Numbered from the stretch's first letter, positions 1 to 64,000 are shown. The stretch is 64,000 nt of DNA from Bdellovibrionales bacterium CG10_big_fil_rev_8_21_14_0_10_45_34 (GCA_002778785.1 PEZS01000016.1:274453-338452); one strand, 5' to 3'. Notes: generated from the sequence alone by a model not told the origin. A program made the numbers and translations.

Positions 1-603
1 GTGCAGTCCGATCAAACTATGCTGATGGCGAATGTGAACAGGCAAGTGGTCTTTAACGTTGTTCTTTACAGCCTCTAAAGTGGTCGCAATGATTTTTCGC
101 AGTCGCTGAGGAGATAAACCCTCAATTTCAACGTAGATGGGAACGACCCCTGACTCCTCAGTTTCTTGTGATTCTGTTTCGATGGGCCTGAGATCGGGGT
201 GATGAAACTCGAGAGTATTACGATAGACCTGCGGCTTCCCAGACACCCTCACCATTGTGCCCGGCTGAAACCTATCTGAGAATCCCTTAAAGGGAATGCG
301 AAAGTATTTGCAAGCAATCAGTCCGGAATCATCTTTGATAACTATCGTAACAACTTTGCGCCGCGAACGACCTAGGGTACTTGTGCTTACTTTGACAACT
401 GAGGCCTTCAGGCTAACGAGTTCACCGCTATTGAGCGAAGTAATGCTTCTGGCGACCCTTCGATCTTCGAAAGCTCGAGGGTAAAAATGGAGCAGGTCTT
501 GAACACAATAAATGCCTCGACCCTCAAACAACTTGGCGATGCCTGGGCCCACTCCCTTCACGTATTGGATACTTGTGTCAAACCATAGCTCGCCCGCTGC
601 CAT
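1..603 (-). CDS. recG: ATP-dependent DNA helicase RecG, N-terminal part (cut by window edge)
   Basis: Reading the minus strand from the ATG at 603 gives 201 uninterrupted codons that run off the window at base 1. The translation has the RecG N-terminal pattern: VKGVGPGIAKLFE near residue 15, then DLLHFYPRAFEDRR, an OB-fold (wedge domain) stretch, and PIYVEIEGLSPQRLRKII near residue 160. In the family, the wedge domain binds branched DNA and the helicase motors follow; these remodel stalled forks and Holliday junctions. The helicase motifs lie outside the window and cannot be checked. The gene is divergent from the HD-GYP gene at 662, with 58 bp between the starts. Confidence 0.9.
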   Translation of the reverse strand, partial: MAAGELWFDTSIQYVKGVGPGIAKLFEGRGIYCVQDLLHFYPRAFEDRRVARSITSLNSGELVSLKASVVKVSTSTLGRSRRKVVTIVIKDDSGLIACKYFRIPFKGFSDRFQPGTMVRVSGKPQVYRNTLEFHHPDLRPIETESQETEESGVVPIYVEIEGLSPQRLRKIIATTLEAVKNNVKDHLPVHIRHQHSLIGLH

Positions 604-661
604 AAAAAGCCCCGCTTAACCCTAGACATCTGATCAATCGACCGTCAGACTTAAAGGGTCT

Positions 662-1624
662 ATGTCTAAAGAGGAACGCTACTTTAAAATTCGAATAAAC
701 TCAATTCATCCCGATTTCACAACGACTTTCGATTTGTTTGTGTTTATCAACAATCATCACGTCCTTTATTTGCGGGCCGGCGATAAGATGGACAAGGCTA
801 AGCTGCAGACTTTTGTAAATAGGGGCACGGATGTGTTCTATGTGCGCGAAGGTGAACGGCACCTTTATAAAGCGTACGTTCATGATTGTTTGAACAAGAA
901 CTCCATCTCACCTGAGCGAAAAGCTAAGCTTCTAAGAGAAAGCTCCATGTCTCTTGTCGAGGAGCTATTTGAAAGCCCCAATTTGGCTGAGGCCCTGAGC
1001 CACACAAAAGAAGTTGTCGAGCAATTTATCGACTTCATGAACAGCGAAGCAGAAGCCTTTGTTGAGCTCATTGGGCTTTCGAGTCACGACTTTTACACTT
1101 ACAATCACAGTTTAGATGTCAGCATTTATTCGCTCGGCCTTGCTCAGTCGGCCGGATACACCGATCACAATGAACTTATGCAAATAGGAACAGGCGGACT
1201 TCTTCACGATATTGGAAAGCGCTACGTTGATACGAGTATTATCTGTAAAAAAGGTGCGCTCACAGACGAGGAGTGGGAGCAAATGAAAATGCATCCTACT
1301 TGGGGCCTACAAATTGTCAGCGAATTCGCGCATGTGAACGATGCCGTAAAAGCCTGCGTCTTTGAACATCATGAAAATTTTCTTGGTAACGGTTATCCAC
1401 GTGGTATACGCGGAGAAGAAATACACCCAATGGCGCGCATAGTGGCCATATCCGATACCTATGATGCGTTAACCACAAAACGTAGTTACAACGATCCAAT
1501 GCCGCCAACTCAAGCACTGAATCTTATGAAGGATCGCCTCAAGGCGCGCTTCGACCCAGTTCTGCTTGAAGCTTTTTATTCAGTGCTTTTTAAAATGAAC
1601 AACGGCGACTCGATCGCCGGTTAG
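662..1624 (+). CDS. HD-GYP domain phosphodiesterase
   Basis: 320 aa. The C-terminal two thirds is an HD-GYP domain: H149, LLHDIGK with the HD pair at 182-183, HHE at 236-238, and GNGYP at 242-246. Active family members hydrolyse cyclic di-GMP with a di- or tri-metal centre, and the metal ligands I can recognise are present, so activity is plausible. Residues 1-140 are a less conserved N-terminal region with no receiver domain or membrane segment, so it would act in the cytoplasm. The ATG at 662 follows GGGT at short spacing. The 3' end overlaps the convergent lipoprotein gene by 45 bp. Confidence 0.85.
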   Translation: MSKEERYFKIRINSIHPDFTTTFDLFVFINNHHVLYLRAGDKMDKAKLQTFVNRGTDVFYVREGERHLYKAYVHDCLNKNSISPERKAKLLRESSMSLVEELFESPNLAEALSHTKEVVEQFIDFMNSEAEAFVELIGLSSHDFYTYNHSLDVSIYSLGLAQSAGYTDHNELMQIGTGGLLHDIGKRYVDTSIICKKGALTDEEWEQMKMHPTWGLQIVSEFAHVNDAVKACVFEHHENFLGNGYPRGIRGEEIHPMARIVAISDTYDALTTKRSYNDPMPPTQALNLMKDRLKARFDPVLLEAFYSVLFKMNNGDSIAG

Positions 1625-2302
1625 AAATACCTTTCGGAGTATACGCCTCATGTTCTCGGGGCTTGTGTTCCAGCTACGCGCGGCTGTCTCTAAATGCAAA
1701 CTGAGCGCTTCATCGTCTTCATCTTGAAGGGCATTTTGCACTAACCTGATATCCACTCCGTAAAGCCTCTCAGCAAAGTCAATGACATCGGATTCGGTGC
1801 GCGACCTGCTCTTTGCAATTTTGTTCCAATCATTCAAAGTTCGAGCTGCGCGTAGGGCTACATCTTCGCTCAGCTGATAGCGAAGGGCATATTCCTTTGC
1901 AGCGGCACCAATAACTTCTTCTTCTCGGCTGCCTTCAGTCGCAAGCACATCGCGCGAAAAAGCATCGCTGTATTCGTTGACTGCTCTGCCCGTAAAAAAC
2001 TCATAGAAAACTCCATTGAAGCCAAAATTACCGTATGCTTCTACAAAGTATCCCAAATCTGTATCAAACACGGTGGCAAGCACGGGTGGATTTGACCAAT
2101 TTGCTTGGTAACTGGGATCATCCCACCATATAGCTTTGTCTTTGCCCTTAGAATCTAAGTATGTGCAGCCAGGCTTTAGCTTTCCGCACGTGTTTCCAAA
2201 GACATCATGCCACTGATGGGAGAATGCGACGCTTCCCGAGTCGGAATTGCAACCAAGCAACATGAATGAAACACAAGAAGCAACTAGAACCCTAGACAAC
2301 AT
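1580..2302 (-). CDS. Predicted lipoprotein of unknown function
   Basis: 240 aa. A type II signal peptide is clear: hydrophobic core VLVASCVSFMLL followed by lipobox LLGC (C18), so the mature protein should be anchored to a membrane through Cys18. The rest is soluble and mixed alpha/beta, with an aromatic-rich stretch (WWDD, YFVEAYGNFGF) in the first half and a helical, acidic second half. I do not recognise the family. Its last 45 bp overlap the 3' end of the HD-GYP gene tail to tail, so the two transcripts are antisense over that interval. Confidence 0.75.
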   Translation of the reverse strand: MLSRVLVASCVSFMLLGCNSDSGSVAFSHQWHDVFGNTCGKLKPGCTYLDSKGKDKAIWWDDPSYQANWSNPPVLATVFDTDLGYFVEAYGNFGFNGVFYEFFTGRAVNEYSDAFSRDVLATEGSREEEVIGAAAKEYALRYQLSEDVALRAARTLNDWNKIAKSRSRTESDVIDFAERLYGVDIRLVQNALQDEDDEALSLHLETAARSWNTSPENMRRILRKVFLTGDRVAVVHFKKH

Positions 2303-2343
2303 GACCTACCCCCTACAATCAAGCCTGGAGTTTAGAATAACCC

Positions 2344-2437
2344 GATTCAAGATTCAAGATTCAAGATTCAAGATTCAAGATTCAAGATTCAAGATTCAAG
2401 ATTCAAGATTCAAGATTCAAGATTCAAGATTCAAGAT
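2344..2437. repeat. Heptanucleotide tandem repeat (GATTCAA)x13
   Basis: Thirteen perfect head-to-tail copies of the 7-mer GATTCAA occupy 2344-2434, with a partial fourteenth. The array lies just upstream of the lipoprotein start at 2302, in its likely promoter region. A 7-bp unit changes frame and spacing with every gained or lost copy, so it could vary by slippage. An open frame runs through it only because the unit has no stop in that frame; I do not call it a gene. Confidence 0.95.
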
Positions 2438-2470
2438 AGCTCATCTTTAGATTGACGATATGCCAATAAA

Positions 2471-2533
2471 GTACGGAGTCACTTGTGGGACTAGCCGCAT
2501 TAGACGCAGCTAGTCCCACAAGTGACTCCGTAC
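2471..2533. repeat. Long perfect inverted repeat (25-bp arms), possible bidirectional terminator or dispersed palindrome
   Basis: Arms 2471-2495 and 2509-2533 are perfect reverse complements (GTACGGAGTCACTTG... and its mirror) around a 13-base centre. It lies 2 bp beyond the stop of the gene at 2535-2912, so a transcript of that gene would fold it immediately after the stop codon. There is no long T run on either side, so it is a weak candidate for a classical terminator. It more resembles a REP-like intergenic palindrome. Confidence 0.85.
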
Positions 2534-2534
2534 C

Positions 2535-2912
2535 TTATTCGTCCTTTTTTGGAAGTATTTCGATTTCAGCGCTGATTTTAAATTTGTGGGTCTCCGCGAA
2601 TTTTGAAGCTTCTTTGACAAGGTCAATTTTACTGAGCATTTGAGTGAGCTCACGACTTACGCGATTTACAATTTCTTCTTTACTCTTATTTGCACCTTGA
2701 AGAACAAGGCTAAGCACTTCACGTGGAAGCTTGAACTCACCCAGTTGCTTTCTTATGGCTTCTTCGGTCAAAAAGGCAGCGCCCACTCCCACGGTAAAAA
2801 GCTTTTTTAGCCCTTCCGCTATCGACGGTCCACGGCCCTCACCAAGGCCTTCGGAGGCCTCCACATTGCCGCCGGCATTGTCATTTTCATCAAATGGGTC
2901 TCGCTGTGACAT
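2535..2912 (-). CDS. Small conserved-looking acidic/helical protein, unknown function
   Basis: 125 aa with no signal peptide. Residues 1-30 are polar and Gly/Asp/Glu-rich. A hydrophobic patch (LFTVGVGAAFLTEEAI) follows, then a long helical segment to the end (EEIVNRVSRELTQMLSKIDLV). This is broadly like phasin-type or other amphipathic helical surface proteins, but I cannot assign a family. A purine-rich site (AGAAAGAGA) precedes the ATG. The gene ends 2 bp before the long palindrome at 2471-2533. Confidence 0.6.
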   Translation of the reverse strand: MSQRDPFDENDNAGGNVEASEGLGEGRGPSIAEGLKKLFTVGVGAAFLTEEAIRKQLGEFKLPREVLSLVLQGANKSKEEIVNRVSRELTQMLSKIDLVKEASKFAETHKFKISAEIEILPKKDE

Positions 2913-3001
2913 AACAATCTCTTTCTGCGTACTTCCTAAGAAACAATCCTAAGCAACACTTCATAGGCACTGAGTCGCGGTAAAATTCACCACGTAAATA
3001 T

Positions 3002-3433
3002 TTAGCCCCCGTAGAGTTCACTGACTCGCTTGTGATAGGCGCTCATCATATTTGGTAGATTCACTTGAATCAAAGCCTTTGCAATGGGGCCCGGCACAAA
3101 GGTTTTAAAGGTTGCTTCAACAGTGTAGGTTGCCCTCGTCTTTCCGGCTTCGTCTTGAAGCTTCCACGATCCTGAAGAAGTTTTAAAAAGATCACCTTCA
3201 GCAAAGCTCCATGTGATTGAATCTGGCGGACTCTCAACCATCCACATCTGATAAGAAAAACTTTTAACCATATTAATTTGATATTCTACAAGCGCCTTGT
3301 TGCCATCGCGCCTTATCACTTTGCATGACTTCACTTCACTTAAAAATTCAGAATACTTTTCATAATCATGTATAACGGTGAAGAACTGATCCATTTTACA
3401 ATTGAATAACTCAGTAGTTGAAGCGCTTGCCAT
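3002..3433 (-). CDS. SRPBCC / COQ10-START family protein (RatA-like fold)
   Basis: 143 aa, a single domain. The order of elements fits the coenzyme Q-binding/polyketide cyclase-like START fold: an N-terminal strand with FFTVIHDYEKYSEFLSEV, a central strand pair (KALVEYQINMVKSFSYQMWM), WSFAEGDLFKTSSGSWKL, and a long C-terminal helix (PIAKALIQVNLPNMMSAYHKRV). Family members bind hydrophobic ligands such as quinones or, as in RatA, affect ribosome association; the exact role here is not decidable. The start is supported by the purine-rich site GAGGAAG ahead of the ATG. Length is normal for the family. Confidence 0.75.
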   Translation of the reverse strand: MASASTTELFNCKMDQFFTVIHDYEKYSEFLSEVKSCKVIRRDGNKALVEYQINMVKSFSYQMWMVESPPDSITWSFAEGDLFKTSSGSWKLQDEAGKTRATYTVEATFKTFVPGPIAKALIQVNLPNMMSAYHKRVSELYGG

Positions 3434-3524
3434 AACTTCCTCTTTCCTCTTGCACTTGAGGACAAATTAAATCTCTATTCAACGACATTCTATGTGTTTT
3501 CTCTAGATCCCGACAATCTTCAAA

Positions 3525-3818
3525 TTACTTTTTTTTAAATAGTGCGTCCGCTTGTGCCAACAAATCCATTGGTTTTGAGGCACCCCCTGAAGTCATCTGT
3601 GCTGTAGGCTCGAAGTGATCACAAAAATTAGCTCGGTCCTTCTCTTTTACCAACTCCGCAGACGACTCACGACACTCATGATACGAGTTCGGATCGTACA
3701 AAGAGCAGTTTAAGCAAACTCTCAGATCCGCCCCACACTTCGGGCAGTCCTCAGACCTTCCTACAGCCCCAAGAACTGGCATGGTATGCTGACACTGAAA
3801 GCATTTAATATTCATCAA
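3525..3818 (-). CDS. Small Cys-rich zinc-ribbon-like protein
   Basis: 97 aa. Cysteine pairs CFQC (6-9), CPKC (26-29) and CLNC (35-38) are followed by further Cys/His residues (YHECRE, ANFCDHFE), suggesting one or two zinc sites. The C-terminal 25 residues are polar, ending LFKKK. Its start overlaps the stop of glpX by 4 bp (3815-3818), so the two are co-transcribed and probably translationally coupled. The function is not recognised; the zinc assignment is inferred from Cys spacing. Confidence 0.65.
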   Translation of the reverse strand: MMNIKCFQCQHTMPVLGAVGRSEDCPKCGADLRVCLNCSLYDPNSYHECRESSAELVKEKDRANFCDHFEPTAQMTSGGASKPMDLLAQADALFKKK

Positions 3819-4774
3819 AAATTCTTCTTGTGTAGATTGTGGTAGGCCTCAATCACACGCACGGTTTGGGTCTTTGACCTCATGACGATAGAATGCGTCC
3901 TCGCCTTGGACCCAGCATCGAACCGAACCCCCCTGATAAGAGGTCCATCCGTCACTCCGGTCGCAACAAACATCACTGAACCTGTCGCTAATTCTTCTAA
4001 CGTGAATACTTTATCGGGGTCGGAAACTCCCATTTTTAAAGCTCTTTGTCGCTCTTGATCGTTACGAAATTTTAATCTTCCTTGAAAGTCACCGCCTAAG
4101 CATTTGAGCGCTGCTGCGGAGATTACTCCTTCGGGTGCGCCCCCAACTCCAAGTAGAAGATCTATTCCAGTCTCGCCCCAAGCAGTTGCGATCGCGGCAG
4201 AAACATCTCCATCGCCTATTAGTCGTATGCGAGCCCCCAGCTTACGAACCTTTACGATTAAATCTTCGTGCCGTGGTCGATCAAGAATCATAACGGTCAC
4301 TTCATTGACGGCTTTATTTAAACACTGAGCGACTGTTTCAATCGTCTCTTCGAGAGGCGCATCAAGACTCACTCTTCCTCTGCACTGCGGGCCTACGGCA
4401 ATCTTGTCCATATAGGTATCTGGCGCATGTAAAAAACCACCCTGCTCTGCGCAGGCGATTACGGCAGTCGCACCAAAGCCGCCGTTTGCAGTGATTGTCG
4501 TACCCTCTAAGGGGTCTAATGCGATGTCAATCTTTGGAACGTCCTGCGTTCGCCTACCAACTTTCTCGCCAATGAAAAGCATAGGAGCTTCGTCTCTCTC
4601 TCCCTCTCCGATAACGACGGTTCCATCGATTTGCACCGAATCAAAGGCTTTCCTCATAGCATCCACTGCGGCCTGATCGGCGGCCTTTTCGTCTCCGCGA
4701 CCCACAAACTCAGCGGCAGCTAAAGCAGCTGCCTCTGTGATTCTCACAAACTCCAATGCTAAGTTTCGATCCAT
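3815..4774 (-). CDS. glpX: Class II fructose-1,6-bisphosphatase
   Basis: 319 aa, the usual length for GlpX. Family motifs are visible: GEGERDEAP (56-64), DPLEGTT (87-93) with metal-binding acidic residues, the NGGFGATAVIA stretch, and GVGGAPEGVISAAALKCLGG further on. The enzyme removes the 1-phosphate from fructose 1,6-bisphosphate in gluconeogenesis, in the cytoplasm. A strong ribosome site (GAGGAG) precedes the ATG. It is the middle gene of a likely operon: the PilZ gene ends 9 bp upstream and the zinc-ribbon gene overlaps downstream. Confidence 0.95.
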   Translation of the reverse strand: MDRNLALEFVRITEAAALAAAEFVGRGDEKAADQAAVDAMRKAFDSVQIDGTVVIGEGERDEAPMLFIGEKVGRRTQDVPKIDIALDPLEGTTITANGGFGATAVIACAEQGGFLHAPDTYMDKIAVGPQCRGRVSLDAPLEETIETVAQCLNKAVNEVTVMILDRPRHEDLIVKVRKLGARIRLIGDGDVSAAIATAWGETGIDLLLGVGGAPEGVISAAALKCLGGDFQGRLKFRNDQERQRALKMGVSDPDKVFTLEELATGSVMFVATGVTDGPLIRGVRFDAGSKARTHSIVMRSKTQTVRVIEAYHNLHKKNF

Positions 4775-4783
4775 AAATTCTCC

Positions 4784-5512
4784 TCAGGCTTTTAAAGAAC
4801 TATCGTGGCACTTTAGTGTTTCAACAAGTAAGCTGATGATCTCTCTTTCATCGGGAATCTGCTCCAGCAATTCTATCACTCTCCTAACAAAGCTTGCTTC
4901 TGGCATCGTAGACCCTCGCGTCTCGACGGTTACATAGTGAGTGTAATCTTCCGTGGCTCGTGTCAAGTCTGCGCGGCTTGTTGCTAGCGTCAATTTCGCA
5001 TTTTCGAAATTCAATGTTCCATAATCGAACTCAACCACGAACCTTCTAATCGCTTTGTCTTGTAGCCAAACAAACACGTTGGTATCGCCAGGTCCGTGAA
5101 ACCAGTGTGTAAAATCTTGCTCCGGAGCATAAAACTGAGGGCTCACAAAACGAGTCTGTAAGCCTCGGCTCCTCATTTCGAAATAACAAGAAAGCAACTT
5201 GTGTGCTTCAGCACCTAACTGTGTAAATTCGAAGGCGATGGCATCTTCTGTCGTGCGAACAACCCTGCCCTCGAACTCGCCCAATCCGAGACCGAGAAAC
5301 TCAAGGCCAAATTTGATAGGCCTACCATCTCGCCTTACAATCTCGGAGTGAATGGCCGCCACCCGCCGGATGCAAAGTCCCTTAAGACTGATGTCTAGAA
5401 TGGGAGTCGGACCCAATCCTTCGAATAGAAAACTCACATCGGCAAGCCTGTCAGTTTCTTCTGGGTTCGCTGGCAAATAAATTCTCGGAAACCGCCTTTT
5501 TTCTTTAGACAT
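4784..5512 (-). CDS. PilZ-domain protein
   Basis: 242 aa. An N-terminal PilZ-like domain is indicated by RRFPR (6-10, the RxxxR switch) and DISLKGL (40-46, the D/NxSxxG element), the two c-di-GMP-binding motifs of the family. Residues 110-240 are a second region with no match I recognise, containing HWFHGPGDTNVFVW and a helical C-terminus. No signal peptide or membrane segment is seen. The start is supported by GAGGTGGG ahead of the ATG. It lies 9 bp upstream of glpX, so c-di-GMP sensing and glpX are probably on one transcript. Confidence 0.8.
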   Translation of the reverse strand: MSKEKRRFPRIYLPANPEETDRLADVSFLFEGLGPTPILDISLKGLCIRRVAAIHSEIVRRDGRPIKFGLEFLGLGLGEFEGRVVRTTEDAIAFEFTQLGAEAHKLLSCYFEMRSRGLQTRFVSPQFYAPEQDFTHWFHGPGDTNVFVWLQDKAIRRFVVEFDYGTLNFENAKLTLATSRADLTRATEDYTHYVTVETRGSTMPEASFVRRVIELLEQIPDEREIISLLVETLKCHDSSLKA

Positions 5513-5707
5513 GATTTAACCCACCTCAAATCGGTATTCCACTCCGGCCGAGTGAGGATGTCACCTTAATTTCATGCGAAGCGTTGAAAGCAAGTGTCGC
5601 TGTATTGGGCTGCTACTGGGTGCCAAGCAAGGCAAGGCATTGAAATCAAGCTAGGTTGTGTACTTGAAATCCCTGGGATAATCTATCAGTTCGGAGAAAA
5701 CCCTTTT

Positions 5708-6280
5708 ATGAATCATCAGCTCTCGCGCTGGAAACGCTCTCTACCAAACTGGCTCACACTTTTTCGCGTGGTGCTTGTAGCGCCCATTATCGTTTTGCTA
5801 CTAAGGGATCAGATTGTCACAAACTGGATATGTGCCGGGCTATTTATACTCGCCTCACTGACCGATTACATAGATGGTTATTTGGCCAGAAAAATGGACG
5901 TTGTTAGCAACTTCGGAAAACTCATGGATCCAGTTGCAGATAAAATTTTGGTCAGTGCGACGCTAGTAATGCTGATCCCCACCGGAAGACTTGAAGCAAT
6001 TATGGTGGTTATTCTAATAAGTCGGGATGTTTTTATTGATGGTCTTCGTGCGCTCGCCGGGAGTCAGGGTATCATTATCAGTGCCGGCAAGATTGGAAAG
6101 TGGAAGACAGCCACACAAATGGTGGGTATTCCCGCTATTTTACTTCAAGATATCGGTAGTCTACCGGTCAGCAAAATTGGCTACTGGGTGCTCTGGTTTA
6201 GTGTGGTATTGAGTATAGTTTCTGGCATCAAGTACTATCTGACCTATTTACGTAAGGCTCCCATCGACTTTATGAATTAG
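5708..6280 (+). CDS. pgsA: CDP-diacylglycerol-glycerol-3-phosphate 3-phosphatidyltransferase
   Basis: 190 aa from the ATG at 5708. An open frame extends back to 5594, but GGAG at 5693-5696 and family alignment favour 5708, giving MNHQLSRWKRSLPNW. The CDP-alcohol phosphatidyltransferase signature is complete: D53-x2-D56-G57-x2-A60-R61-x8-G70-x3-D74-x3-D78. Several membrane helices surround it. The enzyme makes phosphatidylglycerophosphate from CDP-diacylglycerol and glycerol 3-phosphate at the inner membrane. It is the last core gene before the tRNA-Gly locus used by the island. Confidence 0.92.
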   Translation: MNHQLSRWKRSLPNWLTLFRVVLVAPIIVLLLRDQIVTNWICAGLFILASLTDYIDGYLARKMDVVSNFGKLMDPVADKILVSATLVMLIPTGRLEAIMVVILISRDVFIDGLRALAGSQGIIISAGKIGKWKTATQMVGIPAILLQDIGSLPVSKIGYWVLWFSVVLSIVSGIKYYLTYLRKAPIDFMN

Positions 6281-6401
6281 GTTGGGGGTCCGTGCAACAC
6301 GGTGCCCCTCGAATGGGCTTTGAATAAGTGCCGAAGGAGTTGCCGCGCCTTAGCTCCGCGAGGGATCATGACCATGTGTGGGTAGCGCGAAAGAGAACAA
6401 G

Positions 6402-6431
6402 TTGACAGTTCTTACTCAAGGCAATTATGTT
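6402..6431 (+). promoter_or_regulatory. Predicted sigma-70 promoter of the split tRNA-Gly gene
   Basis: TTGACA at 6402-6407 and TATGTT at 6426-6431 are 18 bp apart, ending 21 bp before the first base of the tRNA 5' half. After island insertion this promoter reads through the broken tRNA half into the island, toward the intact tRNA at 6634. Confidence 0.6.
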
Positions 6432-6452
6432 CGGTCCTCACGCATACTATTT

Positions 6453-6492
6453 GCGGGTGTAGCTCAGTTGATAGAGCGTCGCCTTGCCAAGG
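6453..6492 (+). pseudogene. 5' half of a tRNA-Gly(GCC) gene split by the island
   Basis: Acceptor strand GCGGGTG (6453-6459), D arm, anticodon 5' stem TCGCC (6479-6483), loop TTGCCAA with anticodon GCC, then only GG before the sequence diverges into the island. Its partner is at 27210-27256: joining 6453-6492 to 27221-27256 gives a 76-base tRNA with perfect acceptor (GCGGGTG/CACCCGC) and anticodon (TCGCC/GGCGA) stems. As it stands, it cannot fold as a tRNA. Confidence 0.9.
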
Positions 6493-6504
6493 AGACGGTC
6501 TATC
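6482..6504. mobile_element. Left attachment site (attL): 11-bp core plus island-end inverted repeat
   Basis: Core CCTTGCCAAGG at 6482-6492 is the anticodon loop with two stem pairs. It is followed by the island end AGACGGTCTATC (6493-6504), the exact reverse complement of GATAGACCGTCT at 27198-27209. In the excised circle the two ends would flank one core copy as a 35-bp near-palindrome, the expected layout of a tyrosine recombinase crossover site. Confidence 0.88.
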
Positions 6505-6633
6505 AACTTTTGAGTAGTAGACTAATGGAGAGTTTGGTTAGAGATTTTATGAGTTTAGTGGATTGTTACTTTGAGAAAATCGGCATCTCAAAAAGCCAAA
6601 ACTGGCTAAGTGGCAAAAGCTGCGCTTTTAAGC

Positions 6634-6709
6634 GCGGGAGTAGCTCAGTTGATAGAGCGCTGCCTTGCCAAGGCAGAGGTCGCGGGTTTGAATCCCGTCT
6701 CCCGCTCCA
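6634..6709 (+). tRNA. tRNA-Gly(GCC), intact, carried by the island
   Basis: 76 bases including encoded CCA. Acceptor GCGGGAG/CTCCCGC pairs fully; D arm GCTC...GAGC; anticodon stem CTGCC/GGCAG with loop TTGCCAA (GCC at 6667-6669); T arm CGGG/CCCG around TTTGAAT. A T-rich run follows, suitable for termination. A small hairpin (AAAAGC-tgc-GCTTTT, 6615-6629) lies just upstream. It has the same anticodon as the split gene but differs in both the acceptor and anticodon stems, so it is not a duplication of that gene. It lies 130 bp inside the left boundary. Confidence 0.95.
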
Positions 6710-6757
6710 ATTTTCTTTTTTTAAATTAGAAAGTTTGAGTTCTGAATCGAGGGTCGC

Positions 6758-6976
6758 ATGAACAGCGATCCGAAAGTTGTTCCCTTCTTCAAAGGGAAAG
6801 TAAATCCCAAATACGCAAATGTTTCTGATTCCCTGAAGTGGGCTATCCCTATGATGGAAGCTCAAGACAGCCCTGAAGTTCAAGCTGGCCACAAAGCTTC
6901 GGAAGAGCGAGCCCGCGCAATGCGAGCCGAAAAAGAGCGGGCAAAACTCAAAGCCTCATTCAAAGTTATTTCTTAG
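6758..6976 (+). CDS. Small hypothetical protein
   Basis: 72 aa, no signal peptide. The N-terminal half contains VVPFFKGKVNPKYANVSDSL, and the C-terminal half is a charged helix rich in Ala, Glu, Arg and Lys (EERARAMRAEKERAKLKA). A GAGGG site precedes the ATG. It follows the island tRNA by 48 bp, and its last 11 bp overlap the 3' end of the integrase gene tail to tail. I do not recognise it; being next to the integrase it could be an accessory factor, but nothing in the sequence shows that. Confidence 0.5.
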   Translation: MNSDPKVVPFFKGKVNPKYANVSDSLKWAIPMMEAQDSPEVQAGHKASEERARAMRAEKERAKLKASFKVIS

Positions 6977-8264
6977 CAAAAGCCTTCAAAAACTGATTCG
7001 AGACTTGATTGATGTACTTTTCGGTCGTCCTGAATGAACTGTGCAAACAGCACTTCTGCAGGAAGTATGGATTCCCCAAATACCAATCATGCAGATGGAG
7101 CGCACCGATGGTCGCATAGCTATGCTTCCATGCGTGAGGGTGCAGAAACTTGAAATCGCAATCTTTAGCAATCTGTCGCCACCACTTCATAACGGTGTCA
7201 GGATGGCAATCAAGCAAACGATCTTTCGGGGCAATGTTCTTTTTGAGGAAACGAGCGACATCCACCAATATCTTGGGTGACGGCTGAACCATTGGTAACT
7301 GGATTCGTTCGCCTGAAGTTGTCTTAGTTGCGTCCTCAAAAACGAGAGCACCTTTTTCCCCACGGCTCCAGCCAGAAACGATATTGTCCTTCAAATCAAA
7401 GTTCGGCACGTCGTCATCGGGGTGCAAACATTCCGCATTCAAGCCCAGTAAGTTCCCACGACGGAGGCCCGTGCAGACTCCGAAGAAAATCGCATAGGCT
7501 TTCTTTTTCATCTCCAGATTATCTTTGTAAGCCTTGTCGATGGCATCCTTGATGTCATTCAACTCGTCCTCAGTGTAGGTCTCTTTCGTGCGGACACCTG
7601 TCACATCCTCACCACGGCGACGGGCTTGTTTCTTCTGTTCAAGGGTCATCTTGATATCGAGAGTATAAAAGTCGTCTTGACCAATATAGCCCGAATCCAA
7701 AAGAAACCGCATATACTCATTAAACGGTGTCGTGATTGAGCTGTAGGTGTTGTGCGAATATTTCTTTCCGCTCAGGGTCTTGGCCATCATCACATGAGTG
7801 CGAGCTTTTGCTTTGAAGTTTTTAAAATCCTTCGGGTGATTGCATCCGTTGCCTAAGAAGAACGGCATCCAAAATCGCTTCATCCAACCTTTGTAGGCAA
7901 ACGGAATACTGTGCGTACTTTTGAAGGCAACGAACTCATCCAGGTTGTCCTCAAAGTTGAACTCTTTGCTCTTGAGATCGAGCTTCTCTTGAATCTTGTA
8001 TTTCGGCAGAGCGTATTTATCTTTAAGCTCTTCATACAAACGGTGCTTCAACGCTTGAAAATGATTATCCTGATTCGCTGCGGCCTTTTTCAATTTGTGA
8101 GCACGAAGATACTCATTGATCTGTTTTAAGGTGGGTTGAACTTTGGAGCTGATTTGCACTTGCGCACCATTCGGAGGACGAATGGCGACACGCAGGGAAT
8201 CAAACTTCTTCCCAGCTCGCCACATTGGATAAATACCCTGGATGGTACTTCTGCCTTTTGCCAT
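6966..8264 (-). CDS. Tyrosine recombinase (island integrase)
   Basis: 432 aa. The C-terminal catalytic domain shows R268 (CTGLRRGNLLGL), H377 in LHPHAWKHSYAT, H408 (CLHSSFRTT) and the nucleophile Y417 (TTEKYINQ). An N-terminal DNA-binding region (about 100-200) precedes it. The second catalytic arginine of box II (HxxRH) is lysine here, K380. It lies at the left end of the island and is transcribed toward attL. Its job would be insertion and excision at the tRNA-Gly anticodon loop. Copies of the island-end motif lie upstream of its start, at 8352-8370. Confidence 0.88.
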   Translation of the reverse strand: MAKGRSTIQGIYPMWRAGKKFDSLRVAIRPPNGAQVQISSKVQPTLKQINEYLRAHKLKKAAANQDNHFQALKHRLYEELKDKYALPKYKIQEKLDLKSKEFNFEDNLDEFVAFKSTHSIPFAYKGWMKRFWMPFFLGNGCNHPKDFKNFKAKARTHVMMAKTLSGKKYSHNTYSSITTPFNEYMRFLLDSGYIGQDDFYTLDIKMTLEQKKQARRRGEDVTGVRTKETYTEDELNDIKDAIDKAYKDNLEMKKKAYAIFFGVCTGLRRGNLLGLNAECLHPDDDVPNFDLKDNIVSGWSRGEKGALVFEDATKTTSGERIQLPMVQPSPKILVDVARFLKKNIAPKDRLLDCHPDTVMKWWRQIAKDCDFKFLHPHAWKHSYATIGALHLHDWYLGNPYFLQKCCLHSSFRTTEKYINQVSNQFLKAFAKK

Positions 8265-8351
8265 AAACTCCTTGGATAGTCCTTGTGCCGCGTTCCTTTC
8301 AAAAGATCAACGCTTATACGCACTTGGCTTATCGGGAATTGGCAGAAAAAC

Positions 8352-8370
8352 TTGAGTAGTAACGGTCTAT
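8352..8370. promoter_or_regulatory. Island-end-like motifs between integrase and AbiE genes
   Basis: TTGAGTAGTA (8352-8361) and ACGGTCTAT (8362-8370) lie together in the divergent 199-bp gap between the integrase start (8264) and the AbiEi start (8464). The same two words occur at the left end of the island as ACGGTCTAT (6495-6503) and TTGAGTAGTA (6510-6519). A plausible reading is that the integrase or a directionality factor binds here and regulates its own gene; this is inference. Confidence 0.5.
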
Positions 8371-8463
8371 CCAGTTTCTTCTATCACTTGTAGGCTATCC
8401 CGTGATGCCTGGTCTGTATAAAAGTTGACTTTATTTTCAAAAAATGTCAGCATTTATACCATT

Positions 8464-9030
8464 ATGACGAAGCTACCAAAAGCCCTTCAGAAAGGGCCCT
8501 TTACCTATAAACAAGCCTTGGCCTCTGGACTCAACTTGAGATCGGTCCGGCAACTTGTCGCTGAGGAGCAATGCTACACCGTTGCCAAAGGCGTCTATAT
8601 GCCAACGAATGTAGAGTACAATGAAGAAAACCAATTCAGGGCGGCCACTCTCATCGTGGGACAGCCTTCGGCCATTTGTTTAGTCTCTGCACTTTCGGTG
8701 TACGGACTTACCGATACCATTCCACGCAAAACATGGATCACAGTACCCGCAACGAAGCGGACTCAAGTTTCAAGCCTTAAAGTTTTGCGACAGAGCGATC
8801 CTCAATGGGACATCGGGATTGAAAAGAAAAATGGCTACACGATAACTTCCGTTGAGCGCACCCTTGTTGAATCTTTCTGCTATAAAAATATGATTGGCAG
8901 CACCGTCCCTATCGAAGCCCTGCGAGAAGCCGTCAGAAAAAAACTAACGACTCCTTCTAAAATACTCGATATGGCAAAAAAAATGAAAGTCGTTCACCGA
9001 ATACTTCCGTACTTAGAGGCAATGGCATGA
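8464..9030 (+). CDS. AbiEi-type antitoxin (type IV toxin-antitoxin)
   Basis: 188 aa from the ATG at 8464 (MTKLPKALQKG); an upstream TTG at 8425 would add 13 residues with no better ribosome site. An N-terminal winged helix (FTYKQALASGLNLRSVRQLVAEE) is followed by the AbiEi-type segment YMPTNVEYNEENQFRAATLI, the SAICLVSALSVYGLTD helix, and SVERTLVESF. In the family this protein represses the operon and neutralises AbiEii. Its stop overlaps the next start in ATGA, so the pair is translationally coupled. Confidence 0.8.
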   Translation: MTKLPKALQKGPFTYKQALASGLNLRSVRQLVAEEQCYTVAKGVYMPTNVEYNEENQFRAATLIVGQPSAICLVSALSVYGLTDTIPRKTWITVPATKRTQVSSLKVLRQSDPQWDIGIEKKNGYTITSVERTLVESFCYKNMIGSTVPIEALREAVRKKLTTPSKILDMAKKMKVVHRILPYLEAMA

Positions 9031-9881
9031 GCAAGATGATTTCTCCTGAAAAAATTCAACTGGAACTCAACAAACTCGCCAAAGCTTCAAAAACTCTTTC
9101 GGTGAATGACCTTCGCATGATTTTGGCCTTGGAGCGTGTGATCGCCCGCGTAGAGAATCACAAAAAACTCTCAAAGCATTTTGTTTTCAAGGGTGGGTTT
9201 GTTTTGCTTAAAACTGTCAATTCAGATCGCTTCACTCGTGATGTGGATGCGCTTGCCATCGGCCTTTCTCGCAAACAAGTCCCTGACCTTGTGGAAGATG
9301 CTTTGTCTCAAGATCTGCAGGATGGGCTTTGGTTCGGCGACGTCAAGACCAGCGATCTTGTAAATCAAGGGCCGTATGGCGGCTACACTTTCAACGCAGC
9401 TTTCACTATCGGCAAAGCCCCATCGGTTAAAGATCCAAAAATCAAAAAATTTTCCAGAATCCGTATTGACGTGGGATTTGGTGACGCGCTGGATTCGGTG
9501 CCAGAAAAACAATCCATGCCGTCTATTCTTGCGAGCGAAGAACCTGTCACTTGGTCGATCTATCCATTTGAGTTTATCTTTGCCGAAAAAATGGAAGCCT
9601 TGTTTTCTCGTGGCAGCAATAACTCCCGATCAAAAGACATCTACGATATGCAGCTCATCTTTGGAAAAATCAAAGACAAGAAATTGCTTCGCAAGGCCAT
9701 TCAAAAAACTTTTGAAAACCGCAAGACTCCAATCCCTGAATCGTTCTGGGCAACCGCCCAAGAGTTTGAATTGGCCGTTTTAAAAAAGGCCTGGGGTTCG
9801 GTTGAGCTATCAACTGGCGAAGAACCGTTCGATGATGTCTGGGAAAAGTTTTTGACGGTCTTGCGTTCTTTGGAGTCTTAA
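9027..9881 (+). CDS. AbiEii-type nucleotidyltransferase toxin
   Basis: 284 aa. The nucleotidyltransferase core is recognisable: HFVFKGGFVLLK (KGG at 55-57) and RFTRDVDAL (R71, D72, D74), then FARIRIDVGFGD-type strands (here SRIRIDVGFGDA) and PFEFIFAEKMEAL with the conserved K, followed by RSKDIYDMQLI. AbiEii toxins transfer nucleotides, reported on tRNA for relatives such as MenT, and cause abortive infection. It overlaps the antitoxin gene by 4 bp and is probably a defence or island-maintenance cargo. Confidence 0.82.
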   Translation: MSKMISPEKIQLELNKLAKASKTLSVNDLRMILALERVIARVENHKKLSKHFVFKGGFVLLKTVNSDRFTRDVDALAIGLSRKQVPDLVEDALSQDLQDGLWFGDVKTSDLVNQGPYGGYTFNAAFTIGKAPSVKDPKIKKFSRIRIDVGFGDALDSVPEKQSMPSILASEEPVTWSIYPFEFIFAEKMEALFSRGSNNSRSKDIYDMQLIFGKIKDKKLLRKAIQKTFENRKTPIPESFWATAQEFELAVLKKAWGSVELSTGEEPFDDVWEKFLTVLRSLES

Positions 9882-10182
9882 AAGGATTATTTCGGTCCTC
9901 GGCGCCGATTTTTTTTAATTCTCAAACTCACCGAGGTAAAATACGAATGCTGATTTTTAATAATCCCATTTTCAATTTTTAATAAAACACCCGTTAAAGC
10001 GAGTCTCACAGAGCCGACCATGCGCACTTAAACGGCCTTGGCTCGCCCGTGGTCGCATTTTTGGAGGCCAATCCCTGCTTGGCACCACCTCAGGCAATGC
10101 CGTGGCTTTAAAACAAAAACATTAAATTATTAAAAATCACTATGCGCATCGGAAACTTCGCAACAGCGGTCACTTTTAAACA
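9882..10182. other. 301-bp gene-free stretch with AT-rich inverted repeat
   Basis: Apart from the terminator, it holds GATTTTTAATAAT at 9952-9964, a related ATTTTTAATAAAAC at 9975-9988, and the exact reverse complement of the first (ATTATTAAAAATC) at 10126-10138. The same word family recurs in other island gaps (20561-20601, 21313-21342). No gene is supported. It lies between the convergent ends of the AbiE pair and the zeta-kinase gene. Confidence 0.6.
9892..9916 (+). terminator. Possible Rho-independent terminator after the AbiE pair
   Basis: A short stem TCGG (9892-9895)/CCGA (9905-9908) in GC-rich sequence is followed directly by eight Ts (9909-9916), 10 bp after the toxin stop. The stem is weak but the T run is strong. 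Confidence 0.5.
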
Positions 10183-13059
10183 TTACTTTCCTAAGAACAA
10201 CTCACTACAACTCTTGCCAGCCGCGCCCGATGGCTTAGAAGACTTCGCAGGAACTGAGGTAACTGGAATAACTGGCGCCTCAGCTTTTAGTCTTGCGGCA
10301 ACGCCATAATTTGAATCACGGTAAATTTCTGCGCTATGAACGCCTGTCAAACCATTGCCGTCTCGGATCTGTTTTGCGATTGCATCCATACGAATTTGCA
10401 AAACCTCTTGGATACGTTGTGAGTTAACTTCTTGGCGACCTACCCGCATCACCTGGGCCAATACCTGAACCCCAAGTTTAAAAAAGTCAGCTCTGCTGAC
10501 TGTCTTTCGCAAGTTATCCAACATTGCGGGACCGTAATACAGTAACAGAGCCGGATCGCCTTTGAAGCCTGTCGCAGAAAACTCGCGTTCTAAAGTCATT
10601 CGATCATTCGCTGGGAGTTTTTGTAGGGCTTGAAACAACTCTTCACCGTCAGCCGCTGTTTGACAACGAAACATCAGGCCAACGCGAGTCATCCAAAGAG
10701 CGCGGCTGCTATCAGGCATTATGCTTGAACTTCTTTGACGAAGGAACTCTTGATAAGTTGCCTTTATTGATTCTTCTGAATTTGTCATGCCCTCGATGCC
10801 GGTCATCGCCGTTCTAATTCCAGCATAGGTCGGTTCTGTCAATACCAGCGAGCCATTGATGTTGTCTTGCCCACGGGCGGCAGCGATTTTTAGAATTGAA
10901 GTCGCCAAGTAAAAGTCCCGCGCGTCTTTTGAGCGATTGGCATGTTCTTTCAAAAGTCTGGCTGGAGCTTCGCCCTGAGCAAGTTGTGCAAGGTTAAATT
11001 CTTTTTCAAAACTGTTAACGACCATCTGTCTTTGAAATTCATCGAGACGCTGATAGGTCGGCGAGATGAATGGATAAAGTCTTAGCAGTTCAGACATGAC
11101 ACGTTGATGGTTTGTCTCCTGAATGCCCGATGATTTTTTAAGGTACGAAATTGCGGCTTCCGATTTTCCGATATTATTAAAAATTAAAAACGAAAACAAT
11201 GCGTCTCGCATAGACGGATTGAATGCCACTCGCCGAACAAGTTTTGAAATTTCTAAGAACGACTCTCGGCTCAGCCGAATATTTTCGGGCTGTCCGTGAA
11301 CGAAGCCATCGTAATCGCCCGCGATAAGCCGTTTGAACAACAACAAGGCGGCGATGGTGCGATCAAACTCAGGATACGGCTTATTGAACAACGACGTGGC
11401 TAAGGATTGCTCCAAAGCCTGGGGCACTGATCCAACTTGCTTCGGATAGGTCGCTTCATTTTTAGAACCGAGCCAGCCAAGCTCAGGAGTCAGAGTCACT
11501 CGTTCGGTGGTGGATACCAACTTGGCGGCGATAGCTTCAGGTGTGGCAACCACGCCTTCTGTTAACAGAATCAATTCTGGATAGGATTCCAAGACTACGC
11601 GAATCAACTCTTGATCCGTGACGCTTTCAACACGTCGATAGAGGTCTCTTAACTTACGAGTACGGCTTTCGTATTTTCTTTGGATCGCAGGAATCTCTAA
11701 TCCTCTCACCAAGCGCAGCGGTCCGCGTTTGTAACCCATGTTTTCAAATTTCTTTGTTGGGTCCGAATCAAAACGAGGATCTTTCGTAAGTTGCAAAGCA
11801 ACCGCTTCTGTTTCTGGATCAAGTCCAACATCTCTAACTAAAACAACAGGAACTTGCTTTGTTAGCGCGGATTGAACAATGCCTGCGTCTCTTGCTTCTC
11901 CTCGCAAAGCAACGACCTCGATTTTCTGTTTGAGTTCGTTATCCGAAAAAATTGAATCAACGGCACCATCGGCACCAATGACGACTGAATCCTTGCGATT
12001 TGGATTTTTGGCAAGTTCTGCGGAAATCCAGTCCCGTGCGCGACCGACGCCTTCTTGATGGGTCAAAATAAACAGCGTATCGGAACTATATGTTGAAGTA
12101 ATTTGATCGATGTATGACTTCAAGAGAGAAAAGTCCTCATATCCAAGGCGTCCATATCCAGCGAGAACGACGGTTCGTCGGTGACTTTTTGCCAAAGAAA
12201 ATAGCTCAGCAGAAGATGACAAGGTAATATCAGTTGGCTTCGGGACAGCCAAACCCAGTTGTCCTGTAAGATCGAAGTGTGTCGGCACTTTTTTGCCGCG
12301 AATCTGAACTGATTTAACGGCCGGAGAAATTCCATTCTCGATTTCCAAAGTTAAGTCTGCATAAGCAGATAAGTATTCAACTGACTCTCGAACGCCAGAA
12401 GACATTTTAATAACAAGATCTTTCGGCACAAACCGTCCAGTTACTTTGCCCCTTGCTTCCACTCGCTGAAGCAAAATTTCTTCAGGAGCATTGACCGAAA
12501 TAATTGAAATCGCATACTCGGGGTGCGATTGTCGGATGCGACGAAATTCAGAAACCCACCAGTCTTTTCCTAAAAGTGTTCCATCGACAATGATGTTCTT
12601 TTTTGAACGTAGAGCCTGCTCAAAGAGTTGCTCCTGAATATGCCCTGATTCACGGTGAACAAGTGACGCTGCATCTTCGGGCTTCGTTTGCTTAAGGTCT
12701 TTGTATTCGGGAATATCCTCTTTGATTGCATCTGGATCGATCCAGATGAACCTTGATACATCCAACAGGTCGAGCTTTTCTAAGGCCGACGCAACAAATG
12801 ATTTTCCTGCTCCTGCGGGGCCGGCGGTAAAAATCAGGCGTGGCCTTTCATCTGACGAGCCAGCTTGCATTCTAACGTCGACAATTTTTTTATGGAGCGC
12901 TGCTCTTAATGGAAGGTAAGTAAATTGCCATTGACCCGTTTGGGTTGCGAATTGAGATGCAGTATCTTGCGCATCAGCAGCAAACGAAAAAGCAGAAGAC
13001 AGCACGATAAGTGCGAAGAGAAAGTGTCTTGTGTGCTTTTTTAAAACTGCCAAAGCCAT
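10183..13059 (-). CDS. Exported zeta-toxin-like kinase with large helical C-terminal domain
   Basis: 958 aa. Residues 1-30 are a Sec signal peptide (basic n-region, LFALIVLSSAFSFA core, ADA). Residues 74-215 match the zeta-toxin kinase fold: Walker A GPAGAGKS (80-87), IDPD (107-110), HRESGHIQEQLFEQAL, IIVDGTL (157-162) and arginines R199-R209 in QRVEARGKVTGRF. Zeta toxins phosphorylate UDP-GlcNAc-type cell-wall precursors; they are normally cytoplasmic, so export is unusual. Residues 220-430 hold a Rossmann-like segment (VVLAGYGRLGYEDF). Residues 450-870 are a helical domain that aligns with the partner encoded upstream. The end reads SCSELFLGK. The start is backed by AGGAAG. It is second in a two-gene operon, 11 bp after the partner. 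No epsilon-type antitoxin is adjacent. Confidence 0.8.
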   Translation of the reverse strand: MALAVLKKHTRHFLFALIVLSSAFSFAADAQDTASQFATQTGQWQFTYLPLRAALHKKIVDVRMQAGSSDERPRLIFTAGPAGAGKSFVASALEKLDLLDVSRFIWIDPDAIKEDIPEYKDLKQTKPEDAASLVHRESGHIQEQLFEQALRSKKNIIVDGTLLGKDWWVSEFRRIRQSHPEYAISIISVNAPEEILLQRVEARGKVTGRFVPKDLVIKMSSGVRESVEYLSAYADLTLEIENGISPAVKSVQIRGKKVPTHFDLTGQLGLAVPKPTDITLSSSAELFSLAKSHRRTVVLAGYGRLGYEDFSLLKSYIDQITSTYSSDTLFILTHQEGVGRARDWISAELAKNPNRKDSVVIGADGAVDSIFSDNELKQKIEVVALRGEARDAGIVQSALTKQVPVVLVRDVGLDPETEAVALQLTKDPRFDSDPTKKFENMGYKRGPLRLVRGLEIPAIQRKYESRTRKLRDLYRRVESVTDQELIRVVLESYPELILLTEGVVATPEAIAAKLVSTTERVTLTPELGWLGSKNEATYPKQVGSVPQALEQSLATSLFNKPYPEFDRTIAALLLFKRLIAGDYDGFVHGQPENIRLSRESFLEISKLVRRVAFNPSMRDALFSFLIFNNIGKSEAAISYLKKSSGIQETNHQRVMSELLRLYPFISPTYQRLDEFQRQMVVNSFEKEFNLAQLAQGEAPARLLKEHANRSKDARDFYLATSILKIAAARGQDNINGSLVLTEPTYAGIRTAMTGIEGMTNSEESIKATYQEFLRQRSSSIMPDSSRALWMTRVGLMFRCQTAADGEELFQALQKLPANDRMTLEREFSATGFKGDPALLLYYGPAMLDNLRKTVSRADFFKLGVQVLAQVMRVGRQEVNSQRIQEVLQIRMDAIAKQIRDGNGLTGVHSAEIYRDSNYGVAARLKAEAPVIPVTSVPAKSSKPSGAAGKSCSELFLGK

Positions 13060-13070
13060 AAACTAACTTC

Positions 13071-15395
13071 CTATCTTGAAATCGCGGCTAAATGATCCGC
13101 TACGTTCATAAAGAAGATTCCCGCCATGCTTTGATCAACATGCACAAAAGGATTCCACGGATTTCTTCCATCAACCACGACGCGAGAAGGGATCGGAAGA
13201 ACTTGAAGTCCTAATTGACCGGTTAAAGCACGTTGCCATGTTAGCGGTGTTTTACCGAAGCGCGCGTCGTTGGCGCCGGTCATATCCCATTTTGTATAAA
13301 TCTGGAGAACTTGGGTTGATTGAGTTTGGTTAAGTTGAAAATATCTGGCTCCGGCAGAACCTAAAATAGCGCTGGCGTTATTTGGAGAATCAATTCCGGC
13401 AGCAACAATCGTCGAAATTTTATTTTGAACTGGCACTTCGCCGATAGCCGACAACACTCTTAAATCTTGGTCAGGAGTCGATTTTGCGCTGTTGAGTTGA
13501 GACGATGCTTTGATGGGATAAAGAGCGTCGCCGCCTGTGTCCACTGTGATAATCGTATCCACTCCTCGGAGCTGTTGGTTCAAGGAATTAAGTTGTCCAA
13601 CCAAAGTGCCGTTCTGGCGATCCATGACCAAAAACATTGGCACTTCGTCACTCGGAAGATTTTCGAGAAACCTTCCGCTTCCAGTTGTTTGCGGCAAAAT
13701 TCTATAAGTGCCATTAACAACTTCTCCGCCATGCTGTGATACGGTTCTATCTTCGCCATCACGTCCATTGAGGCCTTGAGAAGCCGTCTTTTCGGTTCTC
13801 ACTGAAGCGACGTAGACAAGTTCTTTACCGGCATTTTTCAAAAGTAAGCCAAGTTGCGCTGCCTGAATTCCATCTGAACCGCCACCAATTCCGATAACAG
13901 CAACACGATGGCCAGGAATCTCTGACAAGCTATTCAGGGGTGTGAATTTAGCTGAGTCAATAACTTGGCGATCAACTAATTTTGCTTCGCCATCTTTCGC
14001 AACAAGATCAATTTCAAATTTCTTAGTAACTAACTGCTCTGGAGTTTTTCCGGCCTCAGCGATTTTTGAAATCAAAAGCGTGAAGACGCCATCGCCGTTG
14101 CGCCCTTTAATTGTGACCCTCGCTTCTTGATAAAGTTGCGCAAGAGTCGTAAGGCCCAATTGAATGCCTGCATGCTCACTTAAAACTGTCGGATTTGCCT
14201 TTGAATAAGCGAGAATATTTGAAAGCAAAGCTGGCGAATAATAAAGAAGAGTTCCATATCCGTCGCCGGTGCCGTTGATGTTCATTTCTTTAACTAAGAT
14301 AGCTTTTGTATTTTGAGGAAGGCCATCAAATGCCGCTGTAATTCTTGATGCCGTATTGGTGTCTGATACGCGCATCATAGTTAACAAGCGGGTCAATGCG
14401 CGTTCTCGTGGAACTTCAACTCGCAATCCAAAAGGACGTCCTTTTTCAGATAAGAAATAGTTGTAAACATCGACTTCAGATCGGCCCTGAGCCAGTCCTT
14501 CGATAGCTTTAATGCCGAGCTTGAATCCGTCATAAGTCGGATTCGACATGACGACCGAGCCTTCCCAGTTAACATGGCCCGCAGCTCCGCCAATGTCTGC
14601 GACGGCGTGGAGTAAATAGAAATCCAGACTTTCTTTATCTAAGCCCTTTAAGCCAGAAAGACTTGCGGCAAGGTTTTCACCCTGAATGAACTGGCCGATG
14701 TTAAATTTCGGTCTCAAGCCTCGAATCATTTTCTGCTGAGTTGCAGGAGACAATCGAGCAAAACTTGGCGAAAGGTCCGGATGATTTTCTAAGGCAATAA
14801 GTAAGAGGTTATCGTGATCGACGTCTTTAATGCCCGCGCGTTTTTCAATTTCGCCGACGATTGATTTGATTTTCCCAAGATCGTTGATCACCATGTACGT
14901 AATCATGGCGTCAATATCTTCCGGAGTTTTGAGGATTGAGCGAGTGTAAGATCGGAGTTCATTAAAATTCTCACGGGTCATTTTAACTGCCGCGTTCTGC
15001 GGCTTTGTGAAAGCGTCGTAGTTGCCCTCAAGAATCCATTTGATAAGCAAGATTCCAGTCGCAGTTCGATCAAACTCAATATGTTTTTCGCCGAAGATTT
15101 TCTCGGAAAGAGACTGAACTTTGTCCGAATTTGCTTTGCCTTCTGGCGTGGCGTTTACTTTTCCGGTCAGCCACGCGAGTTCAGGGTATTGAACCAACGA
15201 CATTCGTACGACTTCAATGGGATCGCTTGAGGCAAAAAACTTTCTGACAAACGACTTCGGATTTGTAGGCATAGCCTTTTCGCTTCGGGCGCCAGCATTC
15301 AGGAAAAGATCCTGGCAGGATATAGCCGCGTGGGCGTGTGGGAGGCTAAGTTGCAATGACAAAAAAAGGATAGCAACTGTTGAACTTTTAGACAT
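13071..15395 (-). CDS. Exported protein with shared helical domain and C-terminal DUF1152-like domain
   Basis: 774 aa from the ATG at 15395, chosen over an in-frame start at 15464 because GGGAG lies upstream and a signal peptide (VAILFLSLQLSLPHAHA) then begins the protein. Residues 30-430 align with the C-terminal domain of the zeta-kinase neighbour (EFDRTATGILLIKWILEGNYD versus EFDRTIAALLLFKRLIAGDYD; NPTYDGFKLGIKAIEG versus EPTYAGIRTAMTGIEG). Residues 498-774 resemble DUF1152: a nucleotide-binding-like VAVIGIGGGSDG and TVDTGGDALYP (616-626). The mature N-terminus begins SCQDLFL, echoing the C-terminal SCSELFLGK of the kinase. It is first gene of the pair. The function is unknown; a partner, immunity or processing role for the exported kinase is inference. 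Confidence 0.7.
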   Translation of the reverse strand: MSKSSTVAILFLSLQLSLPHAHAAISCQDLFLNAGARSEKAMPTNPKSFVRKFFASSDPIEVVRMSLVQYPELAWLTGKVNATPEGKANSDKVQSLSEKIFGEKHIEFDRTATGILLIKWILEGNYDAFTKPQNAAVKMTRENFNELRSYTRSILKTPEDIDAMITYMVINDLGKIKSIVGEIEKRAGIKDVDHDNLLLIALENHPDLSPSFARLSPATQQKMIRGLRPKFNIGQFIQGENLAASLSGLKGLDKESLDFYLLHAVADIGGAAGHVNWEGSVVMSNPTYDGFKLGIKAIEGLAQGRSEVDVYNYFLSEKGRPFGLRVEVPRERALTRLLTMMRVSDTNTASRITAAFDGLPQNTKAILVKEMNINGTGDGYGTLLYYSPALLSNILAYSKANPTVLSEHAGIQLGLTTLAQLYQEARVTIKGRNGDGVFTLLISKIAEAGKTPEQLVTKKFEIDLVAKDGEAKLVDRQVIDSAKFTPLNSLSEIPGHRVAVIGIGGGSDGIQAAQLGLLLKNAGKELVYVASVRTEKTASQGLNGRDGEDRTVSQHGGEVVNGTYRILPQTTGSGRFLENLPSDEVPMFLVMDRQNGTLVGQLNSLNQQLRGVDTIITVDTGGDALYPIKASSQLNSAKSTPDQDLRVLSAIGEVPVQNKISTIVAAGIDSPNNASAILGSAGARYFQLNQTQSTQVLQIYTKWDMTGANDARFGKTPLTWQRALTGQLGLQVLPIPSRVVVDGRNPWNPFVHVDQSMAGIFFMNVADHLAAISR

Positions 15396-15805
15396 ATGAA
15401 ACTCCCATACTTGCTCCTGATGCCTGGGATTACAACTCACCGCTCCTTGGTCGCATTTATCCATGAGTCAATACGGCGTCTACCACACTTGCCCAGAATT
15501 GAACAGCGACCGTCATCGCTTGCCTTGCGGCCTTACGCAAAGCTCACTGTTCATTTAAAAACCTCGCCTCGGCTTGCTCCAAGCCCCCATAAGGGGCAAC
15601 TGGAGCAGAAGACGAGTTTCAGCAAGTTGATCCATTTATTTGCTCGGCCTTAAGCCGACAATCCTCAGTTATTTGCCTTTTTTTATTTAGGTCTTCTTTC
15701 AGAAGACTGTACCCCGGGGATACCCCATTCAGCCCAGAATGGCTGATCTCTGGGGACTTTAGGAAAAATCCATTTATAGACCGTGACCATTAAAAGGGAG
15801 GGTCT
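15396..15805. other. 410-bp divergent intergenic region with several dyads
   Basis: It separates the exported-pair operon (leftward) from the rightward winged-helix gene at 15806. It holds an imperfect hairpin at 15575-15607 (TGCTCCA-A-GCCCC, loop CATAA, GGGGC-AAC-TGGAGCA), a small hairpin CCATTC/GAATGG at 15725-15742 next to a CCCCGGGG block, two ATCCATTTA words (15630-15638, 15768-15776) and an ATAGACCGT (15776-15784) matching the island ends. No gene is supported. The dyad density next to a replication-like protein makes it a candidate origin or transfer origin. Confidence 0.5.
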
Positions 15806-16684
15806 ATGAATGAACAAATTAAGAAACCACGGGAACTACTGCTTTACTACACACCAGTCTATAACGTCGTTATTCAAAATTGGCTGTTTAGCCTTGTTGA
15901 AAGAACGTTGATCACATTGTTTGCCAGCTATCAAAAGAATGGCTGCGAGTTGAGCCGCGAAGTTCTTAAAAGACATTGTGAGTGCGGGCCATACCACCTT
16001 GAACGCGCGGTTAAGCGACTTGAGTTCATGGGGATAATTGCAGTCCAGCGTGGCGGTAAGCGAAGCTACAATCCGCCACGACGTGATACCAACCGTTATT
16101 TTTTCCAAAACGATCCATATAGCTGGCGAGTGACCAAGGAACTTCAAGACCGCATTGCCGAAGAAACTGCGCAGTTGGGTAAAGCGCCACGAACTTTCAC
16201 ACATCAGGGCTACGCCGATAAAAAGGCTTTGGATTACGCCTTTGGACACTCCGTTCCGGCCTACGCGTGCGGTAAAAAAGGACGGCGGAAACTAAATCAG
16301 GCACGACAAAGCGTGGAGAATACCGCCGAAGTTCAAGGGCCGACGACCGACGAAACAAAGTGGACCAGCAAATCCCAAAAAATTACCGCTGATGACGTAC
16401 GGTTCAGTTATGTCGCCAGAGAATACTACCGCTACATTGACGATATGAAAACCGCCGGTGAGTTTTCCGATCACGGCTTTTCAAGCCATCAACTAACCTA
16501 CTTTGAACGGCTCTATGCCGTTTTCATGGAACGCAGAAAACGGCCCCACAGTGAAGACGACGTTAAACTTTTTAATAAAATCGCGGACTGGCTCAATGAG
16601 AACAAATCAAACTTGGAAATATCAAACGAGCTTGGGCGTTTGGATCAGAAAATTAAAAAAGATGGCAGCGAAACGGAGAAATAG
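15806..16684 (+). CDS. Winged-helix protein, possible replication initiator or regulator
   Basis: 292 aa. The first 100 residues look like a winged helix of the type seen in plasmid and phage replication proteins: VVIQNWLFSLVERTLITLF, then a recognition-like helix (LSREVLKRHCECGPYHLERAVKRLEFMGII) and a wing (VQRGGKRSYNPP). Residues 170-290 are polar and helical, with no enzyme motif. The start is supported by GGGAGGG. It is the first gene rightward of the dyad-rich gap and 2 bp ahead of the next gene, so the two form an operon. A role in replication is inference from position and fold. Confidence 0.6.
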   Translation: MNEQIKKPRELLLYYTPVYNVVIQNWLFSLVERTLITLFASYQKNGCELSREVLKRHCECGPYHLERAVKRLEFMGIIAVQRGGKRSYNPPRRDTNRYFFQNDPYSWRVTKELQDRIAEETAQLGKAPRTFTHQGYADKKALDYAFGHSVPAYACGKKGRRKLNQARQSVENTAEVQGPTTDETKWTSKSQKITADDVRFSYVAREYYRYIDDMKTAGEFSDHGFSSHQLTYFERLYAVFMERRKRPHSEDDVKLFNKIADWLNENKSNLEISNELGRLDQKIKKDGSETEK

Positions 16685-16686
16685 AA

Positions 16687-17019
16687 ATGGAACCCATCAA
16701 ACTATCCAAGCTAACAAAAGCAGAACTTAAACATAGGCAAGTTCAACCTGTGGACGTTGTAAGCTACACGATCCAACTTCTTAACGACCGCTACCCTAAA
16801 GTGGAATTGATCGGCGGTCACTGTAAGCTACCGCACGGCCGCGTCGTTCAAAAAATGGAATGGCACTTGTTCAATGAATGGTGCCGTGCCGAGGAACAAT
16901 TCAATGTGGAAAAAAAGAATTGGGTCAAAATTGAAGATGAGTTTTACGACGTGGAAGAAATAGTAATCAAGTTCGCGGCGGCAAAAATTGAAATTGAAAA
17001 CGACCTTTTAAAAAAATGA
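16687..17019 (+). CDS. Small acidic unknown protein, paralogue of 20899-21219
   Basis: 110 aa. It aligns along its length with the protein at 20899-21219: LSKLTKAELKHRQVQPVDV versus LTGLTKGQLDNLEVRPVNV, RYPKVELIG versus CFPEVKLLG, and WVKIEDEFYDVEEIV versus WVEIDGDFYDVDAVV, both ending ENDL or DNDL. No signal peptide, no metal motif. It follows the winged-helix gene by 2 bp with GGAG before the ATG. Such small duplicated island proteins can be anti-defence, anti-restriction or copy-control factors, but nothing here decides between them. Confidence 0.65.
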   Translation: MEPIKLSKLTKAELKHRQVQPVDVVSYTIQLLNDRYPKVELIGGHCKLPHGRVVQKMEWHLFNEWCRAEEQFNVEKKNWVKIEDEFYDVEEIVIKFAAAKIEIENDLLKK

Positions 17020-17082
17020 ACAAGGGGGCTGAAACGCGACTCCGCGAAAGGAAGAAACGGAGCTTTGTTCCGTGATATTCAA

Positions 17083-17205
17083 TCAGGGGTAGTCATCGTC
17101 GGTGTCTTGTTTTTTCTTCTTTTGTTTTTTGGATATGGAATCCTCAAACCCGAAGCCAAGACCCAGAATGAATGCTATTAAAACCCACCAAATTGAAACC
17201 TCCAC
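17083..17205 (-). CDS. Very small predicted membrane protein (40 aa)
   Basis: GTG start at 17205 preceded by AGGGGG at 6-7 bases, a strong ribosome site. The product has one N-terminal hydrophobic segment (WWVLIAFILGLGFGF) and a highly charged tail (SKKQKKKKQDTDDDYP). It follows the other small membrane-protein frame at 17248 by 42 bp on the same strand, so the two could be an operon. It has the build of small single-span toxins or membrane modulators, but no family is recognised. Confidence 0.45.
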   Translation of the reverse strand: MEVSIWWVLIAFILGLGFGFEDSISKKQKKKKQDTDDDYP

Positions 17206-17247
17206 TTTATCCCCCTTGCTCGTCCCTTAAATAGATTCCGAGGGATT

Positions 17248-17451
17248 CTAAGGCCACCAAAGGTCTACGAGGCCAATAAGCCACCACAGAAGCCCTGAAA
17301 CAGCCAGCATTGCCAGTGCCGGCAGTCCACCCCCAAGCCACAGCCACCCAAGGCCACCGAATAGGGTTCCAAGCCAATAGATGGCCAACCATTCAATAAC
17401 GATGGTTTTAACTTTTCGCGGTCGGCCCGCCGTTGGTCGAGTCTGCTTCAT
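17248..17451 (-). CDS. Small predicted membrane protein (67 aa)
   Basis: A basic N-terminus (MKQTRPTAGRPRKVKT) is followed by two hydrophobic stretches rich in Trp, Leu and Gly (WLAIYWLGTLFGGLGWLWL and ALAMLAVSGLLWWLIGLV). The ATG lies one base from the edge of the inverted repeat 17452-17496, which sits between this gene and the divergent gene at 17508; that shared arrangement supports a real divergent pair. The ribosome site is weak, so confidence is moderate. Confidence 0.45.
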   Translation of the reverse strand: MKQTRPTAGRPRKVKTIVIEWLAIYWLGTLFGGLGWLWLGGGLPALAMLAVSGLLWWLIGLVDLWWP

Positions 17452-17496
17452 GTAGAGTAAATGGATTGCTCGCGCGACTGATCCATTTACTTCTAC
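17452..17496. promoter_or_regulatory. Inverted repeat in a divergent promoter region (candidate operator)
   Basis: GTAGAGTAAATGGAT (17452-17466) and ATCCATTTACTTCTAC (17481-17496) are reverse complements except for one inserted base, around a 14-base centre. The site fills most of the 56-bp gap between the divergent ATGs at 17451 and 17508. The half-site word ATCCATTTA recurs upstream of the genes at 15806 and 18077. Confidence 0.6.
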
Positions 17497-17507
17497 GGAG
17501 GTCAGTT

Positions 17508-17912
17508 ATGGAACTTGAACACATGAACATTATTTTGCTGAACAAAAAATTTCTGTCCGAGGTCGGACTTAGGCTTTTAATTTATGCCCAACTTGCCCGT
17601 GAGGTCTCGGGCATAGGTAACGAAAAACGAATCGTATTTCTAAGCCGTCGCCGCATCTGCAAAAGGCTTTCAATATCAATGGGCGCCTGCCGTTCGGCCA
17701 TCCGGCAACTCATCGGCTACGGCTTTATCATTATGTGCGACAGTCGTGGGAATAAGATCGAAGATTTCTCTTCTAATTATATTTTCATCAATCCAAAAGA
17801 AAAGCTCAATCACGATAAGATCAAATCTATTTTAGATTTGATCGAGAAGTCCAAACAGACAAGCGCGGGATCGGTGGATGATCGCGCGGTTGGACTGTTT
17901 GACGATATTTAG
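17508..17912 (+). CDS. Small winged-helix-like DNA-binding protein
   Basis: 134 aa from the ATG at 17508 (GGAGG upstream; a longer frame starts at 17433 but would run through the inverted repeat). Residues 15-85 resemble a winged helix: VGLRLLIYAQLAREV, then IVFLSRRRICKRLSISMGACRSAIRQLIGYGFIIM, with a turn GNKIEDFSSNYIFI. The organisation is similar to the first domain of the protein at 15806. It probably binds the inverted repeat in front of it, as divergent regulators often do; this is inference. Confidence 0.6.
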   Translation: MELEHMNIILLNKKFLSEVGLRLLIYAQLAREVSGIGNEKRIVFLSRRRICKRLSISMGACRSAIRQLIGYGFIIMCDSRGNKIEDFSSNYIFINPKEKLNHDKIKSILDLIEKSKQTSAGSVDDRAVGLFDDI

Positions 17913-18076
17913 GAGAGGTGGAGATACATAAAGTATATCCAGAATAATTATTCTGGATTGCTATTAGGTGCGCGTGTCGTTTGATGACCGTGGAGCGTTG
18001 GTAAATCCATTTAACTTTGAAAGATGCAGTTCAATTTTTGTAATTGCGTCTCGAAAAAAAAGAAAGGAGCATTTTT

Positions 18077-18298
18077 ATGAGCTTAAAAGAAAAGATAAAC
18101 TGGTATCCGTTCGTTGAATTGCCTGACTACAAAATCCGTTACCTCATTCGTGATTCAGCAAAAGACCCTATCGCGGTTCTACGATTTGATGACGACGGAA
18201 CACCTCATCTAAGGTATCTCAAGCCCATACCGCCGGGCCTTGAGATACCTATTCTGGACTTTGTGAATGACAGCCGAAAACTTCTTTTCGAACATTAG
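18077..18298 (+). CDS. Small hypothetical protein
   Basis: 73 aa from the ATG at 18077, with AAAGGAG upstream. Composition is mixed, with a beta-rich middle (YKIRYLIRDSAKDPIAVLRFDDDG) and no signal peptide or motif. Its last 4 bp overlap the convergent gene ending at 18295. An ATCCATTTA word lies 64 bp upstream (18005-18013), as seen before other rightward island genes. No family recognised. Confidence 0.5.
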   Translation: MSLKEKINWYPFVELPDYKIRYLIRDSAKDPIAVLRFDDDGTPHLRYLKPIPPGLEIPILDFVNDSRKLLFEH

Positions 18299-18873
18299 CT
18301 TGCATAGTGTTCTTTAACTTCACGACCAACAGCCAGGAAGCACCAGTTTACAAACTCTTCGTCAACTTCACGCATGATCACCGGCAGAAACGGCATCTCG
18401 ATCCATTGTTTTTCTTTAGCCTCCGACCACTGACCCGCCGTCAACTGGGTGTGTCGCTCAACTGCCATGTTCGTCAAAAAACTACGGGCGAGGTAATAAT
18501 CGTCCTTTCCGATTTTGGGCATGAGTTCGTGGTAGCGGTGCGGGAACAGGCTTTTAGCCGCGACCTTAATTTCCTCCATGTTGGGCTTTCTTGGAAACAG
18601 CTCCTTGATATGAAAGTCGTGTCGCATAGGATTGTAGCCGTTCTTTTTAATATCAAGTTCACGGTAGCGAGTTTCAATTTCGTGGTCGGACAGATGGACA
18701 TAGTGAATATGGGGCTTGATCCAAGTTTTGACTGCAAACCCAATGTGCTTGATGATTCCCACAATCAACGTTTTCAAAGCGACCGCCACACAGATCATCA
18801 GCCATGCGCCTCCGATCATTGGAACCGCGACCATCAGTAACCCTGGTATTGCTATTAGTAATGTCGCTATCAT
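18295..18873 (-). CDS. Membrane protein with cytoplasmic C-terminal domain, unknown
   Basis: 192 aa from the ATG at 18873, supported by GGAGG at 6 bases. Residues 2-57 are strongly hydrophobic and probably form two helices (ATLLIAIPGLLMVAVPMIGG and WLMICVAVALKTLIVGII). The remaining 130 residues are soluble, rich in His, Arg and Glu (HYVHLSDHEIETRYREL, DFHIKELFPRKPNMEEIKVAA). No enzyme motif is recognised. It lies 27 bp downstream of the 76-aa gene at 18901 and likely forms an operon with it and the lipoprotein gene. Confidence 0.6.
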   Translation of the reverse strand: MIATLLIAIPGLLMVAVPMIGGAWLMICVAVALKTLIVGIIKHIGFAVKTWIKPHIHYVHLSDHEIETRYRELDIKKNGYNPMRHDFHIKELFPRKPNMEEIKVAAKSLFPHRYHELMPKIGKDDYYLARSFLTNMAVERHTQLTAGQWSEAKEKQWIEMPFLPVIMREVDEEFVNWCFLAVGREVKEHYAS

Positions 18874-18900
18874 AAAATCCTCCGTTCCTATCGCAGGCAA

Positions 18901-19131
18901 CTAAACCCGCTTTTTTGCTTCCCTGATTTCGTGGTCTTCAATTTCGCGGGCGACCTGCATCACATCTTTGCGGATTTCTTTCATGATGAGGCCCAGTCCA
19001 TACCAGAGATCGAGTTCATCCAGTTCCATTAGTTGATCGTCTTGCTGATTTTCAAGAAGGTGCTCAAGGGATTTAAGCTTGAAGCAACATTCTCGAAGTT
19101 TCACATAGTCTGGTTTCTTTGATTGTTTCAT
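18901..19131 (-). CDS. Small helical hypothetical protein
   Basis: 76 aa from the ATG at 19131 (GAGGG at 8 bases; a GTG 15 bases upstream is possible but would overlap that site). It is almost wholly charged helix (CCFKLKSLEHLLENQQDDQLMELDELDLWYG, IREVAREIEDHEIREAKK-like end), probably a coiled coil. It sits between the lipoprotein gene (15 bp upstream) and the membrane protein gene (27 bp downstream), all on the minus strand. Function unknown. Confidence 0.5.
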   Translation of the reverse strand: MKQSKKPDYVKLRECCFKLKSLEHLLENQQDDQLMELDELDLWYGLGLIMKEIRKDVMQVAREIEDHEIREAKKRV

Positions 19132-19146
19132 ACCTTTGGCCCTCAC

Positions 19147-19914
19147 TTATCGGTGCGTGTAAAGCGTTGCCGATTCAATTTTGACGTTCGCATCTGTTCC
19201 TACTGGCAACGAAACCGTGAAAGATGGAGTGTCGGTGTTGTATCCGAAATATCCAGAGAACGAATTGCCTGTGGGCTTAGAAATTGTAGCCGACCAAAAA
19301 GCAACATTCTGGTAATAGATTTTGCTTACTGCCGAAAAATAAACTGGATACTCCGTAACATTCATTCCGTCGTAATAGCCGTGAACCATGAGCGTTAAAG
19401 TAGAATCCGAAGAAATAATGTTATTGCCTGCGACCAAATTCACCGAAGACTGGTTGATGTCACCCGTAGTTGAATCAACCGTGATTTGCGTCCCGCCGGC
19501 TCCGCTACAAGTCAGCGCGGTATAGCCGGAACAATACGGCTGATTTTCCGTGGTGGAAGGGATGAATGTTCCTCCCACATTGGCGCAGGCATTTTGGTGC
19601 GAACCGCTCGCACTACCTCCACCATTGACATAAAAGTCAACTCCGCTCAGGCGACAAATATCGGCGGTATTGATCATGTTCGTTGAATGCCAAACCCCGC
19701 CCGCATTTGAACAAGCCACTGAGTTAGAAGGCACGGCATAATTAGAAAGCAAAGCATTGTTTTTCACACATTGGTTGCCGGAACTGCCTGTCGACAAGTT
19801 TTCAAATGTGGCACTCCCTGATGGGCTGGCGCCTCCGTCGCTGTTTTCTCCGCCACCACTTCCTCCGCAGGCGGTCAAACCAAAAACCAATAAAACTAAA
19901 ATTGAAAGCCTCAT
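19147..19914 (-). CDS. Predicted Cys/Gly-rich surface lipoprotein
   Basis: 255 aa. The signal ends in lipobox LTAC (C16) after LSILVLLVFG, then a Gly/Ser linker (GGSGGGENSDGGASPSG). The N-terminal half has repeated short cysteine modules (VACSNAGGVW, NACANVGGTF, LTCSGAGG), and the C-terminal half is beta-rich (LTLMVHGYYDGMNVTEYPVYF). A strong ribosome site (GAGGAGG) precedes the ATG. It follows the XRE gene by 10 bp. An island-borne surface lipoprotein could act in surface or phage exclusion or in attachment; nothing in the sequence decides. Confidence 0.65.
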   Translation of the reverse strand: MRLSILVLLVFGLTACGGSGGGENSDGGASPSGSATFENLSTGSSGNQCVKNNALLSNYAVPSNSVACSNAGGVWHSTNMINTADICRLSGVDFYVNGGGSASGSHQNACANVGGTFIPSTTENQPYCSGYTALTCSGAGGTQITVDSTTGDINQSSVNLVAGNNIISSDSTLTLMVHGYYDGMNVTEYPVYFSAVSKIYYQNVAFWSATISKPTGNSFSGYFGYNTDTPSFTVSLPVGTDANVKIESATLYTHR

Positions 19915-19924
19915 AAATACCTCC

Positions 19925-20239
19925 TCAGGATTTGTTTTTTATTTTTTTGACCTTAATTTCAAAAGACCCAGAGAATAGTTCCGCCATCAATTCACCGATG
20001 AACTCACTTTTCTGCGAAGGCTCCTCCTGTCCGTAGAGCAAATAGAAAAGTGATACATGCAGAGACCGCGCGACCGCCATCACCGTTGAAATATCCCGCG
20101 GCTGACGATTGCTCCTCATGTGTGAGATCGTTGACAGCGGGACACCCGAAGAGAATGACAGTTCTTTGAGCGACAGCCCTTGCTCATTCATCAGCCGAAT
20201 CAAAGTCGGCCCCATTTTTACCTCCAGCTTTTTATCCAT
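19925..20239 (-). CDS. XRE-family transcriptional regulator
   Basis: 104 aa from the ATG at 20239 (GGAG upstream; a frame extending to 20359 adds an unlikely Ser/Arg-rich leader). The helix-turn-helix is clear: LIRLMNEQGLSLKELSFSSGVPLSTISHMRSNRQPRDISTVMAVARSLHVSLFYLLYG, covering residues 10-65. The C-terminal 35 residues are short and basic at the end (EIKVKKIKNKS). It lies at the head of the minus-strand run 20239-18295 and next to a 659-bp gap rich in palindromes, so it is a good candidate for the island's main repressor. Confidence 0.8.
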   Translation of the reverse strand: MDKKLEVKMGPTLIRLMNEQGLSLKELSFSSGVPLSTISHMRSNRQPRDISTVMAVARSLHVSLFYLLYGQEEPSQKSEFIGELMAELFSGSFEIKVKKIKNKS

Positions 20240-20560
20240 CGTGGTCACTCCGTTCTTATCGTGAGCGAGTGAGCCGAAGTTCATGTCCTTTTCCCCAGAG
20301 AAAAACTTTTCTCTCTTGCGGCTACGAGGCAATGAACTTTCAAACTCACAAACGCCCATGAATAGATCCTGTCGCGCTTGGTTTTACTTGTACGCGCAAA
20401 AATAAAAAATCATTGCAAATCACCATAAGCGCTTGAGATCGCTGGCCGTGGAGCGCACCGTTTTGGGAACGGCGCAGTTCTTGATCGTTGGTTGCGCAAA
20501 TCGCTGACGGGACGACTTCTCTAAAGAACAATTTTTTTCGTTAAAAATGCTGGTCGCAGA

Positions 20561-20601
20561 AATTATTAAAAATGCCGATGGGTGGCCGATTTTTAATAAT
20601 T
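20561..20601. repeat. Perfect AT-rich inverted repeat, 13-bp arms
   Basis: AATTATTAAAAAT (20561-20573) and ATTTTTAATAATT (20589-20601) with a 15-bp GC-rich centre. The same word occurs singly or paired in other island gaps, at 9952-9964, 10126-10138 and, in related form, 21313-21342. Confidence 0.7.
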
Positions 20602-20833
20602 TGGACGATTGTTTTAAACGGCGTTAAATAGGCACAGGAAATCTCGGCATTGGCTGACCCACTTATGTTCGCCGAAAACTCCGCTACGGGCTTTCTGGAG
20701 CCGTTTAAAGCCATGCGGTTAGTTGAGGTCTGGGGTAGCTTGGACTTCGGTTTTAATAATTCGCATTTAATAATCGGCGTTGTAATAGCACAGGGTTATA
20801 AAAAACGCGGGAACGTCACAGGTCACTACGGCC

Positions 20834-20867
20834 AAAAAAATAAAAGCACCCATTGTTCAGGTGCTTC
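20834..20867 (-). terminator. Rho-independent terminator of the gene at 20899-21219
   Basis: On the minus strand, AAGCACC/GGTGCTT form a 7-bp stem around a 9-base loop, followed by a run of U residues (complement of seven As at 20834-20840). It lies 32 bp after the stop codon. It is nearly identical to the terminator at 21385-21418. Confidence 0.85.
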
Positions 20868-20898
20868 ATTAAGTTTGTTCCATTTCAAGACATTTCAT

Positions 20899-21219
20899 TT
20901 ATAGGTCGTTATCAACATCAAAACCCGCGTCTTCCAGCGCGGACACTACGGCGTCCACGTCGTAAAAGTCGCCATCAATTTCTACCCAGCGTTTATCGGC
21001 CACGTTGTTACTTTTCTCATCGCAGCAGCAAAGGCGAAATGCGATAGGATCTATTTCCCGAACAATTGTGCCGTGATCGCGGGTAAAACTTCCCAGTAAC
21101 TTTACTTCTGGGAAACATTCGTTGATTGTCTCCTCCGTGTAGTCCTCAACATTCACCGGACGCACTTCTAAGTTATCCAGTTGGCCTTTTGTTAGGCCCG
21201 TTAGTTTGACTGTGTTCAT
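20899..21219 (-). CDS. Small acidic unknown protein, paralogue of 16687-17019
   Basis: 106 aa from the ATG at 21219 (GGAG upstream; an alternative start at 21255 gives a basic leader with no ribosome site). It aligns with the protein at 16687 through conserved LTKGQLDNLEVRPV, FPEVKLLG, WVEIDGDFYDV and the DNDL end, but has a CCCDEK cysteine cluster the other lacks. It has its own promoter region and terminator, both closely similar to those of the next gene (21464-21832), which suggests regulatory modules copied together with small cargo genes. Confidence 0.6.
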   Translation of the reverse strand: MNTVKLTGLTKGQLDNLEVRPVNVEDYTEETINECFPEVKLLGSFTRDHGTIVREIDPIAFRLCCCDEKSNNVADKRWVEIDGDFYDVDAVVSALEDAGFDVDNDL

Positions 21220-21312
21220 AACCTTACTCCTTTTCGTTTTAGTTTTGGCCCCCACCGTGAGTGCCGTTATTTTCTAAATAGGAAATTTTTTGAGTAGGCA
21301 GGCTTCTTTCCG

Positions 21313-21342
21313 CCGTTTTAATAAAAATAATTATTAAAACGG
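21313..21342. repeat. Perfect inverted repeat with CCGTTTTAATAA arms
   Basis: CCGTTTTAATAA (21313-21324) and TTATTAAAACGG (21331-21342), a 12-bp perfect dyad with a 6-bp centre, followed on the plus strand by TTTTTT. A half copy (TTATTAAAACGG) recurs near 21928 upstream of the gene at 21464-21832. It could be an operator or a plus-strand terminator. Confidence 0.65.
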
Positions 21343-21384
21343 TTTTTTCCGTTCATCTTGTTTGGGTGGGCTGGACCGTTAAGC

Positions 21385-21418
21385 CAAAAAAAAGAAGCAC
21401 CCATTGTTCGGGTGCTTC
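21385..21418 (-). terminator. Rho-independent terminator of the gene at 21464-21832
   Basis: On the minus strand, GAAGCACCC/GGGTGCTTC form a perfect 9-bp stem with a 7-base loop, followed by eight U residues. It lies 45 bp after the stop codon. Stem and loop nearly match the terminator at 20834-20867. Confidence 0.88.
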
Positions 21419-21463
21419 AGTCAATTTGTGTCATTGATTTAATCCTGATGAGTAGTGAGGTAA

Positions 21464-21832
21464 CTAAATGCGATGGCCTAAACCACGAAGAAACTCCGTA
21501 GCCTCGTCTTGGCTTTTGTGCTTGTGAATTAGAAAGCGGTCGCCCATTGTTGCGTCATGGTGGCCAATTTTCACTTCCCAATGGTCAACGCGGTCGTAAA
21601 CTACGAAGCTTGCATCAAATGATAAGCTCAACAGCTTTTCTCCATTGCCCTCAACAATTCTGCAAACTTTGTCACGGTCCCAACCGAAAGCTTTCGCGCT
21701 CATGGAGTAAATCCCTTTCGGGAAAACACGGTTCAAGTCTTTTGCAACCCATTGCCAATAGTCTTCGCCATATTCCTCCGCGTCCCAGTGGTTACTAAAA
21801 GCTAAAATTGGTTCCTCATTTTTATTGTTCAT
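21464..21832 (-). CDS. Hypothetical protein
   Basis: 122 aa from the ATG at 21832 (AAAGGA upstream; an earlier start at 21865 is possible). It contains SNHWDAEEYGEDYWQWVAKDLNRVFP and, near the end, FLIHKHKSQDEATEFLRGLGHRI. No signal peptide, membrane helix or known motif. It has its own terminator and a promoter region resembling that of the gene at 20899-21219, so the two are likely controlled alike. Function unknown. Confidence 0.55.
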   Translation of the reverse strand: MNNKNEEPILAFSNHWDAEEYGEDYWQWVAKDLNRVFPKGIYSMSAKAFGWDRDKVCRIVEGNGEKLLSLSFDASFVVYDRVDHWEVKIGHHDATMGDRFLIHKHKSQDEATEFLRGLGHRI

Positions 21833-21978
21833 ACATTCGTCCTTTCGTTTTGTTATGGCCCTCACTACGAGAGCCGTTACTTTTTAAATAGCGGTTTTTT
21901 AGGCCAACCGGATTTTTTCTGACCATTTTTTTATTAAAACGGTGTTTCCGATTTATGATTTTTGAATAGTCCACTTTA

Positions 21979-22797
21979 TTAGCGGCCCATCAGTGCTTTT
22001 TTTTTAAACGCGACCAAACCACCTGGCAGCTCAATTCGTTTGCCATCACAGCTCAAGAGCTTATCCATCAGGTCTTGTCGTTCATTGGTGACTGTGTAGC
22101 CGTATTTTTCGCAGCTAAAATAGCGGCAAACGATATGCTTAATGCGGTCTTCGCCAAAATCTCTTACGAAATCGTCAAGAGTAAAGCCAGACATCAGGTC
22201 TGTGACGTAATCCAGCTGTTCGTCGTAGCTCATTTTTAGAAATACCTCATCGCCAACGATGGTTTGTTCATAGTCGTCGCGTGCCAGCTCATAGAGTTTT
22301 TTAAAAATGTCATCCACGTCGTCATTACGAAGTCCCAACTTTATGTCATCCCATGAAATATCAGTAACTTCTTGAGCGCGGCAGTCTTCTTCCAATTCGT
22401 CAGCAAGATGTAGAGCAAGAGCTGATAAACCAAAGGCGCCTATGACCTTGTAGTAGTGGTCGGTCAAAATTAAGTCCGCCATGACATCACCATTACCGTC
22501 GTCATTGTCAGCGTCGTCTGCCGTGAAGTTCTCAATGAACATGCTGACTATTTCTTGTCCTTGATTTTCTGGGAGGTTCATTAGGTGGGCGATATTCAAA
22601 CAAGTATTGTAGTGAGCATCGGTCCACCCATGGTCTTTCGCTATTTTTTGGATTTTAGTCGCATGAACGACCAGGCTATCAACTTCACCTACGTTTCCGT
22701 CTTGAATTGCTTTGTCTATCGCTTTCCGCTCATCATGCTCACCCAGATATGACGTCAAAAGAGCTTCTTCAAGCGGCTTGGTTTTTTTCTTGCTCAT
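21979..22797 (-). CDS. Acidic helical unknown protein, coupled to the methyltransferase gene
   Basis: 272 aa from the ATG at 22797, 1 bp beyond the stop of the methyltransferase gene, with AGGCGG upstream. The protein is acidic and helical (DDADNDDGNGDVMADL; LALHLADELEEDCRAQEV; DDVDDIFKKLYELARDDYEQ), with no signal peptide. The tight spacing implies translation together with the fused methyltransferase. It could modulate or protect the methyltransferase, or act as a DNA mimic given its acidity, but no family is recognised. Confidence 0.6.
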   Translation of the reverse strand: MSKKKTKPLEEALLTSYLGEHDERKAIDKAIQDGNVGEVDSLVVHATKIQKIAKDHGWTDAHYNTCLNIAHLMNLPENQGQEIVSMFIENFTADDADNDDGNGDVMADLILTDHYYKVIGAFGLSALALHLADELEEDCRAQEVTDISWDDIKLGLRNDDVDDIFKKLYELARDDYEQTIVGDEVFLKMSYDEQLDYVTDLMSGFTLDDFVRDFGEDRIKHIVCRYFSCEKYGYTVTNERQDLMDKLLSCDGKRIELPGGLVAFKKKALMGR

Positions 22798-22798
22798 A

Positions 22799-24913
22799 TC
22801 AAGCCGCCTTTCTTTTTTGGTTTTGTGTTTTTGATTTTCTGTAATTTTCCGTTTCCACAACCATGCCCAGTTGAGAAAGATAATCTAAACGCTCACCCAA
22901 TAAATCACCGCCATATACAAAGATGACTGAGCCGAACATGGCTTGCTTTTTGTTGATGGTTTCATTGTGAATAAGGCGCTGTTTTAGAAAAACAATATGA
23001 GTGGCACCTTCGCAGAATCCACGGAACCATTTACTTTCTGGCGTCCATGCGGGAACCAAAGAGAAAATAGGTTGGCCGTTTTGTTTGTATTCCGCCGCCA
23101 TTTTTTCCGCCCACGCTAATAATCCATTTTTATCGTTGTAAGGTGGATTGACAAAGACGCCATGGCCGCTACTGACTTCCCATGACTTTTTGAGAGCATT
23201 GTCTTTTTTGGTCAGTATTCTTTTAAACTTGTGAACCAAGTTTGCTTCCGAACCGGTAGCCGCGTCCAGCTCAAGCGGATACACAAAGTTTAAAAAATCC
23301 ACCAACCACTTAGGCGTCATCTGATGGTTTTTCTTGTCTTTGGTTTTCCAGCCTTCAATTGTTTCAAACAATTCTTTATCAGTAGAAGGCTCTACTTTAG
23401 TAAAAATAGGCGGCGGTGTAACTGAACCGCCTTTCACCAACGCCAATTTCTTTTTTGGAGTGCGGTTTGATTTTTCTACTAAGTCTTGCGTCCCGCCAGA
23501 AAAACGCGCACCTTTCATTTGCGGCTTTTGGTCTTGAGCGGCAGTTTCATTTGCCGCAACTTTTGGAGCCTTGGTCTTTTTGTTGGCTTTCAGCTTAGCT
23601 GTAACTTGTGGAGCTTTGCTCTTTTGGGTGGCTACGGCTTTCTTATTTTTTTGCGGTGGCGCTGGGTCAATTCTCTTTCCAGAGTTTTTAGTAACCCGCA
23701 CGCCCTTATCCCACAATGTCAGTGAAACAAGGATTTCTTTGAATAGCTCACGGATTACCGGAACTGGGACGGAGTTCCCCAGCTGTTTGTAACTTTCAGA
23801 TGCAGACGCCGTGAGTTTGTAGTTGTCTGGAAAGCCTTGAAGCCTTGCGCATTCCCGTGGGGTGAGTTTGCGTAAGTGAACTTTTTTGGTATTTCCATCT
23901 TTATCCGTCAAATCATACACGCCACGGTTTTTAGGTGCGCTCTTTTCAAGGGGCACCGCCACAAGATTTTTTAGCAGTGATGATGTTGACCGCAAGATGG
24001 TGTGCGTGGGTTTAGCAGGGTCAATGATTTCAAAGCCAAAGTTATCGCCATTTTTGTCATAGCGGTCTTTTGCTTGAACCAGCGTATCTATTTGCTCTTG
24101 GCTAAGGAAATAGTTTTTGTGAACGGAGTTTTCTAAAATCTCACCACTTGCCGCCGCAAGAACGGTTGGCTTTGGAAAACTGAACGGAACATTCTCACGG
24201 AAAGCCACAATGAAAAGTCTTTCACGGGCTTGCGGCACACCATAGTGAGATGCTTTTATAACTTGGTGGTGAGTGTAGTAGCCACGGGAATGTAGTTCTT
24301 TAAGAACGGTTTTTAATCCACGGCCACCATTGGTGGTAGCCATGCCTTTTACATTCTCAATGAAAAGAACACGGTGTTCCGGGTGGGCGTCCGCAATTCT
24401 AAAAACGTCATAGATAAGTTGCCCACGGTTATCTTTGAGACCTTTGCGTTTGCCTTGAGTAGAAAAAGATTGGCACGGTGTTGAAGCCGTCAACACGTCA
24501 AAGTTAGGCACCGTGTCCGCTTTAAGTTGAGTAATATCCCCAAATGGGCAATCACCAAAGTTGTCCTGATAAGTGGCAATGCAGTGTTTATCAATTTCAC
24601 TTGCGGCTACCACCTTAAATCCCGCTTGTTCAGCACCTAAACGGGTGCCGCCGATTCCGGCGAACGCTTCAAAAATTGTGAGCGGTTGAACGTTGCCGCC
24701 ATTTGGCTTTTTGTGTTTCACCCACCGCAATGCCTTGAACCAGCTTGCCGCTTGAGTGCGGGTGTTTTGGATTTGTTTAAAAATCCAATTCCGCACCTGA
24801 TTAAAAAGTGCGGTCAGTATTAACACCCATTGCGCGGTATTAATTTTTGTTGGTGCTACCTGAGTAGCGGTTTTCTTTTTAGAACGGGACTTGGTTACAG
24901 TTTTTGATTTCAT
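22799..24913 (-). CDS. Fused DNA methyltransferase: C5-cytosine domain plus phage-type N6-adenine domain
   Basis: 704 aa. Residues 75-400 are a complete C5-cytosine methyltransferase: FAGIGG (84-89), catalytic PCQ (146-148), ENV (186-188), QARERL (228-233), RKLTPRECARLQGFP (348-362) and QLGNSVP (377-383). A Lys/Ala-rich linker (about 405-500) joins it to a second domain (530-690) like the phage Dam-type N6-adenine methyltransferases: TPKWLVDFLNF, LELDAATG, VFVNPPY (NPPY 589-592), LVPAWTPESKWF. Both carry their catalytic motifs, so one protein may make 5mC and 6mA. Residues 1-75 are a basic extension with a hydrophobic stretch. No restriction endonuclease is recognised nearby, so anti-restriction or self-marking is likely. 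AGGAGG precedes the ATG. Confidence 0.88.
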   Translation of the reverse strand: MKSKTVTKSRSKKKTATQVAPTKINTAQWVLILTALFNQVRNWIFKQIQNTRTQAASWFKALRWVKHKKPNGGNVQPLTIFEAFAGIGGTRLGAEQAGFKVVAASEIDKHCIATYQDNFGDCPFGDITQLKADTVPNFDVLTASTPCQSFSTQGKRKGLKDNRGQLIYDVFRIADAHPEHRVLFIENVKGMATTNGGRGLKTVLKELHSRGYYTHHQVIKASHYGVPQARERLFIVAFRENVPFSFPKPTVLAAASGEILENSVHKNYFLSQEQIDTLVQAKDRYDKNGDNFGFEIIDPAKPTHTILRSTSSLLKNLVAVPLEKSAPKNRGVYDLTDKDGNTKKVHLRKLTPRECARLQGFPDNYKLTASASESYKQLGNSVPVPVIRELFKEILVSLTLWDKGVRVTKNSGKRIDPAPPQKNKKAVATQKSKAPQVTAKLKANKKTKAPKVAANETAAQDQKPQMKGARFSGGTQDLVEKSNRTPKKKLALVKGGSVTPPPIFTKVEPSTDKELFETIEGWKTKDKKNHQMTPKWLVDFLNFVYPLELDAATGSEANLVHKFKRILTKKDNALKKSWEVSSGHGVFVNPPYNDKNGLLAWAEKMAAEYKQNGQPIFSLVPAWTPESKWFRGFCEGATHIVFLKQRLIHNETINKKQAMFGSVIFVYGGDLLGERLDYLSQLGMVVETENYRKSKTQNQKRKAA

Positions 24914-24946
24914 ATTTGCCTCCTAAGGGCAAAGTAAGAAATCGAG

Positions 24947-24985
24947 GCTGACGCACGGACGAGGCTTGGCTGACAGATGGCGGAC
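24947..24985 (+). repeat. Copy A of an inverted 39-bp repeat flanking the 599-aa gene
   Basis: It contains CGGACGAGGC and GGCTGACAGATGGC. The reverse complement of 27026-27064 matches it with the same spacing and only a few mismatches. Copy A lies 34 bp upstream of the methyltransferase start. Confidence 0.75.
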
Positions 24986-25009
24986 AGCTAAAAAGGGAAA
25001 GGATTTCTG

Positions 25010-25102
25010 ATGGTTGAAGACCACAGATCTTTTAAAAAAGAACATGCGCGAGAGCGCCTGTTCAATAAACTGTATTTAAAATGGCAAACCGCGATTGGCT
25101 AA
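25010..25102 (+). CDS. Possible very small protein (30 aa)
   Basis: The ATG at 25010 follows GGAAAGGA at 6 bases, a good ribosome site, and the frame closes with TAA 6 bp before the convergent stop at 25109. The product is strongly basic and charged (VEDHRSFKKEHARERLFNK...WQTAIG). It is too short to judge by composition, so it is listed as a candidate only. Confidence 0.35.
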   Translation: MVEDHRSFKKEHARERLFNKLYLKWQTAIG

Positions 25103-25108
25103 GTGTGA

Positions 25109-26908
25109 TTAGCTCGCACGGTTTTTTGATTTTGGCGGGAGGGCCTTTGAGGTCTTGGTTTTATCGATGATTTTTTGAGCTTGCTTGTGATCAGAAAAAT
25201 CATCTTCGCCCGGAATCCATGCTGTATTGATTCGATACATTCCGCGCTCAAGGCTAACGATAAACTTATTCCATAACGGATGACGGGCGAAAATATCGCT
25301 ACTGACTTTCAGTGGAGTTTTGCGGGTGTCTCCCACGGAGGGATAGAGATCGACAATCATGTCCGACGGGGTATCAGGATTTCCGCCTTCGTGCCGCGAA
25401 TACAGCAATTTTACGGCAAGGGCTTGGTCTTCTGAAAAATTGCTGATCAGCCTCCCATCAAACTTCAATGATCGAAATCGGCTATCAAATGCGAACGGTG
25501 AGTTTTTAACTTTATATTCGGCAAGCCCCAGCTTTGCGATCTGACCATCGTTAAATCCTAAATTAAGTGTCGGTGAGGTGCGCTCCCCAGACAATTCCTC
25601 ACTTTCAAGGCGGAGGAGTTTCGCCAATAACGCATTGGCATCCTTTGCTTGGCTCAAACGGCTCATAATCTCGTTAAGGGCTTTCTTGTTTTGGCGAGAC
25701 ACCTGAATAGTAATGTGATCAATCCATTGGCCATCCAAAGAGGAATTGAGTTCACGATCAAAATTATTAAAAAAAGCTTCCTGCGCTTCAATCGCCTGCG
25801 CCCAATAATCTATGGCGTCGTTAAATGAGCGAGATTTATCGCCAATACTGTTTTGATAAAAATTGAGGCCGAAGACGGAGTGACCGGAAGGAAGTTTTTT
25901 GAGGAAAGGGGCGAGCTTGATTTGCGTCTGTCTTAAACAGCCCGTGTCCGTCTCAAACGCTACTGAAGCGATAAAAAATAAAATGTCGTCGATGGAGCCA
26001 TAAGATGGCCCCTCCGTTGCGCTGACTGGTGGCGGATTAGATTCGTCATATTCAACATAGTCCACAGACATCGCGTGCTCTTCGCGTACTTGCTGGTCGA
26101 TGTGAAAAAACGCTTTAAAGTCATCACCTTCCGGATCAAACGATTTTAATAGTAGTTCAGACAGGGATTTATAGATCCCATCAATCCCATTTTTTTGTAA
26201 TGACTCGATAGCTACGCTTGTTGTTCCCAGTAAAAACTCAAACAGCTTTTCCCGCAATTGGCGAACGCCAACAGTTTGACCCTCAAGCACCACGCCCCAT
26301 TCTTTTTCGCTAAATAAATCCCTATATCGGTACGGAGCTAAGTCATCGCATATATTCGCGGCTGGCGTATGCTCATCGCATTCAATTTCCGCTCCCATCA
26401 GGTCGTGAAATGACTGCGCTAAAAGAGTGCGGGGAATGAAGTGGTTGAAGCAAGAAAAAGAAAAGGGACTTTCCGTGTAGCCTTTTGAGACAAATTCTTC
26501 GCGGTGCTTTTTTAAAAAATCACGATACTTATTGAGAATAACGACCAGCTCTTGCTTTGAATAAAAAGGGGGCTGCGTTTGTTTGAGGTTGAGCGCTGTC
26601 GCGTATCGGACTTTCAGCTTTGGAAGTGGGCTGGAGAAGAAGTCCACCAATTGCTCTTTTGACAATACCGCCGCGGCTTCATCCAAATCTGGAAAGAAAA
26701 AAAGCTCTCCACTAAAACCATGTTGTTTTACCTGCGGAACCCAATAGTCAGGTTTTTGATCAGTCAGTTCGGCCGTTTCCCGCAAAACCAGTTCAACCCA
26801 TGACGGTTCCAATTGATAAGCCTCGGCGATCCTTGCGGCCTCCGCAGAAATAAACTCCTCGTAGCGAACGGCAAGTTCGTCATCTTTCAGCATCTCAAAA
26901 ATATCCAT
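25109..26908 (-). CDS. Large unknown cytoplasmic protein between inverted repeats
   Basis: 599 aa, no signal peptide, no membrane helix. Features seen are an acidic helical N-terminus (ARIAEAYQLEPSWVELVLRETAEL), a middle with HIDQQVREEHAMSVDYVEYDESNPPPVS, a region QIKLAPFLKKLPSGHSVFGLNFYQ, and a basic C-terminus ending PPKSKNRAS. I recognise no nuclease, ATPase or methyltransferase motif. Upstream of the fused methyltransferase operon and bracketed by the 39-bp inverted repeats, it may be a cargo or defence protein; this is inference from position only. The ribosome site (AAGG) is weak. Confidence 0.6.
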   Translation of the reverse strand: MDIFEMLKDDELAVRYEEFISAEAARIAEAYQLEPSWVELVLRETAELTDQKPDYWVPQVKQHGFSGELFFFPDLDEAAAVLSKEQLVDFFSSPLPKLKVRYATALNLKQTQPPFYSKQELVVILNKYRDFLKKHREEFVSKGYTESPFSFSCFNHFIPRTLLAQSFHDLMGAEIECDEHTPAANICDDLAPYRYRDLFSEKEWGVVLEGQTVGVRQLREKLFEFLLGTTSVAIESLQKNGIDGIYKSLSELLLKSFDPEGDDFKAFFHIDQQVREEHAMSVDYVEYDESNPPPVSATEGPSYGSIDDILFFIASVAFETDTGCLRQTQIKLAPFLKKLPSGHSVFGLNFYQNSIGDKSRSFNDAIDYWAQAIEAQEAFFNNFDRELNSSLDGQWIDHITIQVSRQNKKALNEIMSRLSQAKDANALLAKLLRLESEELSGERTSPTLNLGFNDGQIAKLGLAEYKVKNSPFAFDSRFRSLKFDGRLISNFSEDQALAVKLLYSRHEGGNPDTPSDMIVDLYPSVGDTRKTPLKVSSDIFARHPLWNKFIVSLERGMYRINTAWIPGEDDFSDHKQAQKIIDKTKTSKALPPKSKNRAS

Positions 26909-27209
26909 ACCTTAAAAGTTTAAGCGAAGTACCCACCCCCTGTCGCGCAAGACCGCTACCGCTTTGCGGATTTAGCCCCTTGGTCTTGTTCCGCGCATAA
27001 ATCAAATCCCAACACCACAAAACCCATCAGCCATCTGTCAGCCGTGCCTCGTCCGGCTGTCAGCTTCGTTTTCCTATCCTGCCCCCATGGCCACCCGCTG
27101 GACCTAATGCGGTCCGCCAAGGCCTGAACCCAAAACCAAAGGCCGCACCCAGCCTTTTCGCCTGCCCCTTAATTTTCAGTATTTAGAGCAAAAAGTGGAT
27201 AGACCGTCT
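26909..27209. other. Right end of the island, 301 bp without a gene
   Basis: It holds copy B of the 39-bp inverted repeat (27026-27064), a small dyad GGACC/GGTCC near 27100-27115, and the terminal inverted repeat GATAGACCGTCT (27198-27209). No open frame is convincing. Confidence 0.6.
27026..27064 (-). repeat. Copy B of the inverted 39-bp repeat
   Basis: The minus strand reads GCTGACAGC, CGGACGAGGC, then GGCTGACAGATGGC, matching copy A at 24947-24985 in inverted orientation. It lies 118 bp upstream of the start of the 599-aa gene. Confidence 0.75.
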
Positions 27210-27220
27210 CCTTGCCAAGG
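27198..27220. mobile_element. Right attachment site (attR)
   Basis: Island end GATAGACCGTCT (27198-27209), the exact reverse complement of the left end at 6493-6504, followed by core CCTTGCCAAGG (27210-27220), identical to 6482-6492. Confidence 0.88.
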
Positions 27221-27256
27221 CGAAGGCCGCCGGTTTGAGCCCGGTCACCCGCTCCA
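27210..27256 (+). pseudogene. 3' half of the split tRNA-Gly(GCC) gene
   Basis: Anticodon-loop core, 3' anticodon stem GGCGA, variable region AGGCC, T arm GCCGG/CCGGT around TTTGAGC, acceptor CACCCGC, discriminator T and encoded CCA ending at 27256. It pairs only with the 5' half at 6453-6492 and has no 5' acceptor of its own here. Confidence 0.9.
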
Positions 27257-27394
27257 ATTTACCAATAATTGAAATATGTCGCGTGGATGGGGGCATCTAA
27301 TAATCCGCTAACCCATCGGAACTCTTTTGTTTTATGAATTGACACGCCAGAAAAAAGTACCTGCCTAGAAGGCTCTGTGGCAGGTTGTGTAGCT

Positions 27395-28381
27395 ATGAAA
27401 ATAGCTCTTTTCCATGATAGTGTGTTACCTCCCAAAAACTATGGTGGCATTGAAAGAATAGTTGTTTCGTTGGCCCGAGAGTACACACGCCTTGGACACG
27501 AAGTGTTGCTCGTTTGCCGTGAAGGTAGCCAAATAAAAGACTACGAAACAATGACTGTTCCCGCCGGCACGGAGCCACAAGAGCTCCCCACGGGAATTGA
27601 CTTTTATCATAGTCATCAGCCTCTTCTAAAAAAACCTAAAACACCTTTTTTGGTTACGATTCACGGAAACGGTCACCCCCATGAAAAATACTTTGCTAAC
27701 ACAAATTTTTTGAGCGCGAGTCATGCCCGCAACCATAACGCCAGATTCTTCGTTTATAATGGTGTCGACCCAGATAGGTATCCTTTTACCGAAAAGAAAC
27801 AAGATTACTTCGTGTTTTTAGCCCGAACAACTTGGCGTGTGAAGAACGTCAAAACTGCTATTGCATGGGCTAATGATTTAGGCGTCAAGCTTGAGATCAT
27901 GGGCGGCAGTGGAATCTCGAGACTCAACATTCACTACAACGGACTTGTTGATGAAGATCAAAAATTAAAACTACTTGCGGGAGCTCGAGCACTGATTTAT
28001 CCGACGAACTGGGATGAGCCATGCGCCGCAGCTCCGCTAGAAGCGCTAGCTTGTGGAACGCCGGTCATTTCGACCGCCAATGGGTGTATGCCAGAGCTCC
28101 TACGAGACAACACGGGGGTGGTCTGCCACAACTACGACGAACTCATGTCTGCCGCAGAAGAAGTCTCAAAAATCTCCCCGCTCTCTTGCCGTAAATCGAT
28201 TGAGAATTATTTTAGTCTTAAGAGGATGGCGCAAGATTACTTAAAGTTATTTGAGAAAATTCTCAATGAAGGCGAACTAGATCAGAAGCCAAAATACAAA
28301 TTTAGTAAAAACTCCGCTAAAGCGCTATTTAAGCCAACCCTTTGGAACCGTATCCAATACGGTTTTACTGGCAAGATATAA
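27395..28381 (+). CDS. Family 4-type glycosyltransferase (GT-B fold)
   Basis: 328 aa from the ATG at 27395 (a GTG 18 bp upstream is possible). The N-terminal Rossmann part begins MKIALFHDSVLPPKNYGGIERIV with the GGIER loop typical of GT4 enzymes. The C-terminal part has the donor-site region GARALIYPTNWDEPCAAAPLEALACGTPVISTANG, matching the E-x7-E signature (EPCAAAPLE). Such enzymes transfer a sugar from a nucleotide donor during surface polysaccharide or lipid glycosylation in the cytoplasm. It stands alone as the first core gene right of the island. Confidence 0.85.
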   Translation: MKIALFHDSVLPPKNYGGIERIVVSLAREYTRLGHEVLLVCREGSQIKDYETMTVPAGTEPQELPTGIDFYHSHQPLLKKPKTPFLVTIHGNGHPHEKYFANTNFLSASHARNHNARFFVYNGVDPDRYPFTEKKQDYFVFLARTTWRVKNVKTAIAWANDLGVKLEIMGGSGISRLNIHYNGLVDEDQKLKLLAGARALIYPTNWDEPCAAAPLEALACGTPVISTANGCMPELLRDNTGVVCHNYDELMSAAEEVSKISPLSCRKSIENYFSLKRMAQDYLKLFEKILNEGELDQKPKYKFSKNSAKALFKPTLWNRIQYGFTGKI

Positions 28382-28443
28382 ATCGAAAAGCAGACAAAGG
28401 GCTCCGAAACTACCTCATTTCGGTGGACACATTGCTTTAACAG

Positions 28444-28740
28444 CTATTGAACTAGAGTCGCCTTGGTACCCTCTTTAACTTTATAACCGGCGCTTTCGAT
28501 AGCTTTTGCCACCGCAATCTCATCAAAAGCCGCACTCGCTTTATGGGTTACAATGGCCGTATTTGTTTTATAGTCAGCCTTAACCGATTCGACAAATTCA
28601 AGTTCAGAGACTTTTTTCTCAATATTTGAAGAGCAACCGCCGCAGGTCATCCCTTCAACCTCGAATTTGTAGGTTTGGCCCGCCTGGCCGGGCGCCGAGA
28701 CGCCAAAGCACATTAACAAAAAGAAAAAAAGCTTCCTCAT
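28444..28740 (-). CDS. Secreted heavy-metal-associated (HMA) domain protein, MerP-like
   Basis: 98 aa. A signal peptide (LFFFLLMCFGVSAPGQA) precedes one HMA domain with metal site GMTCGGC (CxxC at about 33-36) and the usual beta-alpha pattern (VSELEFVESVKADYKTNTAIVTH, IAVAKAIESAGYKV). It would bind Cu, Hg or a similar soft metal ion in the periplasm. No matching transporter lies next to it. It is transcribed convergently with the glycosyltransferase gene. Confidence 0.85.
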   Translation of the reverse strand: MRKLFFFLLMCFGVSAPGQAGQTYKFEVEGMTCGGCSSNIEKKVSELEFVESVKADYKTNTAIVTHKASAAFDEIAVAKAIESAGYKVKEGTKATLVQ

Positions 28741-28755
28741 TCTATCGCCCTCAAA

Positions 28756-28911
28756 TTGATTAAGTGTGACTGATTACTTGTAGGCTACTAAGTTAAACTC
28801 AAACTGCACCGAAATCAACGAAGCACAATCCTCAAAAGTTCATCCCCTGAGCTTTGATTAAGTGGACTAAGTAAAACTCTAACACCGAGATCGACAGGGC
28901 GTAGTCCTCAA
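28756..28911. repeat. Degenerate tandem duplication upstream of the kynurenine operon
   Basis: Two related segments begin TTGATTAAGTG (28756 and 28854) and continue through GACTAAGT/AAACTC/CACCGA to ATCCTCAA or AGTCCTCAA. The first carries an insertion near its start. The copies fill most of the 295-bp gap between the HMA gene and the oxidoreductase gene. The role is unknown; they could be regulatory. Confidence 0.5.
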
Positions 28912-29035
28912 TAAATACAAGAATTCGAGCTTTGCGATTGCAGCCACTACATAAGGCGAGAATAAGATGATGCAGCGTCCCCAATTCACGTAGGGGTACT
29001 TCTGTCGTATGAGTTTCGCTAAGCTCCTACCTATT

Positions 29036-30259
29036 ATGAAACATCACATCTTTTTTTCTATATCCCAGACGCCTGTCGGTGGAGTTCTGCCCCCTGAAAA
29101 TGAGATGTGGAATAACTTTTTCAGTCAAGTTATTGAAGCCGATAAACTGGGCTTTGAATCTGCCTGGATAGCGGAGGCTCATCTTTCTAGTGAGGTTCAG
29201 AAACAAAATAAGAACCCAGTTATACCCCATTGGCAAGGTGAGGTGGGGCTTAACACGGATATCTTCCAGCTTGCCCGAGAGGTGTTTGCCCGCACAGAAA
29301 GAATCGAAGTTGGCTCGGCCATTTTAAATCTACTTTGTAACGGTGGACCAGTTGCACACGCTGAAAGATTGGCAACTTTTTTATCTCTTCATGGTTTGAA
29401 CCCAAACGAAAAACGCAAACTGAATCTTGGGTTCGCAGCAGGTCGGTTCGATTTTAATAGCCGAGCCACCGGAGTTGTACCGAGAAATGGTCTAGAAGAA
29501 AGTTTTTGGCCCATCTACAAGAACAAGTTTTTTGAAGAAGCTACTGAAGTTTTCTTAAGGCTGTTTCAGGGGGAGACATTGTCCAGTCAAGACATCCCCC
29601 AACGAGTTATTACAAAAGACGATTTTTTGTCTGAAGGTGATTGGCAATCGTTTCGAATTTCAAATCCGCTCATTAGCGAGACTCATCAAGTAGAAAGAAG
29701 ATGGGATTTTGAAAAGATTCAGATTGTGCCCAAGTCTTATCGGCGAGAGCTGTGCCAGCTCTATATTGGCACCCACAATCCACGACTTCAAACCTGGGCC
29801 AATGAGTTTGCCCCGGTACGCGTTTTTAATCTTTCTATCACTCAGCCAGAAATCATCGATCAAACTCATGAACGAATGTTAAAGTCTTACAACCAAAACG
29901 GTGGCCCATGGCTTCGCGAATACATGCCAAGAACCACGTTCGTATTCGTACACGCAGATAAAAAACTAACAGACAAACAAAATTCAGCAAGGGCTCACGA
30001 AAAGGCCGAGCTTGCCTTGAATGAGTATTGGAAAGCCCTCGAAGGGACAATCAACTCCAACAAAGTGAAGTCTGCAGCAACAAATGCCCTAGTTGGTAAT
30101 CCTCAAGAAGTTGCAAATCAGATATTAACGAGATTTCATCCATCTGATACCTTAATGTTATGGTTTGATTTTTTCAATCACGATTGTAGCGACGTCATTG
30201 AGATGATGGATGTTTATCAAAATCAAATTAGGCCCATGGTCGAAAGCAAGAATAGGTGA
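29036..30259 (+). CDS. Luciferase-like (LLM class) flavin-dependent oxidoreductase
   Basis: 407 aa from the ATG at 29036 (MKHHIFFSIS; an upstream start at 29009 is less likely). The bacterial luciferase-like TIM-barrel pattern is visible: GFESAWIAEAHLS near the N-terminus, VFARTERIEVGSAILNLLCNGGPVAHAERLATFLSLHG, LNLGFAAGRFDFNSRATGV, and late PRTTFVFVHADKKL with a long helical end. Family members use reduced FMN to oxygenate small molecules. It overlaps the asparaginase gene by 4 bp and heads an operon with kynurenine genes, so its substrate may be an aromatic amino acid derivative. Confidence 0.8.
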   Translation: MKHHIFFSISQTPVGGVLPPENEMWNNFFSQVIEADKLGFESAWIAEAHLSSEVQKQNKNPVIPHWQGEVGLNTDIFQLAREVFARTERIEVGSAILNLLCNGGPVAHAERLATFLSLHGLNPNEKRKLNLGFAAGRFDFNSRATGVVPRNGLEESFWPIYKNKFFEEATEVFLRLFQGETLSSQDIPQRVITKDDFLSEGDWQSFRISNPLISETHQVERRWDFEKIQIVPKSYRRELCQLYIGTHNPRLQTWANEFAPVRVFNLSITQPEIIDQTHERMLKSYNQNGGPWLREYMPRTTFVFVHADKKLTDKQNSARAHEKAELALNEYWKALEGTINSNKVKSAATNALVGNPQEVANQILTRFHPSDTLMLWFDFFNHDCSDVIEMMDVYQNQIRPMVESKNR

Positions 30260-31362
30260 ATGTTGTGCCCAAATTACTAGTTACGCGAAATGGTGTAAAA
30301 GAGTGCGAAATAGAATATTCTGTACATTGGTACGCTAAGACTCGTAGAGGAGAGATATCGTCTACTAACTCACACAGAGAAGACCCAGTCGTATACGGTA
30401 GAAGTACTTTTAAACCACTTATGATTAAAGCTTTGGTTGAAGATCTCGAGGATCTTTCAATTGCACAAAAAGCAATCTGCGTTTCAAGTCATTCGGGAGA
30501 TCGCGAGCATCTACAGTGTGCTCAGTCGGTACTTCCACATTCACTATGGGACCACTTAAACACTCCCCCAAGCTTGCCACTTAAGCCCATCGTTCAAAAG
30601 CCCATTCGCCCAACAAAATGGTTTCATCCCTGCAGTGGCCAACACTCAGGCCTGCTGTGTGCTTTTAAAAAACGTGGATGGTCAACTCAAGACTATCAAA
30701 GCCCGGAGCACCCTTTTCAAGGGGAGTACTTTCAAGTATTGAAAAATGCCATCGGCCCCTCGTTTAAACCCCACAGAGTCGCTATAGACGGATGTGGTCT
30801 GCCCACTTTTGCCCTTAAATTATCCGAAGCTGCGAAAGCCATGCAGTTTTTGGCAGAGACGAAAAATCAAGACTGGATATGGAAGGCAATGACCACAAAA
30901 CCCGAAATGGTGGGCGGACCTGGCCGAATCGACACTCTTATCATGCAGGCAACGAAAGGTTATGTTGCCGCGAAAGAGGGAGCAGAGGGGCTACTTGGAA
31001 TTGCTTTGTCGAGCCAATCCGACGAAGAGCCAACATCGCTAGGTGATGCAAACCACTTTTCGGCGGGCATCGCTATTAAACTTCACCACGGAACCGACTG
31101 GTTACATCTTCACTTCATTGTACATCGACTCTTTTCTGAAATTGGAATTTCGCTACCTGTGCCCCCGATCGATCGATTGAGGGATTACGAATATGCAGAT
31201 TATGTGTTTGACCAAGAAGCTATAGAAGCCATTGGCTCAATTGCTCTTCTGATGACGGGCGTTAGTACAAGTCGCGTAAGACCCCAGGATGTCGCGCAGG
31301 GCGCTGGCACTAGTGAACACAAAGAATTTGAGAAGAAGTGGGCCAAGTCTTGGACTCCCTAG
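30256..31362 (+). CDS. L-asparaginase (AnsA/asparaginase II-type, PF06089-like)
   Basis: 368 aa from a GTG that overlaps the upstream stop (GTGA). Motifs of this asparaginase family are in order: VTRNGVKECEIEYSVHW, YGRSTFKPLMIKALVE, ICVSSHSGDREHL, HPCSGQHSGLLCAFKKRGW, HPFQ, and AIDGCGLPTFALKLSEAA. It would hydrolyse asparagine, or a related amide, to the acid and ammonia. It sits between a flavin oxidoreductase and a kynurenine formamidase gene, and overlaps the latter by 25 bp. Whether it acts on asparagine or on an intermediate of this operon cannot be told. Confidence 0.8.
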   Translation: MNVVPKLLVTRNGVKECEIEYSVHWYAKTRRGEISSTNSHREDPVVYGRSTFKPLMIKALVEDLEDLSIAQKAICVSSHSGDREHLQCAQSVLPHSLWDHLNTPPSLPLKPIVQKPIRPTKWFHPCSGQHSGLLCAFKKRGWSTQDYQSPEHPFQGEYFQVLKNAIGPSFKPHRVAIDGCGLPTFALKLSEAAKAMQFLAETKNQDWIWKAMTTKPEMVGGPGRIDTLIMQATKGYVAAKEGAEGLLGIALSSQSDEEPTSLGDANHFSAGIAIKLHHGTDWLHLHFIVHRLFSEIGISLPVPPIDRLRDYEYADYVFDQEAIEAIGSIALLMTGVSTSRVRPQDVAQGAGTSEHKEFEKKWAKSWTP

Positions 31363-32024
31363 TTGCCTACGACATTTCGCCGGCGTTGCATGACGGCATT
31401 GCCGTTTGGCCGGGTGACAGGGCCTTTAGGTACACTCAGAGCTTTTCGATCAGCCAAGGCGATCATATAGATTTAGGGTCCATAGACTCAACACTTCATG
31501 TGGGTGCCCATGCTGATGCCCCCTCTCATTATCAAAGAAACTCGGCCTCTATAGACGAAGTGTCGCTGGATTATTATTTTGGGCCGTGCCAAGTCATCAC
31601 TATTGAAAAGGCCTGCTCGAACGGGCGGATTTTACCTGAACATATTGAGGGTAAACCGATTTCTACCGCTCGAATTCTTCTAAAGACGAATTCATTTTCG
31701 ACTCACGACAAATTCAACGAGTCATTCTTTTCACTCAGTCCAGAACTTGTAAAATACTTTAGCCTAAAGGGAGTTTGCCTCGTTGGCATTGATACCCCGA
31801 GCGTGGATCCGTTTGACGACAAAGTGCTGTTATCACACAAAGAAATCCTCAAGCTGGGCATGCGCAATCTCGAGGGAGTGATTCTGAGTGATGTCCCTGA
31901 TGGAAGCTACTGGCTCTCAGCCCTTCCTTTAAGGCTGAAGGGTGCGGATGCATCTCCGGTACGTGCGGCATTATTTTCGATGAACCACATGAAAGATTCA
32001 CTTCTTTCGCTGAAAGACTTTTAG
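31338..32024 (+). CDS. kynB: Kynurenine formamidase (cyclase-family hydrolase)
   Basis: 228 aa; the GTG at 31338 gives a 25-bp overlap with the asparaginase gene, and a TTG 12 bp later is an alternative. The family signatures are present: YDISPALHDGIAVWPGDR near the start and the metal-binding HVGAHADAPSHY (HxGxHxDxPxH), followed by GVCLVGIDTPSVD and SDVPDGSYWLSALPLRLKGADASP near the C-terminus. It hydrolyses N-formylkynurenine to kynurenine and formate, the step right after the next gene's product acts. The assignment is strong because the neighbour is the dioxygenase. Confidence 0.85.
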   Translation: MGQVLDSLVAYDISPALHDGIAVWPGDRAFRYTQSFSISQGDHIDLGSIDSTLHVGAHADAPSHYQRNSASIDEVSLDYYFGPCQVITIEKACSNGRILPEHIEGKPISTARILLKTNSFSTHDKFNESFFSLSPELVKYFSLKGVCLVGIDTPSVDPFDDKVLLSHKEILKLGMRNLEGVILSDVPDGSYWLSALPLRLKGADASPVRAALFSMNHMKDSLLSLKDF

Positions 32025-32033
32025 GAGACTTTG

Positions 32034-32816
32034 ATGCAACATGATCTCACTTATGCAACTTATTTGAAAACTGATGAGCTACTTGCGCTACAAAGTCCCC
32101 TTTCTGATGAGCCAGAACATGATGAGACGCTGTTTATTGTGATCCATCAAGTGTATGAGCTTTGGTTTAAGCAAATGCTCCACGAGGTTTCACTTCTTCA
32201 AAATTCTCTTGAATCACAAGAGCGAACGCTAGCCCTTAAAACCATGCACCGCATGCTCACGATCCTTAAAACTATGGTTGCTCAGGTAGATATTCTAGAA
32301 ACCATGACTCCCCTTTCATTTGTGTCGTTTCGAGATAGACTAAAGAATTCGAGCGGGTTTCAATCTTCTCAATTTCGCATGTTTGAAGTAAAGCTCGGCA
32401 AGAGAGACACACGAACCTTTTCAAATCTCGCCGATAATTATCGAATCCAGATCGAAGAGCAGTTATCAAAGAACACCCTTTGGGATTCTTTTTTGAAACA
32501 TCTTTCAGATTGTGGAATTAAAATTTCACCAACCTCACTTCAGAGAGACCGCAACAAGGCTATTGAACCTGATACAGCCCTACAAGAAACTCTTATAGAT
32601 ATTTACAAGAAACACCCAGACCTAGCTGAAATTTGTGAAAGAATGGTAGACTTGGACGAAGGACTTCAAGAGTGGCGATACAGACACGTAAAGATGGTCG
32701 AAAGAACAATTGGGGTTAAAATGGGAACCGGAGGTTCTCCGGGAGCCGCTTACTTAAAGACGACATTGTTTACTCCACTTTACCCAGATTTGTGGGATAT
32801 CCGATCTCGCTTTTAG
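32034..32816 (+). CDS. kynA: Tryptophan 2,3-dioxygenase
   Basis: 260 aa from the ATG at 32034. Motifs of the heme enzyme are intact: FIVIHQVYELWFKQMLHE, FVSFRDRLKNSSGFQSSQFRMFE (substrate-binding region), and RYRHVKMVERTIGVKMGTGG with the heme-ligand His in RHVKMVER, then SPGAAYLKTT. It converts tryptophan to N-formylkynurenine. It follows kynB by 9 bp. No kynureninase or kynurenine monooxygenase gene is visible in the window, so the pathway may stop at kynurenine here or continue elsewhere. Confidence 0.93.
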   Translation: MQHDLTYATYLKTDELLALQSPLSDEPEHDETLFIVIHQVYELWFKQMLHEVSLLQNSLESQERTLALKTMHRMLTILKTMVAQVDILETMTPLSFVSFRDRLKNSSGFQSSQFRMFEVKLGKRDTRTFSNLADNYRIQIEEQLSKNTLWDSFLKHLSDCGIKISPTSLQRDRNKAIEPDTALQETLIDIYKKHPDLAEICERMVDLDEGLQEWRYRHVKMVERTIGVKMGTGGSPGAAYLKTTLFTPLYPDLWDIRSRF

Positions 32817-32924
32817 TCCCATTTTCAATGGTTTTTGAGACGTCTAGCTAACGGGCAAGATATTGCGGGCCCGCTCGGAATAATTCGGAGCAAAGACAGT
32901 CCCTAGACACTCTTGTAGGAAAGA

Positions 32925-32953
32925 TTGACTACCTGGCACCTTCACCTTAAGAT
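32925..32953 (+). promoter_or_regulatory. Predicted sigma-70 promoter of the thiolase gene
   Basis: TTGACT (32925-32930) and TAAGAT (32948-32953) with 17-bp spacing, ending 29 bp before the ATG at 32983. It supports that start over the in-frame start at 32956, which would lie at or before the transcription start. Confidence 0.55.
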
Positions 32954-32982
32954 AGATGCTATTCCATCAAGTGAGGTCATCT

Positions 32983-34242
32983 ATGTATGTTTTAGACGCG
33001 AAGCGAATTCCATTTTGCAAATCATTTTCTCAGTACACCGGCGTTTCAAATCAAACACTCATGACTCACACATTAAACACACTAGTTAGCTCGGCGAAGC
33101 TTCAGAATGAGAGAATTGGTGATGTGGCATTGGGCGGGGTGATGATGTCACCAGCCGATTGGAATCTAGCAAGAGAATGCGTGCTCGGAACAGAACTTTC
33201 TGCAGACACACCAGCTTACAACGTTCAAAGGGCCTGTGGCACGAGTGTCGAAACGGCATGGCAACTTTCGCTAAAAATTCGCCAAGGACAAATATCTAGC
33301 GCCATCGCAGGTGGAGTTGATACCAACAGTGACTTCCAAGCTACCTTTCCAAAAAGTTTTACAAAGAAGATGCTCCAAGTTCAGGGCGCAAAAACATTGG
33401 GCGCAAGAATTGCCGCCTTCTCAAAAATAGGATTAGCCGATCTAAAGCCACAGTTCCCTGGGGTCGTCGAGCCGCGAACCGGTTTAACAATGGGGCAACA
33501 CACTGAGCTCATGGTAAAAGAATGGAACGTCGGGCGCCAAGAGCAAGATCAACTCAGCTATGAAAGCCATATAAAAGGGGCAAGAGCCTACAAAGAAGGC
33601 TTCTATGATGACCTAGTTACAGAGTTTATGGGAATTCAAAAAGATCTGATTCTACGAGGCGACACGACTCTTGAAAAACTTGCTTCCTTAAAACCGGCCT
33701 TTGATAAGTCTGGCAAAGGAACGCTTACCGCCGGTAACAGCACCGCTCTAACAGACGGAGCTTCTGCCATCTTACTTGGAAACATGGAGTTTGCGAAGTC
33801 CAAGAAGCTCGAGCCATGGGCCGAGTTAGTCGATTTCGAAGTTGCAGCTGTAAATTTTGTTGGAGGTGCCGGGTTATTGATCGCTCCAGCTATAGCCGTC
33901 AGTCGCATGCTCCAAAGAGCTAACCGCTCACTTCAAGATTTTGACTACTACGAAATTCACGAAGCTTTTGCCGGACAAGTTCTTTGCACATTAAAAGCCT
34001 GGGAAGATCCAGAATATTGCCGAGTCACATTAGGTAGAGACAAACCTATGGGCTCCATTGATCGCGATAAGATGAATGTGAAGGGCGGAAGTGTTGCCAT
34101 TGGGCATCCTTTCGCTGCCACCGGCGCAAGAATCATCGGAAGCTTAGCAAAGGCCTTAAGAGGCAATCCCAATAAATATGGCCTCATTTCGGTGTGCACG
34201 GCAGGCGGGATGGGAATTACAGCTATCGTGAAGGGCGTATAA
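32983..34242 (+). CDS. Thiolase (acetyl-CoA C-acyltransferase)
   Basis: 419 aa from the ATG at 32983 (GAGG upstream and a promoter just before). Catalytic residues are present: nucleophile C85 in QRACGTSVE, the GGSVAIGHPFAATGAR block with the active-site His, and CTAGGMG with the second catalytic Cys near the C-terminus. Thiolases either cleave 3-ketoacyl-CoA in beta-oxidation or condense acetyl-CoA. The YEIHEAFAGQVL stretch and length resemble the FadI/FadA type, but chain-length preference is not readable. It is monocistronic, convergent with the RND pump gene. Confidence 0.88.
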   Translation: MYVLDAKRIPFCKSFSQYTGVSNQTLMTHTLNTLVSSAKLQNERIGDVALGGVMMSPADWNLARECVLGTELSADTPAYNVQRACGTSVETAWQLSLKIRQGQISSAIAGGVDTNSDFQATFPKSFTKKMLQVQGAKTLGARIAAFSKIGLADLKPQFPGVVEPRTGLTMGQHTELMVKEWNVGRQEQDQLSYESHIKGARAYKEGFYDDLVTEFMGIQKDLILRGDTTLEKLASLKPAFDKSGKGTLTAGNSTALTDGASAILLGNMEFAKSKKLEPWAELVDFEVAAVNFVGGAGLLIAPAIAVSRMLQRANRSLQDFDYYEIHEAFAGQVLCTLKAWEDPEYCRVTLGRDKPMGSIDRDKMNVKGGSVAIGHPFAATGARIIGSLAKALRGNPNKYGLISVCTAGGMGITAIVKGV

Positions 34243-34283
34243 GCTGCGACGACACATACAGCTCGCATCTTGTTACAAAACCC

Positions 34284-37200
34284 TTAATGGGCGACCTTCT
34301 TGCGATAGGACATCAGACAAGGAACAACGAACAGAACAAACGCGGTCGATACAAAGATACCACCAATAATAACAAGAGACATTGGTATCCGAGTTTCGCT
34401 GCCAGCCCCCCAGTTCAGGGCGCCTGGCAATGCAGCCGCAATCGTGGAAAACGCCGTCATCAAGACGGGTCGCAACCGCTGGCTGCTTCCTTTTTCGATA
34501 ACTTGTTGCCAACTTAAATTCTCATCAGAATGAGACAATTGCCGGATCACTTCGACAAGCAAAATGCTTCCTTTTAACCCCAAGCCAACTAACAAAACGA
34601 TCCCGATAAAGCTAAAAAGGTTAAGGGTTTGCCCCATTCCGGCCAATGCGATAAACGCGCCAATCAAAGAAAACGGTACGGCTATCAAAGCGATGAGTGG
34701 ATCGACAAAACTGTTAAACTGAGACGCTAAAACCATGTAACTCACGACGATACCTAAGAGTAGAGTAAATATAAGCTCTCGAAACGACTCCTCGAATAAT
34801 TCAGATGATCCAGTAAAAGCTGTGTAGTTAGGTGTTTTAATGATGTCGTTTGAAATCTCTCGAATCAGCTTCATCGCTTCATCTTGAGTCACACCCGTGG
34901 GATTTGCTGAGATGTTAATCGCTCGTTGTCGGTTATCTCTCGTAATTCTAGGAATTGATTCGCCCTCTTCTATTTTAACTAGACGTGAAAGGTCAACCAG
35001 CTCCCCACGATCGTTTCGGACTCTCATTTTTTCAAGAGCTGTTGTATCTTGTCTTAACTCCCTAGGTAGCAACATATATACGTCAACGAGTTTCCCTTCG
35101 TAGCTTAGATCACCGACGCGCGCGCCTCCGTAAAGTACTTGCAAGATTTCACTAATTTGTATGGCTTCAACTCCGAGCTGGCGCGCCACTGTCCTGTCAG
35201 GAATGATTCGAACCTCATTCAGCCCCTCGACTTCGTCTCTACGAATATCTGTAAACTTACCCGACGATTTTATAGCATCTTCTAGTTGTTTTGAAATTTG
35301 ACGTAAGTCTTCCCATGCGGGCCCTTTCACTGCTAACTCAATCCCGTATCCGCCTCCGATAAACGACACACTCGAAGAGGCCCTCACAAACCCTCGAAGT
35401 CCGTCTATGTTAGAAATTTCTTTTCGAAGTTCATCTGCAATGTCCTTGCTGCTGAGGCCACCAGCCCCTCTGTGGCGCTGTTCTTTGAGAGTAACAAAAG
35501 AAAAAGCAGTATTGCTCTCACCGCCTCCAAATCCACCAACAGTTACGTAGAAACGATCAATGTACTCTTTGCTTGCTAAAACTTCTTCGAACTTTTTTAC
35601 CTTACCATCGGTCCAAGCAAGTGAAGATCCGGGAGCTGTTTTTAGTTGCAAAAAAAGTCTCGACTCATCAACGTCCGGCGCCAACTCCTTAGGCACATAG
35701 AGAGCCAACATTCCGCCAATAGCCAGCACTAACGTGGCAAACAAAAGTACAATCTTGCGGCGGCCTAACGCCCAATGAAGAGCACTACCGTAACTCTTCG
35801 TCAAAGATTCAAGCCACCGCTCAATCGCCTTTCCAAACTTTGAAGTTCGCTGGCTGGTTCCCATGAATTGTGAGCATCGCATCGGAGTTAGAGTGAGAGC
35901 CTCAAGAGCTGAAATAAGCACGGCCACGGATATTGTGACAGAAAATTCAAACAGAAATCTGCCGATAAGGCCGCGGACGAAGGCAACAGGTAAAAACACC
36001 GCTACCAAACTCAATGTGGTTGCTAGTACCGCCAGCATAATTTCTTTACTACCCTTCAATGAAGCCGTTACCCGATCTTCACCGAGCTGTCTGCGGCGAG
36101 TGATGTTTTCTAAGACAATAATTGCATCATCGACGACGACACCAACTGCAAGAGATAGAGCAAGCAGTGTAAGTGTGTTCAAAGTAAAACCGAACGCGTT
36201 CAAAATGATGAAGGATCCCAATATTGATGTGGGAATGGCCAACAACACGTTGATCGTCGAGGAAAGGTTTCCTAAAAAGAACCAGCAGACGATTCCAGTA
36301 AAAAGTGATGCCAAAATGAGAGTTAGAATAAGCTCATGAACCGACTCTTCAATAAAGGGTGTACTATCAAACGAGACAGAGAGACTGACACCTTCGGGTA
36401 AGATTTTCGTAATTTCCTCTGCCCGTTCCTTTACCCTATTTGCCACTTCAACAGTATTGGATCCTCTCTGTTTCCTAATTCCAATTCCAATTGCAGTTCG
36501 GCCGTTGAAACGAGAGATTCTCGCTTTGTCGATCAAGCCATATTCTGTATTCGTCACTTCTGACATCATTGTAGGCCGATAATTTGGTGAACCACCTCTT
36601 TTTTGAACGGGCAATCTACCAATATCACTCAGGTCCGTGACCTCGCCCAAAAAGCGTAATTGACGTTCTGTCTTTTCGTTTTCAATTGTGCCCGCCGGAA
36701 GCTCGAGGTTTTGTCTTTGAATTGTACTTCTGAGATCTTCAATAGACAGTTCCAGATTCTTCAGTCGATCCAGTTTTGGTTCGATGTTAATCGCCGGGTC
36801 GGAGTAGCCACCCAGTATGACCTCAGCCACCCCAGATATTACCGTGAACTGATCCCTCAATCGGTCTCTGACAAGTTCCGACAACTGCATATCCGATAAC
36901 GAATCAGAGTTCACCGACATCCAAAGAATCGGCCGATCATTGGGATTCGATTTTCTCACGGAAGGTGGCTCTACGTCTTGAGGTAGGCGCGACTGGACTC
37001 TGGCCAATTGCGTTTGAACTTCTTGAACGGCGATATCAATGTCCTTTTCAAGATCGAACTCTAAACTTATATCTCCCCCGCCAGGCGCTGCCGAGGAGGT
37101 CATGCGCCGAATCCCAGCGATAGCTACGAGACTACCCTCAATCGTGTCGATAAGTTCCCGTTCGATGACCTCGGCTGTGGCTCCTCTATAGTCGATAGAG

Positions 37201-37340
37201 ACGTTTACATTCGGGTAATCAACGTCAGGGTTTTGTGCAATCCCAAGCCTAGTGAAGGACACATAGCCGAAGATGATCAAAAACGACATGATCATCCAAG
37301 CAAATACGGGATTGCGAATGGATATTTCTGGTAAGTTCAA
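34284..37340 (-). CDS. RND efflux transporter, HAE1/AcrB type
   Basis: 1018 aa, normal for the family. It has an N-terminal helix (NPVFAWMIMSFLIIFGYVSF), a first large periplasmic loop, six membrane helices with the proton-relay Asp pair in AVGVVVDDAIIVLEN (about residue 405), a second loop, and a C-terminal helix bundle with FVDPLIALIAVPFSLIGA. It exports substrates from the inner membrane or periplasm by proton antiport. It overlaps the upstream TolC-like gene by 4 bp. A periplasmic adaptor gene is absent from the pair, which is unusual. Confidence 0.9.
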   Translation of the reverse strand: MNLPEISIRNPVFAWMIMSFLIIFGYVSFTRLGIAQNPDVDYPNVNVSIDYRGATAEVIERELIDTIEGSLVAIAGIRRMTSSAAPGGGDISLEFDLEKDIDIAVQEVQTQLARVQSRLPQDVEPPSVRKSNPNDRPILWMSVNSDSLSDMQLSELVRDRLRDQFTVISGVAEVILGGYSDPAINIEPKLDRLKNLELSIEDLRSTIQRQNLELPAGTIENEKTERQLRFLGEVTDLSDIGRLPVQKRGGSPNYRPTMMSEVTNTEYGLIDKARISRFNGRTAIGIGIRKQRGSNTVEVANRVKERAEEITKILPEGVSLSVSFDSTPFIEESVHELILTLILASLFTGIVCWFFLGNLSSTINVLLAIPTSILGSFIILNAFGFTLNTLTLLALSLAVGVVVDDAIIVLENITRRRQLGEDRVTASLKGSKEIMLAVLATTLSLVAVFLPVAFVRGLIGRFLFEFSVTISVAVLISALEALTLTPMRCSQFMGTSQRTSKFGKAIERWLESLTKSYGSALHWALGRRKIVLLFATLVLAIGGMLALYVPKELAPDVDESRLFLQLKTAPGSSLAWTDGKVKKFEEVLASKEYIDRFYVTVGGFGGGESNTAFSFVTLKEQRHRGAGGLSSKDIADELRKEISNIDGLRGFVRASSSVSFIGGGYGIELAVKGPAWEDLRQISKQLEDAIKSSGKFTDIRRDEVEGLNEVRIIPDRTVARQLGVEAIQISEILQVLYGGARVGDLSYEGKLVDVYMLLPRELRQDTTALEKMRVRNDRGELVDLSRLVKIEEGESIPRITRDNRQRAINISANPTGVTQDEAMKLIREISNDIIKTPNYTAFTGSSELFEESFRELIFTLLLGIVVSYMVLASQFNSFVDPLIALIAVPFSLIGAFIALAGMGQTLNLFSFIGIVLLVGLGLKGSILLVEVIRQLSHSDENLSWQQVIEKGSSQRLRPVLMTAFSTIAAALPGALNWGAGSETRIPMSLVIIGGIFVSTAFVLFVVPCLMSYRKKVAH

Positions 37341-38701
37341 TAATCCCCCGTTGCAGCGGCGCTAATAGCATTCCATTCGAAAGTCAAAAGAGACAGGTCC
37401 AGGGTCGACTGCAAGTAATCGCGCTTCACTTGCCAGTATTCTCTTTCGTACTGATTGACCTCAAGAAGCGGAATCGCACCCGAAAGGTACTCGCGCTCCT
37501 TCATCTGGTAGGCTTTAGTCATGAGTACACTTGCTTTTTGATATCGTTCATTGGCTTGCTTAAGCTGTCGATATTGCCGAATCAAGCCTTTAAGCTTCTC
37601 AGTAATTTCTCGCCGGAGTAGTTCATAGTCGCGCTCAAGTGCAACTTTAGTGTAGGCTTCTTCTCTTGTGGCGCTCATTACCGTCATTCCAGAAAACAGC
37701 GGAATCGTAAGTACCAACGAGATATCCCATTTCGAATCAGCAAGAATACCCGGCCTCTCCAGATAGTAGTTCCCGGAAAGCTCCAGTGTCGGCCAATGAC
37801 CACTGCGAGCAATATCAACAGATTCTTGCTGTGCCTGAATCCGCTTATTAAGAGCAAGAAGAGACGGATGCGAGGTTACGATTGCCTCAACTGCATTTTC
37901 AGACGGTGCCTTAACCACATTCGCTGACTCATACTGCGGCACCTCTTGCTCAAATCCCAAACGGCTTCTCCACTCAATCAGTTTCAAATCATGATTAACT
38001 TCGTTAGCCTGCGTCTGAGCTGAGATTGTTTCTAGTTGAGCTTGCGTGAGTAAAAGCTCCGACGGCGCGAACCTCCCGATACGAACTTTGTTTCTCATGG
38101 TTTGATATCGACTCTGTAGGGTTCCTTGAATATCTTTCGCAATCTCAGTCAGTCGGTTCAGATAGAAGGTCTCAATATGCAGCTTTCCAACTGAAATCTT
38201 CTCGTTGAGCTTTACAGCCGCGAGGTCGTGTTCAGCTCCTTCTAAGTTGTGCTTTGTTTGCTGTAAAAAATCCCATTCCGCTCCTCCCATAAAAATCGGC
38301 TGGGTGGCTGAAAAGGCACTGGTTCTTTGCTCCTGCAGGCGAAAAGCTCTTGGGATTTCGCTTCCTGGGGCAGCAGGCGGTATATCCTGACGCTGCCACT
38401 GCTTGCGGAATTCGATGGTAGGAAACAAAGCTCCTCGGGCTTTGTTGTGGGACAGCTCAAGTCTTGATTTGATTGCCGTTTGTCTGCCGACAGCCTCACT
38501 TCGCTCGATTCCCTTCTCGACTGCGGTCTCTAGGGGCACTGTTTTCGCCAACAGTTCAACACATATGAGAGGCGATATCGGGCTCACGAGTAAGATGGCA
38601 ATCAAGTTACGCAATAGTCCAAATGTGAAGGGACCAGCTAAAGCTCTTGAAATTAGTTTTTCATTGCCCACTACTGCATTTCCAAAGTCTAATGTTTCCA
38701 T
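37337..38701 (-). CDS. TolC-family outer-membrane efflux channel
   Basis: About 454 aa from the ATG at 38701. Coiled-coil helical repeats typical of outer-membrane efflux proteins are seen: KARGALFPTIEFRKQW, the second-half mirror GHWPTLELSGNYY, and long helices (SRYQTMRNKVRIGRFAPSELLLTQAQLE). A signal-like stretch (LIAILLVSPISPLICVELLAKTV) lies 30 residues in, so the true start may be a later TTG (about 38608), giving a normal signal peptide. At 38701 its ATG would abut the divergent ATG at 38702 (CATATG), which leaves no room for promoters. The stop overlaps the RND gene by 4 bp. Confidence 0.82.
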   Translation of the reverse strand: METLDFGNAVVGNEKLISRALAGPFTFGLLRNLIAILLVSPISPLICVELLAKTVPLETAVEKGIERSEAVGRQTAIKSRLELSHNKARGALFPTIEFRKQWQRQDIPPAAPGSEIPRAFRLQEQRTSAFSATQPIFMGGAEWDFLQQTKHNLEGAEHDLAAVKLNEKISVGKLHIETFYLNRLTEIAKDIQGTLQSRYQTMRNKVRIGRFAPSELLLTQAQLETISAQTQANEVNHDLKLIEWRSRLGFEQEVPQYESANVVKAPSENAVEAIVTSHPSLLALNKRIQAQQESVDIARSGHWPTLELSGNYYLERPGILADSKWDISLVLTIPLFSGMTVMSATREEAYTKVALERDYELLRREITEKLKGLIRQYRQLKQANERYQKASVLMTKAYQMKEREYLSGAIPLLEVNQYEREYWQVKRDYLQSTLDLSLLTFEWNAISAAATGDY

Positions 38702-40645
38702 ATGGCACACATCGTAATTTTGGAGCCGGATTCCAGAATTCGCCAACAAATTAAAAAATGGCTCCTCGAAGTTGATCCCGGCCACCAGATAACAGAATAC
38801 AGTTCCGAGCTGAATTGGAAACAAATACATTCTGAAACCAATACAAAGAGCAGCGCAGCGAAATTGACCTCACCTGTTAATTTGTTCATTTCAGCCGTTT
38901 ATTCTCTAGAAGAGTCCGCGGTTGACTGGACCGTGTTCCTTCACGATTGGCTAAGAGGGCGTCAGCTGTTTCCATCTGAAGAACAACCGACAAGACATAT
39001 TCTGTTGAAATATGAAGACGACGGAATCGAAAAAGGCGAGCTACAAAATCCTCTCGTTGACGATCTTATCTACATCCCGCTAGATCAACAGTTGTTTCTG
39101 CAAAAGGTCTACATCTGTCTTAATCTACCTAAGAAAACATCTGCTCAGTTTCTCTATGACAATGCCACAAAGTTAAAAATAGAGATGTCAAAGAAAACAT
39201 CTATCGATCGACTCTCAGAGTTCGGACTCGCTATATTTAATCCAGTGCCAATTACGAAGCGAGTAGTGGGTCACTTTTTTTTGAAGCTTCCCCACATGAA
39301 CGAGCCTATTTCGCTTTTTGGCAAGGCGACGTTTTGTGACGATCACCCGGAGCAGAAGGGTTACCTTGTCTTCTTTAACTTTTTTGGCCTCAGTAGAAAC
39401 TTACAACACGAGATTCGAACCTATTTACACAGCTTTCCTGACTACCATCCTTTAAAGAGCGAGGACCCTTCGAGCTTCTCTCCCCCCACGGATATTACAA
39501 GAAAACAGCTAGAAAGAGTTGTTGTTGTACTTACAAGGGACCCTGAAAAGGCGCGCAGGATGTCTGATATTCTCCAAAGCTCTCTTTCACACTTTCAAGT
39601 AATAGAGGCGCCCTCTTTAGGTTTTTTTCTTAAACGCTACCTCGAGAAAAAATCGTTTACCTACAAATGGGTGCTTGCAGCTGCCGACGAAGATAACACT
39701 TTGAATATTCATCTCACTCTAAAAGACGGATCGATTACTGCAGTCGAAATAAAGAAAAGCCAGCCCGAGTCTGAAAAATTCATCGATTGGCCCCACGAAG
39801 AGCTGGTGGCGGATAAAGATGCTTTTAAAAAAATGATTTCGAACAAAGATGCAGTCGAACTATTTGAAGAAACTTTTCTAAATGTGAAAATGGGTTCTAC
39901 ATCTCGAATCTGTATACCGATTGCCTCGAAGTCAGGTGAACAGACGCTTGTGAAAGTGGAAGTTAGATTGTCGAGGAGTCATTACACGGTAACTTTCTCG
40001 CCGCCAGATGAAGAGCAAGTTAAGATACTCGATCGCAAACTCGACCGTCTTGATGCCATTATCATGGACGACGAACTTCTTTTGGGCGTTGATCTATCTT
40101 CTTGGATTGTAGGTGTGAGGGAACTCTGTCGAAAAAACAAAATAATTGGGCCTAAGAGCTGGATTCCCCTTTTTCTGTACACTTCTCAGTCCGATCACCC
40201 CGAAACGAAAAAATATATCAACGAAGCCGTTACTAATATTTTCTATGATCCCATCGACATTCGTTTTTTCATTTATGCTCTGTCAGTTAACCTTGAGTCA
40301 CCGTACACGATATACAATCATCAGAACATTGTGTGGAAGTCCACCAACCTTCCCGTCTACGTGGCTAAGGAGACTCAATGCGAATTCATTTCGGAATTTG
40401 GAGCCACAATCCGGCACCCGCGACCACTCAAACCCGGAAGCTATTTGTACCTTCACCGAGAGATCTACGACCGGGCCCCTAATAAGAACCTCATGTGCCG
40501 AATCTATTTTGTTGAAGAAGATCAATCTACAAAAGAGTGGTTGTGCTCTATGAGTTACTTTGGCGTGACAGAGAGCTTTCTTAAAGAAGCACGCCGATGG
40601 ATTCGGGAAGTGTATGCGGACAAGAAGTCCAAGGAAGATACATAG
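38702..40645 (+). CDS. Receiver-like and PilZ-like multidomain protein
   Basis: 647 aa, cytoplasmic. The N-terminal 140 residues resemble a degenerate response-regulator receiver (HIVILEPDSRIRQQIKKWL), though the phospho-acceptor Asp context is not clear. A middle part has beta-rich PilZ-like elements (LSEFGLAIFNPVPITKRVVGHFFLKLP). A second receiver-like block spans about 450-540 (LDAIIMDDELLLGVDLSSWIVGV). A final PilZ-like block follows (CEFISEFGATIRHPRPLKPGSYLYLHREI). The organisation suggests a c-di-GMP effector with receiver partners; domain identities are tentative. It is divergent from the efflux pair. Confidence 0.6.
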   Translation: MAHIVILEPDSRIRQQIKKWLLEVDPGHQITEYSSELNWKQIHSETNTKSSAAKLTSPVNLFISAVYSLEESAVDWTVFLHDWLRGRQLFPSEEQPTRHILLKYEDDGIEKGELQNPLVDDLIYIPLDQQLFLQKVYICLNLPKKTSAQFLYDNATKLKIEMSKKTSIDRLSEFGLAIFNPVPITKRVVGHFFLKLPHMNEPISLFGKATFCDDHPEQKGYLVFFNFFGLSRNLQHEIRTYLHSFPDYHPLKSEDPSSFSPPTDITRKQLERVVVVLTRDPEKARRMSDILQSSLSHFQVIEAPSLGFFLKRYLEKKSFTYKWVLAAADEDNTLNIHLTLKDGSITAVEIKKSQPESEKFIDWPHEELVADKDAFKKMISNKDAVELFEETFLNVKMGSTSRICIPIASKSGEQTLVKVEVRLSRSHYTVTFSPPDEEQVKILDRKLDRLDAIIMDDELLLGVDLSSWIVGVRELCRKNKIIGPKSWIPLFLYTSQSDHPETKKYINEAVTNIFYDPIDIRFFIYALSVNLESPYTIYNHQNIVWKSTNLPVYVAKETQCEFISEFGATIRHPRPLKPGSYLYLHREIYDRAPNKNLMCRIYFVEEDQSTKEWLCSMSYFGVTESFLKEARRWIREVYADKKSKEDT

Positions 40646-40774
40646 GAAGTGTGTGGGCGGGCGTGCCGACAAAGTAGCATGCGGGTGAGTTCATGTTCTA
40701 AGACGCGTAGCGGGTGAGCTGGGTGCAAATAAACTCGTAAGTTAGTATATGGGTGCACTGGTGAGTTAGCGAAA

Positions 40775-41218
40775 TCAGAAAGGCCACGTTTCAGATACGT
40801 AGTCTTCAAGATCGTTGATAGTTTTGTCTCTGATTTCTAGAATAAAAGACGTCAAATCTAAAAGCGACAGTAAACCAACTGGCTCCTGTTTTTCTGATAT
40901 GATAGCCAAATGTCTTATCTGACGGTCTCTCATGACTTCCAACGCTTGTTCAACTGAAGACTCTTGATCGATATCGATTAGCGGCTGAGTCATGACCTCT
41001 CTCACTGTCGTTTTTTGGGGATCTCTACCCTCTAACACAATTCGGCGTGCATAGTCTCTTTCAGAAAAAATCCCTACCGCAGCCGCTTTGTTGGTAACGA
41101 GTAGCGCTCCCAAATTTTCCTTGGCCAACGTTTCAAGAGCATCAAACACACTGGCGGTTTGCTCGATTGTGTATATTCTCTGCTTTTTAGCTGCCAACAC
41201 TTCCGCGACTGTTTTCAC
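40775..41218 (-). CDS. CBS-domain pair protein
   Basis: 147 aa made of two CBS domains. First: YTIEQTASVFDALETLAKENLGALLVT, then GIFSERDYARRIVLEGRD. Second: VREVMTQPLIDIDQESSVEQALEVMRDRQIRHLAII, then GLLSLLDLTSFIL. The SERDYARRI element is the conserved link of stand-alone CBS proteins. Such proteins bind adenosine nucleotides or S-adenosylmethionine to sense energy or redox state. It lies alone between the receiver/PilZ gene and the DUF2288 gene; the partner is not evident. Confidence 0.88.
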   Translation of the reverse strand: MKTVAEVLAAKKQRIYTIEQTASVFDALETLAKENLGALLVTNKAAAVGIFSERDYARRIVLEGRDPQKTTVREVMTQPLIDIDQESSVEQALEVMRDRQIRHLAIISEKQEPVGLLSLLDLTSFILEIRDKTINDLEDYVSETWPF

Positions 41219-41333
41219 GCCTTAGATTTCTCCGTAAAATGCAAATCTTGCTTATTAGATAACTTTACACGACAATGGTAAGAAAAATCCATGGTTTTGC
41301 TGCAAACAAGACTACGGAAACTTTCACTTTTTT

Positions 41334-41654
41334 TTGACACAAGCAGGCGACTGGGAGCGCATCTTGAACCTTAGGGAAAAACTCACAAAAGAATTGCTGG
41401 TCGCACCATGGAAGGACATCAGACCCCACTTTGAGGCTGGCCGAGTGTACGTTGTTTCAGAGGATCTGGAGCTAATTGAGGTTGCCGTACGAATGGTCGA
41501 CGATGACGTGACGCAAATTCAATCTTGGATCATTTCTGGCCAAATCACCCCTCCGAATGAAATACAAATTCGAAGCTTTGACCAGTCACCAGAGAAAACT
41601 TTTTCACTCCTCATTGTGCAGCCCTATGTGCTGCTTCAAGAGCGAGCTCATTAA
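41334..41654 (+). CDS. DUF2288-family protein
   Basis: 106 aa from a TTG. The sequence follows the DUF2288 pattern: LTKELLVAPWKDIRPHFEAGRVYVVSEDLELIEVAVRMVDDDVTQIQSWIISGQI, then a C-terminal FSLLIVQPYVLLQE, which matches the family's usual VVVAPWVLVQ end. The family has no established function; it is usually a small stand-alone cytoplasmic protein. The TTG start is the only sensible initiation point, and its ribosome site is poor. Confidence 0.7.
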   Translation: MTQAGDWERILNLREKLTKELLVAPWKDIRPHFEAGRVYVVSEDLELIEVAVRMVDDDVTQIQSWIISGQITPPNEIQIRSFDQSPEKTFSLLIVQPYVLLQERAH

Positions 41655-41778
41655 AGGCTTGATCCTTCTAACTGACTGAGCAACAATTTTGACAATACTT
41701 TTGCGTGCGATGCCGAGACATTTAATGCCATTGTACAAATTTTTTTGTAATTAAAAGTAAATGTAAAGGGAGGCCACT

Positions 41779-42570
41779 TTGGTTCATCAGATTTATCGAG
41801 TAGAGAACATTCTTAGGTTGTTGTCGACTGCCGCGTTGGTGGCTTTTACCACAGGCTGCGTTTCTTCTTCAAAGTATGATGATGCTGTAGGCGAGCGAGA
41901 CAAATTGCAGCAAACGGCACAAGCACACGCTGAAAAAATTCAAGAACAAGAGGCTATGATCGTTCAGCTGCAGAGTCGTCTTGGCACTACCAATACTGAC
42001 AAAGAGCAACTTCAAAAATCGGTAACCGATATGCAAAAGGCTTTAGCAGAAATGAAAAAACGTCAAGCTGAAGCAGATCTGCGTCTCACGGAGTACGCAA
42101 ACCTTGCTCGAAAATTCAAGAGGCTTATTGATGCAGGTAAGCTGAGCGTGAAGATTGTAGACGGCAGAATGGTTGTAGCCCTCTCAAGCGATATTCTTTT
42201 TGCATCTGGTTCTGATCGACTCAGTAAAGATGGCCAAAACGCTATCCGAGAGGTTGCGAGAACTTTGGTCACCTTGGATGATAAAAAAATTCAAGTGGAA
42301 GGACACACAGACAATGTACCAATTCAAACAGAGAGATTTCCGTCAAATTGGGAGCTTGCATCGGGACGAGCGATTAGCGTATTGAGAGTGATCCGTGAAG
42401 AAGGGATGACAAAAGAGCGAATCAGCGCCGCTAGTTTTGCCGACAACCGTCCTGTAGCCGACAACTCAACAGCCGAAGGCAGGAAGCTCAACCGCCGAAT
42501 AGAAATTGCTATTATGCCAGATCTCTCCAGTCTGCCGGGTTTCGAAGAGCTCCAAAAATTCTCCCAGTAG
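41779..42570 (+). CDS. OmpA/MotB C-domain peptidoglycan-binding lipoprotein
   Basis: 263 aa from a TTG supported by GGGAGG at 7 bases. The signal ends in lipobox TTGC (C27), giving an outer-membrane lipoprotein. Residues 35-105 form a coiled coil (DKLQQTAQAHAEKIQEQEAMIVQLQSRL). Residues 120-250 are an OmpA-like domain: VALSSDILFASGSDRLSKDGQNAI, VEGHTDNVPI, NWELASGRAISV and NRRIEIAI. It would tether the outer membrane to the cell wall, or act in envelope stability. It is monocistronic. Confidence 0.88.
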   Translation: MVHQIYRVENILRLLSTAALVAFTTGCVSSSKYDDAVGERDKLQQTAQAHAEKIQEQEAMIVQLQSRLGTTNTDKEQLQKSVTDMQKALAEMKKRQAEADLRLTEYANLARKFKRLIDAGKLSVKIVDGRMVVALSSDILFASGSDRLSKDGQNAIREVARTLVTLDDKKIQVEGHTDNVPIQTERFPSNWELASGRAISVLRVIREEGMTKERISAASFADNRPVADNSTAEGRKLNRRIEIAIMPDLSSLPGFEELQKFSQ

Positions 42571-42626
42571 ATTTGGAGAGGGGCGTTTAACTTATGCGTT
42601 TACCTAGGCTTTCTATTTAGATTGGA

Positions 42627-42649
42627 AACCTGGGCTAGCGACCCGGGTT
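42627..42649. terminator. Hairpin between convergent genes, possible bidirectional terminator
   Basis: AACCTGGG (42627-42634) and CCCGGGTT (42642-42649) pair with one T-G wobble around a 7-base loop, between the stop of the OmpA-type gene and the stop of the hydrolase gene. The T tract is poor on both sides. Confidence 0.4.
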
Positions 42650-42655
42650 AACACA

Positions 42656-43561
42656 CTAGTGCAATCCGAGTTTTAAACAAAATACTGAGCCTCCTGATTT
42701 CATAAATTCGGAGGTCTCAACGGGCAAACAGCGAAAGCCTTCATCTCTTAGTTTTTTTTCAAACTCATCTGCACCCGCCTGCAGAACAACGTTCTTACCA
42801 TCGGGGCAGAAACAATTTCCTGCAAACGCCTCTATGGCCTCCTGGTTTGAAATCTCAATTATCCTAGGAAACAAAACCTGAATTCTCTGAAGCGAAGGCT
42901 CGTCAAATGCTTCCTTCACAATTGCAACAGTGTCTTTAGAGAGCACTGAGAGACAAGTGTCCAGATGGTAAAACTGGTCGCTTACAAGCTGGAGGGGCAC
43001 AACGGCATGACCAGTGAGTTCAGAAACACGCTGAAGGCTTTTTTGTTTCGTGCGAAAACCATACCCGGCGATAAACAGTGGTGCACGCGGAAAGGCAAGT
43101 ACATCACCATTTCCTTCCATGATGTCTCCGTCAAACTGACTTAAAACTTGGTAACCCGCTCCCTCTAGAAAGTGGGCCGCATGCTTCACTTCTGCTTTTC
43201 GAAACTCCGAAAACATAACGCTAGGAAGCAACCTTAGTTTTTGCGAACCAGGTTCGAAAAACGGTAACATTGAGTTTGCTGTAAACACTAGGTCGGGCGC
43301 TTCAGGGAGCGTCGGAAGTATCAATACGCGAATTCCTAATTCTTGATAGAGCTCCTTAAGGCTTTCCCACTGAGTGATAGCCTTTGCACGGTCCACCTTT
43401 TTCAGGTTCCCATTTTCATCTTTCATGTGGGGATTAATGGCATAAGCGACTTCAAAATTTGAGGGGTCCGCCATGAGTAGAGTCTGATGATTTTGTAGCG
43501 AATAGTTTCCGAACTGAAGAAGATAATCCCCAATTTCTTTAGATCCCATTAGAACGTTCAT
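42656..43561 (-). CDS. DDAH/arginine deiminase-superfamily hydrolase or amidinotransferase
   Basis: 301 aa from the ATG at 43561 (GGAGG at 8 bases). Superfamily landmarks are present: MADPSNFEVAYAINPHM near the start, PDLVFTANSML, DIMEGNGDVLAF with the catalytic acidic residue, YHLDTCLSVL with the catalytic His, and SGGSVFCLKLG with the nucleophilic Cys near the C-terminus. Relatives hydrolyse guanidino groups of arginine, methylarginine or agmatine, or transfer amidino groups. The exact substrate is not readable. It is convergent with the OmpA-type gene. Confidence 0.85.
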   Translation of the reverse strand: MNVLMGSKEIGDYLLQFGNYSLQNHQTLLMADPSNFEVAYAINPHMKDENGNLKKVDRAKAITQWESLKELYQELGIRVLILPTLPEAPDLVFTANSMLPFFEPGSQKLRLLPSVMFSEFRKAEVKHAAHFLEGAGYQVLSQFDGDIMEGNGDVLAFPRAPLFIAGYGFRTKQKSLQRVSELTGHAVVPLQLVSDQFYHLDTCLSVLSKDTVAIVKEAFDEPSLQRIQVLFPRIIEISNQEAIEAFAGNCFCPDGKNVVLQAGADEFEKKLRDEGFRCLPVETSEFMKSGGSVFCLKLGLH

Positions 43562-43730
43562 TGCTCTAGCCTCCAAACATCTTAAGTGTCACCCCATGCA
43601 CCCACTACACTAAGCGATTGCATATTTACTCGTATCGATATACCTAAAAGCTATCTCACAAAACCTATTGTTGTGAGAAAAATCGGGCTGTTGGCTCATG
43701 GCAACGGCTCCCAAGGAATGGAGCATTGTT

Positions 43731-44441
43731 ATGGTTGAAGTTGCCGGTTTTTCTGAGATCTTTGCGACTGTCGTGAGCCTCACCATGCAGTTTATAGACG
43801 TCGTGCTGCACCTTGACGCTTACCTGAACCAACTTGCTGAGTGGATGGGGCCTTGGCTGTATGCTGTTCTCTTTCTTATTATTTTCTGCGAAACCGGGTT
43901 GGTCGTGACTCCTTTTTTACCGGGGGATTCCTTGTTATTTGCGATCGGAGCGCTCGCAGCGACGCCGGGCTCACCTATCTCGATTGGGCTTATATGGATA
44001 CTCTTAATAGTTGCCGGAATTATAGGAGACGCTTCGAACTATGCTATCGGTAAGTATGTCGGACCAAAGGTTTTTCGAAACGAAAATTCTTTTTGGTTTG
44101 ATCCGATTCACCTTCGAAGAACAGAAGCCTTTTATCAAAAACATGGCGGCAAAACCATTATTCTCGCACGTTTTTTACCTTTACTCCGGACGTTCGCTCC
44201 CTTCGTGGCAGGAATTGGTCACATGAAATATTCAAGGTTTGCTCTGTTCAATGTCACTGGCGCTTTCGCGTGGGTGACAATTTTTTTGGCTCTAGGCTAC
44301 GGATTCGGTAACATCCCCGCTGTAAAAAAGAATTTTCCGTTAGTCATTATAGGCATCATTATAGTTTCTGTTTTGCCGCTCGTTTATGAGTACGTAAAAG
44401 CAAAGGCGAACCAGCAAAAAACAGCTAATTGTGACACCTAA
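43731..44441 (+). CDS. DedA-family membrane protein
   Basis: 236 aa from the ATG at 43731 (GGAG at 7 bases; the in-frame ATG at 43698 has no site). Several membrane helices surround the DedA signature: FCETGLVVTPFLPGDSLLFAIGALAA, GDASNYAIGKYVG, and KTIILARFLPLLRTFAPFVAGIGHM with its conserved arginines. The family includes lipid scramblase/undecaprenyl-phosphate flippase members needed for envelope homeostasis. Its last 11 bp overlap the folC gene, so they are co-transcribed. Confidence 0.9.
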   Translation: MVEVAGFSEIFATVVSLTMQFIDVVLHLDAYLNQLAEWMGPWLYAVLFLIIFCETGLVVTPFLPGDSLLFAIGALAATPGSPISIGLIWILLIVAGIIGDASNYAIGKYVGPKVFRNENSFWFDPIHLRRTEAFYQKHGGKTIILARFLPLLRTFAPFVAGIGHMKYSRFALFNVTGAFAWVTIFLALGYGFGNIPAVKKNFPLVIIGIIIVSVLPLVYEYVKAKANQQKTANCDT

Positions 44442-45705
44442 TACCGACGCGGCATACGCCAAAGTTGTTAAATCTCTAGAAATGAGGGGGCGATTTCCTA
44501 AGGAAGCTCCCAATTTAAACAAAATGAAATCGGCATTGAAACGCTCCGGTTTCATTCTCGACCCCAGAAAAGTAGTTGTTGTCGGCGGCACCAACGGCAA
44601 GGGTTCCGTCTGTGCTTACTTAGCTGCACTCTTAAACTTTCATAAAAAAAAAGTAGGAGTCTACACTTCGCCTCATTTGCTGAGAACTTCTGAACGCATA
44701 AAAATTGACGGTCAAGAAATTACGCCACAGGAGTTTCTGGATTATAACCATCGCCTGGGGCCTACAATTGAAGAATTTCAACTGTCACACTTTGAAGCCT
44801 TAACTTTAATAGCTAGCCATCACTTTCAAAATTCCGGTCTAGATTTTGCCATTTTTGAAATAGGCCTTGGGGGAAGGTGGGATGCTTGCAATGCAATCTC
44901 TCATAATTGGTCAGTTCTAACTAACATTGGCAGTGATCACCTTGAGTTTCTTGGGCCAACTTTGTGCGACGTTGCTCAGAACAAAGTAGAAATTGCCAGC
45001 AAAGAAACAACGCTTATCTGTGGCACCCAAATGTTTAGTGACCCAGAAGTTAGTTCTGTTGTTGAAAGGCACTGCCGCTCAAATAATATTCAGCTAGTGA
45101 AAACCTGCGCCCCAGTGTTTCGTATCAATGAGGGCGACTCGCTACCTCTTTACGAGCTTCAACATGCAGATAGGTACTGGCCGCTCGCCTTACCGGGCAA
45201 GCGCTCAGCTGAGAACGCTCATCTAGCCGTCTCTGTGTGCGAAATTCTAATTGGCGAACCTCTGCATGACCTCTCTTGCTTTAAAGGAGTTCAATGGCAA
45301 GGGCGCTTTAGTCGGCTGAATGTCAGCTCCTCGCCTTGCCCTATTTACCTGTCAGGCGATCACAACCCTGAAGGGCTCGATTCACTGTTAGAAATTTTGA
45401 GCCACACAAGATATGAAAAAATCCATATCCTCTTTGCTGTTTCAAATGACAAACCATTTGAAAAACTATTTTCGCAGCTGAGGTCAGTTCCTCGAAGCGT
45501 CCTTTATCTTACTGAAACGTCCTTTAAATCTCGTAAAATTGAAGAGTGGCCTAAACAGTATTTAAGCTCTACGAGTTTTTGCTCAGCTTCGTCAATAAAG
45601 GCATTGAAGGCCTGCATAGCTGCCGCTGATAGAGAAGATATTGTCCTTGTGACGGGCTCACTTTACCTAGTTGGTGACCTGCTTTCGGCGTGTCAGGAAG
45701 CTTGA
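44431..45705 (+). CDS. folC: Folylpolyglutamate synthase / dihydrofolate synthase
   Basis: 424 aa from a GTG, overlapping the dedA-like gene by 11 bp. Mur-ligase-type ATP site GGTNGKGSVCAYL (GTNGKGS 53-59), then VYTSPHLLRTSERI, FEIGLGGRWDACNAI, and LTNIGSDHLEFLG, all characteristic of FolC. The later LALPGKRSAENAHLAV and LSGDHNPEG elements are also in place. It adds glutamate to dihydropteroate and to folates. Activity looks intact. Confidence 0.92.
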   Translation: MTPNTDAAYAKVVKSLEMRGRFPKEAPNLNKMKSALKRSGFILDPRKVVVVGGTNGKGSVCAYLAALLNFHKKKVGVYTSPHLLRTSERIKIDGQEITPQEFLDYNHRLGPTIEEFQLSHFEALTLIASHHFQNSGLDFAIFEIGLGGRWDACNAISHNWSVLTNIGSDHLEFLGPTLCDVAQNKVEIASKETTLICGTQMFSDPEVSSVVERHCRSNNIQLVKTCAPVFRINEGDSLPLYELQHADRYWPLALPGKRSAENAHLAVSVCEILIGEPLHDLSCFKGVQWQGRFSRLNVSSSPCPIYLSGDHNPEGLDSLLEILSHTRYEKIHILFAVSNDKPFEKLFSQLRSVPRSVLYLTETSFKSRKIEEWPKQYLSSTSFCSASSIKALKACIAAADREDIVLVTGSLYLVGDLLSACQEA

Positions 45706-45731
45706 ATATCTGACGGAGAGGCCCAACTGAA

Positions 45732-45760
45732 TTGACACCCACCTTGGCACATAATAAGAC
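45732..45760 (+). promoter_or_regulatory. Possible sigma-70 promoter of the liv operon
   Basis: TTGACA at 45732-45737 and TAAGAC at 45755-45760 with a 17-bp spacer, ending 36 bp before the livJ ATG. The -10 is imperfect. Confidence 0.4.
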
Positions 45761-45796
45761 TGGTTGTCGCTTTTATTTCAGATCAAAGGAGTCAAC

Positions 45797-46960
45797 ATGG
45801 TTTTGCAATGCCGGTTTAAGGCAGCAACGTACGCCGCAGTCCTTTTAGCTCTCACAATAAGCTGTACAAAAAAGGGCTCCGATTCCTCAGAGGATCCATC
45901 TGGTGATTCTATAAAAATTGGCGAAGTGGGCAGCATGACTGGGCCAGAGGCGACTTTTGGCACCTCGACTCATAACGGCATCGAACTGGCCATTAAAGAG
46001 ACCAACGAAGCCGGCGGAGTTTTAGGTAAGAAGCTCAAGCTCATCAGCATCGATAACCAAGGAAAGCCCGAAGAGGCTGCTATCGCGATGACTCGCCTCA
46101 TCAATCAAGAAAAAGTCATAGCTATTCTTGGCGAGGTGGCTAGCTCACGAAGTCTTGCCATGGCCCCAATCGCACAAAGCAGTAAAATCCCTATGATTTC
46201 TCCTTCGTCGACAAATCCTAAGGTAACAGAGATTGGTGATTATATATTCAGAGTTTGTTTTATCGACCCTTTTCAAGGGACAGTTATGGCTAAGTTTGCG
46301 AATGAAAATCTGAAAGCAAAGAAAGTAGCCATTTTAAGAGATATAAAAAATGACTACAGTATCGGGCTTGCAGATTTTTTTGCCGAAACTTTTAAAGCAT
46401 CAGGCGGAAAAATTGTAAAGGACCTCAGCTACAGTGCCGGAGATGTGGATTTTAAATCGCAACTTGTCTCTATTAGAGCACAAAAGCCAGATGCGATATT
46501 TGTTCCGGGCTACTATACTGAAGTCGGCCTCATTGCCCGCCAAGCCAAAGAGCTCAATATAGATGCTCCTTTGTTGGGCGGAGACGGATGGGACTCGCCA
46601 AAGCTTAAGGAAATTGGCGGCTCTGCCGTGAATGGCTCGTATTTTTCTAACCATTATTCAGCAGAAGACCAAGATCCACACGTACAAGGTTTCATTTCAA
46701 AATACAAAGAAGCTTATGGCGTTGTGCCAGACGGGCTCGCGGCAATGGGATATGACGCTGCGAGAGTGCTTATTGAAGCTCTCGAGCGAGCAAAATCTAC
46801 AGAATCTAAACCACTTAGAGATGCGGTCGCAGCGACCACTGAATTCAAAGGCGTGACAGGCAAAATCACTATTAACGACAAGAGAAATGCAGTGAAGTCC
46901 GCTGTTGTTCTAAAAGTTGAGAACGGTGATTTTAAATACCAAACAACTATCAATCCGTAG
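45797..46960 (+). CDS. livJ: Branched-chain amino acid ABC transporter, substrate-binding lipoprotein
   Basis: 387 aa from the ATG at 45797 (AGGAG upstream). The signal runs to lipobox LTISC, so the protein is a lipoprotein rather than a free periplasmic one. The LivJ/type I periplasmic binding fold is clear: IKIGEVGSMTGPEATFGTSTHNGIELAIKE, INQEKVIAILGEVASSRSLAMAPIAQ, IPMISPSSTNPKVT, and LLGGDGWDSPKL. It captures Leu/Ile/Val-type ligands or relatives. It is first in a five-gene operon running to 50423. Confidence 0.9.
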   Translation: MVLQCRFKAATYAAVLLALTISCTKKGSDSSEDPSGDSIKIGEVGSMTGPEATFGTSTHNGIELAIKETNEAGGVLGKKLKLISIDNQGKPEEAAIAMTRLINQEKVIAILGEVASSRSLAMAPIAQSSKIPMISPSSTNPKVTEIGDYIFRVCFIDPFQGTVMAKFANENLKAKKVAILRDIKNDYSIGLADFFAETFKASGGKIVKDLSYSAGDVDFKSQLVSIRAQKPDAIFVPGYYTEVGLIARQAKELNIDAPLLGGDGWDSPKLKEIGGSAVNGSYFSNHYSAEDQDPHVQGFISKYKEAYGVVPDGLAAMGYDAARVLIEALERAKSTESKPLRDAVAATTEFKGVTGKITINDKRNAVKSAVVLKVENGDFKYQTTINP

Positions 46961-46978
46961 AAAAACCAGTTACCTCAA

Positions 46979-47881
46979 ATGATAGATATACTGCAACACC
47001 TTATCAATGGTCTTTCTCTTGGAAGCATCTACGCACTCATCGCCCTTGGCTACACGATGGTATTTGGTATTCTCAAACTCATCAACTTCGCCCACGGTGA
47101 AGTCTATATGTTGGGTGCTTTCTTCGGGTACTACTCTTCGCATTATTTCGGTCTCGCTAACAATCCTTCTATTGGAGCTTTTTTTATAGCTGTCGCAGCT
47201 GCGATGGTTGGATGCACTGTGGTGGGATTTACTATAGAGCGCCTAGCCTACCGGCCCTTACGAAATGCACCCAGAATTAATGTTTTGATCACTGCAGTTG
47301 GGGTCTCGCTACTTCTTCAGTTTTCTGGACAGCTCTTTTTTGGATCAGACCCAAAGTTCTTTCCGCAAATTCTTGAAGTGAAATCGCAGATTCACCTTGG
47401 CGCGCTTCAGATTAACCCGCTTCAGCTGACTGTTTTTGTGTCTTCTGTGGTTCTTATGTCGATACTCCAGTTTGTGATATTTCATACAAGGCTTGGCCGA
47501 GCGATGAGAGCCGTAAGTTTCAACCATGAAACAGCTATGCTTATGGGAATTAACACAGACAGAGTGATTTCCTATACGTTTATGCTTGGCTCCTCATTGG
47601 CCGGTGCAGCTGGTGTTCTCGTGGGGATTATTTATCCTAAAATCGAACCTTTGATGGGCGTACTTCCAGGCTTAAAAGCCTTCGTTGCCGCTGTTCTTGG
47701 TGGGATCGGGAATATTTTAGGCGCCGTCGTCGGGGCTCTTATATTGGGGCTTTCTGAGGAGTTCGTAGTCGCCTATGGGTCTTCGACATTCAGAGACGCA
47801 CTCGCCTTCTCCATTTTGATTCTCGTCCTACTATTTAAGCCCGAAGGCCTATTTGGAGCGAATCGCAGTGAAAAAGTCTAA
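46979..47881 (+). CDS. livH: Branched-chain amino acid ABC transporter permease LivH
   Basis: 300 aa with many membrane helices. LivH features: LINGLSLGSIYALIALGYTMVFGILKLINFAHGEVYMLGAF near the start, FTIERLAYRPLR, and RAMRAVSFNHETAMLMGINTDR, the cytoplasmic loop that contacts the ATPases, then VLGGIGNILGAVVGALILGLSEEF. It follows livJ by 18 bp, and its end overlaps livM. It forms the inner-membrane channel with LivM. Confidence 0.92.
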   Translation: MIDILQHLINGLSLGSIYALIALGYTMVFGILKLINFAHGEVYMLGAFFGYYSSHYFGLANNPSIGAFFIAVAAAMVGCTVVGFTIERLAYRPLRNAPRINVLITAVGVSLLLQFSGQLFFGSDPKFFPQILEVKSQIHLGALQINPLQLTVFVSSVVLMSILQFVIFHTRLGRAMRAVSFNHETAMLMGINTDRVISYTFMLGSSLAGAAGVLVGIIYPKIEPLMGVLPGLKAFVAAVLGGIGNILGAVVGALILGLSEEFVVAYGSSTFRDALAFSILILVLLFKPEGLFGANRSEKV

Positions 47882-48908
47882 TGGTTTAGGCACGACTTTC
47901 AAAGGCCTTACTCCCTGGATGCTCGCTGTCGTGGCCGTCGTATCGTGCGACTATTTTTTCAGTGACCTGATCGGTCCATATCCGTTTTCGATCATTATGT
48001 TCGCTGGTATCAATATAGTTTTGGCCGTTAGTCTTAACTTGGTTAATGGATTTACCGGTCAGTTCTCAATGGGGCACGCCGGCTTCATGGCGGTGGGCGC
48101 CTACGTAAGTGGAGCCATCACGACAGTTTTAGTGAGTGAGTCACATCCCCAACTTCTCGAAGGAGTTATGGGAAACTTCGTATTCGCAGGTGCACTTTTA
48201 GCTGGCGGACTTGCTGCTGCCATAGTGGGATACATAGTTGGTTTGCCATCTTTAAGACTCAGAGGCGATTATTTGGCAATTGTGACTCTGGGTTTTGGTG
48301 AGATTATCCGAGTCGTATTCTTGAATATTGAAGTAACAGGGGGAGCACGTGGACTAGCCGGCATTCCCTTGCTGGCCAATCTCAGCTGGGTCTATGTCAT
48401 AGTTATTTTGACCGTATTCTGTATATCGCGTGTAGTGAGCTCGGCTCACGGCAGGGCACTACTTTCTGTGCGAGAAGACGAGATCGCTGCTGAGTCAATG
48501 GGCGTTAATACAACTCAAGCAAAAGTAAGAGCCTTTGTACTCGGATCTTTTTTCGCTGGCCTTGCTGGAGGCCTATTCGCTCATAACTTTCAGTACATTA
48601 ATCCGCAAGTTTTTGATTTCAATAGAAGCTTTGAAGTTATCATTATGGTTGTACTCGGCGGCATGGGGAGCATTTCTGGCTCTATACTTTCTGCCGTGTT
48701 TCTAACTGTTCTCAGAGAGTTGCTAAGAAGTTTGCAAGAGATTACTCAAGTAGATTATCGCATGATCATTTACTCACTTATTTTAATAATCATGATGCTC
48801 ACGCGGCCAAACGGACTTTTTGGAACAAAGGAAGTTTGGGAATATCTCCCTGGTTTTAAAAAGCGTAAAGAATCTAATGTGCCTCCTGCAGAAGGAGCAA
48901 CTCCGTAA
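47868..48908 (+). CDS. livM: Branched-chain amino acid ABC transporter permease LivM
   Basis: 346 aa from the GTG at 47868 (GGAG at 9 bases); a TTG at 47853 is the alternative. Multiple helices with LivM marks: NIVLAVSLNLVNGFTGQFSMGHAGFMAVGAYVS, LPSLRLRGDYLAIVTLGFGEIIRV, RALLSVREDEIAAESMGVNTTQAKVRAFVLGSFFAGLAGGL, VVLGGMGSISGSIL. It overlaps livH by 14 bp and livG by one base (TAATG), so the genes are translationally coupled. Confidence 0.92.
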   Translation: MKKSNGLGTTFKGLTPWMLAVVAVVSCDYFFSDLIGPYPFSIIMFAGINIVLAVSLNLVNGFTGQFSMGHAGFMAVGAYVSGAITTVLVSESHPQLLEGVMGNFVFAGALLAGGLAAAIVGYIVGLPSLRLRGDYLAIVTLGFGEIIRVVFLNIEVTGGARGLAGIPLLANLSWVYVIVILTVFCISRVVSSAHGRALLSVREDEIAAESMGVNTTQAKVRAFVLGSFFAGLAGGLFAHNFQYINPQVFDFNRSFEVIIMVVLGGMGSISGSILSAVFLTVLRELLRSLQEITQVDYRMIIYSLILIIMMLTRPNGLFGTKEVWEYLPGFKKRKESNVPPAEGATP

Positions 48909-49699
48909 TGGCTTTTGCGCTGGAAGCAAAGAATTTGACCATTCGATTTGGGGGCTTGACCGCAGTCGATCAACTCAATTTGCAGATTCCTGAACAATCA
49001 CTTTTTGGGCTCATTGGCCCGAATGGCGCCGGAAAAACCACAGTCTTCAATATGCTAACTGGAGTTTACCAGCCCACCGAAGGAGAAATTAAGGCTTACA
49101 GCGAGAACATTGTAGGGCTTCGGCCATATGAAATAACTCGCAAAGGGCTTGCCCGTACTTTTCAAAACATACGCCTCTTTCGCGATCTAACCGTCATCGA
49201 AAATGTACTTATCGCCATTGATTCTAACAGTCTGTTTGAAAAGCACGGATTTCTCGCTACAGTTGTGCGATCCCCTGCTGTACTCGCCACCGAAACCGAA
49301 AAAATTAAAAAAGCCTTTAGGTATTTGGCTGTCATGGGGCTTGTACACAAGTCTCATGTGCAAGCGAGAAATCTACCTTACGGAGATCAGCGACGTCTTG
49401 AGATGGCTCGCGCCCTCGCTACCGGTGCCAAGTTTTTGTTACTTGATGAGCCAGCAGCAGGATTGAATCCGAATGAAACAGCAGCACTAATGAAAAGCAT
49501 CATCGGCCTAAGAGATGAGTTTGGAGTTACCATACTGCTGATAGAGCACGATATGAAATTGGTAATGGGAATTTGCGAACGAATTGCCGTGTTAGATTAT
49601 GGCGTGAAAATCGCAGAGGGTACGCCCAAGCAGATTCAATCCGACGAAAAGGTAATCGAAGCCTATCTCGGTAAGGGAGCCAGCGATGCCGCTCACTAG
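48908..49699 (+). CDS. livG: Branched-chain amino acid ABC transporter ATPase LivG
   Basis: 263 aa. Walker A GPNGAGKTT, Q-loop region ARTFQNIRLF, a signature-type motif LPYGDQRRLEMARALA (LivG usually has SYGQQR), Walker B FLLLDEPAAGLNPNE and the switch His IEHDM. It hydrolyses ATP on the inner face to drive LivHM. The ATG shares one base with the livM stop and overlaps livF by 14 bp. Confidence 0.93.
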   Translation: MAFALEAKNLTIRFGGLTAVDQLNLQIPEQSLFGLIGPNGAGKTTVFNMLTGVYQPTEGEIKAYSENIVGLRPYEITRKGLARTFQNIRLFRDLTVIENVLIAIDSNSLFEKHGFLATVVRSPAVLATETEKIKKAFRYLAVMGLVHKSHVQARNLPYGDQRRLEMARALATGAKFLLLDEPAAGLNPNETAALMKSIIGLRDEFGVTILLIEHDMKLVMGICERIAVLDYGVKIAEGTPKQIQSDEKVIEAYLGKGASDAAH

Positions 49700-50423
49700 T
49701 AAAGATTCGGCTTCTTCAACGGTATTGTCGGTTAAATCGGTTTCTGTGAACTATGGTGCCATTGAGGCTGTCCGTAATATTTCCTTTGATGTGAAACGCG
49801 GTGAGATCCTTACCTTAATTGGCGCCAACGGAGCTGGCAAAACGACAATACTCAGAGCTATCTCGGGATTGGTTCCACTGAAGCAAGGAACTATCGAATA
49901 CAACAACGAAGTCATTAGTGGGGTTCCGGCCTATAAACTGGCGTCAAAAGGTATTTCGCACGCGCCTGAAGGCCGCGGAATATTTTTGAATCTTTCCGTC
50001 GAAGAAAACTTAGATCTCGGTGCCTGGTCTTGCAAAGACAAGTCCACCTATGCAGCAGACTTAGAGCATGGGTTCAGTTTATTCCCCAGGCTCAAAGAAA
50101 GACGCAAGCAAAATGCCGGCACTTTGTCGGGCGGAGAACAGCAGATGTTGGCAATTGCACGAGCACTTATGGCACAGCCTAAGTGTCTACTTCTGGACGA
50201 GCCTTCGCTGGGTCTTGCGCCTCAAATCATCGAAAAGATTTTTGAAATTATCGTGAAGATCAATCAAGAAGGCATGACAGTCGTGCTCGTTGAGCAAAAC
50301 GCATTGCAGGCTCTCGGCATCGCCCACACCGGACTCGTTTTAGAAACCGGCAATATTGTACTTTCAGGTAAGGCTTCTGATCTTGCCCGGTCCGAAAAAG
50401 TCCGCGAAGCCTACTTAGGCTAA
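49686..50423 (+). CDS. livF: Branched-chain amino acid ABC transporter ATPase LivF
   Basis: 245 aa. Walker A GANGAGKTT, LivF-type SHAPEGRGIFLNLSVEENL, signature LSGGEQQMLAIARAL, Walker B CLLLDEPSLGLAP and VLVEQN with the switch region. It pairs with LivG at the permease. Last gene of the operon; it ends 37 bp before the convergent VWA lipoprotein gene. Confidence 0.93.
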   Translation: MPLTSKDSASSTVLSVKSVSVNYGAIEAVRNISFDVKRGEILTLIGANGAGKTTILRAISGLVPLKQGTIEYNNEVISGVPAYKLASKGISHAPEGRGIFLNLSVEENLDLGAWSCKDKSTYAADLEHGFSLFPRLKERRKQNAGTLSGGEQQMLAIARALMAQPKCLLLDEPSLGLAPQIIEKIFEIIVKINQEGMTVVLVEQNALQALGIAHTGLVLETGNIVLSGKASDLARSEKVREAYLG

Positions 50424-50459
50424 AAAACCCAGTCACACACAGTAATCTGCAGCAGGTCC

Positions 50460-51596
50460 CTAGAAAATTTCTTTGATGACTTTACCCTGCCTCACGGCTC
50501 TATCTGAAATCTTTGTTGAGCGAATCTCAAACTTTCCACCAGGAACGGATTCAATATCAACAGTAGGCTCTATGCGAACCATACCGGTATCTGGATTGTA
50601 AGCCCAACCACGGCTAGCTGCGATCTCTTCTCCGTTGTATAAGAGCTTAAGAGTGTCGGCCTCAGGCACGCCGCCAACGATTCGAAATTCTTTGGGTAAA
50701 ACTTTTTTCTTAATGTCAGAGCCAATCTCGGCAAGTGTCGCACCAAAAGATGACTCACAAATCGGAAACGATTGCCCGCCCAGAAGTGCTACAGCGTCTA
50801 CAATTCTGGTGGGTGGCAAGGCGTAGGAGTTCAGCTTGCACGACTTTATGCCGCCGCTGTTGTCCAGATAATTCTGAAGGGCCACGATGGCGTAAATAGA
50901 ATAGTTTGCATGACTATCGCTGAGAGCGCGCATGTTAGCATGAAATCTCTGTGTAAAATCCTCTACCGACAAAGAAGGTGAAGAATCATTCTCATCGGAA
51001 AGCATGACAATCACTTTGTGGGCATCTCTCTGCCAGAACCCACCGTTACTCTCAGCATTTAGAGTGGGGTCAGTGGCCGCTAGCAGAGGCGTGAACATTT
51101 CTTCAAACTCAGGTCCACCATCTTTCAGACTCTTGACTCCACTATTGATTGTGGCGGCAATAATTTCTTTAGTGGAATTTTCTTTGGTAGCAAAAATCGG
51201 ATCGAGAACTATGACGTTACCACTTTGATCAATAGACTTTAGACGTTCAAGCCGTCCAAGCCCCGCTTCTGATATAAAGCTGGCACGACGACTGTCATAG
51301 ACGCTAATGACTCCAATTCTCCACTCAATCACACCCTTGCCGGCAAACTCAGAAAGAAATTTGTCAATTCCCTCTGCTACCCTTTCAAGTTCGTCTTGCA
51401 TACTCTCTGAATTGTCTTTAACAAAAAGAATATTCACCTTTGGTCGAAACTCAATTTCTAACCCGTCTACTTTTTCTACAATCAACTCTGCTTTTCTCGG
51501 AGGAGACATTTTATCTGCGCTTTTCTTAGCACACCCAGAGGCAAGCAATGTCCCGAGAACAACGAAAAGAATAGCTTTATATGATGCACCACTCAT
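50460..51596 (-). CDS. Lipoprotein with von Willebrand factor A-like domain
   Basis: 378 aa from the ATG at 51596. Lipobox ASGC follows a hydrophobic core (AILFVVLGTLLASGC). Residues 50-290 look like a VWA domain: VNILFVKDNSESMQDELERVAEGIDKFL with a MIDAS-like DNSES, then HKVIVMLSDENDSSPSL. The C-terminal 90 residues are beta-rich (FRIVGGVPEADTLKLLYNGEEI). It is the last gene of the minus-strand Agl/Glt-like cluster and overlaps the TPR gene by 4 bp, so it is likely an envelope component with metal-dependent protein contacts. Confidence 0.78.
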   Translation of the reverse strand: MSGASYKAILFVVLGTLLASGCAKKSADKMSPPRKAELIVEKVDGLEIEFRPKVNILFVKDNSESMQDELERVAEGIDKFLSEFAGKGVIEWRIGVISVYDSRRASFISEAGLGRLERLKSIDQSGNVIVLDPIFATKENSTKEIIAATINSGVKSLKDGGPEFEEMFTPLLAATDPTLNAESNGGFWQRDAHKVIVMLSDENDSSPSLSVEDFTQRFHANMRALSDSHANYSIYAIVALQNYLDNSGGIKSCKLNSYALPPTRIVDAVALLGGQSFPICESSFGATLAEIGSDIKKKVLPKEFRIVGGVPEADTLKLLYNGEEIAASRGWAYNPDTGMVRIEPTVDIESVPGGKFEIRSTKISDRAVRQGKVIKEIF

Positions 51597-52669
51597 AACT
51601 TCCACTCCTTGGGGCAGCCTTCCATTTTCGTTTTGAAGTACCCAATTTCATCAATCCAGTAGCTGCCATCATGCGGAAACTGCAGCTGATCTTTACTCGC
51701 CTCTATGCGACCCACGACTTCGCGGTCTTTGCCCTCTTCTTCAGCCTTTTCCAAATAAGCAAGTTTTTGCCTGAGATCGGCCTTCACAGCCTGCATCTTA
51801 TCGATCGTGCGTGAAATTTCCTTTAGTGACCTGGTAGCAAGAACTTTCAAGCGCTCAACGACACTTTTGTTTTGGACATTTTCAGGGGAACTCTTGAGAG
51901 ATTTCATTAAAGTCTGATCTCTGTGCAATCTCGTCGGAAGCAGATTCGCTACCTTAATGTAGTTTGTGATCGAGGGATCCTCACTCTTCGCAAGAGCTTT
52001 TAGAGCATCCATGGCCTCAGCGCCTAATTCCCCTTTTGCGATTTTTTCAAGCGACTTTATTTGAGGATCCATAGCTATTTGAAAATCCGTCAGCGACTCT
52101 GCTACTTTTTCAAAGTTGCAGGTTTTAAGGTGCGTGACACCTTTAACAAAGTAGAACTCCGGTGATCTTGTGGTATTAAAAAGTGGAGCTTCTACACTCA
52201 CGAGATCAGAGACCGCCTTGTCGTATTCTTTAAGACGACCATAGCTTTGAGCACGTTCTTCTAAAGAGAGCGACCACAAATCTGACTTTTTTGGAACCTT
52301 ACTATACTCCGAAACCGCATCTTCTAACTTGTCCCATGAAAAATAGACTCTAGCTTTTGTCAGGTGATACAGATCGGTCTCGATTTTCTTAGATTCTTTC
52401 AGTTTTTCGAGTACCTTGAGTGCGTCCGAATATCTACCCTTCGAAGATAAAGTCGACACAGTATCAAGTGAGGTGGCTTGCAAATGCAGCGATGCAAACA
52501 AAGTCATCACAAAGACTTTGGTCGGTTTTGAATTTAACGAAACAGAATGAAATATGAGGCGAGAGGCGGCAGGTGCTGCAAGCACAACATCGCGCAGCCA
52601 GGAACCCACAGTGCGTTCTAAAAACCAACGGCACTTCGAAAACATTATTAGATTTTTTACTCTCTTCAT
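51593..52669 (-). CDS. Membrane-anchored TPR protein (Glt/AglT-like cluster component)
   Basis: About 358 aa from the ATG at 52669 (GGTGG at 8 bases). A hydrophobic stretch (PTKVFVMTLFASLHLQ) about 55 residues in may be the true signal, with start at 52507. TPR-type helix pairs follow: GRYSDALKVLEKLKES, DLYHLTKARVYFSWDKLEDAVSEYSKV, and ERAQSYGRLKEYDKAVSDL. A long coiled helix precedes a conserved-looking end (DGSYWIDEIGYFKTKMEGCPKEW). It lies between the outer-membrane barrel and VWA lipoprotein genes, as TPR lipoproteins do in the myxobacterial gliding loci. That parallel is inference. Confidence 0.7.
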   Translation of the reverse strand: MKRVKNLIMFSKCRWFLERTVGSWLRDVVLAAPAASRLIFHSVSLNSKPTKVFVMTLFASLHLQATSLDTVSTLSSKGRYSDALKVLEKLKESKKIETDLYHLTKARVYFSWDKLEDAVSEYSKVPKKSDLWSLSLEERAQSYGRLKEYDKAVSDLVSVEAPLFNTTRSPEFYFVKGVTHLKTCNFEKVAESLTDFQIAMDPQIKSLEKIAKGELGAEAMDALKALAKSEDPSITNYIKVANLLPTRLHRDQTLMKSLKSSPENVQNKSVVERLKVLATRSLKEISRTIDKMQAVKADLRQKLAYLEKAEEEGKDREVVGRIEASKDQLQFPHDGSYWIDEIGYFKTKMEGCPKEWKL

Positions 52670-52693
52670 AAAATTAACCACCAGTACGCCCCA

Positions 52694-53545
52694 TTACAAA
52701 AGAACACCTACACCCAAAGAAAAGTGCACTGTGCCTTGAGTGCGAGTACCCGAAATAATCTGATCTTCATAACTTTGATGTTTAACTTCGACCCTCGATG
52801 TGAATGTGTTATTCCACCACACACCAACGCCGCCGCCTGCCGTCCAAGTATTGGAGGCTCCTGAGTTCAGAGTCATTTGCCCGTACCCTGCTAAACCATA
52901 GATATCAAACTGGGTGACGCCTAGGTTGAAGAAGTTGAGTTTTCCGTAAAGTGGAGAAAATGTGACAACTCCCATCGTTGAAGACAGTGGAAAGTCCACA
53001 TCTGGTCGGATGTAATCGTCGCCAATGGCTTGCCTTCTGACAGCTTCATCAAACTGTCTCCTGCCTTCAGGAGTCAGACTGTTGTTGTAACTAGCATAAC
53101 GCACGCCTAATGAAATCTGGGGAATTATGTGGAAGTCGGCAGAAGCTCCCCACAACTTTGTGTCTACGTAGGAGTCGCTGTTAGAAACGAAAGCTCCGTT
53201 AATCCCTAGCTCTAGTCGTAAATTTCGATCTACAAGACGGTTTTGCACAACGCGCACTTTTTGCCGAGAGTCTAGGGCCTGAGCTCGCTCTAAAAATTCA
53301 TTGTTGTCACCCAAAGTGTTTAACTTGTAACTTACGGGAGCATCTTCGCTCTTGCGCACCGATTTGCTTTTTGAAACGCTTGAGCCTCGTGCTTTTCTGG
53401 CTGATTTAGCAACTGACTTTTTTGATTTCCTTGCCGCGTGAGCATTTGTCCAGTTCAATGAACTGCCACCTTCGGGGCTCCAGTCAAAAGCGAATCCGAG
53501 TGAAAACGCTATTACCAAAAAGCCAATTTTTTTAAATGCTTTCAT
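52694..53545 (-). CDS. Outer-membrane beta-barrel protein (myxobacterial/bdellovibrio type)
   Basis: 283 aa. A signal peptide (IGFLVIAFSLGFAF) is followed by a Lys/Ser-rich linker (ARKSKKSVAKSARKARG) and a barrel from about residue 105: alternating strands NLRLELGINGAF, SLGVRYASYNN, FDIYGLAGYGQMT, TWTAGGGVGVWW, SRVEVKHQSY and HFSLGVGVLL, ending in a hydrophobic residue. It resembles the barrels of gliding clusters (OMP_myx_plus type). It probably forms the outer-membrane end of the envelope machine encoded here. It overlaps the lipoprotein gene upstream by 4 bp. Confidence 0.82.
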   Translation of the reverse strand: MKAFKKIGFLVIAFSLGFAFDWSPEGGSSLNWTNAHAARKSKKSVAKSARKARGSSVSKSKSVRKSEDAPVSYKLNTLGDNNEFLERAQALDSRQKVRVVQNRLVDRNLRLELGINGAFVSNSDSYVDTKLWGASADFHIIPQISLGVRYASYNNSLTPEGRRQFDEAVRRQAIGDDYIRPDVDFPLSSTMGVVTFSPLYGKLNFFNLGVTQFDIYGLAGYGQMTLNSGASNTWTAGGGVGVWWNNTFTSRVEVKHQSYEDQIISGTRTQGTVHFSLGVGVLL

Positions 53546-54726
53546 AAGTCACCTGCGTGCTTAAATTTGATGTTAAGTAACTTTAAGGGTGCAAAGTCAG
53601 GATTATCTTCTCTCCTTGCTCTTACAGCAAAGGCACCCTCTATATCACCCTCTTGATTTTTCTTATACTTGTACTGAGATGGCTTCGACTTTATTTCGTT
53701 AATGATTTTGACGACATCAAAAGTCTTCTGAGTGACATAAAGAGATCTACCTTTTGAAGTGGCTACGAGTTTGGGTTTGACGGATGGATTCACGATTTCA
53801 AACTTTGACAAATCTATTATTGGGTTTTCTTTCGACTGAATATCCTCGTCAAATATGATATCTACAAAAAGGCTCTCTTCTATATTTTTTGAGGATTGGG
53901 AGATCAAAGTAGCCTTAGTCGCTAAAAGCTCGATTTGGATGTTAAGATTATTTTTGCTTCCTGCTTCTAGTTGAATGACCGGCACATCGCCTTCAGCGAT
54001 AATCTCAGCGCCGCCAGAGACGGGCTTCACACTAGATATGCTCAAACTGTTTGTCTTCTGGATAAATACATTTAAGTCTGATTTACACTCTGTCGAAGCC
54101 TGGGGCCCTCCCGCTTTGACAGCTCTCTTAATGGAAAACTTCACTCTTCGTATATTGGCGCCCGCTTCTACGGCTTGTTGAGGCGCATTAACCTGGAGCT
54201 TGTAAAATTGGATTCCATCCTTGGAGGTATCTCGTCCTTGCTTCCCTAAGTTGGGATTCCCTGGATCAGTAGAATTGGGATGGTTTGCATCCGCGGTTTG
54301 TTCTACTTTCGTAACTGAAACACTGTTGTCAGCAATCATTGTTTGACCTAGTTCCTCGTCAGAAGTTACCACAAGGTCAATTAAGTTAAGGTCCGCAAGT
54401 CCACCTAATGTGATATCCACTAGAGCACGAGTTCTCTCAGAATCATCGTCAGAAGACTGGGCCTCGTCGACTACTACAGCACTATCGGAAAGATGTATCT
54501 GAGGGCAAACTGCCAACTTTTGAGCAGTAACAACTCTTTGGTAGCCAGCCACATCATTCTGTAAAACCTCATAACCCAGTGTGGGGTTTTTGTTTTGTGC
54601 ACAACCGACCACTACAAGTAGCGAAAGCGCCGGTATAAGAGGCTTAGCAGTCTTTAGTTTTAGATTCAGCATTTTCGAAAGAACCGAATCACTGCAAATG
54701 TTGACACTAAAATTTGCTTTTTTCAT
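53542..54726 (-). CDS. Predicted lipoprotein of the envelope motor cluster
   Basis: 394 aa from the ATG at 54726 (GAGG at 6 bases). A later ATG at 54672 would give a cleaner signal (LIPALSLLVVVGC), and the lipobox VVGC is clear either way. The mature protein is beta-rich with few aromatic residues (IHLSDSAVVVDEAQSS, LADLNLIDLVVTSDEEL, VDIIFDEDIQSKENPIIDL). No family is recognised. It lies 13 bp after the TonB-like gene and overlaps the barrel gene by 4 bp, so it is firmly inside the cluster. Confidence 0.7.
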   Translation of the reverse strand: MKKANFSVNICSDSVLSKMLNLKLKTAKPLIPALSLLVVVGCAQNKNPTLGYEVLQNDVAGYQRVVTAQKLAVCPQIHLSDSAVVVDEAQSSDDDSERTRALVDITLGGLADLNLIDLVVTSDEELGQTMIADNSVSVTKVEQTADANHPNSTDPGNPNLGKQGRDTSKDGIQFYKLQVNAPQQAVEAGANIRRVKFSIKRAVKAGGPQASTECKSDLNVFIQKTNSLSISSVKPVSGGAEIIAEGDVPVIQLEAGSKNNLNIQIELLATKATLISQSSKNIEESLFVDIIFDEDIQSKENPIIDLSKFEIVNPSVKPKLVATSKGRSLYVTQKTFDVVKIINEIKSKPSQYKYKKNQEGDIEGAFAVRARREDNPDFAPLKLLNIKFKHAGDL

Positions 54727-54739
54727 CGTGTACCTCACC

Positions 54740-55936
54740 TTATCCCATTCTCTTTAGAACAAACGGGTAAGTTACGCTCACTTTGACATTTCCTTTTGGC
54801 TGAGGAAATCGCCATGCCCTAAGTTTATTAACAATGCAGCCTTCGACCTTAGAAGAATCAACGCTACTACTATGAAGCTTCGCAAGGCTCACGCGCCCAT
54901 TCGGTGAAATTTCGAAGTAAACCGAGACTCTTCCGTTCATTGAAGGAGCTGACTGAAGCCCTTGTTCATAACAATAGATAACTTGGCCAAGATTTCTTTG
55001 AACGACGGCATTGATTTGATCCCTGTCGAGTCCACCTACAACTGTTGCCTCTTCGCTGAGCGGTAAGTAGTAGCCGCCTGATCGGCCAGCCATCCTAACG
55101 GACCCGTATCCCTGCTGACCGCTACCAGCGCCGCGCGTACCTATACCATCGTAGCCAGCAACAGAACCACTTGATCCTACGCCTGAGGAAACTAGACCCT
55201 TGCCAACCAAAGCTCTTGCATGCCCGCCCTTCGCTTTTGCGGAATCAAAACCAAAACCACTCGACTTAGACTTAGTGGCGGACTTTCCACCCGACCCAGT
55301 AGAGTTTGGTGAGAACCCGCCAAGTGCAGCCAATGCACCCATTCTCTTAAGTTGATCGCCGGTCTTTAGTGTTACCGTCTTTCTGACTTTGCGCTTGGTA
55401 ACTCGCGCTGTCTTAACGACTTTGTTTTGTTTTGCCACCTTCACTTTTCTTTTCGTTTTGATAATTTTTTCTTTTGAGACACTCACCGTCTTAACCGGCT
55501 TCTTTACTTCTTTCGGCTGCTCAAACACTGTAACTATTCGAGCTTCTGGCATCGCCTTAGGCTTAAGAAGCCAACCAAGCATAAATATAATCGCAAGACT
55601 TGCTGCAAATACTGCTGATGTTCTCTTCATAAAGAACAGCAGATCTTTCTCTTCCTCTTCTTCTTTGGCTTCTATGTGAGCCTGTGGCTGAGAAGTTACT
55701 TCTGAATACTCAACATGGCCCCATTCGCCCTTTAAAATGGGGTTCTTAGCAGTCTTTTTTAGGCCACCCAAGTCCACGTATTCAATACCTTCATCAATAA
55801 GAAATTTAACATTGGATACGAACTCAATTCTTCGATTGTCGAACCGATAGATGAGATGAAGACTAGGAGTGTTTTCTTCTACAACTCTCGTCAAGTCACC
55901 TTGCGAATTAAAGAGTTGAAACCGTTTGCTATTCAT
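54740..55936 (-). CDS. TonB-like energy transducer with AgmX/PglI C-terminal domain (GltG/GltJ-like)
   Basis: 398 aa. Residues 1-100 are a cytoplasmic beta-rich domain of unknown fold. One membrane helix (AVFAASLAIIFMLGWLL, about 110-126) is followed by a Lys/Val-rich periplasmic stretch (KVKVAKQNKVVKTARVTKRKVRK), a Gly/Ser-rich spacer, and a TonB-like tail: LDRDQINAVVQRNLGQVIYCYEQGLQ, SVYFEISPNGRVSLAKLHSSSV, and CIVNKLRAWRFPQPKGNVKVSVTYPF. This tail is the AgmX/PglI type found in myxobacterial gliding proteins. It would carry force from the TolQR-type motor to the outer membrane. It overlaps the 97-aa gene by 4 bp. Confidence 0.82.
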   Translation of the reverse strand: MNSKRFQLFNSQGDLTRVVEENTPSLHLIYRFDNRRIEFVSNVKFLIDEGIEYVDLGGLKKTAKNPILKGEWGHVEYSEVTSQPQAHIEAKEEEEEKDLLFFMKRTSAVFAASLAIIFMLGWLLKPKAMPEARIVTVFEQPKEVKKPVKTVSVSKEKIIKTKRKVKVAKQNKVVKTARVTKRKVRKTVTLKTGDQLKRMGALAALGGFSPNSTGSGGKSATKSKSSGFGFDSAKAKGGHARALVGKGLVSSGVGSSGSVAGYDGIGTRGAGSGQQGYGSVRMAGRSGGYYLPLSEEATVVGGLDRDQINAVVQRNLGQVIYCYEQGLQSAPSMNGRVSVYFEISPNGRVSLAKLHSSSVDSSKVEGCIVNKLRAWRFPQPKGNVKVSVTYPFVLKRMG

Positions 55937-56226
55937 CGCATTCCCTCAGTGAGTTCAATTCGGTCCGACAGGCTGGTACGATAATCCACAAGGTCGATAA
56001 GATTCTTTGATTTTTCAATTCCAGCGGTTGCTCCAAGTGGGCTTTGATAGCGACCACTTGCAGTTAATCCATCGAATACGAAGTTTGTTCCCAGCTTTAC
56101 ATTCTTATTGTTTGCTGCGACCTTTTGGTCTGAACCTTTAGCTGCTTTCTTCGCTGCAATAGAAAGGGGGGCACTGAGTAAAAAACACATGGCTATGACA
56201 AAATTTGTGGTGCTCTTGAGACTCAT
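55933..56226 (-). CDS. Small secreted cluster protein
   Basis: 97 aa. A signal peptide (TTNFVIAMCFLLSAPLSIAA) is followed by a basic stretch (KKAAKGSDQKVAANNKNVKL) and a short mature domain (FVFDGLTASGRYQSPLGATAGIEK, then LVDYRTSLSDRI). It lies 3 bp after the large TPR gene, and its stop overlaps the TonB-like gene by 4 bp, so it belongs to the operon. It is likely a periplasmic factor; the family is not recognised. Confidence 0.72.
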   Translation of the reverse strand: MSLKSTTNFVIAMCFLLSAPLSIAAKKAAKGSDQKVAANNKNVKLGTNFVFDGLTASGRYQSPLGATAGIEKSKNLIDLVDYRTSLSDRIELTEGMR

Positions 56227-56229
56227 AGC

Positions 56230-59157
56230 CTATCTCCTTTGCCTTTCGTCGATTTGTTTCATTCTTTCATCTATAAATGCAATTAAGGGACCGTTTCCTT
56301 GCAACTGGGCCACCTCTAAAACACCCTCTAAACGAGCTGGATCGAGTGGCCGTTCACGCAGGCGAGCCTGAGCTTTAACTAGCTCTTTGTGTGATCCTTG
56401 CACTTTAGCCTGAGCCTTATCATAGGCGCGAACTTGCGACGAACTCAGCCACTTCTTCATCTGTCCAAACTCGTACCGACCTAGTTCGCGATAGGCAGCT
56501 ACAGAACTAGAAGCGGTTGCCAATATTTCAGAAAAACCTTTTTTCAACGCATCCTTCGACCGTACTTTCTCTAGACGTATCTCTTCGTTTGCGGCCTGGT
56601 ACTGATTGGCCTTTGTCTCGAGTATTTGTCTGTAGAGTCTACGCTCCTGCGCCTTCAGCCCCTTAGGAGAAGGAAGCCTGAGAATATCGCGTTTGAAGTC
56701 TGAATATACTGCAGCTAGATGGTCTTGAGATTCAAGAATTCCTATCAAATCGCCGCTGATAGAAATCTGCTGATACAAACTCTGAAGCTCAGAGATCATC
56801 TTCAGCCGTGCTTTTATGTCTCTTTGAAGCTGACGATCAGAGCGAGTTCTTAGTTTTTGAGCAATGATTTTGTATCGGAGGTCGCTAGCATCTTGGCGAC
56901 TCAATAGACGTGCGACTTTAGTTGCATCCGGCGAACTTCGATAGCTATTGAATTGTTTTGTGAACTTCCGTAGCTGAGTGGCCGATGGGCTCTTAGCAAA
57001 GATTTCAAGAGCAAGTAGCGTTGCCTCGTTGGGATACCCAGAAAAGTATTTAAGCTCTTTAAAAAATCCAGGCCAAGGGTTACGCTTTTTGAGAATCAGC
57101 TGTGAGCGAATTTCAACAGAAGCCGCACCTCTGGGGTGAGCTTTTAAATACCTTCGATAGTGTTGGTCCGCCGGTTTACCCGCAAGCTCTGCAAGTAGAC
57201 CAAGCCTCAAGTCTTTGTCGGATTTACTTTGAATAGATTTAGATTTAAGAGCCCAACGGTAAGCCTCAGCAAATTCAAATGTAACCTCAGAAGCCCACAA
57301 CAAGCCTTCGTAAGAAAACTGTCTGTCACTTTCACTGATGCCTTTAACTTCCAAAAGCTTGAGAGCATTTATCCTCACTGCCTTTGGTTCTCCGAGACGC
57401 TCGTAACCAACAATTAGATTTCTATACCTTTTGATCAAATCGTCTCTCTTTGCACCTGAAGTCGGAGCTTTCTCAAGAGATTTAAGTTTTCCTTCAAGTT
57501 GAGTTTCGTTACCGTTGTTCTGGTTTAGCACAACCGCTAGAGAGTTCACGGCTGTTCTACGATGAATGTCCAAGAATCGAGTTCTTTCATTCAAAAATAG
57601 CTCAGCATAGATCTTTGAGTTTTTAAGAATAGCTTCTTCATCCCCCAGAAATTTGTAAGAATCCAGCGACAGATCTGCTGCCTTAACCCTTTGGCTTTGG
57701 TCGGGCCAGTTTGGCTTAAGAGCCAGTCGCCTAAAACCTTCTGCGGCTTGCTTGTATTGCTTTTGTTCATACAATGCATAGATCAACTGGTATTCAACGA
57801 GAGCCGCTTGAGAACCGTTAGGGTTGATATCAAGATACTCTCTCAATGCTTGCTCTTTGAACTTCGGGTCACGAGTGTTCTCAGCGTTTTCGATGGCGAG
57901 AGTGAGGATTGGCTCTAGCGCAAGGCCCCCACTCGAAGACTTGTGTCCTTTTTTGCTTAAAACTCTAGCTCCTTGAAGATACAACTGAAAGGCTTTTTGG
58001 TATTCCTTAATCTCTGAGGCCACCTGGGCGGACCAGACGTAAACCTCTGCGTCGTCTTCAAAACATCTTAGGTAAACTTCGTAAGCACTCAAGAGACTGC
58101 GACTAGGAGAAGTCTTCTCTTTTTTGTTCCATGTTATCAGCAGCGCTCGAAAGTCATTCTGCACATTCTCACACGCTTTACAGTCCCCTTTTCGAATCCT
58201 CTTTTCTACGTTTGCTAAGTCTTTCAAAGTTTGCGAGAGCTGATTGAGGTCATAGTGACTCTGCGCGAGTTTCATAAAGCCGGCCACTTTGTCTTCATCG
58301 TCTGTCGATTTCAAAAGAGCTACCCTGGCCCAAATGAGGCTCGATCCTCTTTTGTTACCTAACCTATCTGCCTCGGAGCCGAGAAAACTCAATAGCTCAC
58401 TTTGCTCTTTAACTGGAGCCTTTGCTATGAATGCATCGATCTGGGCCTCATTAAATCCTTTACGAGCCAGTATCGTGGCGTAGTCTCGCATAAGATCCGA
58501 CCAAAACGAGTTCAACCCTAAAGCTTTTGCCAGATTAATACCGCTATCGAGTTCATTTAGAGCTTGTTGATCTTTCGAAAGGTTTACGAGACACCATGCC
58601 GATCGGTAGTGAACATAGGCCTGATCTTTTGGTTCGGCTTGAGGCCGCGCTTTTCTATATAGCTTTATTGCCGCTGAATAGTTCCCTTGAGTGAAGTCTA
58701 AGTCAGCAATGCCAATGAGAGCTTTTACGCTTGCCTCCCGATTGGGATGGCTCTTCAAAACTGTTTTGTAGTTTTTCCTGGCTTCGCCGAGATTCCCCAG
58801 CGTTTGATGAAGATGCGCAAGTTGTAGCAGTATGCGTATTCTCGTCTCACCGCGCTGCTGCTTTATCTCGTTGGAATAAAGCCCGATGGCTTTTCTTCGG
58901 TACGCTTCAGACTCTCTGCATGTGACACAGTTTGTTCGCCCTGCTTCTTCATCAAGCAGTCTTGCCTTTTCACTGTAGAGGTCGGCAAGGCGAAGTTTTG
59001 CATGCTCTGAGCCGGGTACATGATTAGTCGCCTCAGCAATCGGCTCAACTTGCGTTATTACAGCAGAGATTTCCGCGAGTGAATAGACTCCTTCGGCGGC
59101 CTGCGCTTGGCTCACTAGAGCAAAAGCGAGAGTAACAAAAAGTAGTTGCCATCTCAC
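56230..59157 (-). CDS. Large periplasmic TPR-repeat protein (Glt-like)
   Basis: 975 aa. A signal peptide (LLFVTLAFALVSQAQA) leads to long arrays of TPR-like helix pairs: RIRILLQLAHLHQTLGNLGEARKNYKTVLKSHP, ALIGIADLDFTQGNYSAAIKLYRKA, AYVHYRSAWCLVNLSKDQQALNEL, then LVEYQLIYALYEQKQYKQAAEGFRRLAL. The last third is a long helical region (RRLYRQILETKANQYQAANEEIRL). A periplasmic scaffold role, linking the motor to the outer membrane as large TPR proteins do in the Glt machinery, is inferred. It overlaps the TolR-like gene upstream by 4 bp. Confidence 0.82.
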   Translation of the reverse strand: MRWQLLFVTLAFALVSQAQAAEGVYSLAEISAVITQVEPIAEATNHVPGSEHAKLRLADLYSEKARLLDEEAGRTNCVTCRESEAYRRKAIGLYSNEIKQQRGETRIRILLQLAHLHQTLGNLGEARKNYKTVLKSHPNREASVKALIGIADLDFTQGNYSAAIKLYRKARPQAEPKDQAYVHYRSAWCLVNLSKDQQALNELDSGINLAKALGLNSFWSDLMRDYATILARKGFNEAQIDAFIAKAPVKEQSELLSFLGSEADRLGNKRGSSLIWARVALLKSTDDEDKVAGFMKLAQSHYDLNQLSQTLKDLANVEKRIRKGDCKACENVQNDFRALLITWNKKEKTSPSRSLLSAYEVYLRCFEDDAEVYVWSAQVASEIKEYQKAFQLYLQGARVLSKKGHKSSSGGLALEPILTLAIENAENTRDPKFKEQALREYLDINPNGSQAALVEYQLIYALYEQKQYKQAAEGFRRLALKPNWPDQSQRVKAADLSLDSYKFLGDEEAILKNSKIYAELFLNERTRFLDIHRRTAVNSLAVVLNQNNGNETQLEGKLKSLEKAPTSGAKRDDLIKRYRNLIVGYERLGEPKAVRINALKLLEVKGISESDRQFSYEGLLWASEVTFEFAEAYRWALKSKSIQSKSDKDLRLGLLAELAGKPADQHYRRYLKAHPRGAASVEIRSQLILKKRNPWPGFFKELKYFSGYPNEATLLALEIFAKSPSATQLRKFTKQFNSYRSSPDATKVARLLSRQDASDLRYKIIAQKLRTRSDRQLQRDIKARLKMISELQSLYQQISISGDLIGILESQDHLAAVYSDFKRDILRLPSPKGLKAQERRLYRQILETKANQYQAANEEIRLEKVRSKDALKKGFSEILATASSSVAAYRELGRYEFGQMKKWLSSSQVRAYDKAQAKVQGSHKELVKAQARLRERPLDPARLEGVLEVAQLQGNGPLIAFIDERMKQIDERQRR

Positions 59158-59594
59158 AGCAGTTCTCCGCCTTCTTCAGCAGCAAACAACACTTTGGCAA
59201 ATCCCGCCTGCAGACTTGCGGAAACTATGGGATTAATTTCATCAAAAGGAGTGTTGGCATCTGCCTGAATGATCACCGAGGGATCTTTTTGCCATTCTGG
59301 GTTACCACTTAATTTGGCCACCAATACCTGTCGCAGTTCAGCAATTGAAACGGGCTTATCATCGACCGTCAGTTGCCCGTTAAAGAGAATGACCTTCGGC
59401 CCGGCAGTTGCGATCTCAGTTTTTTCGGCAGAAGGGAGCGTTAGCCCATGTGGTACATCTATGGAGTTTTCGCCAAAAACTGTCGCGCTTAGCAGATATA
59501 CGATCAGTATCGAAAAACAATCGACGAGCGACGTCAGCGTTAATGTTGCAACGGATCTCTTTTTTCTTTTTTTGTCTGATCTTAAATATTTCAT
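59154..59594 (-). CDS. ExbD/TolR-family protein (AglS/AglR-like), copy 2
   Basis: 146 aa. A basic cytoplasmic start (KYLRSDKKRKKRSVA), then LTLTSLVDCFSILIVYLLSAT, the single membrane helix with the proton-path Asp (D26) in SLVDCFSI. The periplasmic domain has the ExbD/TolR pattern (VILFNGQLTVDDKPVSIAELRQVLVAKL, PSVIIQADANTPFDEI). Together with copy 1 and the TolQ-type protein it forms a proton channel. It overlaps the TPR gene by 4 bp. Confidence 0.87.
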   Translation of the reverse strand: MKYLRSDKKRKKRSVATLTLTSLVDCFSILIVYLLSATVFGENSIDVPHGLTLPSAEKTEIATAGPKVILFNGQLTVDDKPVSIAELRQVLVAKLSGNPEWQKDPSVIIQADANTPFDEINPIVSASLQAGFAKVLFAAEEGGELL

Positions 59595-59663
59595 TTCAAT
59601 TTAACTCACTTTGTTGACCAGTTGATCTAACAGGACGCTGCGCCGATCGCACCTCAAACTTAC

Positions 59664-60107
59664 TTAAAGAGGCGCAACTCCGACATCTTTAAACTCATTT
59701 TGCTTTAGTAGATCCATTACTCTCACTACACTTGCCAAAGGAGCCGCCTCACTCGGAAAGAGCAAAGCCGTTGTCATCTGCGAATGTTGTGACCGTACAT
59801 CTGATAGAAAGGCCTTAAGATTCGCTAAAGAGATTTTTCTTCTCTCTGTCTTACCGGTTGCTGCAACTCCACCATGAATGGCTACATCTACTGCTCTTGC
59901 ATTTTCGACGTAGATCCAAAGTGACAAACTTGTGTCAGCCTTAGACTCAAATTCACTTCCGAGAGCTTGCTTCGATGAAAGTGCGCCATTCTTTACAAAC
60001 ACCGTTGCCAGCAGTAAAAAACAGATACAGACAGCCATAATCGAGATGACTGGCATCAAGTCCAGATCTGTTTTCTCCTCTTTTTGGCTTCGTCTTTTGA
60101 TTTTCAT
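59664..60107 (-). CDS. ExbD/TolR-family protein (AglR/AglS-like), copy 1
   Basis: 147 aa. Basic start (IKRRSQKEEKTDLDLMPVISIMAVCICFLLLAT) with the membrane helix, and the proton-path Asp in TDLDLMPVIS just before it. The periplasmic domain includes RRKISLANLKAFLSDVRSQ and ASVVRVMDLLKQNEFKDVGVAPL, a TolR-like end. Two different TolR-type proteins with one TolQ-type protein is the arrangement of AglQRS in myxobacteria. It precedes copy 2 by 69 bp. Confidence 0.87.
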   Translation of the reverse strand: MKIKRRSQKEEKTDLDLMPVISIMAVCICFLLLATVFVKNGALSSKQALGSEFESKADTSLSLWIYVENARAVDVAIHGGVAATGKTERRKISLANLKAFLSDVRSQHSQMTTALLFPSEAAPLASVVRVMDLLKQNEFKDVGVAPL

Positions 60108-60265
60108 GAACTCAATCCTTCCAAATCACTTAAGTTCTGCTGTCTAAGCTTCAGAGCTTGTTTAGTCTGAGCTTCTTCAATCTGACCTTTGTTAACCAAA
60201 CCTCTTAATCTTAGATTCAGGGGCCAGACTGTGTAGTCTGACCTTTGCCGTTTTAACTACTTAAA

Positions 60266-60940
60266 TTACTTTCTGAATCGACTTACTTTTGCTGTCTGAA
60301 TGGGTTGATAGTTGAAGCTCAACCAGTTGAAAATCCTTGTTGCTCCAGACTCCAAATCGTCTTGCAGCTGTTGTGTGCGGCTAGAAAGAATTGAGTGCAT
60401 AACAAGTGCAGGAATCGCTACAATAAGACCGTAGGCAGTGGTGTTCATCGCAAGTGCCACACCTTCGGTGAGCATTTGAGACTTATCAGCTGCCGAAAGA
60501 GCGGCCGCACCAGAGAAGGCTTGAATCATACCGACGATAGTTCCCAAAAGGCCTGTTAGCGTTGCGATATTGCCGAGCATGGCTAGGAAGTGAGTTCTTT
60601 TTTCGAGACGCTGAGACTGAACGTTCAATACCTCAGACATTCTCGATTCGATCTCTTCACGGCCTCCGCTGTTAAGCCCGGCCTGAATTCCCGCCATGGC
60701 AACTGGAGCAATCGCGTTTGAAGCCGACATCTTTTCAGCACCAGCAAGCGCCTCTTCAAGCCGTGCAGACTTGATGGCACTTTCAAACTGATTAGCAGTT
60801 TTTGTTTGATTCGGCTGCTTTCTTAAATAGAGGTAGAATGCTCTTTCAAGAATAATAGCTATCGACACGATCTGAACGCCGAGAATTGCGAACATCCAAA
60901 TGCCGCCATTAGTAAATGCCTGTGAAATATAGGTAAACAT
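60266..60940 (-). CDS. MotA/TolQ/ExbB-family proton channel protein (AglQ-like)
   Basis: 224 aa with three membrane helices: GIWMFAILGVQIVSIAIILERAFYL near the start, a second in ALAMNTTAYGLIVAIPALVMHSIL, and a third between them with FLAMLGNIATLTGLLGTIVGMIQAFSGAAA, the classic TolQ/ExbB LLGTVxGM motif. It builds the channel with the two TolR-type proteins. It is first in the minus-strand cluster, divergent from the sigma-70-family gene. A 158-bp gap separates it from the next gene. Confidence 0.9.
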   Translation of the reverse strand: MFTYISQAFTNGGIWMFAILGVQIVSIAIILERAFYLYLRKQPNQTKTANQFESAIKSARLEEALAGAEKMSASNAIAPVAMAGIQAGLNSGGREEIESRMSEVLNVQSQRLEKRTHFLAMLGNIATLTGLLGTIVGMIQAFSGAAALSAADKSQMLTEGVALAMNTTAYGLIVAIPALVMHSILSSRTQQLQDDLESGATRIFNWLSFNYQPIQTAKVSRFRK

Positions 60941-61119
60941 GGTTTTCCTCCGTCAACTCTACTAACTCGCAAGCTTTATACCTACCCCAGTGGCTACTGG
61001 CTTGCTGGACACGGAAGCACTCGTGAAAGGATTTCAGAAACTGACTAAGATTTGTCACTTTTTTAAGCCTCTGATTTTGCTTTTCAGGGCGGCAGTGCTA
61101 AAACAGTGACGGTTCGATT

Positions 61120-61752
61120 ATGATTAAATACATTTTGATTTTTATTTTGGTGGTTCCTTTTCGAGCTTACCCTAACAATTGCAAGGTTTTGGAAGAGGCG
61201 CTCACCACTGAGCAAGCAAATGCACTGGAAAGCTTGTTTATTGAACATGAGTCATATTCGAGGCGCTTGTCAGTGTCTCTTGCCCGTGGCAATCACCGAA
61301 TTGCCGAAGAAATTTTTGACCTCGGCTGGCTTTTGGTGACTCGTGGATACGCGTCTTTTAGGAGTGAAAGCACTTTTCGAACTTGGCTCACGCGCATTTT
61401 TACAAATGCCCGCAGCGATATCTACCGGCAATATGAAAATCGAACCGTGCTGAGTGTCGAATTGGACAGTCGCAACTTCGAAAGAGAGGTCACCGACCAG
61501 GACCTTCCTTGGACAAAGGCTGAAGGCGGAAAGAACGCTGAGTCAACACTGATTAAAAATGATGAGGCACTTCGCATCCACAAAGCTATCGAAACCCTAC
61601 CCACCAAATACAGAGTACCACTCACGCTTTTTCATCTCAGTGGTCAAACCCATAAACAAATTGCTGAAACATTGGATATGAATGAAAACACTGTAAAAAC
61701 TAGGCTAGTGCGGGCACGAGAAATGCTTGCTGAAAGGCTAGCCAAGCGGTAG
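61120..61752 (+). CDS. Sigma-70-family (ECF-like) factor with signal-like N-terminus
   Basis: 210 aa. Region 2-like: ARGNHRIAEEIFDLGWLLVTRGYASFRSESTFRTWLTRIFTNARSDIYRQ. Region 4-like: RIHKAIETLPTKYRVPLTLFHLSGQTHKQIAETLDMNENTVKTRLVRAREML. It would direct RNA polymerase to a special promoter set. The first 17 residues (IKYILIFILVVPFRAY) are strongly hydrophobic, which is odd for a cytoplasmic factor; a TTG at 61234 is a possible alternative start that would remove it. It is divergent from the motor cluster, with no anti-sigma gene next to it. Confidence 0.82.
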   Translation: MIKYILIFILVVPFRAYPNNCKVLEEALTTEQANALESLFIEHESYSRRLSVSLARGNHRIAEEIFDLGWLLVTRGYASFRSESTFRTWLTRIFTNARSDIYRQYENRTVLSVELDSRNFEREVTDQDLPWTKAEGGKNAESTLIKNDEALRIHKAIETLPTKYRVPLTLFHLSGQTHKQIAETLDMNENTVKTRLVRAREMLAERLAKR

Positions 61753-61756
61753 GCAC

Positions 61757-62617
61757 TTATTGCATACAGATGCTGGCCTCCGGGTTTGACCGAATATTTT
61801 TGAGACATGACAGATTGGTCGCTAAAAGTGATTTATAGTTGTTCATTCCAAAGACGACTGCTGCTACCCGCCCGCTTTCATTGAACAAAGGCGAGCCCGA
61901 ATTACCTTTTTTCAAATAGCAGTTTTGAAGTAGGACTGCGGCTTTTGTTTTCACTTCTAAGCCTAGAGGCGTAGTATTTGGGGTGACTTCGCAAGCAACT
62001 CTTCGCATGTAGCCGACGGCTTCGCCACTCTCAGACGGGTCAACCACATAGCCATACAGCTGCGAGGCCGCAGGATGTACCTGGTCTACCGACAATCCCA
62101 ATTCTTGGTCTGTTACCTTCTGATGCAAGCTAGCGGGACGTTGCAATGAAGCTCCGTCAATCTTGAGAACTCCTATGTCGGGATAGTTCTCGAAACCATT
62201 GGTGAGGTTCTTTTCATTTGTCGCCTTGTGAGTCCTCATAGCAATGTTTAAACAGTTCACGCGGAGGGTCTGTCCATTTTGTCGAAAGTATATGTAAGAA
62301 CGCCCAGTACAGACTTCACCTGAGCGGTACATCTCCAGGCAGTGATCGTTTGTGACGAAAGTATTGGCGTCTTCCGCTAGAAAGCCCGTACAAAGCTCCA
62401 CAGACTTGGCTCCAGTGACTGTAACAAGCTGCCCCACAGAGGGGTTGCAATCAGCGCCAGAGCACTCTACTTGCCACGTAGCGAGAGCCTCGCGCATTTC
62501 TTCGTTTGTTTCATAGTGTACGGCCCGAGAGTCATTGTTGTTTTGAGAGCAAGCTGAAAGCAGAGCTGCTAAAAGGAATAATACTGACAGTTTAAAGAGT
62601 GATCGCGAACAAAACAT
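61757..62617 (-). CDS. Trypsin-like serine protease lipoprotein
   Basis: 286 aa. Lipobox LSAC (C23) after LSVLFLLAALLSAC. The S1-type triad is visible: His in VTNDHCLEM, Asp in YPDIGVLKID and Ser in KKGNSGSPLFN (GNSGSP). Several cysteines could form disulfides (CSGADCNPS, LCTGF, VCTGRS). It is probably an outer-membrane-anchored protease. It is convergent with the sigma-factor gene, 4 bp apart. Confidence 0.88.
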   Translation of the reverse strand: MFCSRSLFKLSVLFLLAALLSACSQNNNDSRAVHYETNEEMREALATWQVECSGADCNPSVGQLVTVTGAKSVELCTGFLAEDANTFVTNDHCLEMYRSGEVCTGRSYIYFRQNGQTLRVNCLNIAMRTHKATNEKNLTNGFENYPDIGVLKIDGASLQRPASLHQKVTDQELGLSVDQVHPAASQLYGYVVDPSESGEAVGYMRRVACEVTPNTTPLGLEVKTKAAVLLQNCYLKKGNSGSPLFNESGRVAAVVFGMNNYKSLLATNLSCLKNIRSNPEASICMQ

Positions 62618-62943
62618 GAAGTTCCTCGAGGCCTGCGAAACAATGTTCGCTACAGAGGAACTCTATCATTCAGTTCTTAGTTTTTCGACGCAAAACGGCC
62701 GCTTTGTAAAGAAGTTCGACACCTGCCCAAATTTGTCCGATCTTTTAATTATCGATACTGGAATATTTGCCGCATGGCTCGAGAGATCGTGCTCGGCTAT
62801 TTCGCGAAAGGAGATGCAAACGCGCAAGAAACCCAGCCGGAGCTTGGGCCTCGAAGACGGATATATTTACTAGCAAATGCCTTGAACACCTTAGATTCTG
62901 TGCAATAAGCAGGGTGAGTGATCGGATTCGGGCAATTGTAAAC
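62618..62943. other. 326-bp gene-free gap
   Basis: It lies between the protease gene start and the secreted-protein gene stop. Open frames on either strand are short, overlap the protease start or have no ribosome site. Nothing else is recognised; it must hold the protease promoter. Confidence 0.5.
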
Positions 62944-63621
62944 CTACTGTGCTCCAACTCCATTCTGACGAAGCCGTCGGTATTCTAACGAAAACTGACT
63001 AGTTCCATTTTGCCCGTTAATACTAGTTGCCTTATTTTCGCTTGTCCCGTTTATCCGTACATTTTTTTTGCTAATAATATTTTGAAAAAATACCGTTGCC
63101 CCACTGTCTGATGAAGCACTTTCAAAAGCCCATTCTTTCAGCAACTGTGATTGAATCTTCGACACCTCTTCATTGATTGTCGTTACTCTGCGCCCATGGT
63201 AATCGGCATTATCGTATCTTCTCGTCTCATAAGGGATGCCACCGAGGTTAACTCTATCTTTCACTGTTACCTCGCTATTCCAATTCGCATCGGGCGAGAC
63301 AATGTCAAACCGAATTCTTATTTGGGTCGGTTCACCAGACGAATTTGAATCATTCAAAGAACTCTTAATAAAATCCGACAATTTTGCAGTTAGTTCCTGC
63401 TTAACATCGACTAAACTCTTGGTATCTAAAGATTCGCTACCCAAATGGAGTTCTACCATAACTTCATCAAGGTTTCTACGATCCCCATTGACGACATTTT
63501 TGTAGTGATAATCTTTGCCCATTACTTTAATTTTATAGTCTAGAGCAAGTGCTTGGGTAGCCATAGCAGCTTGAGCACCAAAAATTCCCGAAAAAATAAA
63601 ACAAAAAAATAGATTTTTCAA
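62944..63621 (-). CDS. Predicted secreted protein of unknown function
   Basis: 225 aa. Signal peptide LFFCFIFSGIFGAQAAMA, then a soluble beta/alpha protein: YKIKVMGKDYHYKNVVNGDRRNLDEVMVELHLGSESL, KQELTAKLSDFIKSSLND, and PTQIRIRFDIVSPDANWNSEVTVKDRV. The C-terminus is Asn/Ser-rich (KATSINGQNGTSQFSLEYRRLRQNG). No family recognised. The start has a GGAGG site upstream. It is the last gene before the right edge. Confidence 0.65.
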   Translation of the reverse strand: MKNLFFCFIFSGIFGAQAAMATQALALDYKIKVMGKDYHYKNVVNGDRRNLDEVMVELHLGSESLDTKSLVDVKQELTAKLSDFIKSSLNDSNSSGEPTQIRIRFDIVSPDANWNSEVTVKDRVNLGGIPYETRRYDNADYHGRRVTTINEEVSKIQSQLLKEWAFESASSDSGATVFFQNIISKKNVRINGTSENKATSINGQNGTSQFSLEYRRLRQNGVGAQ

Positions 63622-64000
63622 AACATCCTCCTAGTAGCTACGGGAATCTGCTATACCACACAATTCCCTTTTGATCCTAAGAAGCAACTAACATACCTTG
63701 CTTCACTCACAAACATTCAACTTTAGAGCACAAAAAAGTTACAGCCCCAGGGCCGCCTAAAGCCTCGGAATTACAGTCGAAATTAAACTGGCTGAGTTGA
63801 ATGGCCCTTCGAAAAGCTCATGCAATGAGTGTTTGAGCAAAAAAAGTGGCGCAAACTATGTGTCTATGCAGGTTACACAAAGAGCAAAAATGCGCCCCTT
63901 TGATTCCCTCTCCTTTAAATTGCGGGGTTGGGCACCCTTAGTAGAAAAATGTTAGTATTAATAAATACATGGTTTAGGTAACCACATCTTTGGAGGATTT
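63622..64000. other. 379-bp gap at the window edge
   Basis: Upstream of the secreted-protein gene and, at the edge, TTGGAGGATTT (63990-64000), which reads as a ribosome site for a plus-strand gene starting just outside the window. No other feature is recognised. Confidence 0.5.

What the first reader, a model, noticed from the sequence alone, without database searches (positions are those of the whole stretch)
10183..15395. Two-gene exported system: secreted zeta-type kinase and a DUF1152-like partner sharing a helical domain
Both proteins have Sec signal peptides and share a roughly 400-residue helical domain. One has an N-terminal zeta-toxin kinase with intact Walker A and catalytic motifs; the other a C-terminal DUF1152-like domain. 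Zeta toxins poison cell-wall precursor synthesis inside cells, so an exported version pairs poorly with ordinary toxin-antitoxin use. In a predatory lineage it could act on prey, on competitors, or in the periplasm. The end and start motifs SCSELFL and SCQDLFL suggest a common module. I know of no described system with this layout.
Basis: partly seen in the sequence, partly recalled or inferred. Interest (0 to 1): 0.88.

Follow-up and report, generated by a model that had tools for sequence, protein, structure and literature searches.

The report
Exported zeta kinase with sister-domain partner
A Bdellovibrio-order bacterium carries a two-gene island operon encoding two proteins that look exported, one a kinase of the zeta-toxin family and one a probable nucleotide-processing enzyme; both carry the same little-known domain, intact in one and stripped of its conserved acidic residues in the other, which suggests a paired weapon or processing tool used outside the cell that makes it.

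Summary
Two genes on the minus strand, 11 bases apart, each have their own ribosome site and a Sec-type signal peptide. Gene A (958 aa) is signal peptide + zeta kinase + unresolved middle + DUF6829. Gene B (774 aa) is signal peptide + DUF6829 + DUF1152-type domain. The zeta fold is firm (Z 18.8 to solved zeta) and its catalytic residues are present. The shared helical domain is Pfam DUF6829, for which I found no paper.

New here:
(1) B's DUF6829 has every invariant residue, but A's has lost all four invariant aspartates. A decayed relative in another family lost the same four, so A's domain is a conserved pseudo-domain.
(2) Signal peptides recur on zeta kinases in this phylum (8-9 of 14 loci) but on none of 14 in Alphaproteobacteria.
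(3) Elsewhere DUF6829 joins DUF1152 or a nucleoside-deoxyribosyltransferase-like domain, mostly without signal peptides: a nucleotide theme.
(4) The pair sits in a tRNA-linked island beside an integrase and AbiE.

Most likely an exported nucleotide or nucleotide-sugar-attacking effector pair. Delivered zeta-type kinases are already known (AvrRxo1, T4SS effectors), so this is a new variant. Substrate, target cell and predatory lifestyle are unproven.

The parts
13071..15395 (-). Gene B, 774 aa: signal peptide + intact DUF6829 + DUF1152-type domain (first gene of the pair)
15321..15395 (-). Signal peptide of B (MSKSSTVAILFLSLQLSLPHAHA)
   Evidence: heuristic score 6.40; RBS GGGAG upstream
15300..15320 (-). 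SCQDLFL motif at the predicted mature N-terminus of B
   Evidence: sequence; rarity
14025..15260 (-). DUF6829 domain of B, all helical, all invariant residues present (D172, D193, D195, D267)
13074..13958 (-). DUF1152-type alpha/beta domain of B
10183..13059 (-). Gene A, 958 aa: signal peptide + zeta kinase + middle region + degenerate DUF6829
12973..13059 (-). Signal peptide of A (MALAVLKKHTRHFLFALIVLSSAFSFAADA)
   Evidence: heuristic score 7.29; RBS AGGAAG
12274..12924 (-). Zeta kinase domain of A: GPAGAGKS (K86, S87), IDPDAIK (D110, K113), VDGTL (D159, T161), R203, R209
11650..12252 (-). Middle region of A (residues 270-470), no homologue found, model confidence too low to name a fold
10372..11487 (-). 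DUF6829 of A, degenerate: the four invariant Asp are N629, N650, Q652, K724
10192..10212 (-). SCSELFL motif at the C-terminus of A
   Evidence: sequence
8425..9881 (+). AbiEi/AbiEii toxin-antitoxin pair next to the operon (context, not part of it)
6966..8264 (-). Tyrosine recombinase/integrase of the island, next to tRNA-Gly 6634-6709 (context)

Best explanation
A and B are an exported enzyme pair, carried as cargo of an integrated mobile island, that acts on nucleotides or nucleotide sugars outside the producing cell, most probably those of a prey or competitor cell. Shown: the layout, the zeta kinase fold with intact catalytic residues, the intact DUF6829 in B, the pseudo-DUF6829 in A, and signal-peptide-like N-termini. 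Inferred: both proteins leave by Sec; A's kinase phosphorylates a nucleotide-type metabolite (UDP-sugar as in zeta, or NAD as in AvrRxo1) with ATP of the target cell; B is the active hydrolase or transferase of the pair; A uses its dead DUF6829 copy as a docking or regulatory module, perhaps for B.
For: Zeta fold Z 18.8/18.5/18.0 to zeta and PezT and 16.4 to the delivered kinase AvrRxo1 (Foldseek E 2e-10). Catalytic K46/T47/D67/K70/R158 of zeta correspond to K86/S87/D110/K113/R203 (residue list PMC4938570). Signal-peptide-like N-termini on 8 of 14 zeta loci of this phylum (9 with L038), in several families, against 0 of 14 in Alphaproteobacteria (Fisher p 0.002). A Sec signal alone releases a reporter from B. 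bacteriovorus, and Bd0468-mCherry reaches the bdelloplast (PMC12622784). DUF6829 partners elsewhere are a nucleoside-deoxyribosyltransferase-like domain (E 9e-14) or DUF1152. D172/D193/D195/D267 are invariant in B and in all nine other members that cover this region, and all replaced in A; a 71%-identical decayed copy in another family has the same replacements, and synonymous changes are saturated at dN 0.23, so the domain was kept under purifying selection. Two-gene secreted effector systems are reported for Bdellovibrionota (PMC12419801).
Against: No biochemical data exist. ATP is scarce outside cells, so an exported kinase needs access to a target's cytoplasm, and no delivery part was found. 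Substrate residues are mixed: E100 and T118 of zeta are kept (E143, T161), R120 and T121 are not. Predation by this organism was not tested. Signal peptides were judged by a home-made rule. Relatives of B in gut Alphaproteobacteria and of the domain in Bacilli carry no signal peptide, so export may not be the ancestral use. The pair itself was found together only in this genome.
Confidence: 0.45

Rival explanations
1. Scavenging: the pair trims nucleotides or nucleotide sugars freed from digested prey so that they can be taken up. It is a digestive and not a killing tool.
For: Sec-exported hydrolases are abundant in Bdellovibrio (PMC12622784); older work cited in PMC7529429 reports uptake and use of intact nucleoside monophosphates by B. 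bacteriovorus. DUF6829 partner domains suggest nucleotide processing.
Against: A kinase that spends ATP on an extracellular substrate is an odd scavenger. The domain is rare (4 of 368 phylum genomes) and the genes are island-borne, unlike core digestion genes.
Confidence: 0.2
2. Island-encoded defence or competition module acting in the producer's own envelope (exclusion of phage or of a second predator, or toxin/immunity), with B restraining or reversing A.
For: Neighbours are an integrase and the AbiE pair; the decayed A-type copy in G256 lies near an integrase remnant and a small toxin-antitoxin-like pair. Both proteins would be in the same compartment and share a domain.
Against: No match in PADLOC; no ATP source in the periplasm; A-like signal-peptide zeta kinases elsewhere in the phylum stand without B.
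Confidence: 0.17
3. Ordinary cytoplasmic toxin-antitoxin pair whose hydrophobic N-termini are not export signals.
For: The zeta family is classically cytoplasmic, and relatives of B without a signal peptide exist.
Against: Both proteins and many phylum homologues carry n-, h- and c-regions with cleavage motifs and good ribosome sites. B is a 774-aa enzyme, not an epsilon-like antitoxin. A relative without signal peptide (L008) starts directly at the domain, without the N-terminal extension.
Confidence: 0.08
4. Functionless cargo on its way to decay, as in G256.
For: The related A-type gene in G256 is broken (stops and frame breaks).
Against: Both genes here are full-length, with ribosome sites and intact kinase motifs; the degenerate domain shows purifying selection.
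Confidence: 0.05

Closest known systems
Zeta / PezT toxins (PF06414; 1gvn, 3q8x, 2p5t)
   Same: Fold (Z 18-18.8), Walker A, catalytic Asp, lid arginines
   Different: Signal peptide, fusion to a further 700 residues, no epsilon antitoxin; UDP-GlcNAc contacts only partly kept
AvrRxo1-ORF1 (Xanthomonas type III effector; phosphorylates NAD at the 3' position)
   Same: Zeta-fold kinase sent out of the producing cell (Z 16.4)
   Different: T3SS delivery, small partner Arc1, no DUF6829; different export route
Zeta-domain antibacterial T4SS effectors (X-Tfes) and polymorphic-toxin zeta domains
   Same: Zeta kinase used against other cells
   Different: T4SS or other export signals; no paired DUF6829 enzyme
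Other signal-peptide zeta proteins of this phylum (L022, L025 with HAD-type phosphatase-like C-terminus; L023, L024, L026-L028, L037, L056)
   Same: Sec-type N-terminus plus zeta kinase
   Different: No DUF6829; some have a HAD-like second domain instead
DUF6829-DUF1152 proteins (L007 with signal peptide; L008, L017-L019 without)
   Same: Same architecture as gene B, 36-39% identity
   Different: Stand alone, no kinase partner; the gut Alphaproteobacteria ones look cytoplasmic
Nuc_deoxyri_tr2-DUF6829 proteins of gut Bacilli (L010-L012)
   Same: Same DUF6829 domain
   Different: N-terminal nucleoside deoxyribosyltransferase-like domain, no signal peptide

Membership tests
Zeta_toxin kinases (PF06414) | Profile score above the curated cut-off | tested here: met
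   97.4 bits against 22.3
Zeta_toxin kinases (PF06414) | Zeta fold | tested here: met
   Z 18.8, rmsd 3.2 over 206 residues to 1gvn; domain pLDDT about 92
Zeta_toxin kinases (PF06414) | Catalytic residues K46, T/S47, D67, K70, R158 | tested here: met
   K86, S87, D110, K113, R203
Zeta_toxin kinases (PF06414) | UDP-GlcNAc-binding residues E100, T118, R120, T121, T128 | tested here: inconclusive
   E143 and T161 kept; R120 and T121 positions are L and G; T128 not mapped with confidence
Zeta_toxin kinases (PF06414) | UDP-sugar kinase activity | not testable with these tools
   needs enzymology
Epsilon/zeta toxin-antitoxin system | Small epsilon/PezA antitoxin encoded next to the toxin | tested here: not met
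   The partner is a 774-aa DUF6829-DUF1152 protein with a signal peptide; no small antitoxin ORF in the operon
Epsilon/zeta toxin-antitoxin system | Cytoplasmic toxin | tested here: inconclusive
   Signal-peptide-like N-terminus by a home-made rule; localisation not measured
DUF6829 (PF20717) | Profile score above the curated cut-off | tested here: met
   A 142.4 and B 249.7 bits against 27
DUF6829 (PF20717) | Invariant acidic residues D172, D193, D195, D267 (pattern found here), gene B | tested here: met
   Present in B and in all nine other members that cover the region
DUF6829 (PF20717) | Invariant acidic residues D172, D193, D195, D267 (pattern found here), gene A | tested here: not met
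   N629, N650, Q652, K724 in A; A is a member by sequence but probably not by activity
DUF1152 (PF06626) | Profile score above the curated cut-off for B itself | tested here: not met
   16.9 bits against 27
DUF1152 (PF06626) | Relatives and fold | tested here: met
   7 members match, best E 1.8e-8; fold match to a DUF1152 viral protein, E 8.6e-6, TM 0.60
HD-superfamily phosphohydrolase (for DUF6829) | H-HD-D metal motif | tested here: inconclusive
   NDLGK in B and HDLGK in L007, then DHD and D267 in the right order, but no clear first His
HD-superfamily phosphohydrolase (for DUF6829) | Profile similarity | tested here: inconclusive
   hhalign to three HD families not above column-shuffled controls
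HD-superfamily phosphohydrolase (for DUF6829) | Fold | tested here: inconclusive
   Five separate HD-type proteins (EF1143, BT4208, PDE2A, PDE9, TbrPDEB2) among the helical matches, but Z only 5.0-6.6
AvrRxo1-type delivered kinase | Arc1-like small partner | tested here: not met
   Partner is a large DUF6829-DUF1152 protein
AvrRxo1-type delivered kinase | Type III secretion signal | not tested
   A Sec-type N-terminus was found instead
AvrRxo1-type delivered kinase | NAD 3'-kinase activity | not testable with these tools
   needs enzymology

The most novel reading that the evidence does not exclude
A Sec-exported enzyme/pseudoenzyme effector pair of predatory bacteria: an exported zeta-type kinase that carries a catalytically dead copy of its partner's metal-dependent domain and uses it to dock with or regulate an exported DUF6829-DUF1152 nucleotide hydrolase, the two together destroying prey nucleotide or nucleotide-sugar pools.
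Probability: 0.25. Interest if true: 0.82.

Novelty: new variant of a known kind. Interest (0 to 1): 0.6.

Why it matters
If right, the phylum that contains Bdellovibrio has turned an intracellular toxin kinase into a Sec-exported weapon or tool, which raises a testable question: how does an ATP-dependent enzyme work after export? It also gives a first functional handle on DUF6829, for which no paper was found: an active/inactive domain pair, four candidate catalytic aspartates, and partner domains that point to nucleotides. How Bdellovibrio-type predators stop prey metabolism is an open question that these proteins could help answer.

Tried and rejected
No relatives of B in phages, plasmids or viral contigs; A finds only ordinary zeta toxins in plasmids and phages and nothing in viral contigs. 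PADLOC: nothing for A or B. Three attempts at a full-length alignment of A (A4-A6) put zeta rows on DUF6829 or the reverse and were dropped; A residues 1-473 were folded instead. The middle region of A has no Pfam match and no usable model; a resemblance to Rossmann or SLOG-like sequence seen by eye was not testable. A possible middle-domain hit in G289 was an unrelated sterol-carrier-like protein on the opposite strand. HD membership of DUF6829 by profile comparison failed to beat shuffles. The LmbE/MshB deacetylase-like fold matches of B's C-terminal domain (Z 8-9.9) are near the level expected without a true relative, and B lacks the AHPDDE motif (from memory of that family); the DUF1152 match was preferred. 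No direct repeat of the tRNA-Gly end was found inside the window, so the far end of the island is not defined. No PMC paper in the library mentions DUF6829 or DUF1152.

Full report
Observation. B comes first on the strand; A starts 11 nt after the stop of B, and each has a ribosome site, so they very probably form an operon. B could start further upstream (797 aa), but the ATG at 15395 has the ribosome site and leads straight into a signal peptide. Both N-termini have the n/h/c structure of Sec signals. SignalP was not available, so this rests on a home-made score.

Domains. Pfam gives Zeta_toxin (97.4 bits) and DUF6829 (142.4 bits) in A, and DUF6829 (249.7 bits) plus a weak DUF1152 (16.9 bits) in B. 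The shared 'helical domain' is therefore a named family of unknown function. The DUF1152 assignment is backed by seven family members that match it (best E 1.8e-8) and by a fold match of the modelled domain to a giant-virus DUF1152 protein (E 8.6e-6, TM 0.60).

Kinase. AlphaFold2 of A residues 1-473 gave the zeta part at pLDDT about 92. It matches the solved zeta (Z 18.8), zeta with substrate (18.5), PezT (18.0) and AvrRxo1 (16.4). The catalytic residues listed for zeta in PMC4938570 (K46, T47, D67, K70, R158) correspond to K86, S87, D110, K113 and R203. Of the UDP-GlcNAc contacts, E100 and T118 are kept (E143, T161), while R120 and T121 are not. The kinase should work; its substrate is open. 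The region between zeta and DUF6829 (270-470) has no homologue and no reliable model.

Signal-peptide zeta kinases are a phylum theme. A search of 368 genomes of the phylum found 16 other genomes with a match to the N-terminal half of A. Of 14 zeta-matching loci, 8 (9 with the closely related L038) have signal-peptide-like N-termini. In 289 Alphaproteobacteria genomes the zeta domain of A as query gave 14 loci, none with one (Fisher p 0.002), and three plasmid zeta toxins had none. Two of the phylum's exported zeta proteins (L022, L025) have a HAD-type second domain instead of DUF6829 (read by eye; weak phosphatase hit in L025). The tree shows the label clustered, not one clean origin.

DUF6829 elsewhere. 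It is rare: 4 of 368 genomes of the phylum and 5 of 43 in one gut alphaproteobacterial order. Architectures: DUF6829-DUF1152 with signal peptide (L007, Bacteriovoracaceae); the same without signal peptide (L008, L017-L019, gut Alphaproteobacteria); and nucleoside-deoxyribosyltransferase-like + DUF6829 without signal peptide (L010-L012, gut Bacilli). The pair A+B was seen only here. The partner domains with a known relative (zeta kinase, nucleoside deoxyribosyltransferase) act on nucleosides, nucleotides or nucleotide sugars.

Active and inactive copies. In B and in all nine other members that cover the region, D172, D193, D195 and D267 are invariant; in A they are N629, N650, Q652 and K724, while neighbouring conserved residues (E107, R110, Q133, Q235, E240, R336, Y385, Y386) are kept. 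The nine include near-identical pairs (L018/L019, L017/L020), so the independent number is nearer six. A decayed A-type gene in another family (G256, 71% identical over 340 aa) has the same four replacements. Its protein-level divergence is modest (dN 0.23) while synonymous sites are saturated, so the domain was kept by selection after losing these residues. The simplest reading is a catalytic, probably metal-binding domain in B and a pseudo-domain in A.

What DUF6829 might be. The B model is good (pLDDT 81.9, pTM 0.81). Several unrelated HD-superfamily proteins appear among its helical matches (EF1143, BT4208, PDE2A, PDE9, TbrPDEB2; Z 5.0-6.6), and the order ND/HD...DHD...D fits. But one helical match that I did not classify scored higher (3wfr, Z 8.7), helical folds reach such values by chance, and profile comparison to HD families did not beat shuffles. 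HD-type phosphohydrolase is a lead only.

Setting. The operon lies in a region that starts at tRNA-Gly with a tyrosine integrase, an AbiEi/AbiEii pair, a CI-like repressor and a DNA methylase fusion. The G256 copy is near an integrase remnant and a small toxin-antitoxin-like pair (read by eye). The genes look like mobile cargo.

Mechanism. Known: a Sec signal alone releases a reporter from B. bacteriovorus, and Bd0468-mCherry reaches the bdelloplast (PMC12622784). Known: zeta-fold kinases are delivered into other cells by T3SS (AvrRxo1, NAD 3'-kinase; PMC5491322) and appear among T4SS antibacterial effectors (PMC6536674) and polymorphic toxins (PMC12419801), which also reports two-gene secreted effector systems in Bdellovibrionota. 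From this I infer that A and B are an exported pair that attacks or processes nucleotides or nucleotide sugars of another cell, A supplying the kinase and B the active DUF6829/DUF1152 enzyme, held together or regulated through the shared domain. The weak points are the ATP supply, the missing delivery part, and the unproven lifestyle of this organism, whose family has no other genome in the set searched. Scavenging of prey nucleotides and an island defence role remain open.

Verdict. Real, well formed, rare, and not described as such in the library searched; built from known parts, and with precedents for delivered zeta kinases. New variant of a known kind; interest 0.6.

Noticed in passing
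L007:1671-5075 and 8810-9523: In a Bacteriovoracaceae MAG the relative of gene B is flanked by further signal-peptide proteins that look like intracellular enzyme types (two that read as methyltransferase-like and one GNAT-like by eye, no Pfam or NCBIfam hit where tested). This hints at a wider set of exported enzymes.
   Followed up: partly
L022, L025, L028 (zeta loci): Exported zeta kinases fused to a HAD-type phosphatase-like domain (D-x-D motifs; weak NIF-phosphatase hit in L025), a kinase-phosphatase layout reminiscent of T4 polynucleotide kinase.
   Followed up: partly
window 10192-10212 and 15300-15320; L056: SCSELFL / SCQDLFL peptides at the end of A and the mature start of B; a similar NCKQLF follows the signal peptide of the L056 zeta protein. 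C..LF is rare in this genome. Meaning unknown.
   Followed up: partly
window 6453-6530: A second tRNA-like sequence (GCGGGTGTAGCTCAGTTGATAGAGCG, one mismatch to the tRNA-Gly start) that ARAGORN did not call.
   Followed up: no
L009:3553-6485: In a Bdellovibrio MAG the N-terminal two thirds of DUF6829 are missing; the remaining part plus DUF1152 is read in overlap (stop/start) with an upstream signal-peptide gene.
   Followed up: no
window 22799-24913: A 704-aa fusion of a C5-cytosine methylase and a Dam-like N6-adenine methylase in the same island.
   Followed up: no
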